A DNA stretch of 64,000 nucleotides, taken from assembly GCF_003627035.1 (NCBI RefSeq), contig NZ_CP032626.1, positions 682,001 to 746,000 of the forward strand. Reading direction: 5' to 3'. The DNA comes from Apilactobacillus bombintestini. GTDB lineage: Bacteria; Bacillota; Bacilli; Lactobacillales; Lactobacillaceae. Position numbers and translations under genes: made by a program. Of this stretch, positions 1 to 64,000 are shown in pieces; positions within the stretch are counted from its first letter, which is position 1, and each line of letters begins with the position of its first letter. The notes beneath the pieces were generated by a model. It was not told the origin of the DNA, searched no databases, and saw only the letters and a program-made list of their open reading frames with translations.

Positions 1-2
1 TT

Positions 3-881
3 GAACAACGTCCGGTAGTAGGTAGCTATGCTAACCAAATTAGAGATGAAATCCAAGAAGCATTAGATAGCAAGCTAAAAGAACTAGAAGAAAAAGAACT
101 AGAAGAAAAATTAGCTGCTGAAACTATCGATGTTACTTTACCTTCTACTCCAGTTGCAAAAGGACATCCTCATGTTATCCAATCAATCATTGATCAAATT
201 TCTGATATGTTTATTGGTATGGGTTATGAAGTAAAATCTGGTCCAGAAGTTGAAGAAGATAAATATAATTTCGAAATGATGAATTTACCAAAGGATCATC
301 CTGCTAGAGATATGCAAGATACTTTCTACATTACTAATGAAATCTTGATGAGAACACAAACTTCTCCAATGCAAGCAAGAACTTTGGAAAAACATGACTT
401 TTCTAAAGGACCATTGAAAATGATTTCTCCTGGTGTGGTATATCGTCGTGATACTGATGATCCTACTCATTCTCACCAATTCCACCAAGTTGAAGGAATT
501 GTTATAGATAAACATATTACTATGGGTGATTTAAAAGGTACTCTTGAATATCTATTACACCAATTATTTGGTGACAAGTATGATATCAGATTAAGACCTA
601 GTTACTTCCCATTTACTGAACCATCAGTTGAAGCTGATGTTACTTGCTTCAATTGTGATGGTAAGGGATGTGATGTATGTAAGCATACTGGATGGATTGA
701 AGTTCTAGGTGCTGGTATGGTACATCCGAACGTATTAAAGATGGCCGGTGTAGATGCTAACGAATATGGTGGATTTGCATTTGGATTAGGCCCAGATCGT
801 TTCGCAATGTTGAAATACGGTGTTGATGACATTCGTGATTTCTATTTAAACGATGTAAGATTTTTGTCACAATTTGATTAA
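3..881 (+). CDS. pheS: Phenylalanyl-tRNA synthetase alpha subunit (5' end missing)
   Basis: Catalytic alpha subunit of the alpha2beta2 cytoplasmic enzyme that charges tRNA-Phe. The reading frame is open from base 3 to the left edge, so the true start lies outside the window; 292 residues are visible of about 348 usual. The visible part holds the end of the N-terminal coiled-coil arm, then the class II core: motif 2 ([20 protein letters not shown]) and motif 3 near the C-terminus ([18 protein letters not shown]). A Cys-rich [11 protein letters not shown] stretch is typical of bacterial PheS. pheT follows 12 bases downstream with its own AGGAGAG ribosome binding site, the usual two-gene operon. 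No regulatory leader can be judged because the promoter region is off the edge. Confidence 0.97.
78..107 (+). repeat. Perfect 15-base tandem duplication inside pheS
   Basis: AAAGAACTAGAAGAA occurs twice head to tail, adding a second KELEE pentapeptide to the coiled-coil arm of PheS. It is in frame and should only lengthen the helix, so it looks like a neutral slippage duplication. Confidence 0.8.
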
Positions 882-893
882 GGAGAGTTTTAA

Positions 894-3308
894 ATGAGAA
901 TATCCTATGATTGGTTAAGAAAATATATTGATTTAGATATTCCAGCAGATGAATTAGCTGAAAAAATTGAACGTTCTTCTGTAGAAGTGGACTCAGTTAT
1001 TAGACCCAAAGCTGGATTAAAAAAGATTGTTGTCGGTGAAATCGTTGATATGAAGGATCATCCTGATTCAGATCACTTGCACATTTGCCAAGTAGATGTT
1101 GGTGAAGAAGAACCTGTACAAATTGTATGTGGTGCTCCTAACGCTGCAGTTGGTAAAAAAGTTATCACTGCATTATCAGGTGCTCGTGTTGCTGACAATA
1201 TGAAGATTAAAAAATCCAAGATGCGCGGAGTTCAATCTAATGGTATGCTTTGTGCGTTAGATGAAATTGGTTATCCTAAAGACGTTGTTCCTAAGGAATG
1301 GGCTGATGGAATTTACTTCTTACCAGAAGATGCAAAATTAGGTGATGATGTATACAAATACATTGGTATGGACGATGAGTTAATCGACTTAGATGTAACT
1401 CCTAACCGTGGTGATATGTTAAGTATGTACGGTACAGTTCATGATTTATCAGCTATTTACAATAAGCCAGCCAAATTTGATCATACAGAAATTAAAGAAA
1501 CTTCTGGAAAGAAGACTGCTGATCAAATGAGCAACAATGTTGATAAAAACATTGCATGGTCATATTTAAATCGTGTAGTTAATAATGTTGAAGTTAAGCC
1601 AAGTCCACTTTGGATGCAAATTAGATTATGGAATGCTGGTATTAAACCTGTTAATAATGTAGTAGATATCACTAACTATATTATGTTGAAACTTGGTCAA
1701 CCAATGCATGCATATGATTTAGATAAATTAGCAGGCAAAGAACTTGCCGTTAGATATGCTAAAAATGGAGAAAAGATTACCACATTAGAAGACGATGAAG
1801 TTGAATTAGATGACAAAGATCTTATTGTTTCTGATTCTGAAAAGCCAGTAGCTCTTGCTGGTATCATTGGTGGTAAAGATACTTCTATTACAGAAGATAC
1901 TAAGAATGTAGTATTTGAATGTGCTATCTTTGATCCTATTCAAGTTAGAAAGACTGCTAGACAACATGTAATTCACACTGAAGCATCTCAACGTTTTGAA
2001 CGTGGAGTTGATCCACAAGGATTAGATGAAGCCTTAAACACAGCTTGTGAAATGTCTAGAGAATTAGCTGGTGGAGAAGTTACTGATGATATTCTAGAAG
2101 GTAGTCGTAAGGACGTTGAACCAGTTTCAATTGAAATTACAACTGATAGAATCAATCATGTTCTAGGAACTGCATTGACTGAAGAAACAATTATTGATAT
2201 ATTTAACCGATTAGGATTCGATGTAGATTCAAATAATGGAAAATTAGTGGTAACTGTTCCTACAAGAAGAGGAGATATTCACATTCCAGCTGACTTAATT
2301 GAAGAAGTTGCTAGAATTTATGGATATGATAATTTACCAAGTACATTACCAACTACCAACATGACAACTGGTGGATTGAATCCTAAGCAAAAATTAATGA
2401 GAAATACTAGAAATATTCTAGAAGGTCTTGGTTTAACACATGCTATTTCATATGCATTAACTACTGATGAAGAAGCTAAAATGTTTATGATGGGTGATTC
2501 ATACGAAACTCGTCTAAGTTATCCAATGAGTAGTGACCATACTACTTTAAGAATGAACTTAGTTACTGGATTATTAGATGATATTGCTTACAATCAAGCT
2601 AGAAAAGTAAACGATGTAGCATTATATGAACAAGGTCGTATCTTTACTAAAGACAGTGAAGATGAAGTTAAACCAAAAGAAATCGAACATATTTCTGGTG
2701 CTATTTCAGGTTCTCTACTTGATAATTCTTGGAATGTTAAAGCTAAGAATGTAGACTTCTATCAAATTAAAGGAATTGTTGAATCATACTTAGAAACTAT
2801 TGGCTTTAAGGGTCAAATCAGTTATAAGGCAAATAAACAATATCCTGAAATGCATCCAGGAAGAACTGCTGATATTTACGTACATGATCATTATGTTGGT
2901 TTTGTAGGACAAGTTCATCCTAAGGTTGCTAAACAATTTAAGATTAAGGATACTTATGTATTTGATTTAAACTTTGATTCATTATTTGAATTACCTAAGA
3001 AAGAACAAAATTATGAACCAGTTTCTAAATATCCATCAATCACTCGTGATATTGCACTACTTATCGATGAAGATATTAATAATGATGATATTGTCGCCGT
3101 TATTAATAAACGTGGTGGAGCATATCTAACAGATGTTAAACTATTTGACTTATATGATGGAGAAAATGTTCCGGAAGGTAAGAAGTCATTAGCATACACA
3201 TTAACTTTCCAAAACAAGCGTGATACTTTAGTTGATGAAGATGTTAATAAAGCAATGGCTAAGGTACAAAGAAATCTTGAAAGAGAATTTGACGTAGAAG
3301 TACGATAG
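894..3308 (+). CDS. pheT: Phenylalanyl-tRNA synthetase beta subunit
   Basis: Beta subunit (804 residues, normal length) partnering PheS in tRNA-Phe charging; it carries the editing site that removes Tyr-tRNA-Phe. Visible domains in order: an EMAP/Arc1p-like tRNA-binding domain (about residues 40-150, with DHPDSDHLHICQVDVG), the B3/B4 editing region (about 210-390), B5 (about 410-475, GYDNLPSTLP at its end), a catalytic-like core, and a C-terminal ferredoxin-fold anticodon-binding domain starting near YPSITRDIALLI. ATG start preceded by AAGGAGAG, 12 bases after pheS, so translated from the same message. Confidence 0.97.
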   Translation: MRISYDWLRKYIDLDIPADELAEKIERSSVEVDSVIRPKAGLKKIVVGEIVDMKDHPDSDHLHICQVDVGEEEPVQIVCGAPNAAVGKKVITALSGARVADNMKIKKSKMRGVQSNGMLCALDEIGYPKDVVPKEWADGIYFLPEDAKLGDDVYKYIGMDDELIDLDVTPNRGDMLSMYGTVHDLSAIYNKPAKFDHTEIKETSGKKTADQMSNNVDKNIAWSYLNRVVNNVEVKPSPLWMQIRLWNAGIKPVNNVVDITNYIMLKLGQPMHAYDLDKLAGKELAVRYAKNGEKITTLEDDEVELDDKDLIVSDSEKPVALAGIIGGKDTSITEDTKNVVFECAIFDPIQVRKTARQHVIHTEASQRFERGVDPQGLDEALNTACEMSRELAGGEVTDDILEGSRKDVEPVSIEITTDRINHVLGTALTEETIIDIFNRLGFDVDSNNGKLVVTVPTRRGDIHIPADLIEEVARIYGYDNLPSTLPTTNMTTGGLNPKQKLMRNTRNILEGLGLTHAISYALTTDEEAKMFMMGDSYETRLSYPMSSDHTTLRMNLVTGLLDDIAYNQARKVNDVALYEQGRIFTKDSEDEVKPKEIEHISGAISGSLLDNSWNVKAKNVDFYQIKGIVESYLETIGFKGQISYKANKQYPEMHPGRTADIYVHDHYVGFVGQVHPKVAKQFKIKDTYVFDLNFDSLFELPKKEQNYEPVSKYPSITRDIALLIDEDINNDDIVAVINKRGGAYLTDVKLFDLYDGENVPEGKKSLAYTLTFQNKRDTLVDEDVNKAMAKVQRNLEREFDVEVR

Positions 3309-3330
3309 TTCTTAAAATGGAGGAATAATT

Positions 3331-4425
3331 TTGGGTGTAGATAAAAGCTCCAATGATTTCGAAGAGAAGCGCACTAATTTAGGAAAAAAGATTTTCTTAA
3401 GTATAATAGCAATATTATTGGTGCTAGGAGTATGTATTTTTATATTCGGGCATCAATATCTTAAGGAATCATTGAAACCATTGAATCCTAATAACAAATC
3501 CGTGATTCAAGTTAAAATTCCAATGGGTGCTTCTGACAAAAAGATTGGATCTATTTTACAAGATAAAAAGATTGTTAAGAGTGGAATGGTATTTAACTAC
3601 TACGTAAATAGTAACCATTACTCTGATTTAAAAGCTGGTTACTACGAATTATCGCCTTCTATGAGTTTAAAAGCTATCGCTAATAAACTTCGCAGCGGTG
3701 GTTCGGATCAACCGTTGCAAGGTGTCTATGGCAGATTGTTAGTTCGTGAAGGTGATAATATAAATGATATTGCTAACACGGTAGAAAAACGTAGTAGATA
3801 TTCAAGCGATGATTTTAAAAAATTAATGGTTAATAAGGACTTTTTGAATAGTTTAAAGAAAAAATATCCTAAGTTACTAGCTTCTGCTTTTAAATCAAAG
3901 AAGAATAAATATGTACTAGAAGGATATTTATATCCCGCTACCTATAATTCACAAAATAATGTTTCATTGAAAACTATAGTTGAACAAATGGTAGGTAAGA
4001 CTAATCAAGAACTTAAACCTTACTTTAAAAAGATTAAAAGTAAGTCATTAACTATTAATCAAGCATTGACATTAGCATCATTTGTAGAATCACAACATGT
4101 TAGCAAGGATAACGGTCAAAAAATAGCTGGAGTATTGTACAATCGTTATAATAACGATTTACCCCTTGAAGTTAAATCATCAGTTATGTATGCTAATAAT
4201 AAAGATTCTCAAAAGGAACTAGTTAAAAAAGATTATAAGAATAAGTCCGCTTATAATTTATTTATATATAAAGGATTAGGACCTGGCCCAATTGGCAATC
4301 CGACAATTACTTCTTTATCAGCTATTTTAAATCCAAAAGATATGGATAAAGGGTATTTAGTATATAAAGTAAATGCAAAAAATAAAAAAGTTAATTACTA
4401 TAGTTATTCAATGAGTTCTAATTAA
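3331..4425 (+). CDS. mltG: Endolytic murein transglycosylase MltG (YceG-like)
   Basis: Membrane-anchored lytic transglycosylase (364 residues) thought to cleave nascent glycan strands and so terminate peptidoglycan polymerisation. The N-terminus has a short basic cytoplasmic stretch, one transmembrane helix (about residues 20-42), then the extracellular YceG region with a LysM-like subdomain and the catalytic segment LASFVESQ, whose Glu is the expected catalytic acid. The C-terminal GLGPGPIGNPT signature is typical. Start is TTG, chosen because TGGAGG lies seven bases upstream and the next in-frame Met would cut into the membrane anchor. It follows pheT by 22 bases and precedes udk, the common lactobacillar order. 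Confidence 0.93.
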   Translation: MGVDKSSNDFEEKRTNLGKKIFLSIIAILLVLGVCIFIFGHQYLKESLKPLNPNNKSVIQVKIPMGASDKKIGSILQDKKIVKSGMVFNYYVNSNHYSDLKAGYYELSPSMSLKAIANKLRSGGSDQPLQGVYGRLLVREGDNINDIANTVEKRSRYSSDDFKKLMVNKDFLNSLKKKYPKLLASAFKSKKNKYVLEGYLYPATYNSQNNVSLKTIVEQMVGKTNQELKPYFKKIKSKSLTINQALTLASFVESQHVSKDNGQKIAGVLYNRYNNDLPLEVKSSVMYANNKDSQKELVKKDYKNKSAYNLFIYKGLGPGPIGNPTITSLSAILNPKDMDKGYLVYKVNAKNKKVNYYSYSMSSN

Positions 4426-4476
4426 ATAGTTGATAATAGTAATGTTATGAGATAAAACGGTTATGGAGAGGTTATT

Positions 4477-5151
4477 ATGGTAGAAAAAAAGAAACGTCCC
4501 GTTGTAATTGGTGTTACAGGTGGTTCAGGTAGTGGTAAAACTACAGTTAGTAGAGCAATTTTCAATCAATTGTTAGGTCACTCTATTATGATTTTGCAAC
4601 AAGATTCTTACTACAAGGATCAATCAAATAAAACAATGGCTGAAAGAGAAGAAACTAACTATGATCATCCATTGGCTTTTGATAGTGATTTGTTACTAGA
4701 ACATTTGCATAAGCTTTTAAATTATGAACCAATTGAAAAACCAGTTTATGATTATACTAAGCTAAACCGTAGTTCTGAAACAGTTACACAAGAACCACGT
4801 GATGTTATTATCTTAGAAGGTATTCTTATTTTGGATGATAAGCGTTTAAGAGATTTAATGGATATCAAGGTGTTCGTTGATACTGATGATGATATTCGTA
4901 TTTTAAGACGTATTCAAAGAGATACTAAGGAACGTGGAAGAACTCTTGATGAAGTTATTCAACAATACTTGGAAACTGTTAGACCAATGTACAACCAATT
5001 TGTTGAACCAAGTAAGCGTTATGCTGACATCATTGTTCCAGAAGGTGGAAAGAACCAAGTGGCAATTGATTTATTAACCACTAAGATTCAATCTATCCTA
5101 GTAAAACATGGTAATAATAAAGTATTAAACAATATTGATACTACAATCTAA
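4477..5151 (+). CDS. udk: Uridine kinase
   Basis: Phosphorylates uridine and cytidine to UMP and CMP with ATP or GTP in pyrimidine salvage. 224 residues, with the P-loop [12 protein letters not shown] at residues 12-23, the substrate-binding YDHPLAFD segment and the [12 protein letters not shown] lid region, as in the bacterial Udk family. ATG start behind GGAGAGG. It is followed within 20 bases by greA, an arrangement seen in Bacillus and many lactobacilli. Confidence 0.96.
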
Positions 5152-5170
5152 AAAAAGGAGATTTTATTAA

Positions 5171-5647
5171 ATGGCAAAAGATGAAACATATCCAATGACC
5201 CTTGAAGGGAAACAAAAACTTGAAGATGAACTTGAAGATTTAAGATTAAATCAAAGACCAAAGATTATCGAAAGAATTAAGATTGCCAGAAGTTATGGTG
5301 ATTTATCAGAAAATTCTGAATATGAATCTGCTAAAAATGAACAAAGTATGATGGAAGGTCGTATTTCTACTATTGAACATATGCTTCAATATGCTGAAGT
5401 TGTGGAAAATGATGACGTTGACGATGATTTAGTTAACGTTGGTAAGAAAGTTACTTTCAAAGAACTTCCTGATGAAGATCCAGAAACATACCAAATCGTT
5501 GGTGCTGCTGAAGCTGATCCAATGAGTGGTAAGATTTCAAATGATTCTCCAATTGCTAAGGGATTACTAGGACACCGTGTTGATGACGAAGTTTCTATTG
5601 AAATCCCAGCTGGTGAAATGAAAGTTAAAATCATTAGTGTTGAATAA
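5171..5647 (+). CDS. greA: Transcription elongation factor GreA
   Basis: Rescues backtracked RNA polymerase by stimulating cleavage of the transcript 3' end. 158 residues, the standard length: an N-terminal antiparallel coiled coil (about 1-78) with the acidic tip region [16 protein letters not shown], then the C-terminal FKBP-like domain ending in [13 protein letters not shown]. Ribosome binding site AAAAAAGGAGA. Last gene of the pheS-to-greA run; a strong terminator follows. Confidence 0.97.
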
Positions 5648-5657
5648 ATAGCAAATA

Positions 5658-5697
5658 AAAAGCATGTTAAACTTAAAAAGTTTAGCATGCTTTTTTT
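5658..5697. terminator. Bidirectional intrinsic terminator between greA and the yfhO-like gene
   Basis: AAAAGCATG...TAAACTT pairs with AAGTTTAGCATGCTTTT around a four-base loop, with a T-run on the plus side and an A-run upstream that serves as T-run on the minus strand. It ends both converging genes. Confidence 0.9.
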
Positions 5698-8293
5698 ATT
5701 TTATTCTTCTTTTAAATAGACTTATTAATATTATTAAAGCGGTAGTTACCAGTGTTATTAATATACCTAAATTTAGACCCACAGGGTAGTATGATAAAAC
5801 TACTTTATGTTTTCCTTTAGGTAAATTATCGGTTCCAATAAATTCTTTATTAATTAATTTTATAGGATAATTGTGTCCATCTATCTTAAGACTCCAACCT
5901 TTACTGTAAGGTATAGAAGTAGCTAATTGATCATTATTATGACTACTTACAATAGCATGGATAGAATTGTTTTTGAAACTAATTTTATTGTCCTGTTTTC
6001 TTATTTGCTTAGTACTATTTAGATACTTGGTTAAGTTTAAATTATATATGTTAAATTCATTGGTATATATGGTATTAGTTTTTAATTGTATAGTTATATT
6101 GTTTTTAGACATATTAGGTAAACTTACAACAAAAGTGCTTTCGAAGTTATCTGGAAGATTTATGTCTTGTCCATTAACTATAATGGAACAATTTTTTTGA
6201 TTTAAACTACTTGGAATAACCATATAGAAAATCTGGTTATGATTACCATTATACTTAATATGAATTGTTGAATTTTTTAACAAATTCCGTTTCTTAAAGA
6301 CTTGTTGAGTGATGCTATTTACATTATTTGCATTCTTCGAAATCACTTGATAATTATTAAATGGTGTAAAAACATTATTATTTTGTGTAGTTATTTGTTT
6401 TACCATTTTATTCTGATAATCAATTGGATCCATAGAATTTATATTGGAGAATACATTTCCTGAAGTAGTATATAAACTTGGTAATGTAAAACTAGAATGA
6501 TATATAGGGAATTCACTATCATTTATTAATTCGTAATGCTTTAGGTCATATCTAGGGGATGACTTTTGAATCATAGGATAGTCATTGGAATTACTATTAT
6601 TCTTAATGAAATATGCAAAATTTAGCATGGAATCAGATACTAAAGTTCCATTAGAGTAATCAATGGATCCAGTAGTATATGCACTTCCGATATTTCCATT
6701 AAAGGTAGGAGTGGATTTTTGTAAAGTAGATGAAAAGATAGAGCCACCATCATAATTGGCTTGTATTGAATCATCTCTTGAACGATAAAAATCTTTACCA
6801 ATTCTATAAAAGCCATACTTAGGATTAGCAATTCCTCGAACATTTTCCTTTAGCATGGAAGTATATTGAACATAATCATTATTTGAAACATATGAAATGC
6901 TATTTAATGAATTAAATACATTCAAACCAGCGTCACAAATTACTATTACTACAAGGCTTATCCAATAAGCCTTGCTTTTTTTATTAGATAAAATAATTAC
7001 TAAGAATGCAATAGTAGCAAAAGTGAGTGAAATGAAGTATTTTTCCATAGACATAAAATTGAAAGTTTTATTATTAGCAGCTATATAAATGAAACCTGCG
7101 ATTAAAATTAGAGCAAGAATAGTTACTGCTTTAATATTTATTCTATTGGAATAGGTATTTAAAGCTATAGATGATAAATAAATCATCCAAAAGCAGAAGA
7201 TAAAAGAAAATCTATATGGATACCAGATAGGGAATTGCATAGCATGCCATAATAAATCTAAGGGTTCAAAACACATAGAAAGAATTAAAATAATCGTTAT
7301 AACGGCATATGAAATTCTTCGCTTCAATGCTATATGTTGGTTACAGAAGAATAAAATAAAGCCAATAGTGGCAATCGCACCAATAAAGATGTTAGGGTAA
7401 CCACTAGGCATTTGATTAAAATTAAAACTACCATTAAATAATTTGGATATCATATAGAATGGATTATATTCAAAATGCCAATGAATTTTTTGTATAGTAT
7501 ATGAGCCTTTACCACTGTTTAGTTCTAATAGGTTAGGTATAAATATAAATGATGATATTAGTATAGATGTTACCAAACTAACGATCATTTTAATTAATGG
7601 GACCCAACATTTTTTTACTGTTTTAAAATTAATAATTAATTCTGCTAGGAAGTATATGATTGTGAATATACCTACCATATAGGCCATGTAATAATTTATT
7701 ATTAATAATGCAGCAAATGAAATTATAAATATCTTCATTTGATTTTTAGAAATTATGTAGTCAATTCCCATGGCTATTAGAGGTAATAATATCATAGCGT
7801 CTAACCACATTAAGTTAAGTTGGTTAGCTATAATCCAACCGTTTAGTGAATAGGCTACTGACATAGCTATAATAAGTAATGGATGTCTTATCTTTTTGTG
7901 TTTTAAAAATATTGAAAAAGATAATCCTGACATACCATATTTAATAATTGTGATTAGTAATATTGCTGCGTTTATTAATTTTGCAGGAAACATTAATATA
8001 ATTAAGTTAAATGGACTTAGAAGATAATATGCCCAAATTCCAAGCATTTCACCGCCATACCCATTTGAAAATGAGTATAATATAGTTTGGTAGTTTCCAG
8101 ATAAGATAGTTCTGCGATAATATGCAAAGAAATCTACATATTGTTGTCCTAAATCTACAGTTAGAATACTACCTTTTCCAAAAGGAAACATATTGCGGTA
8201 TGCAAAGTAACATGCCATAATAATAATTGGAATTGCAAGGCACAAAATGTAAGTATAGTTGGTTTTAAGAAAAGACTTAAATTTATTTATCAT
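5696..8293 (-). CDS. YfhO family polytopic membrane protein (probable glycosyltransferase)
   Basis: 865-residue membrane protein. The N-terminal half has about a dozen hydrophobic helices with a short conserved loop (GKGSILTVDLGQQYVDFFAY) near residues 36-55; the C-terminal part is a large, Asn/Ser-rich extracytoplasmic region followed by a final membrane helix (LGILITLVTTALIILISLF) and a basic tail. This is the layout of the Firmicute YfhO family, GT-C-like enzymes; B. subtilis YfhO is associated with adding sugar to lipoteichoic acid. The substrate here is inference. It is transcribed against its neighbours, between greA and the class B PBP, and sits alone on its strand, which suggests an insertion into an otherwise co-directional block. 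Confidence 0.85.
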   Translation of the reverse strand: MINKFKSFLKTNYTYILCLAIPIIIMACYFAYRNMFPFGKGSILTVDLGQQYVDFFAYYRRTILSGNYQTILYSFSNGYGGEMLGIWAYYLLSPFNLIILMFPAKLINAAILLITIIKYGMSGLSFSIFLKHKKIRHPLLIIAMSVAYSLNGWIIANQLNLMWLDAMILLPLIAMGIDYIISKNQMKIFIISFAALLIINYYMAYMVGIFTIIYFLAELIINFKTVKKCWVPLIKMIVSLVTSILISSFIFIPNLLELNSGKGSYTIQKIHWHFEYNPFYMISKLFNGSFNFNQMPSGYPNIFIGAIATIGFILFFCNQHIALKRRISYAVITIILILSMCFEPLDLLWHAMQFPIWYPYRFSFIFCFWMIYLSSIALNTYSNRINIKAVTILALILIAGFIYIAANNKTFNFMSMEKYFISLTFATIAFLVIILSNKKSKAYWISLVVIVICDAGLNVFNSLNSISYVSNNDYVQYTSMLKENVRGIANPKYGFYRIGKDFYRSRDDSIQANYDGGSIFSSTLQKSTPTFNGNIGSAYTTGSIDYSNGTLVSDSMLNFAYFIKNNSNSNDYPMIQKSSPRYDLKHYELINDSEFPIYHSSFTLPSLYTTSGNVFSNINSMDPIDYQNKMVKQITTQNNNVFTPFNNYQVISKNANNVNSITQQVFKKRNLLKNSTIHIKYNGNHNQIFYMVIPSSLNQKNCSIIVNGQDINLPDNFESTFVVSLPNMSKNNITIQLKTNTIYTNEFNIYNLNLTKYLNSTKQIRKQDNKISFKNNSIHAIVSSHNNDQLATSIPYSKGWSLKIDGHNYPIKLINKEFIGTDNLPKGKHKVVLSYYPVGLNLGILITLVTTALIILISLFKRRIK

Positions 8294-8408
8294 ATAAAAT
8301 TCCTTCTATAATGTTTTTGTTCTTAAAATTTCTGGTAATATACAATATAGTATACAATAAATAGATAATAAAATAATTAACATTTGGGGAGCAAGGAGTT
8401 AGATTAAT

Positions 8409-10475
8409 TTGAATAATTTTTTGAGAAAAATATTCCATCATAGTGATCGTGGTATAAATTCAAAAGTACCATTTAGATTAAATATTATTTTAACCGTTGT
8501 GGGTGCTTTATTTGCCATATTAGCCATACAATTGGCTTACTTACAAATCATTAATGGAAATCAATATAAGGCGGAAGTTAGTCGTTCAGATAATTCCGTG
8601 AAATATGGAAATGTACAAAGAGGGATGATTTATGATTCCACTGGACGTGTTCTAGTTGGAAATAAAGCTCACCTTGCTATTTTATATACAAAAGGATTAG
8701 CTGTTACAACCTCTGAGATATACACAATTGCTAATAAATTGAGTCAATATCTTACAGTAGATTCATCTAGTTTAACTCCCAGACAGGAAGCTGATTACTA
8801 TCTAGCTAATAAAGATAATTTGTCGAAGATTTCTGATAGTATGAAATTTCCTTCTGGTTCTAAACCAAATGAACAATATGCTGCTGAAATAAAGAAAGTA
8901 ATGGATGAAAAATTATATAAGACAGATAAGGATACCATGAATAAAGCAGCAATTTTTCAAAAAATGAGTGGTTCATATCAATTATCAACTACTTACATCA
9001 AGAGTACTGGTGTGACAAATAAGGAAGCTGCGACAATTGGAGAACATTTATCCGATATGCCTGGTGTCCAAGTTGGTAATAGTTGGACTCGTGAATATCC
9101 AAATGGAAATGCTATTCAAAGTATCGTAGGTACCGTTTCTTCCGAAAAGGGTGGATTGCCTAGTGATAGAATTAATAGCTTATTATCAGAAGGATATTCT
9201 AGAAATGATAGTGTTGGACAAAGTTATCTAGAAGAAAAATATGAACCAGCTTTGCGTGGATCTAAATCACAAACTCTTGTTAAGGGTGGTAGTTTAGATC
9301 ATGCTATCAAACAATACGGTGGTCAAAAGGGTGACAACCTTCAACTTACTATAAATTCTCAATTTGAAAAGAAAATACAGACTTTAGTTGAAAATGCTGA
9401 TAGAGGAACTGGTAATTCTACTGGTGCATATGCAGTTGTTATGAATCCTAATACAGGTGGAATTATTGGACTTGCAGGTGTAAATAGAAATCCAGAAACT
9501 GGAAAAATGATTCCTAATGCACTAGGAACTATAAATAACTCAATTGTAATGGGTTCTGTAGTTAAGGGTGCCATGGTTTCTGGAGCGTTGATGGATAAGG
9601 TTATTACTCCAACAAACTCTGTATTCACTGATAAACCAATCTTAACTGGTGGAATTAGAAAATCTTCTTGGTTTAACTACGATGGAAATCATGATGTTTC
9701 ATTAGATGCATCCACAGCTCTTGAAGTATCTTCTAACTCTTACATGATGCAATTAGCCATGAAAGAAGCAGGATTCCATTACTATGAAGGTGCTCCTCTA
9801 ACTATGAATCCTAATATCTTTAATGTTATGCGTGGATACTTTAACCAATTTGGTTTAGGAACCTTAACAGGTATTGATTTACCTGGTGAAACTAAGGGTA
9901 TTCAAGGACCTGGTGGTAGTGCAAACATTGGTAAAGCACTGGACTTGTCTTATGGAAACTATGATGCATACACACCAATTCAAGTGGCACAATACATTTC
10001 AACTATAGCTAATGGTGGTTACAGAATAGAACCACACGTAGTTCAAAATATTCGTGCTTCTAATAAGAATGGAAAATTAGGTAGAATTAAATATTCTGTA
10101 ACTCCAACTGTGTTAAATAAAGTGGATATGACACCAGCACAAAGAAAAGTAGTTACTGATGGATTCTATAAAGTGGTTCACGGAACTAACCAATATAGAA
10201 CTGGTATTACCTTAAACCAAATAAAGCCATCTGTATCTGCTAAAACTGGTACTGCGCAAACATTTTACAGTAGTGGAAAGAAAGGTTCTAAACCTCAAGA
10301 AACTGTAACATTGAGTTTGGGATCCTTTGCTCCATCTAATAACCCACAAGTGGTAGTTGTTGTTGCTATTCCAAACTTACCAACTAATTCGGAAAATAAT
10401 AATATTAATCTTGCTCAAGAGATTTATAAGGCATACTGGAAGTATGTTCAATCTGATAGTGGGTTAGAAAAATAA
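8409..10475 (+). CDS. Class B penicillin-binding protein (PBP2-type transpeptidase)
   Basis: Septal or side-wall peptidoglycan transpeptidase, 688 residues. One N-terminal membrane anchor (LNIILTVVGALFAILAIQLAYLQ), a dimerisation domain with RGMIYDSTGRVL, and a C-terminal transpeptidase domain with all three active-site motifs: SVVK (Ser383-Lys386), SSN (441-443) and KTGT (612-615). Start is TTG at 8409 with AAGGAG ten bases upstream. Position just before rpmG-yqgN matches the elongation-type PBP (PBP2b/PbpA group) of lactobacilli and Bacillus rather than the division-cluster ftsI. Exact paralogue assignment would need a tree. Confidence 0.93.
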   Translation: MNNFLRKIFHHSDRGINSKVPFRLNIILTVVGALFAILAIQLAYLQIINGNQYKAEVSRSDNSVKYGNVQRGMIYDSTGRVLVGNKAHLAILYTKGLAVTTSEIYTIANKLSQYLTVDSSSLTPRQEADYYLANKDNLSKISDSMKFPSGSKPNEQYAAEIKKVMDEKLYKTDKDTMNKAAIFQKMSGSYQLSTTYIKSTGVTNKEAATIGEHLSDMPGVQVGNSWTREYPNGNAIQSIVGTVSSEKGGLPSDRINSLLSEGYSRNDSVGQSYLEEKYEPALRGSKSQTLVKGGSLDHAIKQYGGQKGDNLQLTINSQFEKKIQTLVENADRGTGNSTGAYAVVMNPNTGGIIGLAGVNRNPETGKMIPNALGTINNSIVMGSVVKGAMVSGALMDKVITPTNSVFTDKPILTGGIRKSSWFNYDGNHDVSLDASTALEVSSNSYMMQLAMKEAGFHYYEGAPLTMNPNIFNVMRGYFNQFGLGTLTGIDLPGETKGIQGPGGSANIGKALDLSYGNYDAYTPIQVAQYISTIANGGYRIEPHVVQNIRASNKNGKLGRIKYSVTPTVLNKVDMTPAQRKVVTDGFYKVVHGTNQYRTGITLNQIKPSVSAKTGTAQTFYSSGKKGSKPQETVTLSLGSFAPSNNPQVVVVVAIPNLPTNSENNNINLAQEIYKAYWKYVQSDSGLEK

Positions 10476-10476
10476 C

Positions 10477-10498
10477 TGTTAAGTAATTTTCCTTAACA
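10477..10498 (+). terminator. Weak terminator-like hairpin after the PBP gene
   Basis: TGTTAAG and CTTAACA form a seven-pair stem around an eight-base loop directly behind the stop codon, but only a mixed AT stretch, not a clean T-run, follows. Termination may be partial. Confidence 0.35.
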
Positions 10499-10607
10499 AT
10501 ATTTATATAAACTCTGGTCAAATCAGTAAAAAAATGATAATATATTAAGAGTTGAAAGTTGTTTATATAAAAATTAAAATACAACTGTATTTGGAGGTGT
10601 AACTAAG

Positions 10608-10757
10608 ATGAGAGTACACATTACTTTAGAATGTACAGAATGTCACGAACGTAATTACTTATCAACTAAGAGTCGTCGTAACAACCCTGATCGTTTGGAA
10701 CTAAAGAAATATTGTCCACGTGAAAGAAAAGTTACATTACATCGTGAAACAAAATAA
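10608..10757 (+). CDS. rpmG: 50S ribosomal protein L33
   Basis: 49-residue large-subunit protein. It begins [12 protein letters not shown] and contains the family signature [16 protein letters not shown]. The first zinc-ribbon pair (Cys9, Cys12) is kept but only one cysteine (Cys36) of the second pair remains, so this is a partly degenerate ribbon of the kind common in lactobacillar L33. ATG start with TTGGAGGTG upstream. Has its own terminator and is followed by yqgN, as in Bacillus. Confidence 0.97.
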
Positions 10758-10792
10758 AGGATTCGGGTTTCAAAGCCCAAATCCTTTTTTTA
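10758..10792 (+). terminator. Intrinsic terminator of rpmG
   Basis: AGGATT-C-GGG pairs with CCC-A-AATCCT, followed by seven T residues, starting right after the stop codon. Confidence 0.88.
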
Positions 10793-10810
10793 TATCTTGG
10801 ACGTGATTTT

Positions 10811-11335
10811 ATGGATAAAAATTATGTTAGAAAATTAATAAAAAATAAATTGATTCATCTAGAAAATAATCATGATGAATTGTATAGAAAACTTTTTTTA
10901 ACGAATGAGTGGAAAAAAGCAAATACTATCGGTGTTACTTTAAGTACATCAATAGAAATTGATACAACCCCGATAATTAAAAAAGCTATTATTGAAAATA
11001 AAAATGTTTTAATTCCAAGAGTTGTTTCTAAGGAAAAACTAGAATTTGTTCAATATAATTCTGATACTGAATTGGAATATAGTAATTTTCATATATTAGA
11101 GCCTCAAAATGGCAAAGTAATGAGCGTTAATGATGCTGAGTTACTAATTGTTCCAGGACTAGCATTTGCAACTAATAACGGGCAAAGATTGGGATTTGGT
11201 GGAGGATATTATGATCGTATATTAAGAGAATTTGATGGAGACACAATATCTTTAGCAAATCCGGAACAGATTTATAAAAATCCAATTTGGAAAGTAGATG
11301 ATTTCGATCAAAGAGTTAAAAGAATTTTATTTTAA
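10811..11335 (+). CDS. yqgN: 5-formyltetrahydrofolate cyclo-ligase
   Basis: Converts 5-formyl-THF to 5,10-methenyl-THF with ATP, recovering a storage folate for one-carbon metabolism. 174 residues; shows the basic N-terminus, the IPRV segment and the hallmark LGFGGGYYDRIL motif near residue 140. First gene of a compact operon (yqgN-gluP-yqgQ-glcK-yqhL). The ribosome binding site is poor (GGACGTGA). The 3' end may overlap the start of the rhomboid gene. Confidence 0.92.
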   Translation: MDKNYVRKLIKNKLIHLENNHDELYRKLFLTNEWKKANTIGVTLSTSIEIDTTPIIKKAIIENKNVLIPRVVSKEKLEFVQYNSDTELEYSNFHILEPQNGKVMSVNDAELLIVPGLAFATNNGQRLGFGGGYYDRILREFDGDTISLANPEQIYKNPIWKVDDFDQRVKRILF

Positions 11336-11993
11336 ATGGCGATATAATTTGAGAAATACCAGTTTTATAACATACACATTATTAGGCATTATGGTTTTCA
11401 TTTATTTATTTGGATTGATTACTAATACTTCTTATGACTTAATAATGAATGGTGCTATGATTAATGGTTATGTACAAATTGGTGAATGGTGGAGATTTAT
11501 TACTCCTATTTTTCTACATTTATCTTTTTTGCATATTTTAATGAATGGAATAACGCTTTACTATTTAGGAACACAGTTAGAAGAAATATTGGGTCATACA
11601 AGATTTTTAGCAGTATTTTTAATAGCTGGAATTTTTGGTAATTTTGCTAGCTTTGGATTTAGTAACTATCCAAGTGCTGGGGCAAGTACAGCATTGTTCG
11701 GATTATTTGGCGTATATTTGATGTTGGGCGAAAGTTTTCGTGATACCATATTAAGTAGAATAGCAGGTAACGTTTTGTTACTTATCGTAATTAATGTGGT
11801 ATTTGATTTAATGTCACCTGATATTGATTTATACGGACATATTGGCGGACTAATTGGTGGATTTTTATCCGCGTACTTAATTGGTATACCTATGTCATCT
11901 AATAGAATTCCTTGGTTAAAAAGGATTATTTCGTTAATTATTTTAGTAATATTTGCATTTTTATGCTTAAAAATGGGATATGCTGCAAATTAA
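11298..11993 (+). CDS. gluP: Rhomboid family intramembrane serine protease
   Basis: Six or seven-helix membrane protease. Catalytic Ser sits in the GASTALFG motif and the catalytic His in DLYGHIGGLIGG; the L1-loop WWRF and the HILMN helix are also present. Synteny with B. subtilis yqgP (gluP) supports the name. It lacks the long N-terminal and TPR extensions of the Bacillus protein (231 residues against about 507). Start uncertain: ATG 11298 lies inside yqgN behind a GGAAAG; TTG 11349 is the first candidate outside yqgN but has no better ribosome binding site. Confidence 0.9.
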   Translation: MISIKELKEFYFKWRYNLRNTSFITYTLLGIMVFIYLFGLITNTSYDLIMNGAMINGYVQIGEWWRFITPIFLHLSFLHILMNGITLYYLGTQLEEILGHTRFLAVFLIAGIFGNFASFGFSNYPSAGASTALFGLFGVYLMLGESFRDTILSRIAGNVLLLIVINVVFDLMSPDIDLYGHIGGLIGGFLSAYLIGIPMSSNRIPWLKRIISLIILVIFAFLCLKMGYAAN

Positions 11994-12023
11994 CTAGTGC
12001 ATTTTTTGTTAGGATGTGGGACA

Positions 12024-12233
12024 ATGAAGACGTTGTATGATGTTCAGCAACTTTTAAAAAGGTTTGGTATTTATGTTTATGTAGGAAAAAGAATGTGGGA
12101 TATTGAAGTCATGGCTTTGGAATTAGACCACTTACATGATGCTGGTTTAGTTACTAAGCAAGAATTCATACAAGCCAAAATTGTTTTGAAACATGAGCAT
12201 AGATTAGAGGAAGAAAAAAATAACAAGTTTTAG
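12024..12233 (+). CDS. yqgQ: YqgQ family small protein (DUF910)
   Basis: 69-residue cytoplasmic protein, mostly helical, with LYDVQQLLKRFGIYVY at the N-terminus and a charged C-terminal tail, matching Firmicute YqgQ in length and position just before glcK. Function not established. Start taken as ATG 12024 because AGGATGTGGG lies just upstream; an in-frame GTG at 11997 has no ribosome binding site. Confidence 0.88.
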   Translation: MKTLYDVQQLLKRFGIYVYVGKRMWDIEVMALELDHLHDAGLVTKQEFIQAKIVLKHEHRLEEEKNNKF

Positions 12234-12244
12234 GAGGAATTGCA

Positions 12245-13216
12245 ATGGTAAAAAAAGTAATCGGAATTGACTTAGGAGGTACAACCACTAAGTTGGCTTT
12301 CTTAACTGACAACGGTGAAGTTTTAGATAAATGGGCTATTGCAACCGATGTAAGCGCTAACGGAAGTCATATTGTTCCAAATATTATTAAATCAATTAAT
12401 GAAAAGATGGAAGATTCTGATCAAAAAATTGATGATTTTATTGGAATTGGTATGGGAACTCCAGGTTCAGTTGATCGTAAGGCTGGAACTGTTATTGGTG
12501 CTTACAATTTAAATTGGAAAACAACTCAACATATTAAAGACCAAATTGAAAAAGCATTAGGTTTACCATTTGCTTTAGATAATGATGCTAATGTTGCTTC
12601 ATTAGGTGAATATTGGAAAGGTGCCGGAAGTAAAGACAGAGATGTAGTATTTGTAACCTTAGGTACCGGTGTTGGTGGCGGAGTTATCGTCAACGGCGAA
12701 TTAGCTCACGGTGCTAATGGTGGTGCTGGTGAAATCGGACATCTTACTGTTGAACCAGGTGGTTTCAAATGTACATGTGGTAAACAAGGTTGCTTAGAAC
12801 AATACGCTTCTGCAACTGGTGTTGTTAAAGTGGCAAGACATCTATCCAGTGAATTTACTGGTAACTCAAGATTAAAAGAAATGATTAACAACGGTGAAGA
12901 AATTACTTCAAAAGTTGTATTCTACTTAGCTGATAACGGTGATATTTTTGCTAACCAAGTAGTTGACCGTGTTTGCTACTTCTTAGGATTAGCTCTTGCA
13001 AATGTTGGAAATACATTAAACCCAGATAACATCGTAATCGGTGGTGGTGTTTCAAATGCCGGAAACACTTTATTACAACCAACTACTAAATATTTCCAAG
13101 AAAATGCATTTAGACCTGTTAGAGATTCAACCAAGATTCGTTTAGCTCAATTAGGTAACGATGCCGGTGTAATCGGAGCTGGTTCTCTAGCACTTAGAAA
13201 TGTTATGGATAAATAA
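12245..13216 (+). CDS. glcK: Glucokinase (ROK family)
   Basis: Phosphorylates glucose to glucose-6-phosphate with ATP; needed when glucose enters by permease rather than PTS, as in heterofermentative lactobacilli. 323 residues with the ATP motif DLGGTTTK at residues 9-16, the catalytic DNDANVASLGE region, GTGVGGG, and the ROK zinc-binding signature CTCGKQGCLEQ. Strong TAGGAGGA ribosome binding site. Fourth gene of its operon, 11 bases after yqgQ. Confidence 0.96.
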   Translation: MVKKVIGIDLGGTTTKLAFLTDNGEVLDKWAIATDVSANGSHIVPNIIKSINEKMEDSDQKIDDFIGIGMGTPGSVDRKAGTVIGAYNLNWKTTQHIKDQIEKALGLPFALDNDANVASLGEYWKGAGSKDRDVVFVTLGTGVGGGVIVNGELAHGANGGAGEIGHLTVEPGGFKCTCGKQGCLEQYASATGVVKVARHLSSEFTGNSRLKEMINNGEEITSKVVFYLADNGDIFANQVVDRVCYFLGLALANVGNTLNPDNIVIGGGVSNAGNTLLQPTTKYFQENAFRPVRDSTKIRLAQLGNDAGVIGAGSLALRNVMDK

Positions 13217-13236
13217 AATTTAGGAGTGGTTATAGC

Positions 13237-13617
13237 ATGCTTGGATCTATGCTTTTAATTGTAATTATTTTATTAGTTATATTTGGATATAATTTATACA
13301 GTCGTTTACGTGCAAATCACTTTGCTAATTTTATTGGTGAAGAAGATTTTCAAAAAGGTAGACATAAGGGCCAAGTTGTTGACTTGCGTGAGAGCAAAGA
13401 CTTTGAAGCAGGTCACATTTTAGGCGCAAGAAATATTCCATATTCTACTATAAAAATGTTTTACAAGAATATTAGAAATGATATGCCAGTATATTTATAC
13501 GACCAAGGGAAAGCTTTAAGCATTAAGACAGCTATTTTGCTTGGAAAACATGGATATAAAAATATTTACGTTTTAAATTCTGGATACAGAAATTGGAACG
13601 GAAAAACTAAAAAATAA
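13237..13617 (+). CDS. yqhL: Membrane-anchored rhodanese-like protein (YqhL type)
   Basis: 126 residues: an N-terminal transmembrane helix (MLLIVIILLVIFGYNLY) and one cytoplasmic rhodanese fold (VVDLRESKDFEAGHILGARNIP). The active-site loop reads YLYDQGKALS and the protein contains no cysteine, so it cannot act as a sulfurtransferase; a binding or regulatory role is more likely. Non-catalytic YqhL forms are common in lactobacilli. Last gene of the operon, followed by a strong terminator. Confidence 0.88.
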   Translation: MLGSMLLIVIILLVIFGYNLYSRLRANHFANFIGEEDFQKGRHKGQVVDLRESKDFEAGHILGARNIPYSTIKMFYKNIRNDMPVYLYDQGKALSIKTAILLGKHGYKNIYVLNSGYRNWNGKTKK

Positions 13618-13630
13618 TACTTATGAAAAA

Positions 13631-13673
13631 AGAGAAGTTAATCATACTTAAAAATGATTAACTTCTCTTTTTG
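13631..13673. terminator. Intrinsic terminator after yqhL
   Basis: A 15-pair stem: AGAGAAGTTAATCAT pairs perfectly with ATGATTAACTTCTCT around an eight-base loop, followed by TTTTTG and preceded by AAAAA, so it can also stop minus-strand transcripts. Confidence 0.92.
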
Positions 13674-13684
13674 TTTGGCAAAAT

Positions 13685-13712
13685 AAAAAGACCACTACAA
13701 AGTGATCTTTTA
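13685..13712 (-). terminator. Intrinsic terminator of the DUF3042 gene
   Basis: On the minus strand AAGATCACT pairs with AGTGGTCTT (with one G-U) around TTGT, followed by a T-run, just past the minus-strand stop codon at 13721. Confidence 0.8.
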
Positions 13713-13720
13713 ATTATATA

Positions 13721-13897
13721 TTAGCCTTGGTGTGCAGAGCGTTGCTTACGAACAACTCTCTTTCTGTTTTCTTCTAATTTTTGAGCTCTGTCTTCTACAG
13801 GATCAACAACTTTTTTCTTAAATGAAAATAAAGTTCCAGCAACTGCACTTGTAGTTGCAAGGGCACCAACAAAAAATCCTTTTGCAAATTTTTTCAT
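13721..13897 (-). CDS. DUF3042 family small membrane protein
   Basis: 58-residue protein beginning MKKFAKGFFVGALATTSAVA: a short basic start, one hydrophobic helix (about residues 7-26), then KKKVVDPVEDRAQKLEENRK and a basic tail. Length, the FKKKV motif after the helix and the charged tail match DUF3042 of Lactobacillales, whose function is not known. ATG preceded by GGGAGGAT at the right distance. It lies alone on the minus strand between yqhL and miaA with its own terminator. Small enough to be missed by length-filtered gene callers. Confidence 0.85.
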   Translation of the reverse strand: MKKFAKGFFVGALATTSAVAGTLFSFKKKVVDPVEDRAQKLEENRKRVVRKQRSAHQG

Positions 13898-13967
13898 TTT
13901 AAAAATCCTCCCAACTTTTAAATGTCTACACCTATATTATGCTTTTTTTTAACATAATTATCCAGTA

Positions 13968-13996
13968 TTTACTGATATTTTAATTAAATATGTTAT
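13968..13996 (+). promoter_or_regulatory. Putative promoter of miaA
   Basis: TTTACT, 17-base spacer, TGTTAT. Modest match, but placed 37 bases before the miaA start. Confidence 0.4.
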
Positions 13997-14032
13997 ATGC
14001 TAGACTTATATAAGCAGAAATGGTGGGATAAA

Positions 14033-14947
14033 ATGAAAAAAGTACTTATAATTGTAGGACCAACTGCTGTTGGGAAAACCAGTTTATCAATTAAATTAGC
14101 CAAAAAATTCAATGGTGAGGTAATTTCTGGTGACTCTATGCAAGTTTATAAACATTTGAATATTGGTACCGCAAAGGTTACTAAAGATGAAATGGGAGGC
14201 ATTTCTCACCATTTAATAGATATACGTGATGTAAGTCAAAGATATTCTGCAGCGGAATTTGTAGAGGAAGCTAATCATTATATCGATGACATAATTAGTA
14301 GAGGAAAATTACCAATTATTGTTGGAGGAACCGGATTTTATATTCAATCATTAGTTGATGGTTTGAATCTAGGTGGGGATAAATATGTCGATGATACTTA
14401 CCGAAAAGAATTACATGAATTTTCTAAGGAAAATGGTAAGCAAGAATTATGGAATAAATTAAATGACATTGATCCTGAGGCTGCAAAAAATATTGATGTA
14501 AGCAATGAACGAAGAGTTATAAGAGCGATGGAAGTTTTCCATAATACTGGAAAGAAATTTTCTGATCAATCTAATAATGAAGTAGATTTAAATAGTTTTA
14601 TCATTGCATTAAATACTAATAGGAAAGTTTTATATAATAGAATAAACTATCGAGTAGATAAAATGTTTGATGATGGATTGATGGATGAAGTCAAATGGTT
14701 ATTTTCAAAAAATGACTTATCATTACCAGCACTTAAGGGAATTGGTTATCGAGAGTTTATTGATTATTATGCAAACAAAATTGACTTAGAAACTGTAAAA
14801 GATAACATCAAAAAAGATTCAAGACATTATGCAAAAAGACAGCTTACTTGGTTCAGAAATAAAATGGATGTTAGATGGTATGACATAATATCTGACATGA
14901 ATAACGAAAAAAACATAGAAAAAGATATACAAAATTGGCTAAAATAG
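14033..14947 (+). CDS. miaA: tRNA dimethylallyltransferase
   Basis: Adds a dimethylallyl group from DMAPP to A37 of tRNAs that read UNN codons. About 304 residues with the P-loop GPTAVGKTSLS near the N-terminus, the substrate motif SGDSMQVYKHLNIGTAK, GGTGFYIQ and the C-terminal RQLTWFRNK. Start taken as ATG 14033 (MKKVLIIVGP) behind GGTGGGA; a longer in-frame start at 13997 would overlap the likely promoter and adds a non-conserved leader. Uses DMAPP, which this genome appears to make by the mevalonate route (fni, mvaK2 at the right edge). Confidence 0.95.
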   Translation: MKKVLIIVGPTAVGKTSLSIKLAKKFNGEVISGDSMQVYKHLNIGTAKVTKDEMGGISHHLIDIRDVSQRYSAAEFVEEANHYIDDIISRGKLPIIVGGTGFYIQSLVDGLNLGGDKYVDDTYRKELHEFSKENGKQELWNKLNDIDPEAAKNIDVSNERRVIRAMEVFHNTGKKFSDQSNNEVDLNSFIIALNTNRKVLYNRINYRVDKMFDDGLMDEVKWLFSKNDLSLPALKGIGYREFIDYYANKIDLETVKDNIKKDSRHYAKRQLTWFRNKMDVRWYDIISDMNNEKNIEKDIQNWLK

Positions 14948-14964
14948 TAATATATATATTTGCA

Positions 14965-14981
14965 TGTAAGAAATTATCACA
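14965..14981 (+). promoter_or_regulatory. GlnR operator
   Basis: TGTAAGAAATTATCACA matches the Firmicute GlnR/TnrA consensus TGTNA-N7-TNACA at every defined position. It ends seven bases before the -35 box of the glnRA promoter, consistent with autorepression of glnRA under nitrogen excess. Confidence 0.85.
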
Positions 14982-14988
14982 TAATAAG

Positions 14989-15016
14989 TTGACATAAGAA
15001 AATATAATGTTATTAT
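14989..15016 (+). promoter_or_regulatory. glnRA promoter
   Basis: Perfect -35 TTGACA, 16-base spacer, -10 TATTAT, then a short leader to the glnR ATG at 15041. Confidence 0.75.
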
Positions 15017-15040
15017 TAATTTTGTTAGAAGGAGTTAGAG

Positions 15041-15409
15041 ATGAAAGAAAAGGATTTAAGAAGATCGCTTTCTGTATTACCAATCGGGACTGTTATGAAA
15101 TTAACTAGTCTTACAGCTAGACAAATCAGATATTATGAAGAACAAGGCTTGGTTTCACCTGAAAGAAATGATGGGAACCGCCGTATGTATTCTTTGAATG
15201 ATATCGATACGATTTTAGAAATTAAAGACTATTTGTCAGATGGATTAAACATTTCTAAAATTAAGTCTATATATGAAAAGCGTAAGAAAGATAGCTATAA
15301 AGACAATTCTGATGGCTTATCTGATCAAGAAGCGAGAAAACTCTTGTCCGATGAGCTTCTTAATATTGGTGGCTTAAATTCCAGGGACGCCAATAATAAT
15401 TCTTTTTAA
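15041..15409 (+). CDS. glnR: MerR-family nitrogen regulator GlnR
   Basis: 122-residue dimeric repressor. N-terminal winged helix-turn-helix (about residues 14-80; KLTSLTARQIRYYEEQGLVSPERNDGNRRMYS) followed by a short C-terminal region that in other GlnR proteins senses feedback-inhibited glutamine synthetase. Encoded directly upstream of glnA and behind an exact GlnR box. AAGGAGTTAG is the ribosome binding site. Confidence 0.95.
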   Translation: MKEKDLRRSLSVLPIGTVMKLTSLTARQIRYYEEQGLVSPERNDGNRRMYSLNDIDTILEIKDYLSDGLNISKIKSIYEKRKKDSYKDNSDGLSDQEARKLLSDELLNIGGLNSRDANNNSF

Positions 15410-15445
15410 CTAATTTAATGTTGAATATGTTAGGGGTAGATGTAA

Positions 15446-16789
15446 ATGGCTACAAAGCATGATTATACAAAAGAGGATATTCGTCGAATTGTTAAAGAAG
15501 AAGACGTTAAATTTTTACGTTTAATGTTTACTGATGTATTGGGTTCACTAAAAAATGTTGAAGTCCCAATTAGTCAATTGGATGAATTATTAGATAACAA
15601 ACTTATGTTTGATGGATCATCAATTGAAGGATTTGTAAGAATTGAAGAAAGTGACATGTACTTACATCCAGATCTATCAACATGGATGATTTTCCCTTGG
15701 AGTACTGAAAGAGGAAAAATTGCTAGAGTTATTTGTGAAGTTTACAAGCCAAATGGTGAACCATTTGAAGGTGATCCAAGAAATAATTTGATTAGAGTTC
15801 TACAAGATATGAAGAAAGCTGGATTCTCATCATTTAACATTGGACCAGAACCAGAATTCTTCTTATTCAAGATGGATGAAAATGGCAAACCCACAACTAA
15901 TCTAAATGACCAAGGAAGTTATTTTGACATGGCTCCACTTGATTTAGGTGGAAATTGCCGTAGAGAAATTGTTTTAACCCTTGAAGAAATGGGATTTGAT
16001 GTGGAAGCTGCCCATCACGAAGTAGCACCTGGTCAACACGAAATTGACTTTAAATATGCAGATGCTTTAAATGCTGCCGATAATATTCAAACATTTAAAT
16101 TAGTAGTTAAAACAATTGCAAGAAAATATGGATTATTTGCAACCTTTATGCCAAAGCCACTAAGTGGTATTAACGGATCAGGAATGCACTTAAACATGTC
16201 ATTATTTAATGATGATGGGGATGTATTCTATGATGAAGATGGTGATTTGAAGCTTTCTGAAACTGCTTACCATTTCTTAGGTGGTTTAATGAAGCATGCA
16301 AAGAGTTACACTGCTATTTGTAATCCATTAGTTAACTCATACAAGAGATTAGTTCCTGGTTATGAAGCTCCTGTTTATGTAGCTTGGTCGGGATCAAACA
16401 GATCACCACTTATTCGTGTTCCTAACGCAAGAGGATTAGCAACACGTTTGGAATTAAGAAGTGCTGATGCTTCAGCTAACCCATACTTAGCCATTGCCGC
16501 TGTTCTAGAAGCTGGATTGGATGGATTGAAGAATGGAATTGTTCCTCCAAAGAGCGTGGACAGAAATATTTACCGTATGGATGCTGAAGAAAGAAAAGAA
16601 AATCAAATCGTTAACTTACCAGATGACTTGTTAGATGCATTGAAAGAATTAAGCTCTGACGAAGTTATGAAGAGAGCTATGGGTGAAAAGATCTTTAACA
16701 GTTACTTAGCTGCTAAACACCTTGAATACAATGCATACCGTGCTCAAGTTTCTGATTGGGAACGCGATCAATACATGGAAAAATACTAG
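15446..16789 (+). CDS. glnA: Glutamine synthetase, type I-alpha
   Basis: Makes glutamine from glutamate, ammonia and ATP; dodecameric cytoplasmic enzyme. 447 residues, the short GSI-alpha form without the adenylylation loop. Visible signatures: FDGSSIEGF, the ATP site region [12 protein letters not shown], the metal-binding EPEFFLF and [13 protein letters not shown] segments, and the C-terminal [13 protein letters not shown]. Co-transcribed with glnR, 36 bases apart, so controlled by the GlnR box upstream. Confidence 0.97.
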
Positions 16790-16805
16790 AATAATTCTAG
16801 TTTCA

Positions 16806-16837
16806 AAAAGATCAGATGTTATCTGGTCTTTTTTTAT
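16806..16837 (+). terminator. Intrinsic terminator of glnRA
   Basis: AAAAGATCAGAT pairs with ATCTGGTCTTTT around GTT, followed by more T residues. Confidence 0.88.
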
Positions 16838-16866
16838 TTGGATAAGAAAAACAATGATGATAAAAT
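16838..16866 (+). promoter_or_regulatory. Promoter of the dUTPase-like gene
   Basis: TTGGAT, 17-base spacer, TAAAAT with an upstream TG (extended -10). It starts right where the glnA terminator T-run ends. Confidence 0.6.
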
Positions 16867-16888
16867 TTAATAGATGAGGTGATTTTAA

Positions 16889-17404
16889 ATGTTTAATTAC
16901 AATAAAATTCTTAATGATGCAGCTGTTAAATTCAATATGCAGGGACAAAATAAAGAATTATTGCCAATAGGAAATGATAAAAAGGGTAGAATTTTAGCAA
17001 ATATTGATATGGGATTGTCTAAGATTGCTGATGATTCTAAAAGACACTGTATTTATAAAAGTGATCAAGAAAAAATTAATAAAGAAAATTATAAAGAACA
17101 ATTAATGAGTGATTTTGTATATACAATGAATCTATATATGATATTTGCTAGTATGAATAATTGGACAGATGCTATTGTCATGAGTGATGAAGAACAAGAA
17201 AAATTATTTTCTTTAAAAGCTGATGATGATTTTAATAAGGTATATTTGTCTATTAAAAAGATGCTTTTTAACGGATATTTTAATCATAATAAAAAAGATT
17301 TCATTTTTTCATGGAAAATGTTAAATAAATATGCTATAGTAGATTTTGGTTTTGATATTAGCGAGATGGTTTCTCACTTTGATCAAACAAATTCAACAAA
17401 ATAA
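16889..17404 (+). CDS. Hypothetical protein, divergent all-alpha dUTPase-like
   Basis: 171-residue all-helical cytoplasmic protein with its own promoter and a GAGGTGAT ribosome binding site; not recognised with certainty. The order of helical segments resembles Firmicute all-alpha (MazG-superfamily) dUTP diphosphatases: LPIGNDKKGRILANIDMG..IADD matches the first metal-binding helix pair, KEQLMSDFVYTMNLYMIF the second (usually EEYxDxLHF), and the YLSIKKMLFNGYF and VDFGFDISEMVSHF stretches match the C-terminal part. The acidic metal ligands are mostly replaced (the EE of the second helix is QL), so a classical dUTPase activity is doubtful. Assignment is by eye and tentative. Confidence 0.55.
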   Translation: MFNYNKILNDAAVKFNMQGQNKELLPIGNDKKGRILANIDMGLSKIADDSKRHCIYKSDQEKINKENYKEQLMSDFVYTMNLYMIFASMNNWTDAIVMSDEEQEKLFSLKADDDFNKVYLSIKKMLFNGYFNHNKKDFIFSWKMLNKYAIVDFGFDISEMVSHFDQTNSTK

Positions 17405-17417
17405 TTTAAAATTCTTG

Positions 17418-17446
17418 TTGACACAGACTTGAGTTTTAGATACAAT
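17418..17446 (+). promoter_or_regulatory. tRNA-Arg promoter
   Basis: TTGACA, exactly 17 bases, TACAAT; 21 bases before the first base of the tRNA. Near-consensus. Confidence 0.85.
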
Positions 17447-17467
17447 AATAATTGTTGATTTTTTGAT

Positions 17468-17541
17468 GTCGCGGTAGCTCAGCTGGATAGAGCAACGGTC
17501 TTCTAAACCGTGGGTCGAGAGTTCGAATCTCTCTCGCGACA
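17468..17541 (+). tRNA. tRNA-Arg (anticodon TCT)
   Basis: Full cloverleaf: acceptor stem GTCGCGG/TCGCGAC (last pair G-U), D arm with AGCTCAGCTGGATAGAGC, anticodon stem ACGGT/ACCGT with loop CTTCTAA (anticodon TCT at 17502-17504), T arm GAGAG-TTCGAAT-CTCTC, discriminator A at 17541. The CCA end is not encoded. Reads AGA, the main arginine codon in this AT-rich genome together with CGT. Confidence 0.97.
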
Positions 17542-17553
17542 CTAATAATTATT

Positions 17554-17585
17554 AAAAGCATGTCCAAATTGGATATGCTTTTTTT
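17554..17585 (+). terminator. Intrinsic terminator of the tRNA gene
   Basis: AAAAGCAT-G-TCC pairs with GGA-T-ATGCTTTT around AAATT, followed by T residues. It lies directly before the rplU promoter. Confidence 0.87.
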
Positions 17586-17586
17586 C

Positions 17587-17615
17587 TTGACTAATTTTAA
17601 TAAAATATGTATACT
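17587..17615 (+). promoter_or_regulatory. rplU-prp-rpmA promoter
   Basis: TTGACT, 17-base spacer, TATACT. It drives the L21 leader and the three-gene operon behind it. Confidence 0.82.
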
Positions 17616-17617
17616 TA

Positions 17618-17717
17618 AAGCGTTGTATTTGTGGACTTTCACAGCTACAACCGCGCAGACTGAGTATTAAGTCCTATAAGGCGCTTATGTTTGGCGAGTC
17701 TAAGCATATTATTTAAG
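17618..17717 (+). ncRNA. L21 leader (ribosomal protein autoregulatory 5' UTR)
   Basis: About 100 bases of structured, unusually GC-containing sequence between promoter and rplU: GCGTTGTA...TACAACCGCGC and AGTCCTATAAGGCGC...GGCGAGTCT elements resemble the Firmicute L21 leader motif (Rfam L21_leader), thought to bind L21 and control its operon. Identified by eye from position and these conserved blocks. Confidence 0.75.
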
Positions 17718-17729
17718 GAGGTGCACATT

Positions 17730-18038
17730 ATGTACGCAATTATCGTTACAGGCGGAAAGCAATACAAAGTTGCTGAAGGTGAAGCAATCTACGTTGAAAA
17801 GCTAAACGCAAACGAAGGTGACAAGGTTACATTTGATCAAGTTGTTTTCGTTGGTGGTGATTCAGCTAAGGTTGGTACACCACTTGTAGACGGAGCTTCT
17901 GTTGAAGGTACTGTTGAAAAACAAGGCCGTGGCAAGAAGATTACTATTCTTCGTTACAAACCTAAGAAGGGTGCTCGTTCTAAGAAGGGTCATAGACAAC
18001 CTTACACTAAGGTTATGATTGACTCAATCAAAGCTTAA
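17730..18038 (+). CDS. rplU: 50S ribosomal protein L21
   Basis: 102-residue large-subunit protein that contacts 23S rRNA. Begins [18 protein letters not shown] and ends with the basic [17 protein letters not shown] tail that identifies L21. Start set at ATG 17730 behind AAGGAGGTG; a longer in-frame start would lie in the leader RNA. First gene of rplU-prp-rpmA. Confidence 0.97.
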
Positions 18039-18052
18039 TTAAGGGAAAACAA

Positions 18053-18397
18053 ATGATATTAGCAAAGATTATTCGAAATAAAGAAAATAATCATATTAGT
18101 GAATTTAGTTTAAAAGGTCATGCTGATTCTGCTGAATATGGAAAAGATATTGTATGTGCTGCTGTTTCTGTTTTATCTATTTCAACTGTAAATGGATTAC
18201 AAAAATATGCGCATATTAATCCTAAAGTTAATAGCGATGATGCTAATGGCGGATTGTTAGAAGTATCAATTCCGGATGCTAATAATCATGATGACCAAAT
18301 AGCTGCCGATGCTATTTTATCTACATTCCAAAATGGAATGGATGATATTTCTCATAGTTATGCGAAGTTTGTTAAATTAGATATTACATTCGATTAA
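18053..18397 (+). CDS. prp: Ribosomal-processing cysteine protease Prp (YsxB)
   Basis: 114-residue cysteine protease that, in Firmicutes, trims the N-terminal extension of ribosomal protein L27. The catalytic pair is visible: His23 in KGHADSAEYGKD and Cys35 in IVCAAVSV. It lies between rplU and rpmA, and the rpmA product carries the matching cleavage motif. Fifteen bases after rplU, with only a weak AAGGGAAA ribosome binding site, suggesting low or coupled translation. Confidence 0.94.
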   Translation: MILAKIIRNKENNHISEFSLKGHADSAEYGKDIVCAAVSVLSISTVNGLQKYAHINPKVNSDDANGGLLEVSIPDANNHDDQIAADAILSTFQNGMDDISHSYAKFVKLDITFD

Positions 18398-18418
18398 ATT
18401 GTACGGAGGTGTAATCCA

Positions 18419-18715
18419 ATGTTAGAAATGAATCTACAATTCTTCTCTCACCATAAAGGTGGAGGTTCAACTGCTAACGGTCGTGATTCAGCTGGTCGTC
18501 GTCTAGGTACTAAGGCTGCTGATGGATCAAAAGTTACTACTGGTTCAATTATCTACCGTCAACGTGGTACTCACATTTACCCAGGTAAAAACGTTAAACG
18601 TGGCGGTGATGATACTTTATTTGCTTTAGCTGATGGTGTTGTACGTTTTGAACGTAAAGGCCGCAGCAAGCGTCAAGTTTCAGTTTACCCAGTATCTGAA
18701 ACAGTTGCTAAGTAA
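18419..18715 (+). CDS. rpmA: 50S ribosomal protein L27 (with Prp-cleaved N-terminal extension)
   Basis: 98-residue precursor. The first nine residues (MLEMNLQFF) precede [15 protein letters not shown], the true N-terminus that reaches into the peptidyl transferase centre. The NLQFF-S junction is the Firmicute Prp cleavage site. The rest is typical L27 ([27 protein letters not shown]). CGGAGGTG ribosome binding site. Terminator follows. Confidence 0.97.
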
Positions 18716-18732
18716 TTAGTGAATAATGTTGA

Positions 18733-18760
18733 AAAAGCCTGATTTTTTCAGGCTTTTTTT
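18733..18760 (+). terminator. Intrinsic terminator of rplU-prp-rpmA
   Basis: AAAAGCCTGA pairs with TCAGGCTTTT around five T residues, followed by a T-run. Confidence 0.92.
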
Positions 18761-18791
18761 ATTATCAAGGCTTATTTAATTAAACCTAAAA

Positions 18792-18800
18792 TGATACAAT
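18792..18800 (+). promoter_or_regulatory. Putative efp promoter (extended -10)
   Basis: TGATACAAT is an extended -10 element; no good -35 box is seen. The same TGATACAAT precedes coaBC. Confidence 0.5.
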
Positions 18801-18869
18801 ATAAGTAATGAATAAATTACCAACTCTTTTTAATATTAAGAAGGAGTTTTTTAGGGAGGAAATTTAATT

Positions 18870-19433
18870 ATGGCTACAATTTCAACTGCTCAATTTAAGA
18901 CAGGATTAACTATTGAAGTTGATAATGCTATCTGGCGTATTATTAACTTCCAACACGTAAAACCAGGTAAAGGTGGAGCTTTCGTTCGTACTAAGCTAAA
19001 GAACTTAAGAACTGGTGCCGTTCAAGATAAAACTTTCCGTTCTGGTGCTAAGATGGAACAAGCTCAAATCGATACTAGAACTATGCAATACTTATATTCT
19101 GATGGTTCTGGTTACGTATTCATGGATATGGATACTTATGAACAACTAAGTGTTCCTGGCGACAAGATTAAAGATGCTTTGAACTACTTACAAGAAAACA
19201 TGGAAGTTTCAATTGTTCAATACGAAAACGAAGTTATTGGTATTGAAGTTCCAAACACTGTAACTCTAGAAGTTTCAGAAACTGAACCAAGTATTAAAGG
19301 TAATACTGCTTCCGGTGGTAGTAAACCAGCTACTATGACTACTGGATTAATCGTTCAAGTTCCATTCTTTGTTAATGCTGGTGACAAATTAGTTATTAAC
19401 ACTACTGATGGAACATACATTTCAAGAGCTTAA
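18870..19433 (+). CDS. efp: Elongation factor P
   Basis: Relieves ribosome stalling at polyproline stretches. 187 residues, three beta-barrel domains: KOW-like domain I with the tip loop [10 protein letters not shown] (Lys in PGKGGA is the residue modified in many species), OB domains II and III ending in [30 protein letters not shown] ribosome binding site. First gene of efp-yqhY-nusB. Confidence 0.97.
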
Positions 19434-19472
19434 TAACCGCTGATAAGCTGTATTTGATTGGAGGGTATTTCT

Positions 19473-19910
19473 ATGGCAGAAGAAACAAATATTTCTTTAA
19501 AGAAATCTAGTTCTGATTTAGGTGAAATCAAGATTTCTCCTAGTGTATTAGAAATTATTGCAAGTATTGCATCTGTTCAAGTAAAAGGTGTAAAGAGAAT
19601 GCGAGGATCACTAGCAACCAGTGTGAATGAACTATTTGGTCGCAAAGAAATGGGTAAAGGTATCAAACTTGATTTTCATGATGGAAAATTAATCGTTGAT
19701 GTATATGTATATCTTAATTATGGTGTTTCTGTGCCAAAGGTTGCATTGAATATCCAAGAACAAGTTAAACAACAGCTTTTATTCATGACAGAGCTTGATT
19801 TAGGCGAAGTTAATGTACATGTAGAAGGTATTGTACCTGATAAAAGTGATAAAAAGTATGATCCAAATACTTTATTTAGTGGTAATAGTAGCAATAAGGG
19901 TGAAAAATAG
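19473..19910 (+). CDS. yqhY: Asp23/Gls24 family protein (YqhY type)
   Basis: 145-residue alkaline-shock-like protein. The Asp23 core spans about residues 15-120 (IKISPSVLEIIASIASVQVKGVKRM through LGEVNVHVEGIVPD). In B. subtilis and S. aureus this paralogue is linked to fatty acid or acetyl-CoA carboxylase homeostasis; the accBC genes that often precede it are absent here. Start ATG 19473 chosen for TTGGAGGG eight bases upstream. Its stop overlaps the nusB start by one base. Confidence 0.9.
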   Translation: MAEETNISLKKSSSDLGEIKISPSVLEIIASIASVQVKGVKRMRGSLATSVNELFGRKEMGKGIKLDFHDGKLIVDVYVYLNYGVSVPKVALNIQEQVKQQLLFMTELDLGEVNVHVEGIVPDKSDKKYDPNTLFSGNSSNKGEK

Positions 19911-20311
19911 TGGAAATTACAAGACACAAAATAAGAGAATATGCATTCCAAACATTATTTGCAATTAATGCAAATGATACAACCGATAAGAACCTATTCT
20001 TTCATGCCATTTCCAAAACTGATAGTGAAGTAGATATTCCTGAATACTACAACACATTAGTTGATGGTGTATTAGAACATATTGATAGTTTAGATGATAG
20101 TATAATCTCCTATCTTGTTTCCGGTTGGTCAATTGATAGAATTGCTAAGACTGATTTAGCTATTCTAAGACTTGCATTTTTCGAAATTAAATATGTTGAT
20201 GATGTACCTACTAAGGTTGCAATCAACGAAGCTCTAGAATTAACAAAGAAGTACAGTGATGATCATTCACGTAAATTTGTTAATGGAGTTTTATCAAACA
20301 CAATTGCTTAA
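19910..20311 (+). CDS. nusB: Transcription antitermination factor NusB
   Basis: 133-residue helical RNA-binding protein that with NusE (S10) binds boxA in rRNA operons. Typical N-terminus RHKIREYAFQTLFAIN and C-terminal VAINEALELTKKYSDDHSRKFVNGVL. GTG start overlapping the yqhY stop codon by one base, indicating translational coupling. Terminator follows. Confidence 0.95.
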   Translation: MEITRHKIREYAFQTLFAINANDTTDKNLFFHAISKTDSEVDIPEYYNTLVDGVLEHIDSLDDSIISYLVSGWSIDRIAKTDLAILRLAFFEIKYVDDVPTKVAINEALELTKKYSDDHSRKFVNGVLSNTIA

Positions 20312-20327
20312 CTAAAGAGATTCGCTT

Positions 20328-20344
20328 ATGGCGAATCTTTTTTG
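20328..20344 (+). terminator. Intrinsic terminator of efp-yqhY-nusB
   Basis: AGATTCGC pairs with GCGAATCT around TTATG, followed by TTTTTT. Confidence 0.85.
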
Positions 20345-20372
20345 ATACATAAACAAAAAAATATTCTTTATA

Positions 20373-20381
20373 TGCTAAAAT
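20373..20381 (+). promoter_or_regulatory. Putative folD promoter (extended -10)
   Basis: TGCTAAAAT is an extended -10; no clear -35 box. Located 31 bases before the folD start. Confidence 0.45.
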
Positions 20382-20411
20382 GTATATAAAATACTCTGTG
20401 GAGGTTATAGG

Positions 20412-21266
20412 ATGTCCAATATTATTGATGGAAGAATGCTAGCTAAAAAGATGAATCAACAAACTACTGATATGGTTAGTGAATTAAAGAGTAGAGGAAC
20501 TAGTCCTTGTTTAGCTGTTATTATCGTTGGTAATGATCAAGCTAGTCACCGCTATGTTAGGAGTAAAAACAAAAAGGCAACACAATTAGGAATTAAATCC
20601 ATTGTAAAAGAAATGCCGGAAGAAACATCTGAGCAAGAAGTTTTACAAGTTTTAGACGAATATAATAACGATGATAAAATCAATGCAATTTTAATACAAT
20701 CTCCACTTCCTAAACATATTAATGAAAAATATGTTATGAGTAAAATTAATCCTGAAAAAGATGTGGATGGTTTCCAAGTTATTAATTCTGGAAAATTATT
20801 TTTAAATGAACCAACCAATTATCCGGTTGCATGTACTCCAAAGGGTATTATGACCATGTTTAACGAATATGGTATAGAACTAAAAGGTAAGAAAGCTGTA
20901 GTTATTGGTAGAAGTACTATTGTGGGAAGACCTATGGCTGCATTATTAATTAATGCTGGAGCTGAAGTGATGGTTATAAATCATTACGTATCTAATATTA
21001 GTGATTACACAAAGGATGCTGATATTATAGTTTCTGCTACTGGTAAATTGCATACAGTTACTGAAAATGATGTTAAAGACGGAGTAGTAATAATTGATGT
21101 AGGACAAAACGTTGATGAAAATGGCAAGCTAGTTGGAGACGTTGATTATGATGATTTACGTTCTAAGGCTTCATATATCACTCCTGTACCAGGTGGTGTT
21201 GGTCCTATGACTATTGCTACATTAATGAGACAAACGGTAGAACTTGCAAAATGGAGTGAAAAATAA
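20412..21266 (+). CDS. folD: Bifunctional methylene-THF dehydrogenase / methenyl-THF cyclohydrolase
   Basis: Interconverts 5,10-methylene-THF and 10-formyl-THF using NADP. 284 residues; shows YVRSKNKKA with the catalytic Lys, QSPLPKHINE, the DGFQVINSG segment, the nucleotide fold VVIGRSTIVGRPMAALL and the C-terminal TPVPGGVGPMTIATLM. Leads the folD-xseA-xseB-ispA-tlyA-recN string. Supplies formyl-THF to Fmt, also encoded in this window. Confidence 0.97.
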   Translation: MSNIIDGRMLAKKMNQQTTDMVSELKSRGTSPCLAVIIVGNDQASHRYVRSKNKKATQLGIKSIVKEMPEETSEQEVLQVLDEYNNDDKINAILIQSPLPKHINEKYVMSKINPEKDVDGFQVINSGKLFLNEPTNYPVACTPKGIMTMFNEYGIELKGKKAVVIGRSTIVGRPMAALLINAGAEVMVINHYVSNISDYTKDADIIVSATGKLHTVTENDVKDGVVIIDVGQNVDENGKLVGDVDYDDLRSKASYITPVPGGVGPMTIATLMRQTVELAKWSEK

Positions 21267-22609
21267 TGGATAACGATTATTTAAGTGTTACTGACTTAAC
21301 TAATTATATAAAGAAAAAATTTGATCGAGATCCTTATTTAGGAAAAGTATATTTAACTGGTGAAATCTCAAATTTTAGGTTACGTCCAGTTCATCAATAC
21401 TTTAGTTTAAAAGATGATAACGCTAAAATTAGTGCAATTATGTTTAAGTCTGCATTTAATAAAGTTAAATTCACACCAGAAGAAGGGATGAAGGTCCTAG
21501 TTACTGGTAGAATTTCATTATATGAACCCACTGGTAATTACCAAATCTACATTGAACATATGGAACCTGATGGAGTAGGAGAGCTTTATCAAGCATATGA
21601 ACAGTTAAAGAAAAAATTATCTCAAGAAGGTTTATTTAACGCAGAACATAAGAAGAGATTAGTTAAATATCCCAAGAGAATAGCAGTCGTTACTTCACCA
21701 AGTGGAGCTGTTATAAGAGATATTATCACTACTACTCGTAGAAGATATCCTATTGCTCAAATTGTCCTATATCCTGCTGTTGTGCAAGGTAATGCTGCCG
21801 CAAAGAATATTGTTAGACAAATTAGCAGAGTTAATGAACGAGATGATTATGATACATTAATCATAGGACGTGGTGGTGGATCTATTGAAGATTTATGGCC
21901 ATTTAATGAAGAAATAGTTGCTAGAGAAATTTATAAATCAAAAATACCAGTTATTTCTTCAGTTGGACATGAAACTGATGTAACCATTTCTGATTTAGTA
22001 TCTGATGTGCGTGCAGCTACTCCAACTGCAGCTGCTGAATTAGCTGTCCCCGTTTTAACTGATGTTTTAACTGAAATACAAAATAATAAAATAAGAACTA
22101 TCAATTCTTTTGGTAACAAACTTAAACAACTACAACAACGTTTATCTAAAGCCAATGAATCATATATATTTAGACAACCAGAAAGATTGTATGATTCATA
22201 TGTACAAAAGATTGATATGTTAAACGAACGTTTAAATAATAGTTTTAAAGAAAAGATTAATTTATTTGATAGAAGACTAAATGATTTAGTTTATAATCTA
22301 AAAATAAATTCACCTCAAGCATTGATAAAAGAACAAATGCAATCGTTAGAGGTTAATAATGAAAGACTTCAACGTAATATCAACCAATTAATAGATAATA
22401 AAAGAGTAGAACTAAAAAGAAATATTGAATCACTAGATCACTTAAGTCCATTAAAAGTAATGGCTAGAGGGTTTAGTTTTACAACTAATGAACAGGGTGA
22501 AGTTGTTAAAAAAGTTGATGATTTAAAGAAAAATCAAACTGTTGAGTTAAATTTAATTGATGGTTCTGCTAAGGCAACTGTAAATGAAATTAAAAAGGAG
22601 CATAAATAA
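21266..22609 (+). CDS. xseA: Exodeoxyribonuclease VII large subunit
   Basis: Catalytic subunit (447 residues) of the single-strand exonuclease used in repair. N-terminal OB fold (LTNYIKKKFDRDPYLGKVYLTGEISNF), catalytic domain with VVTSPSGAVIRDI, GRGGGSIEDLWPFNEE and SVGHETDVTISDLV motifs, then a long C-terminal coiled coil that binds XseB. Start codon overlaps the folD stop by one base, and its own stop overlaps xseB likewise. Confidence 0.97.
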   Translation: MDNDYLSVTDLTNYIKKKFDRDPYLGKVYLTGEISNFRLRPVHQYFSLKDDNAKISAIMFKSAFNKVKFTPEEGMKVLVTGRISLYEPTGNYQIYIEHMEPDGVGELYQAYEQLKKKLSQEGLFNAEHKKRLVKYPKRIAVVTSPSGAVIRDIITTTRRRYPIAQIVLYPAVVQGNAAAKNIVRQISRVNERDDYDTLIIGRGGGSIEDLWPFNEEIVAREIYKSKIPVISSVGHETDVTISDLVSDVRAATPTAAAELAVPVLTDVLTEIQNNKIRTINSFGNKLKQLQQRLSKANESYIFRQPERLYDSYVQKIDMLNERLNNSFKEKINLFDRRLNDLVYNLKINSPQALIKEQMQSLEVNNERLQRNINQLIDNKRVELKRNIESLDHLSPLKVMARGFSFTTNEQGEVVKKVDDLKKNQTVELNLIDGSAKATVNEIKKEHK

Positions 22610-22842
22610 TGACAGAGAAAGTTAGTTTTGAAGAAAATATGGATAAGTTGGAAAAAATTGTTCAAGAATTAGAACAAGGTAACATTCCGTTGGAAAAAGC
22701 ATTGTCTCAATTTCAAAAGGGAATTGAATTAAGCAATGAATTACAAAACACTTTAAAGAATGCTGAAAACACATTGGCTAAAGAAATGACTGACAATGAT
22801 GAAGAAAAGCAATTTGAAAAACCCGAAAGTGATGATAAATAA
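22609..22842 (+). CDS. xseB: Exodeoxyribonuclease VII small subunit
   Basis: 77-residue helical hairpin protein (FEENMDKLEKIVQELEQGNIPLEKALSQF) that caps the XseA coiled coil; several copies bind each large subunit. Overlaps xseA and ispA by one base at each end, so tightly coupled. The acidic C-terminal tail (ETDNDEEKQ-like) is longer than the minimum. Confidence 0.95.
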   Translation: MTEKVSFEENMDKLEKIVQELEQGNIPLEKALSQFQKGIELSNELQNTLKNAENTLAKEMTDNDEEKQFEKPESDDK

Positions 22843-23735
22843 TGGCAGATAAAAGTTTATTGAAAGAGTTTATCAGTGATAATAATCCGGCAATTGATGA
22901 TTATTTATCAAACCACTTGGATGAATATGTTGATCAAAAAGATTTATTGGATTCCATGAAGTATTCTTTAATGGCTGGTGGTAAGAGACTTAGACCATTA
23001 TTTACTATTGCAGTCATGAAGATGATGAATAAAAAAATCGAAGATGATCAAATGAAGGCTGCATGCGCCTTAGAATTACTTCATACCTATTCATTGATTC
23101 ATGATGATTTGCCAGCTATGGATAATGATGACTTAAGAAGGGGTAAACCTACTAATCATGTTATTTATGGTGCTGGATTAGCTACATTAGCTGGGGATGG
23201 ATTATTAACTTTGGCTTTTCAATGGCTAACTGATAACAAAATGAATGATTCAATAAAGAGTAAATTAGCTTTGTTACTATCTAAAGCAGCTGGACCAAGT
23301 GGTATGGTATCCGGACAAGCCAAAGATATACAAAATGAAAATAAAAAATTGACATTAGATCAACTAAAAGGTTTGCATCGTGAAAAAACTGGGGCTTTGA
23401 TTCGTTATGCTTTAGCAGCCGGTGCTGTTATGTCAGAAGTTGATAACGAGTTAGAAAGAAAATTAGATAAATTTGGCAGTGACTATGGTTTAGCCTTTCA
23501 AATTTACGATGATATTTTAGACGTAGTATCCAATGACAAAGAACTCGGTAAACCCGTACATCAAGACGGTAATAAAAATACTTACACTAATTTATTAGGG
23601 TTAGATAAATCATATGACTACTTAAAGCAATTAATTGATGATTGTAGAAATGTGTTAGATGATATTAATACTCAATATAAATTAGATACGAGTGTACTTT
23701 CAGCATTTTTAGATTATTTTGAAATAAAAAAATAG
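22842..23735 (+). CDS. ispA: Polyprenyl (farnesyl) diphosphate synthase
   Basis: Condenses DMAPP/GPP with IPP to give C15 (farnesyl) diphosphate, precursor of undecaprenyl phosphate. 297 residues with the first Asp-rich motif in HDDLPAMDNDDLRRGKP and the second in YDDILD, plus GKRLRP. In B. subtilis dxs follows this gene; here tlyA follows directly, in keeping with IPP made by the mevalonate route (fni and mvaK2 at 62.5-64 kb). Confidence 0.95.
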   Translation: MADKSLLKEFISDNNPAIDDYLSNHLDEYVDQKDLLDSMKYSLMAGGKRLRPLFTIAVMKMMNKKIEDDQMKAACALELLHTYSLIHDDLPAMDNDDLRRGKPTNHVIYGAGLATLAGDGLLTLAFQWLTDNKMNDSIKSKLALLLSKAAGPSGMVSGQAKDIQNENKKLTLDQLKGLHREKTGALIRYALAAGAVMSEVDNELERKLDKFGSDYGLAFQIYDDILDVVSNDKELGKPVHQDGNKNTYTNLLGLDKSYDYLKQLIDDCRNVLDDINTQYKLDTSVLSAFLDYFEIKK

Positions 23736-23747
23736 GAGTAGCACATA

Positions 23748-24554
23748 ATGAAGAAACAAAGAGTGGACGTTTTACTGGTTGAACAAGGAATATTTGATAC
23801 CAGAGAAAAAGCTAAAAGAGCTGTTATGGCTGGAGAAATTTTAGGTAAAAACGAAGAAAGATTAGATAAACCTGGAACCAAAATACCAGTTGATACAAAA
23901 TTACATTTAAAAGGGAAACCAATGCCTTATGTAAGTAGAGGTGGACTTAAATTAGCTAAAGCTTTGAAAATCTTTAATTTGGATGTAAATGGTAAGACAG
24001 TTCTTGATATAGGATCGTCCACCGGTGGCTTTACAGATGTGATGTTACAAAATGGTGCTAAATTAAGTTATGCATTGGATGTAGGTAGTAATCAATTGGT
24101 ATGGAAATTACGAGAAGATGAAAGAGTTATCGTAATGGAACATACAAACTTCAGATACAGTAAACTTGAAGATTTTACACATGGTCAACCTGAATTTGCA
24201 TCTATTGATGTATCATTTATTTCTCTACATTTAATTTTGCCTGTTTTAAAGAACATTTTAGTTAAAAATGGACATGTGGCTGCTTTGGTTAAGCCACAAT
24301 TTGAAGCTGGTAGAGATAAGATTGGAAAACACGGAATTGTTAGAGATCATAAGGTTCATCAAGAAGTCTTAGAAGATATTATTAACTTTGCTGTGTCTGC
24401 TGGTTATTCAGTTGAAGGACTTGATTTCTCACCAATTAAAGGTGGAGAAGGAAATATTGAATTCTTAATTAATTTGAAATCAGTCGATAATCCTTCCATT
24501 AATCCTGATATTTCCATTACAGATACAATTAAAAATGCTGATAATCAACTATAA
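23748..24554 (+). CDS. tlyA: TlyA family rRNA 2'-O-methyltransferase
   Basis: 268 residues: an N-terminal S4 RNA-binding domain (about 1-62, RVDVLLVEQGIFDTREKAKRA) and an FtsJ-like methyltransferase domain with the SAM motif VLDIGSSTGGFTDVML and the catalytic-region ALVKPQFEAGR. Family members methylate 16S and 23S rRNA at cytidine 2'-OH. Twelve bases after ispA, 35 before recN; the argR/ahrC gene usually placed between tlyA and recN is absent. Confidence 0.94.
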   Translation: MKKQRVDVLLVEQGIFDTREKAKRAVMAGEILGKNEERLDKPGTKIPVDTKLHLKGKPMPYVSRGGLKLAKALKIFNLDVNGKTVLDIGSSTGGFTDVMLQNGAKLSYALDVGSNQLVWKLREDERVIVMEHTNFRYSKLEDFTHGQPEFASIDVSFISLHLILPVLKNILVKNGHVAALVKPQFEAGRDKIGKHGIVRDHKVHQEVLEDIINFAVSAGYSVEGLDFSPIKGGEGNIEFLINLKSVDNPSINPDISITDTIKNADNQL

Positions 24555-24589
24555 TGATGTAATGTCATTAATGAAAGGAAGTCGTTTAC

Positions 24590-26281
24590 TTGCTAGAAAA
24601 CTTATCCATTACAAATTTTGCAATTATTGATCATTTAGAGATTGATTTTTCAGATGGTATGACGGTTTTAACTGGTGAAACAGGTGCTGGTAAATCGATT
24701 ATTATTGATGCCGTTGGATTATTAGCTGGTGGCAGAGGTTCACAAAGCTTTATTCGTACAGGCAGTAACAAACTATTAATACAAGGTTTATTTGTATTTC
24801 CACAAGATGGATTAACTTATCGTGTATTAGATGATTTAGGTATCGATCACAGCGATGGCAGTGTTATTTTACAACGTGAGATATATCGTAACGGAAGAAA
24901 CATTTGTCGTGTAAACGGGATGCTGGTAAATACAGCAATGCTTAAGAAAATTGGTGAAACTATTGTTGATATTCATGGTCAAAATGAACATCAAGAATTA
25001 ATGCAACCAGAACGCCACGTTTCGTTATTAGATGAATTTGGTGATAAAGAACTAGATGGCATTCTAGAAAATTATCATAACTGCTTTGATCGTTATCAAA
25101 AACTTAAAGCATCTATCAAAGAAAAACGAGGCAATGAAAAAGAATGGTCACAACGTTTAGATATGTTGCAATTCCAAGAAAATGAAATTAAAAATGCTCA
25201 TCTAGAAGTGGGTGAAGAAGAAAAACTAGTAAGCGAACGTGATCATTTGTTAAATTATCAAAAGATAGTGGATTCATTAAAATTAAGTTTTGAAGCTATC
25301 AATGGTGATGAAAACTTCAATCCACTAGATATGATTGGTGAAGCCAAAGGCGCTATGGAATCTATTGAAGAAGTAGATTCTCAATTTAATGAAATTTCAG
25401 ATAACATAAAAAACGCATTTTATTTACTACAAGATGCATCTGATAATATTTCAGATCAAATGGACTTACAGGAATTTGATCAAGGTAGATTAGAAGAAAT
25501 AGAAGCCAGATTAAACGTTATATATGGATTAAAGCGTAAGTATGGTGATTCTATTGAACAAGTATTACGTCATTACGAAGATGTAGTTAATGAATTATCT
25601 ACTATGCAGGCTGACAAAAATACTGGTGAAAACCTTAATGAACAATATGAATCTACAGTTAACCAATTGAATGAGTTAGCGGATAAATTAAATGCAAAAA
25701 GACACAAGGTAGCTGTAGAACTAGAAAAGTCTGTCCATTCTCAATTATCTGATTTATATATGGGGAAAACAGAATTTAAAGTTCATTTTGAGAAACTACC
25801 TATTGGCGAATTTAATAGATATGGTTCGGAACGTGTAGAATTTTATATGAGAACTAATCCTGGTGAAGGGATGCTACCACTTTCAAAGATAGCTTCTGGT
25901 GGTGAGTTATCTCGTATAATGCTGGCACTAAAGACTATTTTTACTAACGTTCAAGGAGTAACTTCTATTATTTTTGATGAAGTAGATACAGGTGTATCTG
26001 GACGTGTTGCTCAAGCAATTGCTGAAAAAATTAGTAATATTGCTAAAATGTCACAAGTTTTATGTATTACTCATTTGCCACAAGTTGCAGCTATGTCTGA
26101 TCATCATTACTTTATTGAAAAGAAAGTGGAAAAGGAAAGAACTAAGACTGGAATTGTTAAATTAACAGTTCAACAAAGAGTAAAAGAATTAGCTAGAATG
26201 CTTTCTGGATCTACTGTTACTGATTTAACATTGCAACATGCAAATGAACTATTACGTTTAGCTGACGAGACTAAAAAATAA
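24590..26281 (+). CDS. recN: DNA repair protein RecN
   Basis: SMC-like ATPase (563 residues) recruited to double-strand breaks. Walker A GETGAGKSIIIDAVG near residue 30, a QNEHQELM stretch, two coiled-coil arms around residues 155-380, then the signature KIASGGELSRIMLALK and Walker B SIIFDEVDTGVSG. TTG start with AAAGGAAG upstream (LENLSITNFAIIDHL is the conserved N-terminus). End of the folD string; the next gene has its own promoter. Confidence 0.96.
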   Translation: MLENLSITNFAIIDHLEIDFSDGMTVLTGETGAGKSIIIDAVGLLAGGRGSQSFIRTGSNKLLIQGLFVFPQDGLTYRVLDDLGIDHSDGSVILQREIYRNGRNICRVNGMLVNTAMLKKIGETIVDIHGQNEHQELMQPERHVSLLDEFGDKELDGILENYHNCFDRYQKLKASIKEKRGNEKEWSQRLDMLQFQENEIKNAHLEVGEEEKLVSERDHLLNYQKIVDSLKLSFEAINGDENFNPLDMIGEAKGAMESIEEVDSQFNEISDNIKNAFYLLQDASDNISDQMDLQEFDQGRLEEIEARLNVIYGLKRKYGDSIEQVLRHYEDVVNELSTMQADKNTGENLNEQYESTVNQLNELADKLNAKRHKVAVELEKSVHSQLSDLYMGKTEFKVHFEKLPIGEFNRYGSERVEFYMRTNPGEGMLPLSKIASGGELSRIMLALKTIFTNVQGVTSIIFDEVDTGVSGRVAQAIAEKISNIAKMSQVLCITHLPQVAAMSDHHYFIEKKVEKERTKTGIVKLTVQQRVKELARMLSGSTVTDLTLQHANELLRLADETKK

Positions 26282-26283
26282 AT

Positions 26284-26312
26284 TTGAAAAAATCTTAAAA
26301 ATAGGCCATAAT
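26284..26312 (+). promoter_or_regulatory. gmk-rpoZ promoter
   Basis: TTGAAA, 17-base spacer, CATAAT, starting three bases after the recN stop codon. Confidence 0.72.
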
Positions 26313-26346
26313 AGTAATAATATAAATTTTTTTGAGGGGTTTTAGT

Positions 26347-26964
26347 ATGGCAAAAAGAGGAATGCTAATTGTTCTTTCTGGTCCTTCTGGTGTTGGAAAA
26401 GGGACTGTTAGAAAAGCATTGTTTAACGAACCAAACGTGGATTTTAAATATTCTATTTCTATGACTACTAGAAAGCCACGTGAAGGTGAAGTTAATGGAA
26501 AGGATTATTTCTTTGTAAGCAAAGAAGAATTCGAAGATCACATTAAAAACGGTGAAATGCTTGAATATGCTAAATATGTAGATAACTATTACGGTACTCC
26601 TTTGAATTATGTTAATAAGACCTTAGATGAAGGTCATGACGTATTCCTAGAAATTGAAGTTAATGGTGCAATGCAAGTTAGAGCTAACTGCCCAGAAGCC
26701 GTATTTGTATTCTTAACTCCACCTGATTTAGTAGTCTTAAAGAACCGCTTAATCGGCCGTGGTACAGATGATATGGAAGTTATTGATAAAAGAATTAAGA
26801 CTGCCGTATCAGAAATTAAAATGATGCGTAATTATGATTACGCGGTATTAAACGATAAAGTTGAAAATGCTGTTGATAGAATTAAAACTATTATCAATAG
26901 TGAAAGACTAAAAGTAAATCGTGTAATGCCAGATTATTTATCAATGTTAGGAGAAGAAAAATAA
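26347..26964 (+). CDS. gmk: Guanylate kinase
   Basis: Phosphorylates GMP to GDP. About 205 residues; P-loop [10 protein letters not shown] at the N-terminus, [20 protein letters not shown] (GMP site), YYGTPLNYV and EVNGAMQV. Start taken as ATG 26347 behind GAGGGG; an in-frame start 15 bases earlier lacks a ribosome binding site. Its stop overlaps rpoZ by one base. Confidence 0.96.
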
Positions 26965-27167
26965 TGTTATTATACCCATCAGTTGACAAATTACTTGAAA
27001 GAGTTGATTCAAGATACTCATTAATCATGCTAGCAAGTAAACGTGCTCATGAAATTGATACAGGATCACCTTTATTATTAGATAACTACAAATCAAGAAA
27101 ATCTATTGGTAAGGCTTTTGAAGAAATTGCTGCTGGAAAAGTTGAACTTACTAGAGATGCAAAATAA
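26964..27167 (+). CDS. rpoZ: RNA polymerase omega subunit
   Basis: 67-residue subunit that helps assemble beta' into RNA polymerase. Typical segments [17 protein letters not shown] and [15 protein letters not shown]. Translationally coupled to gmk by a one-base overlap and followed by a strong terminator. Confidence 0.94.
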
Positions 27168-27175
27168 TAATTTTT

Positions 27176-27206
27176 AAACCTTTGCAGGAATGCAAAGGTT
27201 TTTATT
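27176..27206 (+). terminator. Intrinsic terminator of gmk-rpoZ
   Basis: AAACCTTTGCA pairs perfectly with TGCAAAGGTTT around GGAA, followed by T residues. Confidence 0.92.
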
Positions 27207-27215
27207 TTAAATTTT

Positions 27216-27224
27216 TGATACAAT
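27216..27224 (+). promoter_or_regulatory. Putative coaBC promoter (extended -10)
   Basis: TGATACAAT extended -10, 34 bases before the coaBC start; no clear -35 box. Confidence 0.5.
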
Positions 27225-27258
27225 ATAGTTATTAATTATGTTATATGGGGGAGAGACG

Positions 27259-28449
27259 ATGTTTAATAATAAAAACATAGCATTGTACGTTACAGGAAGC
27301 ATTGCTGTTTATAAATCTTTAAGTCTAGTTAGACTGCTAGTAAAAAACGGTGCTAATGTAAGAGTAGTTATGACTAAAGAAGCACAAAAATTTGTAACCC
27401 CACTTGCATTTCAAACATTAACGAAAAATGAAGTATTTACAGATACTTTTGATGAAAAAGATGTTAAAGAAATTACTCATATTAATATAGCAATGTGGGC
27501 AGATTTTTCTATAGTTGCCCCAGCTACAGCAAATATAATTGCCAAGATGGCTAATGGAATTGCGGATGATGCAGTTTCAACAACTTTGTTGGCTACTGCT
27601 TCTAAAAAAATAGTAGTACCAGCTATGAATAATAATATGTGGGATAATCCTGCAACACAAAGAAACATTGCACAAATTGAAAATGATAACGTAACTGTTT
27701 TAAATCCCGATAAAGGATTCTTAGCTGAAGGATATACTGCAAAGGGTCGTATGATAGAACCAGAAGACATTGTAGAAAAAATCTCAGAGAAATTTAGTTT
27801 TAGTGATGAATTAGCTGGAAAAAATGTTTTAGTAACTGCTGGTGGAACACAAGAAGCTATTGATCCAGTTAGATACATTAGTAATGCTTCATCTGGAAAA
27901 ATGGGATATGCAGTTGCAAATGCTGCCGTATCAGCAGGAGCAAATGTGATTTTAGTTACTACTAAAGATAATTTACCATTAGATTCTAGAATTAATCGTG
28001 TAATGGTAAAGTCATCAAATGAAATGCAAAAAGCTGTTGAACAATATTTTGATAATTTGGATGTATTAGTTATGGCAGCTGCAGTTTCTGATTATCGTCC
28101 TGAAAAGATTGCTGAACAAAAGATTAAAAAGACAGGATCATATTTAGATTTGCATTTAGTAAAGACTAATGACATTTTATTTGAGTTGTCTAAACACAAG
28201 AAAAATCAATTTATGGTTGGCTTTGCAGCAGAAACACAAAACCTTCTGGAAAATGCACAAAATAAATTAAATAAGAAAAAATTAGATATGCTATGTGCCA
28301 ATGATGTAAGCAATAAATCTATTGGTTTCAATAGTGATAATAATCAAGTTTCATTTATTGATAAAAGTGGAGTTTTTAAGAAAACGGATGTGGAAAGCAA
28401 AACCTCTGTTGCTAGAGAAATAATCAAAGCAATCAGCGAAAAAATTTAA
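27259..28449 (+). CDS. coaBC: Bifunctional phosphopantothenoylcysteine decarboxylase / phosphopantothenate-cysteine ligase
   Basis: Two steps of coenzyme A synthesis. About 396 residues. N-terminal flavin-dependent decarboxylase domain (CoaC) with VTGSIAVYKS, APATANIIAKMANGIADD and the PAMNNNMWDNPATQ motif; C-terminal ligase domain (CoaB) starting near VLVTAGGTQEAIDPVRYI and containing AAVSDYRP and FAAETQNL. Start ATG 27259 chosen because GGGGGAGAG precedes it. First gene of the run leading to thiN. Confidence 0.96.
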   Translation: MFNNKNIALYVTGSIAVYKSLSLVRLLVKNGANVRVVMTKEAQKFVTPLAFQTLTKNEVFTDTFDEKDVKEITHINIAMWADFSIVAPATANIIAKMANGIADDAVSTTLLATASKKIVVPAMNNNMWDNPATQRNIAQIENDNVTVLNPDKGFLAEGYTAKGRMIEPEDIVEKISEKFSFSDELAGKNVLVTAGGTQEAIDPVRYISNASSGKMGYAVANAAVSAGANVILVTTKDNLPLDSRINRVMVKSSNEMQKAVEQYFDNLDVLVMAAAVSDYRPEKIAEQKIKKTGSYLDLHLVKTNDILFELSKHKKNQFMVGFAAETQNLLENAQNKLNKKKLDMLCANDVSNKSIGFNSDNNQVSFIDKSGVFKKTDVESKTSVAREIIKAISEKI

Positions 28450-28467
28450 TTGTTAGGAGGAACTAAT

Positions 28468-30879
28468 TTGAGATTAGCTAAGGTAATAGTAGATGTACCA
28501 ACTATGCAGACGAATGACCCATATACTTATTTAGTTCCTGATGAATTGTCAGATAAAATACAAAAAGGAATGCGTGTAATAGTTCCATTTGGGAATGGAA
28601 GTAGAAAAATTCAAGGAATTATTGCAGATGTAGATAATGATGGTGAGTTTGATGGTAAATTAAAGAAAATTGAAGGTATTCTAGACTTAGAACCTGTTTT
28701 AAATCCAGAATTACTATCTTTGTCTAAATGGATGTCTAAAAAAACTTATGCTTTTCAAATTAGTTGCATATTAACCATGTTGCCTAGCGTCATGAGAGCC
28801 AAATATCAAAAACAATTGGTTCTAAATAGTGATGACGTAGATGATGACATTTTGAAACTATTTGATGGATCTACAGTCATTGATTTTGACGTGGATAAAT
28901 TACCTAATGATATAGTAAGAAAAATCATTCAAGCACGTAAAAAACGACAAGTAGTTATTAAATATAAGGTTCAAGATAATGCTAAAGCTAAAAAAATATA
29001 TGCATTATCCTCCAAGATATCTACTGATGAAGCTAAACATGAATTAGAAAATATCCGAAAAAATTCGAAAAATCTAATTAAAATTTTGCAATATATTATT
29101 TCTCATCCCGGAGAAAGTATTGCACAAAGAAAATTAGCGAAAGACTACGATATTTCTGAATCATCAATAAAAACGGCTATTCAAAAGAATTGGTTTAAAC
29201 GATTTTTACAAGAAGAATATCGTAATCCATACAAGCAAACGGTTAAAAGAAATTATCCTTTGAAGTTAAATGATGATCAAGCCAATGCTGTTAATACTAT
29301 TAGCGATAGTATTGAAAAGGAAAATGACCAAGTATATTTACTTGAAGGAGTAACCGGTTCAGGAAAAACAGAAGTTTATTTACAAACTATTCAAAGAGCC
29401 CTTAAAATGGGGAAGACAGCATTAATGTTGGTTCCTGAAATTTCATTAACTCCACAAATGGTTAAAAGAGTTAAAGGACGCTTTGGAGACAGAGTTGCTA
29501 TGTTACATAGTGGCTTATCCAGCGGTGAAAAATATGACGAATGGCGTCGTATTGAAAATGGTGAAGCCGATGTGGTAGTGGGAGCACGTTCAGCTATTTT
29601 TGCACCACTAGATAATATTGGTGTCATTATTATGGATGAGGAACATGAATCTAGTTATAAACAAGATGATGCTCCTAGATACCATACAAGAGATGTGGCC
29701 AAATGGCGTGCTAACTATCATAATTGCCCACTTGTATTAGGAAGTGCTACTCCCTCTTTAGAATCTCGAGCTAGAGCTACAAAAGGAGTATATACTTTAA
29801 TTAGATTGCCACATCGTATTAACAATCAGTCATTACCTGAAGTTCGTATTATCGACATGAAAGAACAAATGAAAGAAAATGGGCAAGAAGATTTCTCAAA
29901 TGAGTTATTAGCTGCCATTAATAATCGTTTACAAAAGCACGAACAAGTAGTTTTAATGTTGAACCGTAGAGGATATTCTTCATTTGTTATGTGTCGTAAT
30001 TGTGGCTTTGTTTTGCATTGCCCTAATTGTGATATTTCTTTAACTTTACACATGGATTCAAGAACAATGAAGTGTCACTATTGTGGTCATGAAGAACCTA
30101 TTCCTAATAAATGTCGTAATTGCGGTAGTAAAAAGATTAGATACTACGGTACTGGTACACAAAAAGTACAACAACAGTTACAACGATTAGTACCTAATGC
30201 AAGAATTTTACGTATGGACGTAGATACCACACGTAGAAAAGGTTCACACGAACGTTTATTACAAAGATTTGGTAATGGGGATGCTGATATCCTATTAGGA
30301 ACACAAATGATTGCTAAAGGATTGGACTTTCCCAATGTTACCTTAGTAGGAGTATTAAACGCGGATACTTCGCTAGATTTACCTGATTTTAGATCTAGTG
30401 AAAGAACTTTTGATTTATTAACTCAAGTTAGTGGAAGAGCTGGAAGGGCTGAAAAGAGTGGATTAGTGTACGTACAAACATTTAATCCTGATAATTACGC
30501 TATTCAGTTATCTAAAAAGCAAGACTATGAATTGTTTTATCGTAAGGAAATGAGTATTAGACATGAAACTAATTACCCTCCATATTTCTTTACAGTAAAG
30601 ATAACTGCTTCTGATGTGAATGAAAGTAAGGCAGCTGCTAAGATGTTTGAAATTGCAAAGATTTTGAAAGCTAAGCTTAGTCAGCAAGCTATTATGTTAG
30701 GCCCATCACCTAGTTCTATACTGAAGTTAAAAAACAAGTATTATTATCAAATAATCATTAAATACAAGCATGAACCTAACATGGATGAATGCTTGGAATA
30801 TATATTGAATCATTATCAAAAGGATGCACAAAAAGGATTATATGTAAATATAGATCCTGATCCTTTGAATTTTATGTAA
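28468..30879 (+). CDS. priA: Primosomal replication protein N' (PriA helicase)
   Basis: Restarts replication at stalled forks. About 803 residues: N-terminal 3'BD domain, winged helix, SF2 helicase core with Walker A GVTGSGKTEVYL, DEEH box, GSATPSLESR, and the paired zinc-binding cluster (CRNCGFVLHCPNCDISL and CHYCGH...CRNCGSKKI), then motifs V-VI with VSGRAGRAEKSG. TTG start at 28468 behind TAGGAGG. The def gene, next in Bacillus, is missing here. Confidence 0.96.
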   Translation: MRLAKVIVDVPTMQTNDPYTYLVPDELSDKIQKGMRVIVPFGNGSRKIQGIIADVDNDGEFDGKLKKIEGILDLEPVLNPELLSLSKWMSKKTYAFQISCILTMLPSVMRAKYQKQLVLNSDDVDDDILKLFDGSTVIDFDVDKLPNDIVRKIIQARKKRQVVIKYKVQDNAKAKKIYALSSKISTDEAKHELENIRKNSKNLIKILQYIISHPGESIAQRKLAKDYDISESSIKTAIQKNWFKRFLQEEYRNPYKQTVKRNYPLKLNDDQANAVNTISDSIEKENDQVYLLEGVTGSGKTEVYLQTIQRALKMGKTALMLVPEISLTPQMVKRVKGRFGDRVAMLHSGLSSGEKYDEWRRIENGEADVVVGARSAIFAPLDNIGVIIMDEEHESSYKQDDAPRYHTRDVAKWRANYHNCPLVLGSATPSLESRARATKGVYTLIRLPHRINNQSLPEVRIIDMKEQMKENGQEDFSNELLAAINNRLQKHEQVVLMLNRRGYSSFVMCRNCGFVLHCPNCDISLTLHMDSRTMKCHYCGHEEPIPNKCRNCGSKKIRYYGTGTQKVQQQLQRLVPNARILRMDVDTTRRKGSHERLLQRFGNGDADILLGTQMIAKGLDFPNVTLVGVLNADTSLDLPDFRSSERTFDLLTQVSGRAGRAEKSGLVYVQTFNPDNYAIQLSKKQDYELFYRKEMSIRHETNYPPYFFTVKITASDVNESKAAAKMFEIAKILKAKLSQQAIMLGPSPSSILKLKNKYYYQIIIKYKHEPNMDECLEYILNHYQKDAQKGLYVNIDPDPLNFM

Positions 30880-30895
30880 AGGTGTTGAATAGTAT

Positions 30896-31855
30896 ATGAA
30901 AAAAGTAGTATTTATGGGGACTCCTTCATTTGCAGTCCCAATTTTAAAAGGTTTGGTTAATTCTGGTGACTATGATATTAAAGCAGTAGTAACCCAACCT
31001 GATAGACCATTTGGACGTAAAAGAGTTTTAAAGGCTTCTCCAGTAACACAAGCTGCTGAAGAATTATCTATTCCTGTTTTACAACCGGAAAAAATTAGTG
31101 GTAGTGAAGAAATGGATAAAATAATCGATATTAATCCAGACTTTATTATTACTGCAGCATTTGGACAATTTTTACCAGAAAAATTATTGAATGCGGCTAA
31201 AATTGCGGCAGTTAATGTTCATGGTTCATTATTGCCTAAATATCGTGGTGGTGCACCAGTTCAATACTCATTAATTAATGGTGATAAACAAACTGGTATC
31301 TCTATCATGTACATGGTTAAAAAAATGGATGCTGGTGACGTTTTATCACAAAGAGCTATTGATATTGAAGCCGATGATGATACCGCATCTCTATTCGAAA
31401 AATTAAGTATTGTAGGTAGAGATTTATTATTAACTACTCTAAAAGACATTGTAAATGGAAAAGCAGTAGCTACTCCACAAAACGAAGATGAAGTAGTATT
31501 TTCTCCAAACATTTCTCGTGCACAAGAACAATTAGACTTTAATAAAACAGCTTTTCTAATTGATCGTAAAGTAAGGGCATTAAGACCATCACCAAATGCA
31601 TTTGCAATTATGAAGGGTAAGAGAACTAAATTTTGGGAAACTAGACCTTTGTCTGAAAAAACAGATTTAGAACCTGGTCAAGTAGTTGAAAAGACTAAGA
31701 AATCATTGAAGATAGCTTGCGGTGATCACACAGTGTTACAAGTACTTGAAATCCAACCTGCCGGAAAACCTAAACAAGCCATTAATGCTTTCTTAAATGG
31801 TGCCGGTCAATCCATTAAAGAAGGAGATATGGTGATTGAAAATGGCGACAAGTAA
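30896..31855 (+). CDS. fmt: Methionyl-tRNA formyltransferase
   Basis: Formylates initiator Met-tRNA using 10-formyl-THF. 319 residues; catalytic-loop signature HGSLLPKYRGGAPVQYSLINGD and N-terminal MGTPSFAVPILKGL; C-terminal OB-like tRNA-binding domain (RALRPSPNAFAIMKGKRTKFW). Weak ribosome binding site (AAAGGTG). Its 3' end overlaps rsmB by about 14 bases. Confidence 0.96.
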   Translation: MKKVVFMGTPSFAVPILKGLVNSGDYDIKAVVTQPDRPFGRKRVLKASPVTQAAEELSIPVLQPEKISGSEEMDKIIDINPDFIITAAFGQFLPEKLLNAAKIAAVNVHGSLLPKYRGGAPVQYSLINGDKQTGISIMYMVKKMDAGDVLSQRAIDIEADDDTASLFEKLSIVGRDLLLTTLKDIVNGKAVATPQNEDEVVFSPNISRAQEQLDFNKTAFLIDRKVRALRPSPNAFAIMKGKRTKFWETRPLSEKTDLEPGQVVEKTKKSLKIACGDHTVLQVLEIQPAGKPKQAINAFLNGAGQSIKEGDMVIENGDK

Positions 31856-33182
31856 TCCTCGACTATTAGCAGTTAAAACTTTAGATAAAGTTTCTAATGG
31901 TGCTTATTCTAATTTGCAATTAAATCAAGTAATTAAGAAACATGAGTTAACTACTAAGGATATATCATTATTAACTAATATTGTTTACGGAGTAATCCAA
32001 CATAGATTAACTTTAGAATATCAACTAAATTTCTTCTTAAAGAATCCTAAAAAAGTAGATAGTTGGGTAAAAGAATTATTATATACAGCTATTTATCAAA
32101 TGGAATATTTAGATAAAATCCCCGATAGAGCTATTTTTAATGAATCAATAAAAATTGCTAAGAAGATGGGTCACGATGGAATAAGAAGACTAGTTACTGG
32201 TGTTTTACATCAGATTCAACGCAAGGGACTTTCTTCATTCGATGAAATTAGTGATCCTATTGAAAAATTATCTATTCAGTATAGTATTTCTAAGTGGATT
32301 ATTGAAGAGTTAATTAATCAGGTAGGGATGGATAAAACTATTTCTATTCTAAATAGTATTAATGAACCTTCTAAGCAATCTATAAGATTCAATTCACGTA
32401 TAGTGAAAAAGAATGACTTGGCCGAAAAATTAAGAAGCCAAGGTTATCAAGTAAAAGATAGTGAGTTAGTGGCAGCTGGGTTAATTTTATCCGGTAAATC
32501 TGCTAGTTACAGTTCAACTTTCTTAGATGGTGAAATGACTATTCAAGATGAAAGTGCAATGTTGCCAGTAGAATCCATGGATATTAAACCTAGTGACGTC
32601 ATTTTAGATGCTTGTTCAGCTCCTGGTGGAAAGACTACACAAATTGCGGAACAATTAGATGCAAAACAAGGTGGACGTGTGTACGCGTTAGATTTACACG
32701 ATAATCGTTTAAGACAGGTTGTTAAAAATGCTAAACGATTACATGTAGATGATGTGTTGTCTACACAAGCATGTGATGCCAGAAAATTAGATGATTATTT
32801 TGCTGATAATACATTTGATCAAATTTTAATTGATGCCCCATGTTCAGGTATTGGTTTAATCAGAAGAAAACCTGAAATTAGATACGAAAAAACATTAGCA
32901 GATGTTAAGAAATTATCTGGTATCCAATTAGATATCTTAAATGCGGCTGCAAGTAAACTAAAAGAAAATGGAAAAATTGTTTATAGTACTTGTACTATTT
33001 TGAATCAAGAAAATTCAGATGTAATTGAAAAGTTCTTACAAGAACATAAAGAATTTAAATTAGTTAAACCCACATCCAAAATGAATGTAGCAACTAATGA
33101 CGATTATTTACGAATTTATCCGGATGACTTTGATTCTGATGGCTTCTTTGTATGTAATTTAGTTAAAAATGGTGGTGAATAA
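31842..33182 (+). CDS. rsmB: 16S rRNA (cytosine-967-C5)-methyltransferase
   Basis: About 446 residues: N-terminal NusB-like RNA-binding domain (about 1-130) and a Rossmann methyltransferase with SAM motif LDACSAPGGKTTQIAEQL, catalytic DAPCSG and YSTCTI (two active-site cysteines). Start uncertain: ATG 31842 is preferred by family N-termini (ATSNPRLLAVKTL) but an in-frame TTG at 31836 is better spaced from AAGGAG. Overlaps both fmt and the usual stp position, so coupled. Confidence 0.94.
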   Translation: MATSNPRLLAVKTLDKVSNGAYSNLQLNQVIKKHELTTKDISLLTNIVYGVIQHRLTLEYQLNFFLKNPKKVDSWVKELLYTAIYQMEYLDKIPDRAIFNESIKIAKKMGHDGIRRLVTGVLHQIQRKGLSSFDEISDPIEKLSIQYSISKWIIEELINQVGMDKTISILNSINEPSKQSIRFNSRIVKKNDLAEKLRSQGYQVKDSELVAAGLILSGKSASYSSTFLDGEMTIQDESAMLPVESMDIKPSDVILDACSAPGGKTTQIAEQLDAKQGGRVYALDLHDNRLRQVVKNAKRLHVDDVLSTQACDARKLDDYFADNTFDQILIDAPCSGIGLIRRKPEIRYEKTLADVKKLSGIQLDILNAAASKLKENGKIVYSTCTILNQENSDVIEKFLQEHKEFKLVKPTSKMNVATNDDYLRIYPDDFDSDGFFVCNLVKNGGE

Positions 33183-33183
33183 A

Positions 33184-33930
33184 ATGCATGTCACTGCTGA
33201 TTCAGAAATTGGTAAAACCAGAAACAGTAATGAAGATTATATAGGTTATTTTAAAAATAAACAGGGTGCTTTAATTGCCATTTTAGCTGATGGTGTCGGT
33301 GGAAATGTAGGTGGTGATGTGGCTGCTTCTATGACCGTAGATTTCATAGGAGAAAGCTTTCAAAACTATCACATTTCATCGATAAATGAAACTAAATTAT
33401 GGTTATCAAATATAATTAAGCAAGCTAATGAGAATATTTTGTCTTATGGAAAGACCAATGAAAAATTTAGTAAGATGGCAACTACTGTAGTTATTGCTAT
33501 TTTCTTTGGAAATCAATACCTACTTACTCACTTAGGTGATAGTAGATGTTATTTGTATCGCAATAATACATTGCAACAACTAACGGAAGACCATTCTTAT
33601 GTAAATTATTTAATTGATAAGGGTAAGATAAAATCTAGTGACGACGTGGATGCAAATATGCGTAATGTCATTGTTAAAGGTTTAGGTGTATCAGAAGATG
33701 CAGATGTAGATATTTCTAATAATGCATTGTTACCTGATGATGTGGTTATGATATGTAGTGATGGATTAACCAAGATGGTAGATGATACAAATATTGAAAA
33801 TGTCTTGCAAAAGAATATAAGTGATGATTCCAAAGTAAACGCACTAATGGATTTAGCCAATGAAAATGGCGGAAAAGATAATATATCGGTTTTAATCATT
33901 AATAATCGCTTAGGAAGTGATCACTTATGA
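33184..33930 (+). CDS. stp: PP2C-family serine/threonine phosphatase Stp (PrpC)
   Basis: Reverses PrkC phosphorylation. About 248 residues; Mn-binding Asp motifs SEIGKTRNSNEDYIGYF, ADGVGGNVGGDVA, THLGDSRCYLY, MICSDGLTKM and GGKDNISVLII mark the PPM family. Start ATG 33184 directly after the rsmB stop, with GGTGGTGA upstream. Its stop overlaps prkC by four bases (ATGA), making phosphatase and kinase translationally coupled. Confidence 0.95.
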   Translation: MHVTADSEIGKTRNSNEDYIGYFKNKQGALIAILADGVGGNVGGDVAASMTVDFIGESFQNYHISSINETKLWLSNIIKQANENILSYGKTNEKFSKMATTVVIAIFFGNQYLLTHLGDSRCYLYRNNTLQQLTEDHSYVNYLIDKGKIKSSDDVDANMRNVIVKGLGVSEDADVDISNNALLPDDVVMICSDGLTKMVDDTNIENVLQKNISDDSKVNALMDLANENGGKDNISVLIINNRLGSDHL

Positions 33931-35825
33931 AAAAAGGATATGTATTAAGTAATCGCTATCGAATTATTAGTAAAATCGGTGAAGGTGGGATGGTTAACGT
34001 ATATCTTTCTTATGATATGAAAGATAATCGTTTAGTAACTATTAAAATTATCCGCCTAGATTTTCAAGGTAGTGAAAAAGCTAAAAGACATTTTAAGTAT
34101 GAAAAATTAGCTATTAATAATTTAAAGAGTGATCACATTGTTCAAGTATATGATTTAAATGAATCTGGAGATATTCAATATTTAGTTACTGAATATGTAG
34201 ATGGTCAAGATTTAAAAAGCTATATTAGAGAAAATTATCCTATTAGCATCTCACGTGTTATTTCTATTATGTCGCAAGTCATTGATGCTATGAATGAAGC
34301 ACATAAAAACGGCATAATTCATCGTGATTTAAAACCACAAAATGTTTTGATTGATCAAAACGGGGATGTAAAGGTTACTGATTTTGGTATTGCCTTGATA
34401 AGTAGCCAAGTTCCATTAACGCAAACTAATGCTATTGTGGGATCGATTCACTATATTTCACCCGAACAAGCATTAGGTAAAAAAGTGACTATTAAGTCAG
34501 ATATTTATTCTTTAGGTATTATTTTGTATGAACTACTTACTGGAAAGGTACCATTTGATGGTGATTCTCCACTAAATATTGCTATGAAGCATACTAGTTT
34601 AGATTTGCCATCTATTATTGAGCAAAATGATAAAGTAACTCAAGCTTTGGAAAATGTGGTGATAAAAGCTACTGCTAAGCGTCCTGAAGATCGATACGAT
34701 ACTGTAAGACAAATGAAACAGGATTTATTAACTTCTATGGATGATGATAAAAAAGATGTAGTGAAATTGCATTTTGCTAATTATGAAATGGATGAAAATG
34801 ACGATGGAAAAACCAAAGTATTAAAGATTAATGACCTAAAAAAGATTACGCAAACACCCACTAAAAAGCCTGCTTTAAAAAATGATCGTCATAAGGTATT
34901 TAAATTACTATCTTTGATAGTTGTATTGCTAGCTTTTCTAGGTATTATATTTTTATTTTTAAATCTAACCTTATTTTCTAGAGTATATGTACCTAATGTA
35001 TCTGGATTAACGGTAAATCAAGCTAAAAAGAAACTAAAGAAATCACATTTGATAGTAACTAGGACTAAGTATCATTATGATTCTAGTGTATCGGTGAATA
35101 GAGTTATTTATACCAAACCTAAAGTAGGTACTAAAATGATTAATCATTCGGGAATTGTTTTATATGTAAGCAAGGGCTATCAAAATGTTAAATTAAGTAA
35201 TTATGTAGGTGACTCGATTGATACTGCTGAAAATAAGCTTAAATCTTTAGGTTTTACAGTTGTAAAATCATACAGTTATACTACTGATTTCAAACCTAAC
35301 ATAGTCTTAAAGCAAAGTATTAAACCTAAAACGAATATTAAAAACCAAAATCGAGTGATCACATTAGATGTTTCTGCTAATTACCAATTACAAAAGATGA
35401 AAAATTTAGTTGGTATGAGTGTAAGTGATGTAAAGAAATATGGTGCAGAAAATCACTTGAATGTAAAATATCATTTTGAAAATACAAGAAATCAACCCGC
35501 AGGCAAAATATATCAACAAAGCCCTAGCTTTGATGCAGACGTAAAACGAGAACAAGACATTGATGTATGGGTATCTAAGGGTGTTGGTAACGGAAATAAT
35601 TTAAAACATAGTGTTAATTTAGAAGTTAATTTGGTTTATAAAAAGACTGATAATTATCGTGGAAATAAAATAACTATTTACTCTAACGTCGATGGAAAAA
35701 GCGAAATATTATACCGCAATTTTTATATCAGACAAAATACCAAGGTAAATATTCCATATAGTTTGGAAAATAATCAAAAACCTAACTATAGAGTTTATCG
35801 TGATGGTAAGTTGATATTAGAGTAA
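33927..35825 (+). CDS. prkC: Serine/threonine protein kinase with PASTA domains
   Basis: Membrane kinase (632 residues) that senses peptidoglycan fragments or lipid II outside the cell and phosphorylates cell-wall and division proteins. Cytoplasmic kinase domain: Gly loop GEGGMVNVY (18-26), Lys40, catalytic HRDLKPQN with Asp134, DFG Asp152, and SPE. One transmembrane helix about 326-347, then three PASTA repeats (about 352-415, 416-483, 484-552) and a C-terminal Ig-like tail ending YRVYRDGKLILE, about 80 residues. Three PASTA units is the usual Bacillus number. A promoter for rsgA lies in its 3' end. Confidence 0.95.
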   Translation: MKKGYVLSNRYRIISKIGEGGMVNVYLSYDMKDNRLVTIKIIRLDFQGSEKAKRHFKYEKLAINNLKSDHIVQVYDLNESGDIQYLVTEYVDGQDLKSYIRENYPISISRVISIMSQVIDAMNEAHKNGIIHRDLKPQNVLIDQNGDVKVTDFGIALISSQVPLTQTNAIVGSIHYISPEQALGKKVTIKSDIYSLGIILYELLTGKVPFDGDSPLNIAMKHTSLDLPSIIEQNDKVTQALENVVIKATAKRPEDRYDTVRQMKQDLLTSMDDDKKDVVKLHFANYEMDENDDGKTKVLKINDLKKITQTPTKKPALKNDRHKVFKLLSLIVVLLAFLGIIFLFLNLTLFSRVYVPNVSGLTVNQAKKKLKKSHLIVTRTKYHYDSSVSVNRVIYTKPKVGTKMINHSGIVLYVSKGYQNVKLSNYVGDSIDTAENKLKSLGFTVVKSYSYTTDFKPNIVLKQSIKPKTNIKNQNRVITLDVSANYQLQKMKNLVGMSVSDVKKYGAENHLNVKYHFENTRNQPAGKIYQQSPSFDADVKREQDIDVWVSKGVGNGNNLKHSVNLEVNLVYKKTDNYRGNKITIYSNVDGKSEILYRNFYIRQNTKVNIPYSLENNQKPNYRVYRDGKLILE

Positions 35826-35838
35826 TCCAATGTATAAT
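35811..35838 (+). promoter_or_regulatory. Putative rsgA-rpe-thiN promoter
   Basis: TTGATA, 16-base spacer, TATAAT, overlapping the last codons of prkC; 31 bases to the rsgA start. Confidence 0.65.
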
Positions 35839-35868
35839 TAAAATAACAGTTCATATAGAGGTGATAAG

Positions 35869-36762
35869 TTGGCAGAAGGAAAGATTTTTCAATCTTTAAG
35901 CGGATTTTATGATATTATAAGTGGCGGAAAGATATATAGAACTCGCGCTAGAGGTAATTTTAGAAAAAGAAGAATTACACCTTTAGTAGGAGATAACGTA
36001 GAATTTGAATCCAGTTCTATGGATGAAGGATATTTATTAAAAATATTTGATCGTAGAAATTCACTGGTTAGACCGCCCATTGCTAATATTGATCAATCAG
36101 TAGTGGTAACTTCAGTAGTTAAACCTGATTTTTCATTTAATTTATTGGATAGACAGTTGATTGCTTTGGAAATTAATAAAATTAAGCCAATCATTTACTT
36201 TACTAAAACTGATTTATTAAATGATGAACAATTTGAATACTTTTACCATGTAAAAGATATTTATGAAAATGCAGGTTATAAAGTAATATTACCTCATGGC
36301 GATGACGATGAAGCTGTATCTGAATTAAAAGCATTATTTAAAAATAAAGAAACTGTTTTTATGGGTCAAACTGGTGCAGGTAAGTCTACGCTATTAAATA
36401 AGATTTCTCCTGAGTTGAATTTGGCTACTGGTGAAATTTCATCGGCATTAAATCGTGGTAAGCATACCACTAGAAAAGTTAATTTTATTCAAATTAATTC
36501 AGGATTGGTTGCTGATACTCCAGGATTTTCATCTTATGAAGCATTTGACATTCAATCTAATGAATTAAGAGATTACTTCCCTGAATTTAAAGCTAACGCG
36601 GGAATGTGTAAATTTAGGGGATGCGTTCATATAAATGAACCTAAGTGTGAAATTAAACGAATGGTAGATAATGACGAATTATCTCATGAGCGTTATCATG
36701 ATTATGTACAGTTATATGAGCTGCTAAAAAATAAAAAACCAATTTATAACAAAAAGAAATGA
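35869..36762 (+). CDS. rsgA: Ribosome small subunit-dependent GTPase A
   Basis: Circularly permuted GTPase that checks 30S maturation. 297 residues: N-terminal OB fold, then G4 TKTD (112-115), G1 GQTGAGKST (166-174), G3 DTPGFSSYE and a C-terminal zinc finger (CKFRGCVHINEPKC). The permuted order G4-G1-G3 is diagnostic. TTG start with AGAGGTGAT upstream. Confidence 0.96.
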   Translation: MAEGKIFQSLSGFYDIISGGKIYRTRARGNFRKRRITPLVGDNVEFESSSMDEGYLLKIFDRRNSLVRPPIANIDQSVVVTSVVKPDFSFNLLDRQLIALEINKIKPIIYFTKTDLLNDEQFEYFYHVKDIYENAGYKVILPHGDDDEAVSELKALFKNKETVFMGQTGAGKSTLLNKISPELNLATGEISSALNRGKHTTRKVNFIQINSGLVADTPGFSSYEAFDIQSNELRDYFPEFKANAGMCKFRGCVHINEPKCEIKRMVDNDELSHERYHDYVQLYELLKNKKPIYNKKK

Positions 36763-36772
36763 GGAATTTATA

Positions 36773-37423
36773 ATGATTAAAGTATCACCATCAATTTTAA
36801 GTGCTGATTATTTAAACTTACAAGATGACATTGCTAAGGTAGAAAAAGATGCCGAATTGTTGCATATCGATGTTATGGATGGTTCATTCGTACCAGCCAT
36901 TTCATACGGTCCAAACTGGGTAAAACAAATTAAAAAGATTTCTAATCTAGAATTAGATGTTCATTTAATGGTAGTTAACCCTGAAAGATTCGTGGATGAA
37001 TTTGCAGATAAAGGTGCTGACATTATCGGCGTTCACGTTGAAGCAACTCCACATATTCATAGAGCATTACAAATGATTAAAAATAAGGGTGTTAAAGCCG
37101 AAGTTGTTATTAACCCAGGAACACCTGTTGAATCAATTAAGCCATTACTATACATGGTTGATCAAGTATTAGTAATGACTGTTAACCCAGGTTTTGGTGG
37201 TCAAAAATTCTTACCAGAAACTGTTAAGAAGATTAAACAACTAGATGATATCAAGAAAGCAGAAGGCTATGATTTTGATATCGAAATTGACGGTGGAGTA
37301 AACAACGAAACTGTTAAGAAAGCTGCTGATGCAGGTGCTACTGTAGCTGTTGCTGGTTCATATGTATTTGGTGCAGATGATCCTGCTTCAAGAGTTAAAG
37401 CTTTAAAGGATGCTACTAAGTAG
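36773..37423 (+). CDS. rpe: Ribulose-phosphate 3-epimerase
   Basis: Interconverts ribulose-5-P and xylulose-5-P; xylulose-5-P is the phosphoketolase substrate, central in heterofermenters. 216-residue TIM barrel with SPSILSADYLNL, the metal-binding HIDVMDGSFVPAIS, DVHLMV, VMTVNPGFGGQKF and EIDGGVN. Ten bases after rsgA. Codon choice is more regular (preferred codons) than in neighbouring genes, consistent with high expression. Confidence 0.96.
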   Translation: MIKVSPSILSADYLNLQDDIAKVEKDAELLHIDVMDGSFVPAISYGPNWVKQIKKISNLELDVHLMVVNPERFVDEFADKGADIIGVHVEATPHIHRALQMIKNKGVKAEVVINPGTPVESIKPLLYMVDQVLVMTVNPGFGGQKFLPETVKKIKQLDDIKKAEGYDFDIEIDGGVNNETVKKAADAGATVAVAGSYVFGADDPASRVKALKDATK

Positions 37424-37424
37424 G

Positions 37425-38075
37425 ATGAAAGTAGTCAATTTATTAGTTGGCGGGCCTAGTGATTTATGGCCAACATCTTTCAAAAATAATGAAGTTTCTG
37501 GAGATTGGATTGGTGTAGATCGAGGAAACTTTTGGTTGATAAACAAAGGAATCGATCCTCGAATTGCAATTGGCGATTTTGATTCCATGAATAGTGAAGA
37601 ATTTAAGTTAGTAAGTGACCATGTGAAGGATATAAGAAGATTTAATCCGGTAAAAGATTTTACTGATACTCAGTTAGCTTTAAGGATTGCATCAGAAGAA
37701 TTAAATGCTGACGTGATAAATATATTTGGAGCAACTGGTGGTAGGTTAGATCATTTTATGTCTAATATATTAATGGCTACAGAACCTAAATTTAAATCTA
37801 TTGTTGAAAAAATCAGAATTGTTGATGTACAAAATACTATTCAATATTTCTTACCGGGACTAAAAAAAGTAGTAAAAAAAGAATCTGATAAGAAATATTT
37901 AGCTTTTATCCCACTAAATAAGATGAAGTTATCTATATGGAATGCTAAATATACCTTGGATAATCATGAGGTTCCTAGGCCATTTGCTTATTCTAGTAAT
38001 GAATTTATTGGCGAAGAAGCTAATTTCTCGTTTGATAAGGGAATAGTTTGTGTGATTCAAAGCAAAGATAAATAA
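37425..38075 (+). CDS. thiN: Thiamine pyrophosphokinase
   Basis: Transfers pyrophosphate from ATP to thiamine; TPP is the cofactor of phosphoketolase. About 216 residues with NLLVGGPSDLWP at the N-terminus, the substrate loop GDFDSMNSEE, DFTDTQLAL and GATGGRLDHFMSN. Start ATG 37425, one base after the rpe stop; an in-frame ATG 15 bases earlier would overlap rpe. No clean ribosome binding site, so probably coupled to rpe. Ends the transcription unit. Confidence 0.93.
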   Translation: MKVVNLLVGGPSDLWPTSFKNNEVSGDWIGVDRGNFWLINKGIDPRIAIGDFDSMNSEEFKLVSDHVKDIRRFNPVKDFTDTQLALRIASEELNADVINIFGATGGRLDHFMSNILMATEPKFKSIVEKIRIVDVQNTIQYFLPGLKKVVKKESDKKYLAFIPLNKMKLSIWNAKYTLDNHEVPRPFAYSSNEFIGEEANFSFDKGIVCVIQSKDK

Positions 38076-38076
38076 A

Positions 38077-38119
38077 AAAGAGCGTTTTTGATGATGATTC
38101 AAAAACGCTCTTTATTTTT
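38077..38119. terminator. Bidirectional intrinsic terminator after thiN
   Basis: AAAGAGCGTTTTTGA pairs with TCAAAAACGCTCTTT around a short loop, followed by TATTTTT and preceded by AAAAAA. Confidence 0.9.
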
Positions 38120-38126
38120 GCGTACA

Positions 38127-38160
38127 AAAAAAGCTTGACCATTAAATGATCAAGCTTAAA
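38127..38160 (-). terminator. Intrinsic terminator of rpmB
   Basis: On the minus strand AAGCTTGATCATT pairs with AATGGTCAAGCTT (one G-U), followed by seven T residues; it lies just past the rpmB stop codon. Confidence 0.88.
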
Positions 38161-38165
38161 TATTA

Positions 38166-38351
38166 TTAGGCACGAGTAACTTTACCTGATTTAAGAGTAC
38201 GGGCACTTACCCAAACCTTCTTAGGTTTTCCATCCACAAGGATACGAACCTTTTGTAGATTTGGCTTCCAGCTACGACGTGAAGAATTCAAAGCATGGGA
38301 ACGTTTGTTACCATAATGAGTTCTTTTACCATTAATAAAATCTTTAGCCAT
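38166..38351 (-). CDS. rpmB: 50S ribosomal protein L28
   Basis: 61-residue large-subunit protein, the short Firmicute form without zinc-binding cysteines: [22 protein letters not shown] at the start and [15 protein letters not shown] near the end. Ribosome binding site AAAGGAGGAAT on the minus strand. Monocistronic and divergent from yloU, the standard arrangement in Firmicutes. Confidence 0.97.
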
Positions 38352-38415
38352 TGGTAAATTCCTCCTTTATTGATTTCTAGTCAAAAGCGTTGCTTTTATT
38401 ACATCTCACTCTAAT

Positions 38416-38444
38416 AATTTAGCATATTAGGGACGGATTTGCAA
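38416..38444 (-). promoter_or_regulatory. rpmB promoter (minus strand)
   Basis: On the minus strand TTGCAA, 17-base spacer ending in TGC, then TAAATT (extended -10). Leader to the rpmB start is about 55 bases. Confidence 0.6.
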
Positions 38445-38468
38445 TATTTTTCTTTCAAGTGATTCTAC

Positions 38469-38495
38469 TTGACAGCTTTCAAGGTTAATTATAAC
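38469..38495 (+). promoter_or_regulatory. Putative yloU-fakA promoter
   Basis: Perfect TTGACA followed after 15 bases by TATAAC; spacing is short. The 226-base gap between rpmB and yloU holds this and the divergent rpmB promoter; nothing else is evident in it. Confidence 0.45.
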
Positions 38496-38577
38496 AATGC
38501 TTTAGCTTTTTTTAAACATGTGGTAATATTAAATAGTGAATATGTTGAGAAATCTATCTTGCAAGGAGGCTATGATT

Positions 38578-38937
38578 ATGGCCGTAAAAATTCAAACTAA
38601 TTATGGATTAATTGATATTGATAATAATGTGATTTCCACTGTAGTTGGTGGTGCTGCTACTGATAACTATGGTGTTGTTGGTATGGCCAGCAAAAATCAA
38701 ATTAGAGATAATGTTAATGAAATTTTGAAAAAAGATAGCTATTCAAGAGGAGTCGTAGTAACACAACAAGATAACAATGTTTCAATTGAAGTAAACATTA
38801 TTGTTAGTTATGGAACTAAGATTTCTGAAGTATGTAAGAACGTACAATCAAAAGTTAAATATAACTTAAAAACTATGCTAGGCATTACAGCCAATTCGGT
38901 TAATGTAATTGTTCAAGGTGTAAGAGTTTTAGATTAA
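38578..38937 (+). CDS. yloU: Asp23/Gls24 family protein (YloU type)
   Basis: 119-residue alkaline-shock-like protein; second Asp23 paralogue of the window (the other is yqhY). Core: YGLIDIDNNVISTVVGGAAT ... INIIVSYGTKISEVCKNVQ-type sequence to VNVIVQGVRVLD. Function not settled; it is nearly always next to fakA. Start ATG 38578 chosen for AAGGAGG eight bases upstream; ATG 38572 is possible. Confidence 0.9.
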   Translation: MAVKIQTNYGLIDIDNNVISTVVGGAATDNYGVVGMASKNQIRDNVNEILKKDSYSRGVVVTQQDNNVSIEVNIIVSYGTKISEVCKNVQSKVKYNLKTMLGITANSVNVIVQGVRVLD

Positions 38938-38949
38938 AGGAGGTTCATT

Positions 38950-40629
38950 TTGGTGTCTGTTAAAGAAATTTCAGGTGCAAAATTTGATCAAATGGTTCAA
39001 GCCGCCGCTACAACCCTTAATAATAATGCTAAATTTATTAATTCCTTAAACGTATTTCCAGTTCCAGATGGTGATACAGGAACTAATATGAGCATGTCTT
39101 TTCAAAGCGGAGCTAATTATGTAGAAAAGGATACAAGTAATTCAGTTGGGGAATTATCTCAATCATTAGCTAAAGGATTACTAATGGGAGCAAGAGGTAA
39201 TTCTGGAGTTATCTTGTCACAAATATTTAGAGGATTTTCAAAATCTGTTGCTGAAAAGGATACTTTATCAGCTTCTGATATTGTTGAAGCCTTTGTAAAT
39301 AGTGCAAAAACTGCATATGGATCAGTTATGAAACCAACTGAAGGTACTATTTTAACTGTAATTAAAGGAATTGCACAAGCTGGAAAAGATTCCGATACTG
39401 ATGATGTTGCAAAGTTATTTGATGAACTAGCAGAAGCTGCTGATAAAGCTCTTCAAACAACTCCTGATTTATTACCAGTTTTAAAACAAGTTGGTGTTGT
39501 TGATTCTGGTGGTCAAGGACTTGTATTTGTAGTTAAAGCATTTAGTGATGCTTTAAATGGACGTGAAATTGAAGTTAACCATAAACCTAATACTGGTGAA
39601 ATGGATGAAATGATTGACGCTAGTCATGAACAAAGTAATGAAAGTGCTCAAGGGAAACTAAATCCTGATGATATTAAGTATGGTTACTGTACTCAAATCA
39701 TGGTAAGAATTGGTCGTGGAAAACAAGTTGAATACAAGTTTAATTACGATAAATTCTATGATTACTTAGCTAAACTAGGTGATTCATTATTAGTAGTTAA
39801 TGATGATGAAATAGTTAAAGTGCATGTTCATACTGAACATCCAGGTAAGGTTATTGCTTGGGGACAAAAATTTGGTGACTTGGCAAACGTTAAGGTTGAT
39901 AATATGCGTTTGCAACAAGAAACTATTATTGAAAATGATGATAAGAAAAATAAAGAAGAAAATGCTGAACCAATTGATACAGCAATAATTGCTGTTGCAT
40001 CTGGTGATGGTGTTGCTGATTTATTTACTAGTATCGGAGTTACCAAGGTAATTAAGGGTGGACAAACTATGAACCCAAGTACCCAAGATATCGTGGATGC
40101 TATAAATTCAAGCAATGCTAAAAAAGCACTAGTTCTTCCTAATAACGGTAATATTTTCATGGCTGCTGAACAAGCAACTGAAGTATCTGACATCCCTGCA
40201 AAAATCGTTCATACTAAGACCGTTCAACAAGGATTGACTTCTATGTTGTCATTTAATCCAGACGCTGATTTAGATGATAATGTTGATGAAATGGAAGACA
40301 TGTTGGATACAGTTAAAAGTGGAGATGTAACTCACGCTGTTAGAGATACTGAAATCAATGATGTAAAAATTAATAAAGGCGACTTTATGGGTATCATTGA
40401 TGGTGATATAAGTGTTGTAAATACTGACTTAAATGAAACATCATTACAAATGATTAAGAACATGTTGGATGATGACAGTGAAGTTATTACCATTATTTAC
40501 GGTGAAGGTATTTCTGAAGATGAAGCTAACGAATTAGCTTCCAAGGTTGAAGCATTGGATGATGACTTTGAAGTAGAAGTTCATTCTGGTGGACAACCTG
40601 TATACCCATATTTAATTTCAGTAGAATAA
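38950..40629 (+). CDS. fakA: Fatty acid kinase FakA (YloV, DhaL-like)
   Basis: ATP-binding subunit (559 residues) that phosphorylates FakB-bound fatty acids so host or medium fatty acids can enter phospholipids. N-terminal DhaL/Dak2 domain (about 1-200) with FPVPDGDTGTNMSMS as the Mg-ATP motif and LLMGARGNSGVILSQI; middle and C-terminal FakA domains with YCTQIMVRI and VHVHTEHPG. TTG 38950 or GTG 38953 start, both near AAGGAGG. Works with PlsX, encoded two genes on. The sdaAB/sdaAA genes that follow in Bacillus are absent. Confidence 0.93.
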   Translation: MVSVKEISGAKFDQMVQAAATTLNNNAKFINSLNVFPVPDGDTGTNMSMSFQSGANYVEKDTSNSVGELSQSLAKGLLMGARGNSGVILSQIFRGFSKSVAEKDTLSASDIVEAFVNSAKTAYGSVMKPTEGTILTVIKGIAQAGKDSDTDDVAKLFDELAEAADKALQTTPDLLPVLKQVGVVDSGGQGLVFVVKAFSDALNGREIEVNHKPNTGEMDEMIDASHEQSNESAQGKLNPDDIKYGYCTQIMVRIGRGKQVEYKFNYDKFYDYLAKLGDSLLVVNDDEIVKVHVHTEHPGKVIAWGQKFGDLANVKVDNMRLQQETIIENDDKKNKEENAEPIDTAIIAVASGDGVADLFTSIGVTKVIKGGQTMNPSTQDIVDAINSSNAKKALVLPNNGNIFMAAEQATEVSDIPAKIVHTKTVQQGLTSMLSFNPDADLDDNVDEMEDMLDTVKSGDVTHAVRDTEINDVKINKGDFMGIIDGDISVVNTDLNETSLQMIKNMLDDDSEVITIIYGEGISEDEANELASKVEALDDDFEVEVHSGGQPVYPYLISVE

Positions 40630-40634
40630 AATTT

Positions 40635-40658
40635 CGGGGAATTTCTCCGTTTTTTTTA
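40635..40658 (+). terminator. Intrinsic terminator of yloU-fakA
   Basis: CGGGGA pairs with TCTCCG (one G-U) around three bases, followed by eight T residues. Short stem. Confidence 0.75.
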
Positions 40659-40683
40659 TTGAAAAATTTAGAAATGAGGTGAT

Positions 40684-42717
40684 ATGTTGAAAAATCTCTA
40701 TGATAATGTTTCAGTTCTAAAAGGTGTAGGCCCTAAAAAAGCAGAAGCTTTGGCTGAACTGGATATCAATACTATTTATGATCTTTTGACTTATTATCCA
40801 TTTCGGTATGACGATTTTAAAGTAAAAAATTTAAGTGATATTGTCGATCAAGAAAAAGTTACCTTAAAGGGAAAAATTGCGGCAGATCCTGTTGTGAATT
40901 ATTTTGGGAGAAGACGTAATTTATTAAATGCTCGATTATTAGTAGGAAATGATATTGTAAGAGTTACCTTCTTTAATCAGCCATGGCTAAAAAAACAAAT
41001 GACTGTTGGGGAAGAAGTACTAATATATGGACGATTTGATAAAAATAAAGCTTCATTAACGGGGATTAAAATATTATCTTCTACGGAAGGTAATGAAATG
41101 AACCCCATTTATCCTGTAAATAAACATATCAGGCAGAAAACAATTCGTGATTTAGTGAAATTAGCATTTGATGAATATAAGGACAGTATTGAGGATATTA
41201 TTCCCGCTGATATAAGAGATAAATATAAGCTAGAATCTCAATTACAAGTGATACATGATATGCATTTTCCTAAGACCACGAAGGATGCCATGTTAGCTAG
41301 AAGAACAGCTAAATTTGCGGAATTTTTCCTATTTCAAATGAGATTACAAAGTTTGAAAAGTGAAGAACAAAAAGATGCTGGTATCTCTATAAAAGATGAC
41401 ACACATAGTGTTGAAAAGTTTATGGGAGAATTACCATTCCAATTAACTGATGCGCAAAAACGAGTAGTTAACGATATATTAGGCGACTTAAAGTCTGATA
41501 GACAAATGAACAGATTACTACAAGGTGATGTTGGATCCGGTAAAACTATTGTTGCTGCTTTAGCTATACTATTTTGTATAAATGGTGGCTATCAAGCAGC
41601 ATTAATGGCTCCCACTGAAATTTTGGCAGAGCAACATGCAAATAAATTAGCTAACTTATTTGCTGGCACACGCGTTAATGTAGCCTTATTAACTGGAGAT
41701 ACTAAAGCTGCAGCAAAGAAAGAGTTATTACCTCGAATTGCTAATGGAGAAATTAATTTAGTTATAGGTACACATACCTTGTTTCAGGATAATGTTGAAT
41801 ATGCTAACTTAGGTTTAGCTATTATTGATGAACAACATCGTTTTGGAGTTAATCAACGTGCTAAATTAAGACAAAAGAATGACGGGACTAACGTGTTAGC
41901 TATGACCGCCACACCTATTCCAAGAACACTTGCAATAACTTCATATGGAGAAATGGACATATCTATTATTGATGAATTGCCAGCTGGTAGACAACCAGTG
42001 CAAACAGCTTGGATAAAAGAAAAACAATTTGATTCATCGGTTGATTTCATAAAGCAAAGATTAAAATCTGGCGAACAAATTTATGTTGTTACGCCGTTAG
42101 TAGAAGAATCTGAAGCTGTAGATATGAAAAATGCAGTGAACATCTTCGAAAACTTTAAATCTATTTTTGAACCTGAATTTAAAGTAGGTTTGCTTCATGG
42201 AAAAATGAAAGATGATGAGAAAAATGAAGTTATGACTAAATTTGAGAATAATGAATATCAAATTTTAGTTTCTACTACTGTCATAGAAGTTGGTGTGGAT
42301 GTAAGTAATGCCACAATGATGATTGTATTTAATGCTGATCATTTTGGATTAGCACAGTTACATCAACTAAGAGGCCGTGTTGGTCGTGGTGATAAGAAGT
42401 CATACTGTTTACTAATATCAGATCCTAAAACGGAAACTGGTGTTAAGAGAATGAATGTAATGGTAGACAGTAATGATGGATTTGTTATCTCACAAAAAGA
42501 TTTGGAATTGCGTGGACCTGGTGATATTATGGGAAAAGCGCAGTCTGGTTTACCCGAATTTAAAATTGGTGATCCGGTTGCTGACTTAACTATGTTAAGT
42601 ATTGCTCAACAAGAAGCTATCCAAATAGTTAGTCAAGATGATTGGAAAAATATTACTAGTTATAGTAAATTATATAAATATGTCCAACAAAAAAATAATA
42701 AAAAAATGTTTGATTAG
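40684..42717 (+). CDS. recG: ATP-dependent DNA helicase RecG
   Basis: Branched-DNA helicase (677 residues) for fork regression and recombination. N-terminal wedge/OB domain (about 1-220; GVGPKKAEALAELDI), then SF2 helicase: Walker A LQGDVGSGKTIVA, DEQHRFG box, TATPIPRTLAITSYG, STTVIEVGVDV and QLRGRVGRG. GAGGTGAT ribosome binding site. Fourteen bases before plsX. Confidence 0.96.
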   Translation: MLKNLYDNVSVLKGVGPKKAEALAELDINTIYDLLTYYPFRYDDFKVKNLSDIVDQEKVTLKGKIAADPVVNYFGRRRNLLNARLLVGNDIVRVTFFNQPWLKKQMTVGEEVLIYGRFDKNKASLTGIKILSSTEGNEMNPIYPVNKHIRQKTIRDLVKLAFDEYKDSIEDIIPADIRDKYKLESQLQVIHDMHFPKTTKDAMLARRTAKFAEFFLFQMRLQSLKSEEQKDAGISIKDDTHSVEKFMGELPFQLTDAQKRVVNDILGDLKSDRQMNRLLQGDVGSGKTIVAALAILFCINGGYQAALMAPTEILAEQHANKLANLFAGTRVNVALLTGDTKAAAKKELLPRIANGEINLVIGTHTLFQDNVEYANLGLAIIDEQHRFGVNQRAKLRQKNDGTNVLAMTATPIPRTLAITSYGEMDISIIDELPAGRQPVQTAWIKEKQFDSSVDFIKQRLKSGEQIYVVTPLVEESEAVDMKNAVNIFENFKSIFEPEFKVGLLHGKMKDDEKNEVMTKFENNEYQILVSTTVIEVGVDVSNATMMIVFNADHFGLAQLHQLRGRVGRGDKKSYCLLISDPKTETGVKRMNVMVDSNDGFVISQKDLELRGPGDIMGKAQSGLPEFKIGDPVADLTMLSIAQQEAIQIVSQDDWKNITSYSKLYKYVQQKNNKKMFD

Positions 42718-42731
42718 AGGGAGTTTTATAA

Positions 42732-43772
42732 ATGAAAATCGCAATTGATGCTATGGGTGGAGATTATGCTCCATTAGAAGTTGTAAAAGGTGTGGAATTG
42801 GCTCGTGATCAATATCCTGATTTGGAATTCCAACTTTACGGACAATTAGATAAAGTAAAGCCACTTGTTAAAAATGATGAAAGAATTGAATTAATTCAAT
42901 CAGATGAAGTTATTGAAATGGGTGAAGAACCTGTTAAAGCTGTAATGAAGAAGAAAAATTCAAGTCTTGACATGGCTGCTAAATCCGTAAAAGACAAGAA
43001 AGCTGATGCATTCTTCTCAGCTGGTAACACTGGTGCTATCTTAGCTGCTGGTTTATTTATTATTGGTAGAATCAAGGGGATTGATCGTCCTGGTTTAGCA
43101 ACTACCTTACCAATTGTTAATGATCCAGATCATGATAACTTTGTAATGCTTGATGTTGGTGCTAATGCTGAATCAAAATTATTTAATTTATACCAATATG
43201 CATTTATGGGTAAATACTATGCTGAAAATGTTCGTCATATTGAAAACCCTCGTATTGGTTTATTAAATAACGGTACTGAATCCGATAAGGGTGATGAATT
43301 GCATAAAGCAGCTAACGAAATGTTATCTAAGGACAAGAACTTGAACTTTATTGGTAACGTTGAATCACGTGAATTATTAAACGGTGCTGCTGATGTGGTA
43401 GTTACTGATGGATTTACAGGTAACGCTGCACTAAAAGCTGTTGAAGGTACTGCTCTTTCATTACTAACTGTTATTAAGAGTGAAATCATGTCAGGTGGAG
43501 TAAAGTCTAAGTTTGGTGCTTTAATGTTAAAACCAACATTTAAGAAGATTGCTAAAGAAATGGACTACTCACAATATGGTGGAGCTGTATTAATGGGAAC
43601 CAAAGCTCCAGTAGTTAAGGCTCACGGTAGCAGTAAAGCTAATACTATTAAGAATACTATTTTCCAAATTAAGACAATGATTGATTCTAAGATTATTGAT
43701 GACGTGGTATCTTACTTTGATTCACATGCTGATGAAATGCAACAAATCAAACAAAATGCCAAAAACAAGTAA
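42732..43772 (+). CDS. plsX: Phosphate acyltransferase PlsX
   Basis: Makes acyl-phosphate from acyl-ACP, the donor for PlsY in phospholipid synthesis. 346 residues: IAIDAMGGDYAP start, FFSAGNTGAILAAGLF, LLNNGTESDKGDELHK and VVTDGFTGNAALKAVEG. Bacillus has fapR before and fabD-fabG after it; neither is present, so plsX is followed directly by acpP. Confidence 0.96.
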   Translation: MKIAIDAMGGDYAPLEVVKGVELARDQYPDLEFQLYGQLDKVKPLVKNDERIELIQSDEVIEMGEEPVKAVMKKKNSSLDMAAKSVKDKKADAFFSAGNTGAILAAGLFIIGRIKGIDRPGLATTLPIVNDPDHDNFVMLDVGANAESKLFNLYQYAFMGKYYAENVRHIENPRIGLLNNGTESDKGDELHKAANEMLSKDKNLNFIGNVESRELLNGAADVVVTDGFTGNAALKAVEGTALSLLTVIKSEIMSGGVKSKFGALMLKPTFKKIAKEMDYSQYGGAVLMGTKAPVVKAHGSSKANTIKNTIFQIKTMIDSKIIDDVVSYFDSHADEMQQIKQNAKNK

Positions 43773-43777
43773 AAATC

Positions 43778-43786
43778 TGATATAAT
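43778..43786 (+). promoter_or_regulatory. acpP promoter (consensus extended -10)
   Basis: TGATATAAT: perfect TATAAT with an extended TG, immediately after the plsX stop codon. No -35 box is evident, as allowed for extended -10 promoters. Confidence 0.65.
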
Positions 43787-43819
43787 TAAAAGTAATAAGC
43801 AATTGTTAGGAGACTAATT

Positions 43820-44068
43820 ATGAATAAAGAAGAAGTATTTAATAAAATCGCTGATATTGTAGCTGAACAATTCAATATCGATAGAGATACAATCAAAGGT
43901 GATTTAAACTTTAAGAATGATTTAGATGCCGACTCAATCGACTTTGTTGAATTTGTTCTAACATTAGAAAATGATTTTGGTACTGAAATCTCAGATGAAG
44001 ATGCCGAAAACATTATGACTATTGATGAAGCTGTTGACTACGTAATGTCACATTCTGATAACAAATAA
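43820..44068 (+). CDS. acpP: Acyl carrier protein
   Basis: 82-residue acidic four-helix protein carrying the phosphopantetheine arm. The attachment Ser is residue 39 in DADSIDFVEF; the motif is DSI rather than the usual DSL. Acidic helix II FVEFVLTLENDFGTEI contacts partner enzymes. Ribosome binding site TTAGGAGA. Has its own promoter and terminator, fitting a need for more ACP than PlsX. Confidence 0.96.
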   Translation: MNKEEVFNKIADIVAEQFNIDRDTIKGDLNFKNDLDADSIDFVEFVLTLENDFGTEISDEDAENIMTIDEAVDYVMSHSDNK

Positions 44069-44073
44069 TAAAA

Positions 44074-44105
44074 AAGGCGATTACTCAATAGTAATCGCTT
44101 TTTCT
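44074..44105 (+). terminator. Intrinsic terminator of acpP
   Basis: GCGATTACT pairs with AGTAATCGC around four bases, flanked by A residues upstream and TTTTT downstream. Confidence 0.9.
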
Positions 44106-44135
44106 TGTATTAAATGAGCAGGAGGAAAAATACAC

Positions 44136-44828
44136 ATGCAAAAAGAGTTTGATGATTTGCTAGAAAAAAACTTTGACATCAAATTTAATGATGAATCATT
44201 GTTAGACGAAGCTTTTACACAAGCTTCTTATGTTAATGAACATCCCGGTAAGAATTTAAAGTTTTACGAAAGAATCGAATTTTTAGGTGATGCTGTATAT
44301 GAATTAGTAGTATCTGATTATATTTACAGACGTTATCCTAAATTACCTCAAGGACGTCTAACTCGTCTAAGAGCTGCAATGGTAAATGAACATAGTTTTA
44401 GCAGCTTTGCTAGAGAATGCCATTTTGATAAATATATTCGCCTAGGAAAAGGTGAAGAAAAAGCTCACGCAAGAGATCGTGATTCATTACTTTGTGATAT
44501 TTTTGAATCCTTTATTGGTGCTGTTTACTTAGACCAAGGTATGAAGCCTGTAGTTAAGTTTTGTCATCAAGTAATTTTTCCTAAATTAGATGAAGGATGG
44601 TTTGACGAATTCTTTGATCACAAAACTGAATTACAAGAATTAGCTCAAGCTGACGGTCCTGTAGATATTGAATATCACTTGTTAGATGAAAATGGTCCTG
44701 ACAATGACCGTCGTTTCAAAGTATCTGTTACAGTTGATGATGTTGAAAAGGGTGTCGGTGAAGGACATTCTAAGAAGAATGCTGAACAAGGTGCTGCTAA
44801 ACAAGCTATTAAAAAATACACTGAATAA
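44136..44828 (+). CDS. rnc: Ribonuclease III
   Basis: Double-strand RNA endonuclease for rRNA and mRNA processing. 230 residues: catalytic domain with the signature ERIEFLGDAVYELVVSDYIY and the second metal-ligand segment DIFESFIGAVYLDQG, then a C-terminal dsRNA-binding domain (KTELQELAQADG ... SKKNAEQGAAKQAIKKY). AGGAGG ribosome binding site. First gene of rnc-smc-ftsY-ylxM-ffh. Confidence 0.96.
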   Translation: MQKEFDDLLEKNFDIKFNDESLLDEAFTQASYVNEHPGKNLKFYERIEFLGDAVYELVVSDYIYRRYPKLPQGRLTRLRAAMVNEHSFSSFARECHFDKYIRLGKGEEKAHARDRDSLLCDIFESFIGAVYLDQGMKPVVKFCHQVIFPKLDEGWFDEFFDHKTELQELAQADGPVDIEYHLLDENGPDNDRRFKVSVTVDDVEKGVGEGHSKKNAEQGAAKQAIKKYTE

Positions 44829-44848
44829 AACAGGATGGGGAAATCACT

Positions 44849-47800
44849 TTGAAGTTAAAATCATTAGAGATTGCAGGATTTAAATCCTTTGCGAATAAAA
44901 CTACGATTAACTTTACTGATGGTTTAACAGAAATTGTAGGTCCAAATGGTAGTGGAAAAAGTAATGTTATTGAATCTATCAGATGGGTATTAGGAGAACA
45001 ATCTTCGAAAACTTTACGTGGTTCTAAGATGTCTGACGTGATTTTTTCAGGTTCTAGTTCTCATAAACCTGTTAATCGAGCAGAAGTAAAATTAACACTT
45101 GATAATAGTGACCATTATATAAACAGTCCATACACTGAAATTATTATTACGAGACGCTTATTTAGAAGTGGCGAAAGTCAATATTTAATAAATAATCAGG
45201 AATGCAGATTAAAAGATATCAATAATTTATTTATGGATACCGGTATGGGTATGGGATCATTCTCTATTATTTCACAAGGTAGCGTAGAAGATATCTTTAA
45301 TAGTAAACCAGAAGATCGCCGTTCTATTATTGAAACAGCTGCTGGTGTTTATAAATATAAACAACAAAAACATGATGCTAATTTGAAATTGGAACAAACC
45401 AGAGATAATTTAGATCGTGTTAAGGATATCTTATATGAGCTAAAGAATCGTTATGAAATTTTAAAGGAACAAAGCCATACAGCAGAACAATATTTATCTT
45501 TGAAGAAACGTTTAAAAAGATATGATATTTCCAGAATTGCTATTGAATTAAATAGTATGGGAGAAGACTGGATAAATGTTAAAAAGATTGTTAAGGAATC
45601 AGATGAAAAATCTAAACAATTATCCAAAAAAATGAATGATTTGACTATTCAAAAGAAAAAGTTAAATGACGAGTTAGATTCTTTATTAACTAAAAAAGAA
45701 AATGAACAAGATGATTTGTTAACTTATTCTAAGAGAATAGAAAAATTATCCGGTCAACAAAATTTATCTAAACAAGAGTTAGAATTTAAAAAGACTACTT
45801 TACAAAATCATAGAGATAATTTAGATAAATTAAATCAACAATTAGCTGAACTACAAGATAAAGAAGAATCGTTAAATAAAAGTATCAGCAAGATAAAAGA
45901 TAAAATTGGTAAGTTGAATGAACATTTAGATGAAAATAATGAACAAAATTTAGATGATCTAATTGCCAAGAAAAAAGATGAGTATGAAAATGTTCGTAAT
46001 GAATATTTAGCCATTATGCAAAAAATTGCTAATGCAAATAATGAAGCTGCATACTTAGATAAATCACAAAAGCAAGCTGATGTGCAAAATGATTCTCAAC
46101 GTCAAAAGATTGCAAATATTAATGATGATATTAATAATTTATCCGAATCAGTTAATAAGTTACAAAATGAGTATGATAGTAAAAAATCTGATTTAGATGA
46201 TGTTAAGACTAAATTGGATGATTTTGAGTCTTCTATGAAGTCACTCAAAAATAAAATGGCTAATCAACAAGATACTTGGTATAAAGCTCTTGAAAATAGT
46301 CAAAATATAAAGATTAAATATAATAGTCTATATAACTTACAACATGAACATAGTAACTTCTACCGTGGAGCACAAAGTGTTCTTAAGAATAAAAAACGAC
46401 TTAACGGAGTATTGGGATCAGTTTCTGATTTCATTAACGTTCCTAGTCAATACACAACAGCTATTGAAACAGCATTAGGTTCCCAATTACAACAAATTGT
46501 TGTTAAAGATAACACTTCTGCTAGACAAGCTGTAAAATTTTTGAATGATAATAGATTGGGTCGAGCAACATTTTTACCTATTAATGAAATTTCACAACGT
46601 TCTGTAAACAATACTGTGTTGAGATATTGTCAAAATACGGATGGTTTCGTAGGTATAGCTAATGAGTTAGTAGAAATTGATGCAAGACTTAGTGCTGTTA
46701 CTAAACATTTGCTAGGTAATGTTATTATCACTAAGGATTTACGTACTGCAACTGTTCTAAGTAACCAAATTAGGCATTCTAACCGTATCGTTACATTAAA
46801 TGGTGAAGTGGTTAATGCTGGTGGTTCAATTACTGGTGGTGCTAATAGACGCCAATATGACGGTGTATTAACTCAAAAAAACAAGCTATCAGAATTGAAG
46901 AAACAATATACCGATAGTGAGACATATGCTAAGCAAATTGAATCACAGTTAGCTGATATTCAAAACGAAATTTCTAATAAAAATAGTGCTGTAGAGAATT
47001 ATTATCAAACTGAACGAGATTTAACTAGTGAGTTAGACAGCATCAATAATCAATTGTCGTTTAATAAGGAATCACTAGATAAAAGACAACGTGAACTAAA
47101 AGCAATTAAAATCGCTTCTGGCAGTTTATTTGATGATGATATAGAAGAACAAAAGAAATCTAATCTGGAATTGAAGAAACAATTAAATATTGATTTAACT
47201 GATAATCAAAGTAAGGCTAATGATATTAAAGAAAAGATTTCTACTCTAGAAGATATGAAAAACAACAGTACTAGTCAGTTACAAGAGACTAGAGAAAAAG
47301 TAGTTGTTTTAAAAGAAAAGTTGTCTAATTATCGAGATCAAAAAGCTACGTTAGTAGAAACCTATGATCAATTAGATGCTGAAATCAGTGATGAAAAAGA
47401 TGCTATTAATGAAATCAATGATGAAATTAGTAGTAATGTTTTATCCGCAAACCAAAACGATGAAATTAAATCGGTTAGAGAAAAAATCAATTCTATTAAC
47501 AATAAATTAAATGATTATCGTAATGAAATTGACAGTCATCAAAATAGCTTAAAAGAAATTGAAGCTAATTTAGATGATGTTACCCAACAATCCATTGCTC
47601 AACAAAAACATTTGAATGAATATTCAACACAATGTAAGCAATTGGAAAAAGAAATTAACAAATATAAGCAACAATTAGTGGGTAAATATGAAGTTGATAT
47701 TAAGAAAATGGACGACATAGTAGTAGATGATTCATTAGAAAATATCAAACAAGTTATTGATCAATTAAATGACGAAATTGATGACTTGGGTATTGTTAAT

Positions 47801-48403
47801 GTATCTTCTATTGATGAATATAAAGAAGTATCCAAACGTTATAAATTCTTGTCTCAACAATTTGACGATTTGAATAATTCTAGCAAGCAACTAACCGATA
47901 CTATGAGTAAGATTGATGTTACTGTTAAGAAGAAGTTTAAGGAAACTTTTGATGCTGTGGCACATCAATTCTCTAAGGTTTACAATGAAATTTTCGGTGG
48001 TGGTAAAGCTAAACTATTATTAACTAACCCTGATGATTTATTAACTACTGGAATTGAAATTATGGCACAACCTCCTGGTAAAAAATATAGACATATGTCA
48101 TTATTATCTGGAGGAGAAAAAGCTCTAACTGCTATCGCATTATTATTTGCGGTATTGAAAGTTAAGCCAGTACCATTTAGTATATTGGATGAAGCGGAAT
48201 CTGCCTTGGATGCGGAAAACGTAGATCGTTATGCTAGATACATGACTAAACTAGATGATGGAACTCAATTTATTGTTATTACACATAGAAAAGAAACTAT
48301 GGTCTATGCGGATACATTATACGGAGTTACTATGCAAGATACTGGTGTTTCCAAGGTAGTTACTGCAAATTTAAGTAAGTATAATTCAGCGGAGGATGAA
48401 TAA
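44849..48403 (+). CDS. smc: Chromosome partition protein SMC
   Basis: Condensin ATPase (1184 residues). N-terminal head with Walker A [22 protein letters not shown], about 300-residue coiled-coil arms (roughly 170-500 and 680-1020), the hinge (about 510-670, with [10 protein letters not shown] and GGSITGG), and C-terminal head with signature [17 protein letters not shown] and Walker B [16 protein letters not shown]. TTG start behind GGATGGGG gives the conserved N-terminus [14 protein letters not shown]. Its stop codon is directly followed by the ftsY ATG. Confidence 0.97.
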   Translation: [1184 protein letters not shown]

Positions 48404-49651
48404 ATGGGATTATTTGATATCTTTAAGAAAAAGAACAAGCAAAACGAAGAGAAACAACAATCCAATCTTTCTGATGAAGAAAACAAATCATCTGAAAAAG
48501 TAACTAATGATGATGAAAAAGATGTTTCTACTGAAGAAAACCAAGAATCAGCTTCTAAATCAGTAGAAGAAACAGCTACTGATGAAAATAAAGAATCTGA
48601 AGATAATGAACAACACGTTGAAAATGATGGTAGTAATAGTGAAGAATCAGTAGACCAAGATGAATCTAATGAAGATGAGGCTGGTGAAACTACTGAAACT
48701 GCCGATGAATCAAACGATGATAATCAAGAAAAGTTTACTAAAGGATTAGAAAAATCCAGAAGTACTTTCGGTGAAAAATTAAATCGTTTATTTGCTAATT
48801 TCAGAAGTGTTGACGAAGACTTCTTTGAAGACTTAGAGGATTTATTGATTGAATCAGATGTTGGCTTTGATATGGCAGTTAATTTAACAGACCAATTGAG
48901 GGATGAAGTTAAATTACAAAATGCCAAAAATAAAGACGATGTACAAAATGTTATTATCAAAAAGATGATTGATATTTATGATGAAAATGGTAATAACGAA
49001 ACTACTGAAATTAATCTAGCTGATAAAGGCCCTAGCGTTATTTTATTTGTTGGTGTTAATGGTGTAGGTAAAACTACAACCATTGGTAAAATGGCTAACA
49101 TGTACAAACAACAAGGCAAAAAAGTTCTTTTAGCAGCTGCAGATACATTTAGAGCGGGAGCTATTCAACAATTAGATGAATGGGCTAAAGCTGATAATGT
49201 TGACATTGTTAAAAAAGAAGAACAAAGTGATCCATCTGCGGTAGTTTATGAAGCTGTTCATAAAGCAAAAGACGAAGATTACGATGTTTTATTCGTGGAT
49301 ACTGCTGGTAGATTACAAAACAAAGTTAACTTAATGAATGAGCTAGCTAAAATGAAAAAAGTTTTAACTAGAGAAATTCCAGATGCTCCACATGAAGTAT
49401 TATTAGTATTGGATGCTACTACTGGACAAAATGCTTTAAACCAAGCTAAGTTATTTAAAGAAACAACAGATGTTTCTGGCATTGTTTTAACTAAATTAGA
49501 TGGTACCGCTAAAGGTGGTATTGTTTTAGCTATTCGTAATGAATTACATTTACCAGTTAAATACGTTGGACTTGGTGAAAAAGTAACTGATTTAAGAAAA
49601 TTTGATGCTAACGATTTTGTATATGGATTATTTAAAGGTCTAATTAAATAG
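48404..49651 (+). CDS. ftsY: Signal recognition particle receptor FtsY
   Basis: SRP receptor GTPase (415 residues) that docks SRP-bound ribosomes at the membrane. Residues 1 to about 108 form a very acidic, Glu/Asp/Ser-rich linker after a short basic start (MGLFDIFKKKNK); then the NG domain: GVNGVGKTTTIGKMA (G1), DTFRAGA, DTAGRLQNK (G3), TKLDGTAKGG (G4). Partner of Ffh two genes on. Zero-base gap from smc. Confidence 0.96.
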   Translation: MGLFDIFKKKNKQNEEKQQSNLSDEENKSSEKVTNDDEKDVSTEENQESASKSVEETATDENKESEDNEQHVENDGSNSEESVDQDESNEDEAGETTETADESNDDNQEKFTKGLEKSRSTFGEKLNRLFANFRSVDEDFFEDLEDLLIESDVGFDMAVNLTDQLRDEVKLQNAKNKDDVQNVIIKKMIDIYDENGNNETTEINLADKGPSVILFVGVNGVGKTTTIGKMANMYKQQGKKVLLAAADTFRAGAIQQLDEWAKADNVDIVKKEEQSDPSAVVYEAVHKAKDEDYDVLFVDTAGRLQNKVNLMNELAKMKKVLTREIPDAPHEVLLVLDATTGQNALNQAKLFKETTDVSGIVLTKLDGTAKGGIVLAIRNELHLPVKYVGLGEKVTDLRKFDANDFVYGLFKGLIK

Positions 49652-49673
49652 TCTAATGAAGGGACTGTTTTAA

Positions 49674-50015
49674 TTGGAAATTGAAAAGAACTATCGAATC
49701 AATTCTTTGTTTGAATTTTATAGACCACTGCTTACCGATAAGCAAGATAATTATATCCAGTTATACTATGCTGATGATTATTCATTAGGAGAGATTTCTG
49801 AAGAATTCGATGTAAGTCGACAAGCAGTATATGATAATATTAGACGTACGGAAGTAATTCTAGAAAAATATGAATCACAATTACATTTGTATGCTGATTT
49901 CGTTAAACGAAATGAACAAACGGATGCAATTAGGAATTACGTACATGAGCATTACCCTAGTGATGCACAACTAAATCATTTAGTAGATGAATTAGAAAAT
50001 ACCGAAGAAAAGTGA
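49674..50015 (+). CDS. ylxM: YlxM family helix-turn-helix protein
   Basis: 113-residue sigma-70-region-4-like protein ([40 protein letters not shown] is the helix-turn-helix region). Member of UPF0122; in streptococci YlxM binds Ffh and modulates SRP. TTG start with GAAGGGAC upstream. Sits between ftsY and ffh, as in most Firmicutes. Confidence 0.93.
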
Positions 50016-50029
50016 AAGTGGTGAAATAA

Positions 50030-51508
50030 ATGGCATTTGAAGGACTAACTGAGCGTCTTCAAAAAGCAATGCGTAATCTTCGTGGAAAAGGAAAGGTTTC
50101 AGAAGCTGATTTAAGATCAACTATGCGTGAAATCCGTTTAGCATTACTTGAAGCTGACGTTAACTTTACTGTAGTTAGAAACTTTGTAAAACGTGTGCAA
50201 ACCCGTTCAAAAGGTGCAGAAGTTTTAGAAGGTTTAAATCCTGCTCAACAAATTGTCAAAATTGTTGATGAAGAATTAACTAAAACAATGGGTGAAGAAG
50301 CAGTCCCATTGAACAAATCTGAAAAAATTCCAACTGTTATTATGATGGCTGGTTTACAAGGTGCTGGTAAAACTACTACTGCCGGTAAATTGGCATTAAA
50401 ATTAAAGAATGAAAATAATGCTCGTCCATTATTAATTGCAGCTGACGTTTACCGTCCAGCCGCTATTGATCAATTAGTAACTGTTGGTGACCAAATTGAT
50501 GTTCCAGTATTTCAACAAGGTACCGATGTTGACCCGGTTGAAATTGTAAAAAATGGGATGCAACAAGCCAAAGAAAATCATAATGATTACGTCTTAATTG
50601 ATACTGCCGGACGTTTGCAAATTGATGAAAAATTAATGGATGAATTAAAGAATATTAAGAGTTTAGTTCATCCCGATGAAATTCTATTGGTTGTTGATGC
50701 AATGACTGGTCAAAATGCTGTTAATACTGCTGAAGGTTTTAATGATGCTTTAGATATTACTGGTGTTGTATTAACTAAGTTAGATGGTGACACTCGTGGT
50801 GGTGCTGCTTTATCTATCAGAGAAGTAACTAAGAAGCCAATTAAATTTATTGGTCAAGGTGAAAAGATGGATGCCTTAGATGTATTCCATCCAGATAGAA
50901 TGGCATCTCGTATCTTGGGAATGGGAGATATTTTATCTCTTATTGAAAAGACTCAAAAAGACTACGATGAAAAGCAAGCCAAAAAGCTAACTGAAAAGAT
51001 GCAAAATAATACATTTGGATTTGAAGATTTTCTTGATCAATTGAATCAAATTCAAAAAATGGGACCATTGGATGAAATCATGAAGATGATTCCAGGAATG
51101 GCTAATAATCCTGCTTTAAAGAATGTTAATATGGATCCTAAGGATTTAGAACACATTAAAGCAATTATCTATTCTATGACTAATGAAGAAAGAAATAATC
51201 CAGATGTATTGAATCCATCTAGACGTCGTCGTATTTCTCGTGGTAGTGGACGTCCTATTCATGAAGTTAACCGTATGATTAAGCAATTTAATCAAATGAA
51301 AGACATGATGAATAAAATGTCTAACGGAAACATGGCTGGTATGGAACAAATGATGAGTAATATGGGTATGGGTGATTCTATGCCTAACATGCCAGGTATG
51401 GGTGGCGGCCTTGGTGGCAAGCTATCTCAAATGGCCATGAAACGTATGAGTCGTAAGATTAGTAAAAAGATGGGTAAAAATAAACGTAAACGTAAGAGAC
51501 GTAAATAA
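50030..51508 (+). CDS. ffh: Signal recognition particle protein Ffh
   Basis: SRP54 homologue (492 residues) that binds signal peptides and 4.5S/6S RNA. N domain, G domain with GLQGAGKTTTAGKLA, DVYRPAA, DTAGRLQ and TKLDGDTRGG, then the Met-rich M domain (about 300-450; RRRRISRGSGRPIHEVNRMIKQ-type motif binds RNA) and a strongly basic tail KRKRKRRK. Ribosome binding site weak. A terminator follows; the next genes in other Firmicutes are rpsP and khpA, here displaced by the three-gene module. Confidence 0.97.
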   Translation: MAFEGLTERLQKAMRNLRGKGKVSEADLRSTMREIRLALLEADVNFTVVRNFVKRVQTRSKGAEVLEGLNPAQQIVKIVDEELTKTMGEEAVPLNKSEKIPTVIMMAGLQGAGKTTTAGKLALKLKNENNARPLLIAADVYRPAAIDQLVTVGDQIDVPVFQQGTDVDPVEIVKNGMQQAKENHNDYVLIDTAGRLQIDEKLMDELKNIKSLVHPDEILLVVDAMTGQNAVNTAEGFNDALDITGVVLTKLDGDTRGGAALSIREVTKKPIKFIGQGEKMDALDVFHPDRMASRILGMGDILSLIEKTQKDYDEKQAKKLTEKMQNNTFGFEDFLDQLNQIQKMGPLDEIMKMIPGMANNPALKNVNMDPKDLEHIKAIIYSMTNEERNNPDVLNPSRRRRISRGSGRPIHEVNRMIKQFNQMKDMMNKMSNGNMAGMEQMMSNMGMGDSMPNMPGMGGGLGGKLSQMAMKRMSRKISKKMGKNKRKRKRRK

Positions 51509-51515
51509 TTAATTT

Positions 51516-51552
51516 AAGAGACATGATTACCTTGGGTGATTATGTCTTTTTT
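51516..51552 (+). terminator. Intrinsic terminator of ffh, abutting the next ribosome binding site
   Basis: AAGAGACATGATTACC pairs with GGTGATTATGTCTTTT (some G-U) around TTG, ending in six T residues. The T-run is followed at once by AGGAGGG, the ribosome binding site of the AAA+ gene, so that gene either depends on read-through or is attenuated by this hairpin. Confidence 0.85.
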
Positions 51553-51568
51553 AGGAGGGATGAAAATA

Positions 51569-52702
51569 ATGGCACTAGGATATGATGATGCTCTACAAGC
51601 GGTAAAATTAATCGAAAAAAGTGGATCAGTGGCTAACTTAGTTGGAATTGCAGGTATAGGTAAAACTGCATTAGTACAAGATTTAGCTAGACAAGAGAAC
51701 GCAAAGCTTTTTACTACTGTTGTAAGTTTATCTGAAAAAGGTGATTTAGCTATACCAGTTCCTCCATTGACCAGTGATTCTTTTATTCAAACACAAAAAT
51801 ATGGGAAGTTAGCTGACGTACAATTTGGTTATTCACATACATTAATACAAATTATTGAACATGCAGAACGTTATCCAGATGAAAAAATAATTTGGTTTCT
51901 AGATGAATTTAATCGAGGAACTGTGGAAGTACAAAGTGAATTAATGAATCTAGTTTTACAAAGACAAATAAATTCACTAAAACTTCCAGAACAAGTTTCT
52001 ATAATCATAGCCGAAAATCCAGATAGCTCTATGGATGATTTTGCTGATAGTAATTACGCAGTATACGATAGTGATGATGCCATTACTGATAGAACAGTTA
52101 GAATTAATATGAAAGTAGATGTCGATTCCTGGATTAAATGGGCAAACGAAAATGATTGTAGTGCTCAAGTAGTAGATTTCATTAAGAACAATCCTGATTA
52201 TTTATATAAGGGACCAGATGATATAAAACCCACACCTCGTGCATGGGAAAGAGTATCTAAATTTTTAAATAGCATTACTAATTTAGAAGATGTAAATGAT
52301 CAAGTATTGTTAGAAGTTATTTCAGGAAATATAGGGAGAACAATTGCTACTAGTTTTTTAAATGATTTAAGAAAACCTGATAATAAAATTACGATACAAG
52401 ATTTAACTAATGATGATTTATCTGTGGTTCTACAAAAATTACATGATGTAGATGAAGCTACTAAATTAGATGTTATTTCTGAATTTATTGATAATGTAGA
52501 TGATCATGTGAGTGATGAAACTGCAAATCGTATATATCAGTATGTAGAAAGCTTAAGTGAAGATGGTAAATATGCAGCTGCATCACATCTTATAAATAAG
52601 ACCCATATAGCTACTTCGTTATATAGTAAATATGAGTCTTCTGACGAACAAAAGAAGTTATATGATAAATTAGTCGAATTGGCTTTTAAAAACTATAGGT
52701 GA
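51569..52702 (+). CDS. MoxR-like AAA+ ATPase of the AAA/VWA module
   Basis: 377-residue cytoplasmic ATPase. Walker A GIAGIGKT (26-33), Walker B IIWFLDE (107-113) followed by FNRG, sensor 1 in IIIAENP (Asn150), arginine finger candidates in ITDRTVR, sensor 2 in PTPRAWERVS (Arg224). This matches MoxR/dynein-related AAA proteins that partner VWA proteins (RavA-ViaA, CbbQ-CbbO, NorQ-NorD types). The C-terminal third is helical and unrecognised. Start ATG 51569 chosen nine bases after AGGAGGG; ATG 51560 abuts that motif. Followed after seven bases by the VWA gene. Substrate unknown; chaperone-like remodelling is inferred from the families. Confidence 0.85.
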   Translation: MALGYDDALQAVKLIEKSGSVANLVGIAGIGKTALVQDLARQENAKLFTTVVSLSEKGDLAIPVPPLTSDSFIQTQKYGKLADVQFGYSHTLIQIIEHAERYPDEKIIWFLDEFNRGTVEVQSELMNLVLQRQINSLKLPEQVSIIIAENPDSSMDDFADSNYAVYDSDDAITDRTVRINMKVDVDSWIKWANENDCSAQVVDFIKNNPDYLYKGPDDIKPTPRAWERVSKFLNSITNLEDVNDQVLLEVISGNIGRTIATSFLNDLRKPDNKITIQDLTNDDLSVVLQKLHDVDEATKLDVISEFIDNVDDHVSDETANRIYQYVESLSEDGKYAAASHLINKTHIATSLYSKYESSDEQKKLYDKLVELAFKNYR

Positions 52703-52709
52703 TTGATTT

Positions 52710-53951
52710 ATGGATATAAATGCACAACTCAAGGAAATTAATAGTAATGAAAATGGTGCAACTGATACACAAATGGATAATTTAGTGTCAGCTGGAATTT
52801 TATATTTATTAAATCATGATTCATTATATGGAAATATTTTAGTGAATTTAAACCGAAAAATAGATAATAATATATCTAGTGTGCTAGCTTTAAAGTGGTT
52901 CAATAATCAATTGGTATTATTGATGAATCCTTTTAAAATTAGAGATTTTATTGCAACACAACAAGATTTAATAGATATTTTGCAGCATATTTGCATTCAT
53001 ATTATTTGGTTGCATCCATTACGTTATAAGCAACCTAACAACTTAGCAGATATTGCTATGGATATTTCTGTTAATCAATATGTCCCACACGTATATTCGC
53101 AGTCATGGACTTTAGATAAGTTATCGTTTAACTGGAATTTGGAATTACCTAAGAAGAAAGATTCTAAAGATTATCTAAGGCTACTTAGCAAATTTATGCC
53201 TGACAAAGATAAAAATGGTAAGGGTCCCTTAGATAATGATGAGTATAAGTTAGTAGATGATCATAAGTTTCTACGTGATGAAGACGGAAGTGCCATTGAT
53301 AAAAGAGATTATCTTTCTAAATTAATCAATAAGGCTAAGCAAAATACCCATAATGATAATCGAGGTACTATGTCTCACGATGTTGAATTACAGGTTAAAC
53401 GTGATACATTGCATAAAGTAAGTTTGAAACAAATTGTGGGGATGGCGAAAAGATTGAGCAATAAAACTAAAAGTTCATTTGCTAGATTTAATCGACGTCA
53501 ACCATATCGAATGGAATTACCAGGAAAAATATCTGCTCATAAAACAACCATTAACGTATTCTTGGATAGTTCTGGTTCTATAAATAATGAACAATTCAGT
53601 AAAATGACTGCTTGGATTTATGAATTATCTAACAAGAATAATATGGAAATATATTTATATCCTTTTGATGCAGAAGTAAAAGATCAAAAGAAACAGCGAT
53701 TAACAAAAAACAGTGAAATAAATAATCGTGTTGCTAATGGTGGAACTTCATATCAAGCGGTATTTAACTTTATTGCAGAAAATCAAATGAGAAATAATTT
53801 GAATATAATTTTAACTGATGGCAAGGGAGAGACGACTTTAAATAATTTAAGAATTAAAAATGTTCTATGGATACTAATACATTTAGACGATTCTCTATCA
53901 GTTAATAATTCAGTGGGTAAAATAATATATTTGGAAAGCATAAGTAGGTGA
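52710..53951 (+). CDS. DUF2201-type VWA protein with degenerate metallopeptidase motif
   Basis: 413-residue soluble protein. N-terminal part resembles the putative metallopeptidase region of DUF2201 proteins: LQHICIHIIWLHPLR (91-105) aligns with the usual HExxH helix, and DIAMDISVN (114-122) with the following conserved Asp/Asn helix, but the catalytic Glu is Ile94. The C-terminal part is a VWA-like domain: MELPG, then MIDAS residues in DSSGS (286-290), Thr346 in GGTSYQ and Asp370 in LTDGKG. Ribosome binding site TAGGTGATT. Expected partner of the AAA+ ATPase upstream. Probably a non-catalytic, metal-binding adaptor; function not known. Confidence 0.83.
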   Translation: MDINAQLKEINSNENGATDTQMDNLVSAGILYLLNHDSLYGNILVNLNRKIDNNISSVLALKWFNNQLVLLMNPFKIRDFIATQQDLIDILQHICIHIIWLHPLRYKQPNNLADIAMDISVNQYVPHVYSQSWTLDKLSFNWNLELPKKKDSKDYLRLLSKFMPDKDKNGKGPLDNDEYKLVDDHKFLRDEDGSAIDKRDYLSKLINKAKQNTHNDNRGTMSHDVELQVKRDTLHKVSLKQIVGMAKRLSNKTKSSFARFNRRQPYRMELPGKISAHKTTINVFLDSSGSINNEQFSKMTAWIYELSNKNNMEIYLYPFDAEVKDQKKQRLTKNSEINNRVANGGTSYQAVFNFIAENQMRNNLNIILTDGKGETTLNNLRIKNVLWILIHLDDSLSVNNSVGKIIYLESISR

Positions 53952-53955
53952 TTAA

Positions 53956-54240
53956 ATGATCAAACCAGAAATACTAAAAATGGCAATTAACCAAGATAAT
54001 CGAATTAATAGAGCGATTGCTATTTTAAAGGATAATTGGTTTAGTATTTATGATGATTCTCCATTTATGGATAAAATGTCTGCCAATGATGTTCAATTAG
54101 CTAAAAATTTATCAAAAAATAATATAATAAATAGTAAAATTGACTTTAATGATTATGCAAGAGTTCATAAATTTGTTATAAATAATGAAAAATATATGGA
54201 TGGAACTGCTAAAGATGAGTTATTAGGGGCATTTTATTAA
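53956..54240 (+). CDS. Hypothetical 94-residue protein of the AAA/VWA module
   Basis: Not recognised. Predicted helical, with basic N-terminus (MIKPEILKMAINQDNRINRA) and DNWFSIYDDSPF and MDKMSANDVQLAKN stretches; no signal peptide, no membrane helix, no cysteine. It starts four bases after the VWA stop behind TAGGTGAT and ends before the rpsP promoter, so it is clearly part of the same transcription unit. Good coding length and ribosome binding site argue for a real gene. Confidence 0.72.
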   Translation: MIKPEILKMAINQDNRINRAIAILKDNWFSIYDDSPFMDKMSANDVQLAKNLSKNNIINSKIDFNDYARVHKFVINNEKYMDGTAKDELLGAFY

Positions 54241-54252
54241 AAAAATTAATGG

Positions 54253-54274
54253 TGTAAAGAAAAAACACTTTACA
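54253..54274. promoter_or_regulatory. Inverted repeat overlapping the rpsP -35 box
   Basis: TGTAAAG and CTTTACA are exact inverted repeats separated by eight bases. The right half contains the TTTACA -35 hexamer. No T-run follows, so it is not a normal terminator; it could be an operator or a weak 3' hairpin for the module. Confidence 0.45.
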
Positions 54275-54297
54275 AGCATCTAAATAACTGGTATATT
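54269..54297 (+). promoter_or_regulatory. rpsP promoter
   Basis: TTTACA, exactly 17 bases, TATATT; 36 bases to the rpsP start. Isolates rpsP from the module upstream. Confidence 0.72.
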
Positions 54298-54333
54298 TAA
54301 TATCGTTAAAGGAAATACAGGAGGTGTTAATTA

Positions 54334-54609
54334 ATGTCTGTTAAAATTCGTTTGAAGAGAATGGGTTCAAAGAAACGTCCTTTCTACCGTGTGGTAGTTG
54401 CTGATTCACGTAGCCCTCGTGATGGTCGTTTTATCCAAACTGTTGGTACTTACAACCCATTAACTCAACCAAGCACTGTTAAACTTGAAGAAGACGATAT
54501 CTTCGAATGGTTAAACAAGGGTGCTCAACCATCAGATACTGTTCGTAACTTATTATCTGATGCTGGTGTTATGAAGAAATATCACGAAGCTAAATACTCA
54601 AAGAAATAA
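54334..54609 (+). CDS. rpsP: 30S ribosomal protein S16
   Basis: 91-residue small-subunit assembly protein: [33 protein letters not shown] is diagnostic. ATG behind AGGAGGTG. Leads rpsP-khpA, with rimM-trmD and rplS behind, the usual Firmicute order. Confidence 0.97.
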
Positions 54610-54622
54610 GTGATAGATTATT

Positions 54623-54880
54623 ATGACTAATTTTGATGAGCTTATTAAAAAGATAGTAAAACCACTGGTGGAATATCCAGAGGATGTTATCATTAATCAT
54701 GGTGAATCTGATCGTTTTTATGAGTATTATTTATCTACCAATCCATCGGATGTAGGTAGAATAATTGGTAAAAAGGGACACGTAGCGCAAACAATTCGTA
54801 CGATTGTTTATAGTGCTCGTATTTCTGGTGAAAAGCGTGTTAGATTAATTATCGATGATGGTAAAAGTAAAAACTCTTAA
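54623..54880 (+). CDS. khpA: KH-domain RNA-binding protein KhpA (YlqC)
   Basis: 85-residue single KH domain: GRIIGKKGHVAQTIRTIV carries the GxxG RNA-binding loop as GKKG. In lactobacilli and streptococci KhpA pairs with KhpB (Jag/EloR) and affects cell elongation through target RNAs. Thirteen bases after rpsP. Confidence 0.93.
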   Translation: MTNFDELIKKIVKPLVEYPEDVIINHGESDRFYEYYLSTNPSDVGRIIGKKGHVAQTIRTIVYSARISGEKRVRLIIDDGKSKNS

Positions 54881-54883
54881 ATG

Positions 54884-54915
54884 AAACCTTGGTGTTTTGT
54901 TTAAGGGTTTTTTAA
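54884..54915 (+). terminator. Weak terminator-like hairpin after khpA
   Basis: AAACCTT pairs with AAGGGTTT (G-U) around a 12-base loop, followed by T residues. Likely partial, since rimM starts 22 bases later without an obvious promoter. Confidence 0.5.
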
Positions 54916-54936
54916 TACAATAAAGAGGAATATATA

Positions 54937-55461
54937 ATGGATTTTTATAATATTGGTAAAATCGTAAATACTCAAGGTATCCGCGGAGAAGTCAGAGTAA
55001 TGTCTATTACTGATTTTCCTGAAAAAAGATTTAAAAAAGGCAACGAAGTTTATGCATTTTTAAATAATGGTAAGCAAGAAAAGCTTGTGATTGATGGCGT
55101 TAGAAGCCATAAAAACTTTATTTTATTGCATTTTGAAGGTAAGCCCACTATTAACGATGTTGAGTATTTAAAACCATCAGAACTTAAAATTTCAGCTGAT
55201 CAACAAGATGATGATGATTTACAACCTGGTGAATATTACTATCATCAAATTATCGGATTAAATGTTCAAAATACTAATGGTGAACATATAGGAACTATAA
55301 AGGAAATACTATCTCCTGGTGCTAACGATGTATGGGTAGTGCAAAGAGATAATAAGTCTGATTTATTGTTACCTAAAATCGATTCAGTAATATTGGATGT
55401 TAATTTAGATGATGAAATAGTTACCGTTGATATTCCAGGAGGTTTGGATGATGAAGATTGA
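54937..55461 (+). CDS. rimM: 16S rRNA processing protein RimM
   Basis: Assembly factor for the 30S head that binds S19. 174 residues: N-terminal beta-barrel ([26 protein letters not shown]) and C-terminal PRC barrel ([14 protein letters not shown] ... [27 protein letters not shown]). Overlaps trmD by 11 bases. Ribosome binding site AAAGAGGAA. Confidence 0.95.
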
Positions 55462-56200
55462 TATTCTAAGTTTATTTCCTGATATGTTTGCAGGTCCTCT
55501 AGGAGATTCCATCCTAGGTAAAGCAAAAGATAAGGGATTATTAGATATTAATATTACCAACTTTCGTGATTACACCACTAATAAACATAACAATGTAGAT
55601 GACTATCCATTTGGTGGTGGAGCCGGTATGTTATTACAAGCACAACCTATTTTTGATGCGCTTAAGCATACGCAAGATGTTGCTGCTGATGAAGGTCTAC
55701 CTAAAGGTAAAATAATTTTAATGGACCCAGCTGGCAAAACATTTGATCAGCACGAAGCTGAAAAATTGTCCAAAGAAGAACATTTAACTTTTATATGTGG
55801 TCACTACGAAGGTTACGATGAAAGAATAAAGACTTTAGTTACAGATGAATATTCATTAGGTGATTTTGTATTAACCGGTGGTGAATTGCCTGCTATGGTT
55901 ATGATTGATTCAACAGTTAGATTGTTACCAGAAGTTTTAGGTAATTCTTCATCTGCTCCTGGAGATTCTTTTTCTACCGGTTTATTAGAATATCCACAAT
56001 ATACACGTCCTGCAGATTTCAGAGGAATGAAAGTGCCAGAAGTATTAACTAGTGGTAATCATCAAAAAATAGCTGAATGGAAGCAAAAAGAATCTTTGCG
56101 TAAGACTTTCTTAAGAAGACCTGATCTTATCAATTATGATAATTTAACGGCTTTACAAAAGAAACTATTAGCTGAAGTTAAAATTGAAGAAGAACCATAA
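55451..56200 (+). CDS. trmD: tRNA (guanine-37-N1)-methyltransferase
   Basis: SPOUT (knotted) methyltransferase making m1G37 to prevent frameshifting. About 249 residues: [24 protein letters not shown], the SAM knot segments [10 protein letters not shown] and [31 protein letters not shown], and the C-terminal helical domain. Start ATG 55451 (or 55448) chosen behind CAGGAGGT, inside the end of rimM, so translation is coupled. Longer in-frame starts would overlap rimM further. Confidence 0.96.
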
Positions 56201-56206
56201 TTTAGC

Positions 56207-56235
56207 TTTACATTAAAAAATGGTTATGATATTAT
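56207..56235 (+). promoter_or_regulatory. rplS promoter
   Basis: TTTACA, 17-base spacer, TATTAT with extended TG; placed just behind trmD and ahead of the L19 leader. Confidence 0.72.
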
Positions 56236-56242
56236 TTTATAT

Positions 56243-56325
56243 GGTTATTAAATAGCCAAATAAAACGGTATTCCGCTGTTGCGCCTAGGCGTTTTAAAAC
56301 ATGAATGCTAGTTGGAAGGATGTTT
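56243..56325 (+). ncRNA. L19 leader (ribosomal protein autoregulatory 5' UTR)
   Basis: Between promoter and rplS lies GCCAAATAAAACGGTATTCC-type sequence followed by GCTGTTGCGCC and GGCGTTTTAAAAC, resembling the Rfam L19_leader motif of Firmicutes: short stems around a conserved AAAACGG/TTCCGCTGTT core. Identified by eye; thought to respond to free L19. Confidence 0.7.
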
Positions 56326-56330
56326 ATTTT

Positions 56331-56687
56331 ATGCGTCAAAACAAATTAATCGAAAAGATTAACAAGGAACAACTAAAGAGTGATGTTCCAGAATTCAGAG
56401 CCGGAGATAGCGTTAGAGTTTCTGTTAAAGTTATCGAAGGTAAGAACGAACGTATCCAAGTTTTTGATGGTGTTGTTATCAAACGCCACGGAACTGGTAT
56501 CCAAGCAACTTACACTGTTCGTAAGATTGCTTCAGGTGTTGGTGTGGAACGTATCTTCCCACTACACTCACCACGTGTTGCTAAACTAGAAGTTACTCGT
56601 CGTGGTGCCGTTCGTCGTGCTAAGCTATACTACCTACGTGATCGTCAAGGTAAGGCTGCACGTATTAAGGAATCACGTCGTCGTTAA
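56331..56687 (+). CDS. rplS: 50S ribosomal protein L19
   Basis: About 118-residue large-subunit protein at the 30S interface: [31 protein letters not shown] and [18 protein letters not shown] are diagnostic. Start set at ATG 56331 behind TTGGAAGG; longer in-frame starts would lie in the leader RNA. Ends with its own terminator. Confidence 0.96.
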
Positions 56688-56700
56688 TACACGGCTATTT

Positions 56701-56734
56701 AAAACAAGCAATAATTTTATTGCTTGTTTTTTTA
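56701..56734 (+). terminator. Intrinsic terminator of rplS
   Basis: AAACAAGCAATAA pairs with TTATTGCTTGTTT around a short loop, followed by T residues. Confidence 0.92.
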
Positions 56735-56737
56735 TAC

Positions 56738-56778
56738 ATAAAAAAGCGCTCCTTCATTTAGTTGAAAGGGCGCTTTTA
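56738..56778 (-). terminator. Intrinsic terminator of pepD
   Basis: On the minus strand AAAAGCGC..CTTTCA pairs with TGAAGG.GCGCTTTT around six bases, followed by T residues; just past the pepD stop codon. Confidence 0.85.
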
Positions 56779-56783
56779 TTTAA

Positions 56784-58214
56784 TTATAAGTTAGCATCAG
56801 TATTATAATTCAATTTTGAGAAATCAGTGGATTTAGCAATCATTTGATATGCTAATTTTTTATATTCATCCATGGCTAAGTTAGCACATTCTAAACTCTT
56901 TTTAGTTACTAATTCGCTTAATTCATGTCTGTCAAAATCAGGTGCTTTTTTATCTACATCTAATATAGCTTGTTGGAATGAAATATTTAATTTTTCTTGA
57001 ACACTGGAGACATCATCAGTGAAGTAGTTGTAATGAGCATCTAGTAGAATACCCACTAATTTAAATATCCAGTATGCTGATTCTGGATTATAAGTTAAAT
57101 CACCAATTTTGTATTCCTTAGGAGTATCAGTAATGCCTGCAAAGAATGGAACAAATACACTTTGTGCAGCAACTCCCATAGATAACCAGTGTATGCCGGC
57201 TACTTCATTAGGAAGGTTAGGTCTAATTTGTAATACATGTGATTCTTGGGCTTTAGCTAAACTAATAGGACGATACTTAGTACGTTGTTCTTTAGTTCCA
57301 TTACCAATAGGATCATATGGAGTTCCATCATAATGAGAAGCTAAAAATTGTTTGGCATCCGCGCAGGAAATTAAATGAGATGGTTTTCTAGTAAATGGCA
57401 TGTCAAAACTTTCGGGTTCTTGATGAATTTCTGGATTAAACATGCGTTGTCCATACCAAACACGTGGATTATTGTAGTACATATCTGAAACGTCATGAGT
57501 ACCGAAAATTTGTTTAAAGTTAAAATCATTATTGTCAGATGGATTTAAATGATATTGGTTAACAAATTCTTGTAACCCATCAGACCACATATAGTTATCT
57601 TTATCATTAAAATCAATGTTTTGAATAGATAATTGATTAGATACTACAGCGTAACTATCATCAGGAATCTTCATAGCAACCCAATGATGTCCAGAGCCAA
57701 TTTCTAGGTACCATACTTCGTCTTTATCAGAGAAGAGAATACCGTTACTTTCGCTAGCACCATATTTAGTTACAATGGAACCTAATCGACTTACAGCATC
57801 ACGAGCAGAATCTACATATGGTAAAACCACTGTTACCATAGAGGATTCACTAATTCCATCTTTTAATAATGGATCAAATCCTAATACATAGTTATTGGAA
57901 TAAGCACTTTCGGTAGCACTCATTGCTACGCCTTTTTCATTAATACCTTCCTCTTCAAATAAACCAAATTTATCAGTCCATTCAGGAGTAGCAGTATATT
58001 TATATCTTGTGGTAGGCAATTCTAATTGGAAACCATTTTCTTTAGATACAAAAGTAGGTGCTTTTTTATATTCTTTATGTGGATGCACTATGAAATGTTT
58101 AGGCCAAGTTGCCTTACAATCTTCATTTCTTCCTATCATGGTGGAACCATCAATAGAAGCATTTTTTCCTACTAAAATACTAGTACATTCAGAGTAATTA
58201 GGAAATTTACGCAT
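56784..58214 (-). CDS. pepD: C69 family dipeptidase (PepD)
   Basis: Cytoplasmic dipeptidase of the Ntn-hydrolase fold, common in lactobacilli for peptide use. 476 residues. Cys10 in SECTSILVGKNASIDGS is the expected nucleophile exposed after removal of a nine-residue propeptide; RNEDCKATWPKHF and DSARDAVSRLG are also family-typical. Transcribed opposite to rplS and to the tautomerase gene, with its own terminator. Which PepD paralogue it is cannot be told. Confidence 0.9.
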   Translation of the reverse strand: MRKFPNYSECTSILVGKNASIDGSTMIGRNEDCKATWPKHFIVHPHKEYKKAPTFVSKENGFQLELPTTRYKYTATPEWTDKFGLFEEEGINEKGVAMSATESAYSNNYVLGFDPLLKDGISESSMVTVVLPYVDSARDAVSRLGSIVTKYGASESNGILFSDKDEVWYLEIGSGHHWVAMKIPDDSYAVVSNQLSIQNIDFNDKDNYMWSDGLQEFVNQYHLNPSDNNDFNFKQIFGTHDVSDMYYNNPRVWYGQRMFNPEIHQEPESFDMPFTRKPSHLISCADAKQFLASHYDGTPYDPIGNGTKEQRTKYRPISLAKAQESHVLQIRPNLPNEVAGIHWLSMGVAAQSVFVPFFAGITDTPKEYKIGDLTYNPESAYWIFKLVGILLDAHYNYFTDDVSSVQEKLNISFQQAILDVDKKAPDFDRHELSELVTKKSLECANLAMDEYKKLAYQMIAKSTDFSKLNYNTDANL

Positions 58215-58271
58215 AATACAACACTTCCTGTAGTTAAGTTACTGATAATTGTACATTAAATATTTAAAAAA

Positions 58272-58300
58272 TTGAACTATATAGTTATTTAAAGTATAAT
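58272..58300 (+). promoter_or_regulatory. Promoter of the tautomerase-glpK operon
   Basis: TTGAAC, exactly 17 bases, consensus TATAAT; 31 bases before the tautomerase ATG. The 117-base divergent region with pepD contains no CG in its central part and no sequence resembling a CcpA cre site. Confidence 0.8.
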
Positions 58301-58331
58301 CAAAATAAAATTAACTATTAGGAGAATTTTT

Positions 58332-58520
58332 ATGCCATTAGTACATATTGATTTAATTGAAGGTAGAACCGAAGAACAACTTAAAGGATTGGTTGCAGAT
58401 GTTACTGACGCAATCGTAAAAAATACTGGAGCACCTGCAGAACATGTACACATTGTTTTAAATGAAATGCAAAAGAACCGTTACAGTGTTGCAGGTAAAT
58501 TAAAGAGTGAAGAAAAATAA
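58332..58520 (+). CDS. 4-oxalocrotonate tautomerase family protein
   Basis: 62-residue tautomerase-superfamily protein. After Met removal the N-terminal Pro (MPLVHIDLIEGRTEEQLKGL) is the catalytic base. Typical beta-alpha-beta layout with VTDAIVKNTGAPAEHVHIVLNE. Substrate unknown; Firmicute homologues are general YwhB-like tautomerases. TTAGGAGA ribosome binding site. Followed by glpK after 18 bases on the same message. Confidence 0.92.
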   Translation: MPLVHIDLIEGRTEEQLKGLVADVTDAIVKNTGAPAEHVHIVLNEMQKNRYSVAGKLKSEEK

Positions 58521-58523
58521 TAA

Positions 58524-60050
<1,527 letters not shown>

Positions 60051-60053
60051 ATA

Positions 60054-60093
60054 ATAAAAAAGACCTGATTAATTATAATCAAGTCTTTTTTAA
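60054..60093. terminator. Bidirectional terminator between glpK and the HAD gene
   Basis: AAAAAGAC-C-TGATTA pairs with TAATCA-A-GTCTTTTT around ATTA, with T-runs on both strands. Confidence 0.87.
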
Positions 60094-60106
60094 TAGCCTT
60101 TATATT

Positions 60107-60913
60107 TTATAGATCGAAGTAATGGTTTAAGTATTTAGCTAAACCATTTTCATCATTGCTATATTCGGTAACATCATTAGCTAATGCTTTAATCTTAGGT
60201 TGACCATTCTTCATGGCTACTCCTAAGCCCGCATATTTAAGCATACTTTCGTCGTTGAATTCATCACCAAAGGCAAGAATGTTATTACGGCCAATTTCAT
60301 AGTAATCAGATAGTACTTTAATACCAGTCTTCTTACTAATATCCTTAGTGGCTAGTTCTACGATAGAGTCATTGCCACCCCAAGGAGAAATTTCTAGTTC
60401 ATCTTCATAATTATCTTTAATATATTGCATAAAGTCATTCATTTTAGAAGGTTCAATTTGTAGTGTTAAACAAACTGGATTGCTAGTTAAATTAGCTTCA
60501 TTGATAATTTGATGTTCTTCTAGTTGAGTAGGGAAAAAGCCTACTGTATCTTTAGCTTCTTCATTAGCCAAGAATAGTTCTTTTCCTTCAACAGCCATCA
60601 AATTAACGCCGATTTCATCTTTGTGCTTTAAGATGTCAAAGACAATACTTTTATCTATATTATATTCATATGCTTTAGACCATTCACCTAGTGGGTTAAA
60701 ACCTAAACTACCGTTAAAACTAATTAATGGATCATTAAGGCCAATTTCATTATATATATCCGTAACTAAACGTGGTGGACGTCCAGTTACAATATTGACA
60801 ATATGTCCTAAATCCATTAACTTATTTAGAGTATTAACCGTTTCGGTTGTAATTTCGGAATTATTGTTTAATGTAGTTCCATCTAGGTCAATAGCAATAA
60901 GTTTTTTATCCAT
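60107..60913 (-). CDS. Cof-type HAD-IIB phosphatase
   Basis: 268-residue haloacid dehalogenase-type phosphatase. Motif I DLDGTTLN (nucleophile Asp9), motif II NIVTGRPP, a C2 cap domain, motif III Lys and motif IV GDEFNDESMLKYAGLGVAMKNG. Family members dephosphorylate sugar phosphates, FMN or PLP; substrate here unknown. GGAGGTGA ribosome binding site on the minus strand. Convergent with glpK. Confidence 0.93.
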   Translation of the reverse strand: MDKKLIAIDLDGTTLNNNSEITTETVNTLNKLMDLGHIVNIVTGRPPRLVTDIYNEIGLNDPLISFNGSLGFNPLGEWSKAYEYNIDKSIVFDILKHKDEIGVNLMAVEGKELFLANEEAKDTVGFFPTQLEEHQIINEANLTSNPVCLTLQIEPSKMNDFMQYIKDNYEDELEISPWGGNDSIVELATKDISKKTGIKVLSDYYEIGRNNILAFGDEFNDESMLKYAGLGVAMKNGQPKIKALANDVTEYSNDENGLAKYLNHYFDL

Positions 60914-61002
60914 GCGGATTTTTCACCTCCGTATCAAAAGTATAATATGACTATGTTAACCAATTAAAAAATTTAAGTCAATAACTAAAAGGGAGTAATA
61001 CA

Positions 61003-62346
61003 GTGGATTTACCAATTGATTTTAAGAAAAAATACCAAAAATTATTGAAGGATGATGCTGAATCATTCTTTGCTAGTCTAAATAAAGATACTAATCCTGG
61101 CTTTAGAGTTAATCCGTTAAAAGAGAATATGCCTAAAGAAGATGAAAAGAATGCCATTGAATACTGTAAATTTGGTTATTACGGGGATGTTAATGGTAGA
61201 ACGGTAAATCATCAAAGTGGTGCTATATACTCACAAGAACCTAGTGCTATGTACGTAGGGGAAGTGGCAGATGTTCAACCAGGGGATGTAGTTTTAGATT
61301 TATGTGCTGCTCCTGGAGGAAAAACTACTCATGTAGCCAGTTACATGCAAAATAAAGGATTACTAGTTACCAATGAAATTGATCATAAACGTGCAAAAGT
61401 TCTTGCAGAAAATGTTGAAAGATTTGGTATAAGAAATGCAGTAATTTTAAATGAAAGTCCAGATAATTTAGCGAAATCATTTCCTAGATTTTTTGATAAG
61501 ATTTTGATTGATGCACCATGTTCAGGTGAAGGGATGTTCCGTAAGAATCCTAATGCTATTAGTTATTGGAATAAGGAATATCCAAGTAAATGTGCAGCTA
61601 GACAAAAGGATATAATTCAACAAGCTATTAAAATGTTAAAACCTGGTGGTAAAATTATTTATTCAACATGTACATTTGCTCCTGAAGAAGATGAACAAAT
61701 TGTCAATTGGATGTCACAAAAGTATGATTTAGATATTGATCCTATAAAGAAGTACAATGGGATGTCTAGTGGTCACCCAGAATGGACTGACGGTAATCCT
61801 GATGTAGCCAATACAGTTAGATTGTTTCCAAACAAATTTAAAGGTGAAGGACATTTCATCTCTAAATTAACTAGTAATGCATCAGGAAAACCAAAGAAAA
61901 TAAAGAAACACTTACAAAGTAATTTATCGGTTAACGATAAAAAAATATGGGAAGATTTCCGTGAAAAGAATTTAATTAATTTTGATCCTAAGCATCTTAT
62001 TGTTTTTGGTGATCAACTTTATGCGTTTGATAAAAGTTTACCTGAGTTAAAAGGGCTAAAAGTTATGCGTCCAGGTTTACATTTAGGTACGATTAAGAAG
62101 AAAAGATTTGAACCTAGTTATGCTTTAGCTTTAGCATTACATGAAGATGAAGTGGTGAATACTTTAAACATTTCATTAGATGATTGGAAAAATTATGTTC
62201 ATGGTGACACTATTCCATGTGACGAAAACTTACCTAAAGGTTGGTATCAATTAATTTGCAATGATCAACCTATAGCTTTTGGTAAAGTAGTTAATGGAAC
62301 AGTAAAGAACTTCTTTCCCAAAGGTTTAAGATTTATAGTTGATTAA
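61003..62346 (+). CDS. rsmF: RsmF-type rRNA cytosine C5-methyltransferase (RsmB/NOP family)
   Basis: 447 residues. Methyltransferase core with LDLCAAPGGKTTHVASYM, DAPCSGEGMFRKNP and YSTCTFAPEEDEQIV (two active-site Cys), then the RsmF-type C-terminal extension with PUA-like end (LPKGWYQLICNDQPIAFGKV ... GTVKNFFPKGLRFIVD). Differs from rsmB at 31.8 kb by lacking the NusB-like domain and by that tail. GTG start with AAAGGGAG upstream. Confidence 0.9.
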   Translation: MDLPIDFKKKYQKLLKDDAESFFASLNKDTNPGFRVNPLKENMPKEDEKNAIEYCKFGYYGDVNGRTVNHQSGAIYSQEPSAMYVGEVADVQPGDVVLDLCAAPGGKTTHVASYMQNKGLLVTNEIDHKRAKVLAENVERFGIRNAVILNESPDNLAKSFPRFFDKILIDAPCSGEGMFRKNPNAISYWNKEYPSKCAARQKDIIQQAIKMLKPGGKIIYSTCTFAPEEDEQIVNWMSQKYDLDIDPIKKYNGMSSGHPEWTDGNPDVANTVRLFPNKFKGEGHFISKLTSNASGKPKKIKKHLQSNLSVNDKKIWEDFREKNLINFDPKHLIVFGDQLYAFDKSLPELKGLKVMRPGLHLGTIKKKRFEPSYALALALHEDEVVNTLNISLDDWKNYVHGDTIPCDENLPKGWYQLICNDQPIAFGKVVNGTVKNFFPKGLRFIVD

Positions 62347-62349
62347 AAA

Positions 62350-62376
62350 ACGAGTCCTTTTAAAGGGCTTTTTTAT
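62350..62376 (+). terminator. Intrinsic terminator of rsmF
   Basis: AGTCCTTT pairs with AAAGGGCT (one G-U) in a tight hairpin followed by TTTTTT. Confidence 0.75.
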
Positions 62377-62431
62377 TTGTTCTTTTTATTTTATGGAATT
62401 AGTAAGATGTTACTTTAACTTATAATAAAAA

Positions 62432-62466
62432 GAAAAAAGGCAAGCAAAAACCGCTTGCCTAAAAAA
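62432..62466 (-). terminator. Intrinsic terminator of the mvaK2-fni operon
   Basis: On the minus strand AGGCAAGC pairs perfectly with GCTTGCCT around seven bases, followed by six T residues, right past the fni stop codon. Confidence 0.92.
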
Positions 62467-63504
62467 TCAGTAGGTAATTCCTCGTTGCTTCAAATATGCT
62501 AACAAGTCACTACTTAAGATTAATTTTTGTTTTTTTAGATCTGATATATTACGTGCACCAAGCATGGTCATAATAACTTTAATTCCATTTTTATATTCTT
62601 CAATCATTTCTACGGTCGCATCTTCGCCGTTTTTAATGAGTGAATATAGAATAGGGGCTGCCATTCCAACTGCTTTAGCACCTAAACTTAATGATTTTAC
62701 AATATCTAAAGGAGTTCTGATTCCACCAGAGGCAAGAATATTTACATCATCACTAAAAGCGTATGCTTCAAATAATGATTCCACTGTACTTTGTCCCCAA
62801 TTATCAAGATAGGAAAGCTCTTGATGCTTTCTTCTATAATTTTCAATTCGAGCAAAGTTAGTTCCACCATTACCACTAATATTAATGTTTTTAACGCCAA
62901 TATCAGTTAATTTAGCAATAGTTTCTTTTGCCATACCAAAACCAACTTCTTTAACTATAACCGGCTTATCAATTGCATTAACAATATTCTTAATATTATC
63001 CAACCAATAAAAATCACGGTCTCCTTCGGGCATAATAAGTTCTTGAGGAGTGTTGATATGAACCTCTAAAGCATCCGAATTCATCATTTCTATTGCCTTT
63101 TGAGCGTTAGTTGGATCAACTGAAGAACCTATGTTAGAAAAAATAATACCGTCAGGATTTGTATTTCTAACAATTTCAAATGATGAACTTTCGCTGGAAT
63201 CTTTAAGAGCTACGCTTTGTGATCCAGTTGCCATAGCTAGTCCTGTTTTTTTAGCAATTCTTGCTAATTTTTCGTTTAACTTTTTAGTATATGAACTTCC
63301 TCCAGTCATTGCTTCTATGTAAAAGGGGACATTCATATTAATACCGTCAAATGAAGTAGAATAATCAACATCACTAACTGAAATTTCTGGAACACCTTGA
63401 TGAATAAATCTTATTTGATCAAAGCCGGCATTACTATTATCGTTATAAAATTTGATGGCTAATGAAACATGTTCATCTTTTCTATGTGATTGTTTATTAA
63501 TCAT
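62467..63504 (-). CDS. fni: Isopentenyl-diphosphate delta-isomerase, type 2
   Basis: FMN- and NAD(P)H-dependent isomerase converting IPP to DMAPP. 345 residues, TIM barrel: SHRKDEHVSLAIKFYN at the N-terminus, FYIEAMTGGS, GLAMATGSQSVALKD, VKEVGFGMAKE, NISGNGGTNFARIEN and ILASGGIRTPLDIVKSLSLGAKAVGMA. Type 2 enzymes go with the mevalonate pathway in Gram-positive cocci and lactobacilli. AAAGGAGT ribosome binding site; ten bases behind mvaK2 on the same message. Confidence 0.95.
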   Translation of the reverse strand: MINKQSHRKDEHVSLAIKFYNDNSNAGFDQIRFIHQGVPEISVSDVDYSTSFDGINMNVPFYIEAMTGGSSYTKKLNEKLARIAKKTGLAMATGSQSVALKDSSESSSFEIVRNTNPDGIIFSNIGSSVDPTNAQKAIEMMNSDALEVHINTPQELIMPEGDRDFYWLDNIKNIVNAIDKPVIVKEVGFGMAKETIAKLTDIGVKNINISGNGGTNFARIENYRRKHQELSYLDNWGQSTVESLFEAYAFSDDVNILASGGIRTPLDIVKSLSLGAKAVGMAAPILYSLIKNGEDATVEMIEEYKNGIKVIMTMLGARNISDLKKQKLILSSDLLAYLKQRGITY

Positions 63505-63514
63505 AGTAACTCCT

Positions 63515-64000
63515 TTATTTGTCTACATGAATTTTTAAATGTAATGGTTCAATTCCATTGTTTTTCCATTCTTGTTCTAGGTCATCAACTGATTTTTTGC
63601 AATCAATTATAACGATTCCGCAATCGCCACCGCCAGCACCAGATGTTTTTCCGGCACCATCGTATTGTGATGCAATATCACAAAGATTCTTTAATTTACT
63701 AGTTTCAATATCGATACCAGTAAATTGAGCAAGTTTATTTATAATTTCTCTATTTTTTTCGATTCCACTTTTTATGATGTTTAAATTATGATTTTGGAAT
63801 CCTTTAATCATATTATGAATGCATTCTCTGCTTTCTAATAAAAAGTTTTTATATTTAGATTGATCAATATTATATTTAACATTTTTTAATAAATTAGAAG
63901 TAGAAGCAGGGGTTCCTGTCCATCCTATTAATAATCTTAAATTATCTGGTGGGGTAAGGGGTTTTATCATCAAATCAGGCCAATTATTAGACATTAAAAA
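63515..64000 (-). CDS. mvaK2: Phosphomevalonate kinase, C-terminal part (cut by right edge)
   Basis: GHMP kinase that makes mevalonate-5-diphosphate. About 162 C-terminal residues are visible; the frame stays open to the window edge, so the start lies outside. Visible: GWTGTPASTSNLLKNV, a helical middle and the GHMP motif 3 GAGKTSGAGGGDCGIVII. Typical total length is about 360 residues. Gene order mvaK2-fni on one strand matches the lactobacillar/streptococcal mevalonate operon; mvaK1 and mvaD would be expected beyond the edge. Confidence 0.92.
   Translation of the reverse strand, partial: FLMSNNWPDLMIKPLTPPDNLRLLIGWTGTPASTSNLLKNVKYNIDQSKYKNFLLESRECIHNMIKGFQNHNLNIIKSGIEKNREIINKLAQFTGIDIETSKLKNLCDIASQYDGAGKTSGAGGGDCGIVIIDCKKSVDDLEQEWKNNGIEPLHLKIHVDK

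Follow-up and report, generated by a model that had tools for sequence, protein, structure and literature searches.

The window analysed in this study, a stretch of 64,000 nucleotides from the 1.29 Mb, single-contig genome of Apilactobacillus bombintestini, carries three co-directional genes between ffh and rpsP, which encode an AAA+ ATPase, a VWA protein, and a 94-residue protein referred to here as P94 (Table 1). The coordinates of these three open reading frames, as well as the spacings of 7 bases between the ATPase and VWA genes and of 4 bases between the VWA and P94 genes, agree with the preliminary description of the locus. The mechanical reading frame of the ATPase gene opens at a GTG in position 51536; the ATG at 51569, chosen as the start in that description, has a Shine-Dalgarno sequence (AGGAGGG) at the right distance, which supports the choice. 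The hairpin that follows ffh ends at this Shine-Dalgarno sequence, and similar hairpins precede most of the other ffh-linked copies of the three genes (hereafter, the trio); judging from its predicted RNA fold, we regard it as a terminator or attenuator. Since there is no room for a promoter between the hairpin and the ATPase gene, the trio probably relies for its expression on transcription that reads through from ffh or on a promoter located within ffh. The rpsP gene has its own promoter downstream of the trio. A palindrome-like element, TGTAAAGAAAAAAC(A)CTTTACA (54253-54274 of the window), overlaps the -35 of that promoter; it occurs once in the genome of the window, recurs before rpsP in distant Lactobacillaceae (L211-L213, L215, L217, and L218), and is possibly an operator or a conserved feature of the rpsP promoter.

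Table 1. Genes and RNA feature at the trio locus, in window coordinates, with the evidence for each.
Feature	Position	Strand	Evidence or remark
ffh	50030-51508		Upstream neighbour of the trio
Strong hairpin followed by a T-run, directly after ffh	51516..51552	+	RNA fold -18.5 kcal/mol, z -4.1
AAA+ ATPase of the MoxR/midasin-like kind, 377 aa	51569..52702	+	Open reading frame; AAA_5, E 2.5e-4; PHROG 1297, 1.2e-47; motifs
DUF2201 VWA protein, 413 aa	52710..53951	+	PF09967; PF13203 in relatives; alignments; model; PBS1 fold match
P94, 94-residue third protein	53956..54240	+	Constant third gene; profile searches; model pLDDT 88.2
rpsP	54334-54609		Downstream neighbour of the trio

The Walker A, Walker B (WFLDEFNR), sensor 1 (AEN), arginine finger (DRT), and sensor 2 (TPRAW) motifs are all intact in the ATPase of the window, and they are kept, allowing for conservative variants, across the 80 loci described below. 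This protein had been called MoxR-like, which holds only in the broad sense of the clade; its Pfam scores fall just under the cut-off of AAA_5 (21.5 bits against 22, although a relative reaches 28.3) and far under that of AAA_3, the MoxR model of Pfam (PF07726; 14.9 bits against 27). The only solved structures that match the ATPase profile by sequence are those of midasin, with a match that covers about 60 residues around the P-loop. RavA-type C-terminal domains were not among the Pfam matches of the ATPase up to an E-value of 1.

The second protein is of the DUF2201 type, as proposed, and scores 42 bits against PF09967, whose cut-off is 26.4. It ends with a VWA domain, to which no effector domain is fused and whose MIDAS is intact (D286, S288, S290, T346, and D370, all of them invariant in our alignments). 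The N-terminal domain of the window protein gives no match to PF13203 (DUF2201_N, a putative metallopeptidase) at an E-value of 1; because its relatives score 28-54 bits, above the cut-off of 23.2, we consider this domain homologous to PF13203. At the position of the HExxHxxxxHP motif, the window protein reads H93-I-C-I-H97...H102 (HICIH), not HExxH. Both H93 and H97 are invariant in all the aligned sequences, and H102 is present in nearly all of them. The catalytic glutamate at position 94 is kept in 38 of the 80 loci, namely in all Paucilactobacillus and Leuconostoc, in 23 of the 30 Limosilactobacillus, and in one unclassified genome, and is missing from the other 42, where it is replaced by V in Lactiplantibacillus, Secundilactobacillus, Philodulcilactobacillus, and Furfurilactobacillus, by T in Levilactobacillus, by Q in Convivina and Weissella, and by L in the Apilactobacillus other than the window, which has I. 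This recurrent loss of the glutamate from a site that keeps its histidines argues that cutting would not be the common function of the domain. The structural model of the VWA protein (pLDDT 87.6) matches a protein of phage PBS1 over its full length (2.2e-22); its fold matches in the PDB are mostly VWA domains, including a NorQD chain and midasin-MIDAS, and no match for the N-terminal domain was seen among those listed.

P94 had been described as unrecognised, and we likewise found no family above cut-off for it in Pfam, NCBIfam, PHROGs, or PADLOC. Its model contains five helices (pLDDT 88.2, pTM 0.80) and has no significant fold match in the PDB by Foldseek, and its best conserved positions are L2, A20, L24, W28, D45, A49, L52, and L89. 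Scattered sub-threshold Pfam matches, such as CDC37_M in 6 of 69 members (best value 0.014), were treated as chance; the idea that P94 is itself a chance reading frame was rejected on the basis of its constancy as third gene and its dN/dS of about 0.12.

The conservation of the trio as a unit was assessed in two sets of loci that overlap in part. In the first, for which a region of about 15 kb surrounding the VWA gene was fetched from each genome, the order AAA-VWA-P94 is found in 40 of 40 Lactobacillaceae loci, with the VWA gene split into two open reading frames at one of them (L088). In the second, a scan of named GTDB genomes, the trio occurs in the same order at 80 of 80 loci from 11 named genera (Apilactobacillus, Philodulcilactobacillus, Paucilactobacillus, Limosilactobacillus, Lactiplantibacillus, Levilactobacillus, Secundilactobacillus, Furfurilactobacillus, Leuconostoc, Convivina, and Weissella), and at nearly all of these the genes overlap or are separated by no more than some tens of bases. 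The VWA gene is present in 134 of the 398 Lactobacillaceae genomes sampled and missing from the remaining 264. Four of the VWA-positive genomes seemed to lack P94 in a single-sequence search; a profile search recovers it in three, and in the fourth, whose genome is 68% complete, the search meets only a fragment at the start of a contig. Weak single-sequence matches to P94 in VWA-negative genomes were rejected, as they vanish with the profile. The ATPase was not found in 23 VWA-negative genomes, in a search that had no positive control, though this protein can be aligned with its copies in other genera at 40-57% identity. In the genomes checked, then, the members of the trio are present or absent together. 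Within the A. kunkeei group, the dN/dS values of the ATPase, the VWA protein, and P94 are 0.09, 0.14, and 0.12, and that of ffh is 0.015; the proteins of the trio are thus under purifying selection, yet they evolve fast for their neighbourhood. These results bear out the earlier proposal of a conserved AAA+/VWA/small-protein unit, both in the co-occurrence of its genes across related genomes and in the conservation of the 94-residue frame.

Two additions to the trio were seen in particular lineages. At L097:8043-8706, and also at L156 and L180 (Weissella), the VWA gene is followed by two tandem P94 paralogues. A fourth gene of 142-169 aa, usually with a 4-base overlap with P94, follows the trio in Leuconostoc, Convivina, and one close unclassified genome (L119:7477-7983, L124, L125, L138, L139, L130, L168, and others), and is limited to them; it belongs to no family, and its weak resemblance in Leuconostoc to ABM/HmoB-like monooxygenases (Pfam 0.056; hhalign E 0.0017, probability 15%) was rejected as an assignment and kept as a lead.

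Outside the family, a class sample of 250 genomes, few of them Lactobacillaceae, contains distant relatives of the VWA protein and no convincing match to P94 beyond the genome of the window itself. The two nearest of these relatives are each paired with an ATPase, and no P94 was found in their genomes with a profile. Searches of plasmid and phage collections gave no P94 either. In the genomes searched, P94 appears to be specific to Lactobacillaceae. A scan of viral contigs with the single VWA protein gave no match, and the same scan with the VWA alignment gave nine distant relatives. The ATPase tree groups its rows mostly by genus, although its outgroup branches are long and its root is unsure. 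We read these data as mostly vertical inheritance of the trio, with losses and a few relocations; a recent mobile insertion is disfavoured by the genus-wise tree and by the lack of P94 matches on plasmids and phages.

Across the Lactobacillaceae, the trio occupies about six unrelated chromosomal places. The ffh-rpsP site is used in Apilactobacillus, Philodulcilactobacillus, Secundilactobacillus, Levilactobacillus, and two further genera. In Limosilactobacillus and Paucilactobacillus a methylpurine-DNA glycosylase gene usually precedes the trio, and an M13 peptidase gene is close by. The copies of Leuconostoc and Convivina are close to a gene for a penicillin-binding protein, and the neighbours are different again in each of Lactiplantibacillus, Furfurilactobacillus, and one further genus, probably Weissella. 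More than one insert has entered the ffh-rpsP junction, since in Levilactobacillus a cation P-type ATPase gene also lies there, between ffh and the trio (L098:2896-5637, L099, and L100). Two species of the same genus as the window have a clean empty site, where ffh is joined to rpsP by a short spacer with the rpsP promoter. The existence of several sites and of empty sites means that position gives no indication of function, and the location between ffh and rpsP is incidental.

It is important to consider that part of this system is already known. In jumbo phages, a MoxR ATPase has been described together with a vWA co-chaperone that carries a metallopeptidase at its N terminus, and a role in virion assembly was proposed for them (Iyer et al. 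2021, PMC7824862), and the N4 gp24/gp25 and AR9 gp028/gp029 genes are adjacent pairs of this kind. The trio shares with them the adjacent AAA+ gene and the metallopeptidase-VWA fusion, homologous in sequence (PHROG 1297, 1.2e-47, for the ATPase; PHROG 1314, 1.4e-36, for the VWA protein) and in fold. It differs from them in being chromosomal and mostly vertical, in its constant P94, which has no match in the phage collection, and in the loss of the catalytic glutamate in the window and in many genera; the phage VWA proteins are only about 25% identical to that of the trio. The pair, found in jumbo phages and phage N4, is therefore not new, and without the third gene it had already been described in jumbo phages (PMC7824862). 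The preliminary interpretation is supported in part: the conserved three-part unit stands, with no name or function for the trio in the databases searched and no paper on it found in the literature searched, and a link to the SRP or the ribosome from position is unsupported. What is new is the constant third gene, the vertical chromosomal inheritance, and the degenerate peptidase site; P94, its strict linkage, its restriction to Lactobacillaceae in the genomes searched, and the peptidase-site pattern are absent from the family libraries and literature searched. As a separate observation, AR9 gp029 (L224:5824-7248), N4 gp25 (L225:6188-7330), and phrog_1314 carry the label 'HNH endonuclease' in PHROGs and in the phage records of RefSeq, even though pfam09967 and pfam13203 are cited in a note within the AR9 record itself; the label looks wrong for these DUF2201 metallopeptidase-VWA proteins.

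Among cellular systems, NorQ-NorD would be the best mechanistic template for the trio. It forms a hexameric ring with an extension of the VWA protein in its pore, it needs the MIDAS for its client, and the ATPase remodels a linker, which allows metal insertion (PMC13036017, PMC9976466). Like NorQ-NorD and CbbQ-CbbO, the trio has a single AAA+ ring protein and a VWA adaptor with a MIDAS, and a NorQD chain is among the fold matches of the VWA model; unlike them, it has no nor or cbb client genes in the neighbourhoods read, a different N-terminal domain in its adaptor, and an extra small subunit, and it gives no curated-family match to either system. RavA-ViaA of E. coli, also a proposed chaperone, is encoded by a MoxR/VWA operon of two genes that has no obligate client next to it, but the trio ATPase lacks the RavA-type C-terminal domains according to Pfam, a third gene is present, and the architecture of the adaptor is different.

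Taken together, we consider it probable that the trio is a single operon, transmitted mostly vertically in a large part of the Lactobacillaceae, and that it encodes a MoxR/VWA chaperone that uses ATP to remodel proteins, and by analogy the best reading would likely be a chaperone similar to NorQ-NorD or RavA-ViaA with a lineage-specific third subunit. The evidence for it is the constant order and coupling of the genes, their joint presence and absence, the intact ATPase and MIDAS, the loss of the glutamate with the histidines kept, the purifying selection, the genus-wise ATPase tree, the adjacent phage pairs, and the precedent of a ring with a VWA adaptor in NorQ-NorD. Under this proposal, the AAA+ protein, with its complete set of motifs, would form a hexameric ring that hydrolyses ATP; the VWA protein would act as the adaptor, the MIDAS metal gripping an acidic patch of the client; the former metallopeptidase domain would assist in holding the client, which in most lineages it would not cut; and P94, to judge by its linkage, would serve as a dedicated third subunit, most likely as an adaptor towards the client or by regulating the ATPase-VWA complex. 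The client would be encoded elsewhere on the chromosome and would be neither ffh nor rpsP. The lack of a target gene adjoining the pair, already pointed out for the window, extends to all the loci read, and it counts against the chaperone, as do the lack of any known relative that would point to a role for P94 and the complete HExxH of some lineages, in which proteolysis may matter. A more specific version, in which the ex-metalloprotease domain, having lost the glutamate in several lineages and kept its metal-binding histidines, would hold or hand over a metal or the client instead of cutting and P94 would be a new small helical fold that serves as adaptor in a lineage-specific three-subunit chaperone, is one that we consider rather doubtful.

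The same HExxH is an argument for a regulated metalloprotease, in which the ATPase would deliver or unfold substrates for the metallopeptidase domain and P94 would be an inhibitor, an activator, or a substrate; the relatives match PF13203, and the phage homologues have been proposed to process virion proteins (PMC7824862). The loss of the glutamate in the window and in 42 of the 80 loci, spanning at least eight genera while ATPase and MIDAS stay intact, makes this unlikely. MoxR-vWA pairs are also central to the ternary conflict systems that have been proposed (VMAP and others; PMC7159879), and a defence function of this type would agree with three components of which two are MoxR and vWA, with the fast evolution of the trio relative to its neighbours, and with its patchy distribution. 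Nevertheless, there is no PADLOC match, the third component does not vary and is an unrelated helical protein of 94 residues with no VMAP, iSTAND, FtsH, or beta-propeller match (among the models searched, which included none for VMAP as such), and there are no effector domains, nor is one fused to the VWA protein. Swapping, diversification, and enrichment in multicellular bacteria were not seen here, and the purifying selection, the genus-wise tree, the housekeeping surroundings in most genera, and the absence of P94 from plasmid and phage collections also speak against such a system, which we consider very unlikely. Least credible of all is a factor for ribosome assembly or the SRP, a role suggested in the preliminary description from the position alone; the ffh-rpsP location recurs in the genera listed above, and midasin, a ribosome-assembly AAA+ protein, provides the structural matches of the ATPase. 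The midasin match is confined to about 60 residues around the P-loop, however, rpsP has a separate promoter, the trio lies elsewhere in Limosilactobacillus, Paucilactobacillus, Leuconostoc, Convivina, Lactiplantibacillus, Furfurilactobacillus, and one more genus, and the VWA gene is missing from 264 of 398 genomes and from the two species of the same genus in which ffh-rpsP is intact.

The trio occurs in food and gut bacteria that are in heavy use and open to genetic work (L. plantarum, L. reuteri, L. brevis, Leuconostoc, and Weissella), and since the peptidase glutamate is present in some natural variants and absent from others, it can be tested whether cutting matters. The trio provides a compact model for MoxR/VWA machines that gain extra subunits, and it bears on the role of the homologous pair in jumbo phages and in N4. 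A Weissella 'VWA-like domain-containing protein' (A0A0D1M163) has been detected, changing over time, in a fermented-vegetable metaproteome (PMC11988878); it may be the VWA protein of the trio, which would show its expression.
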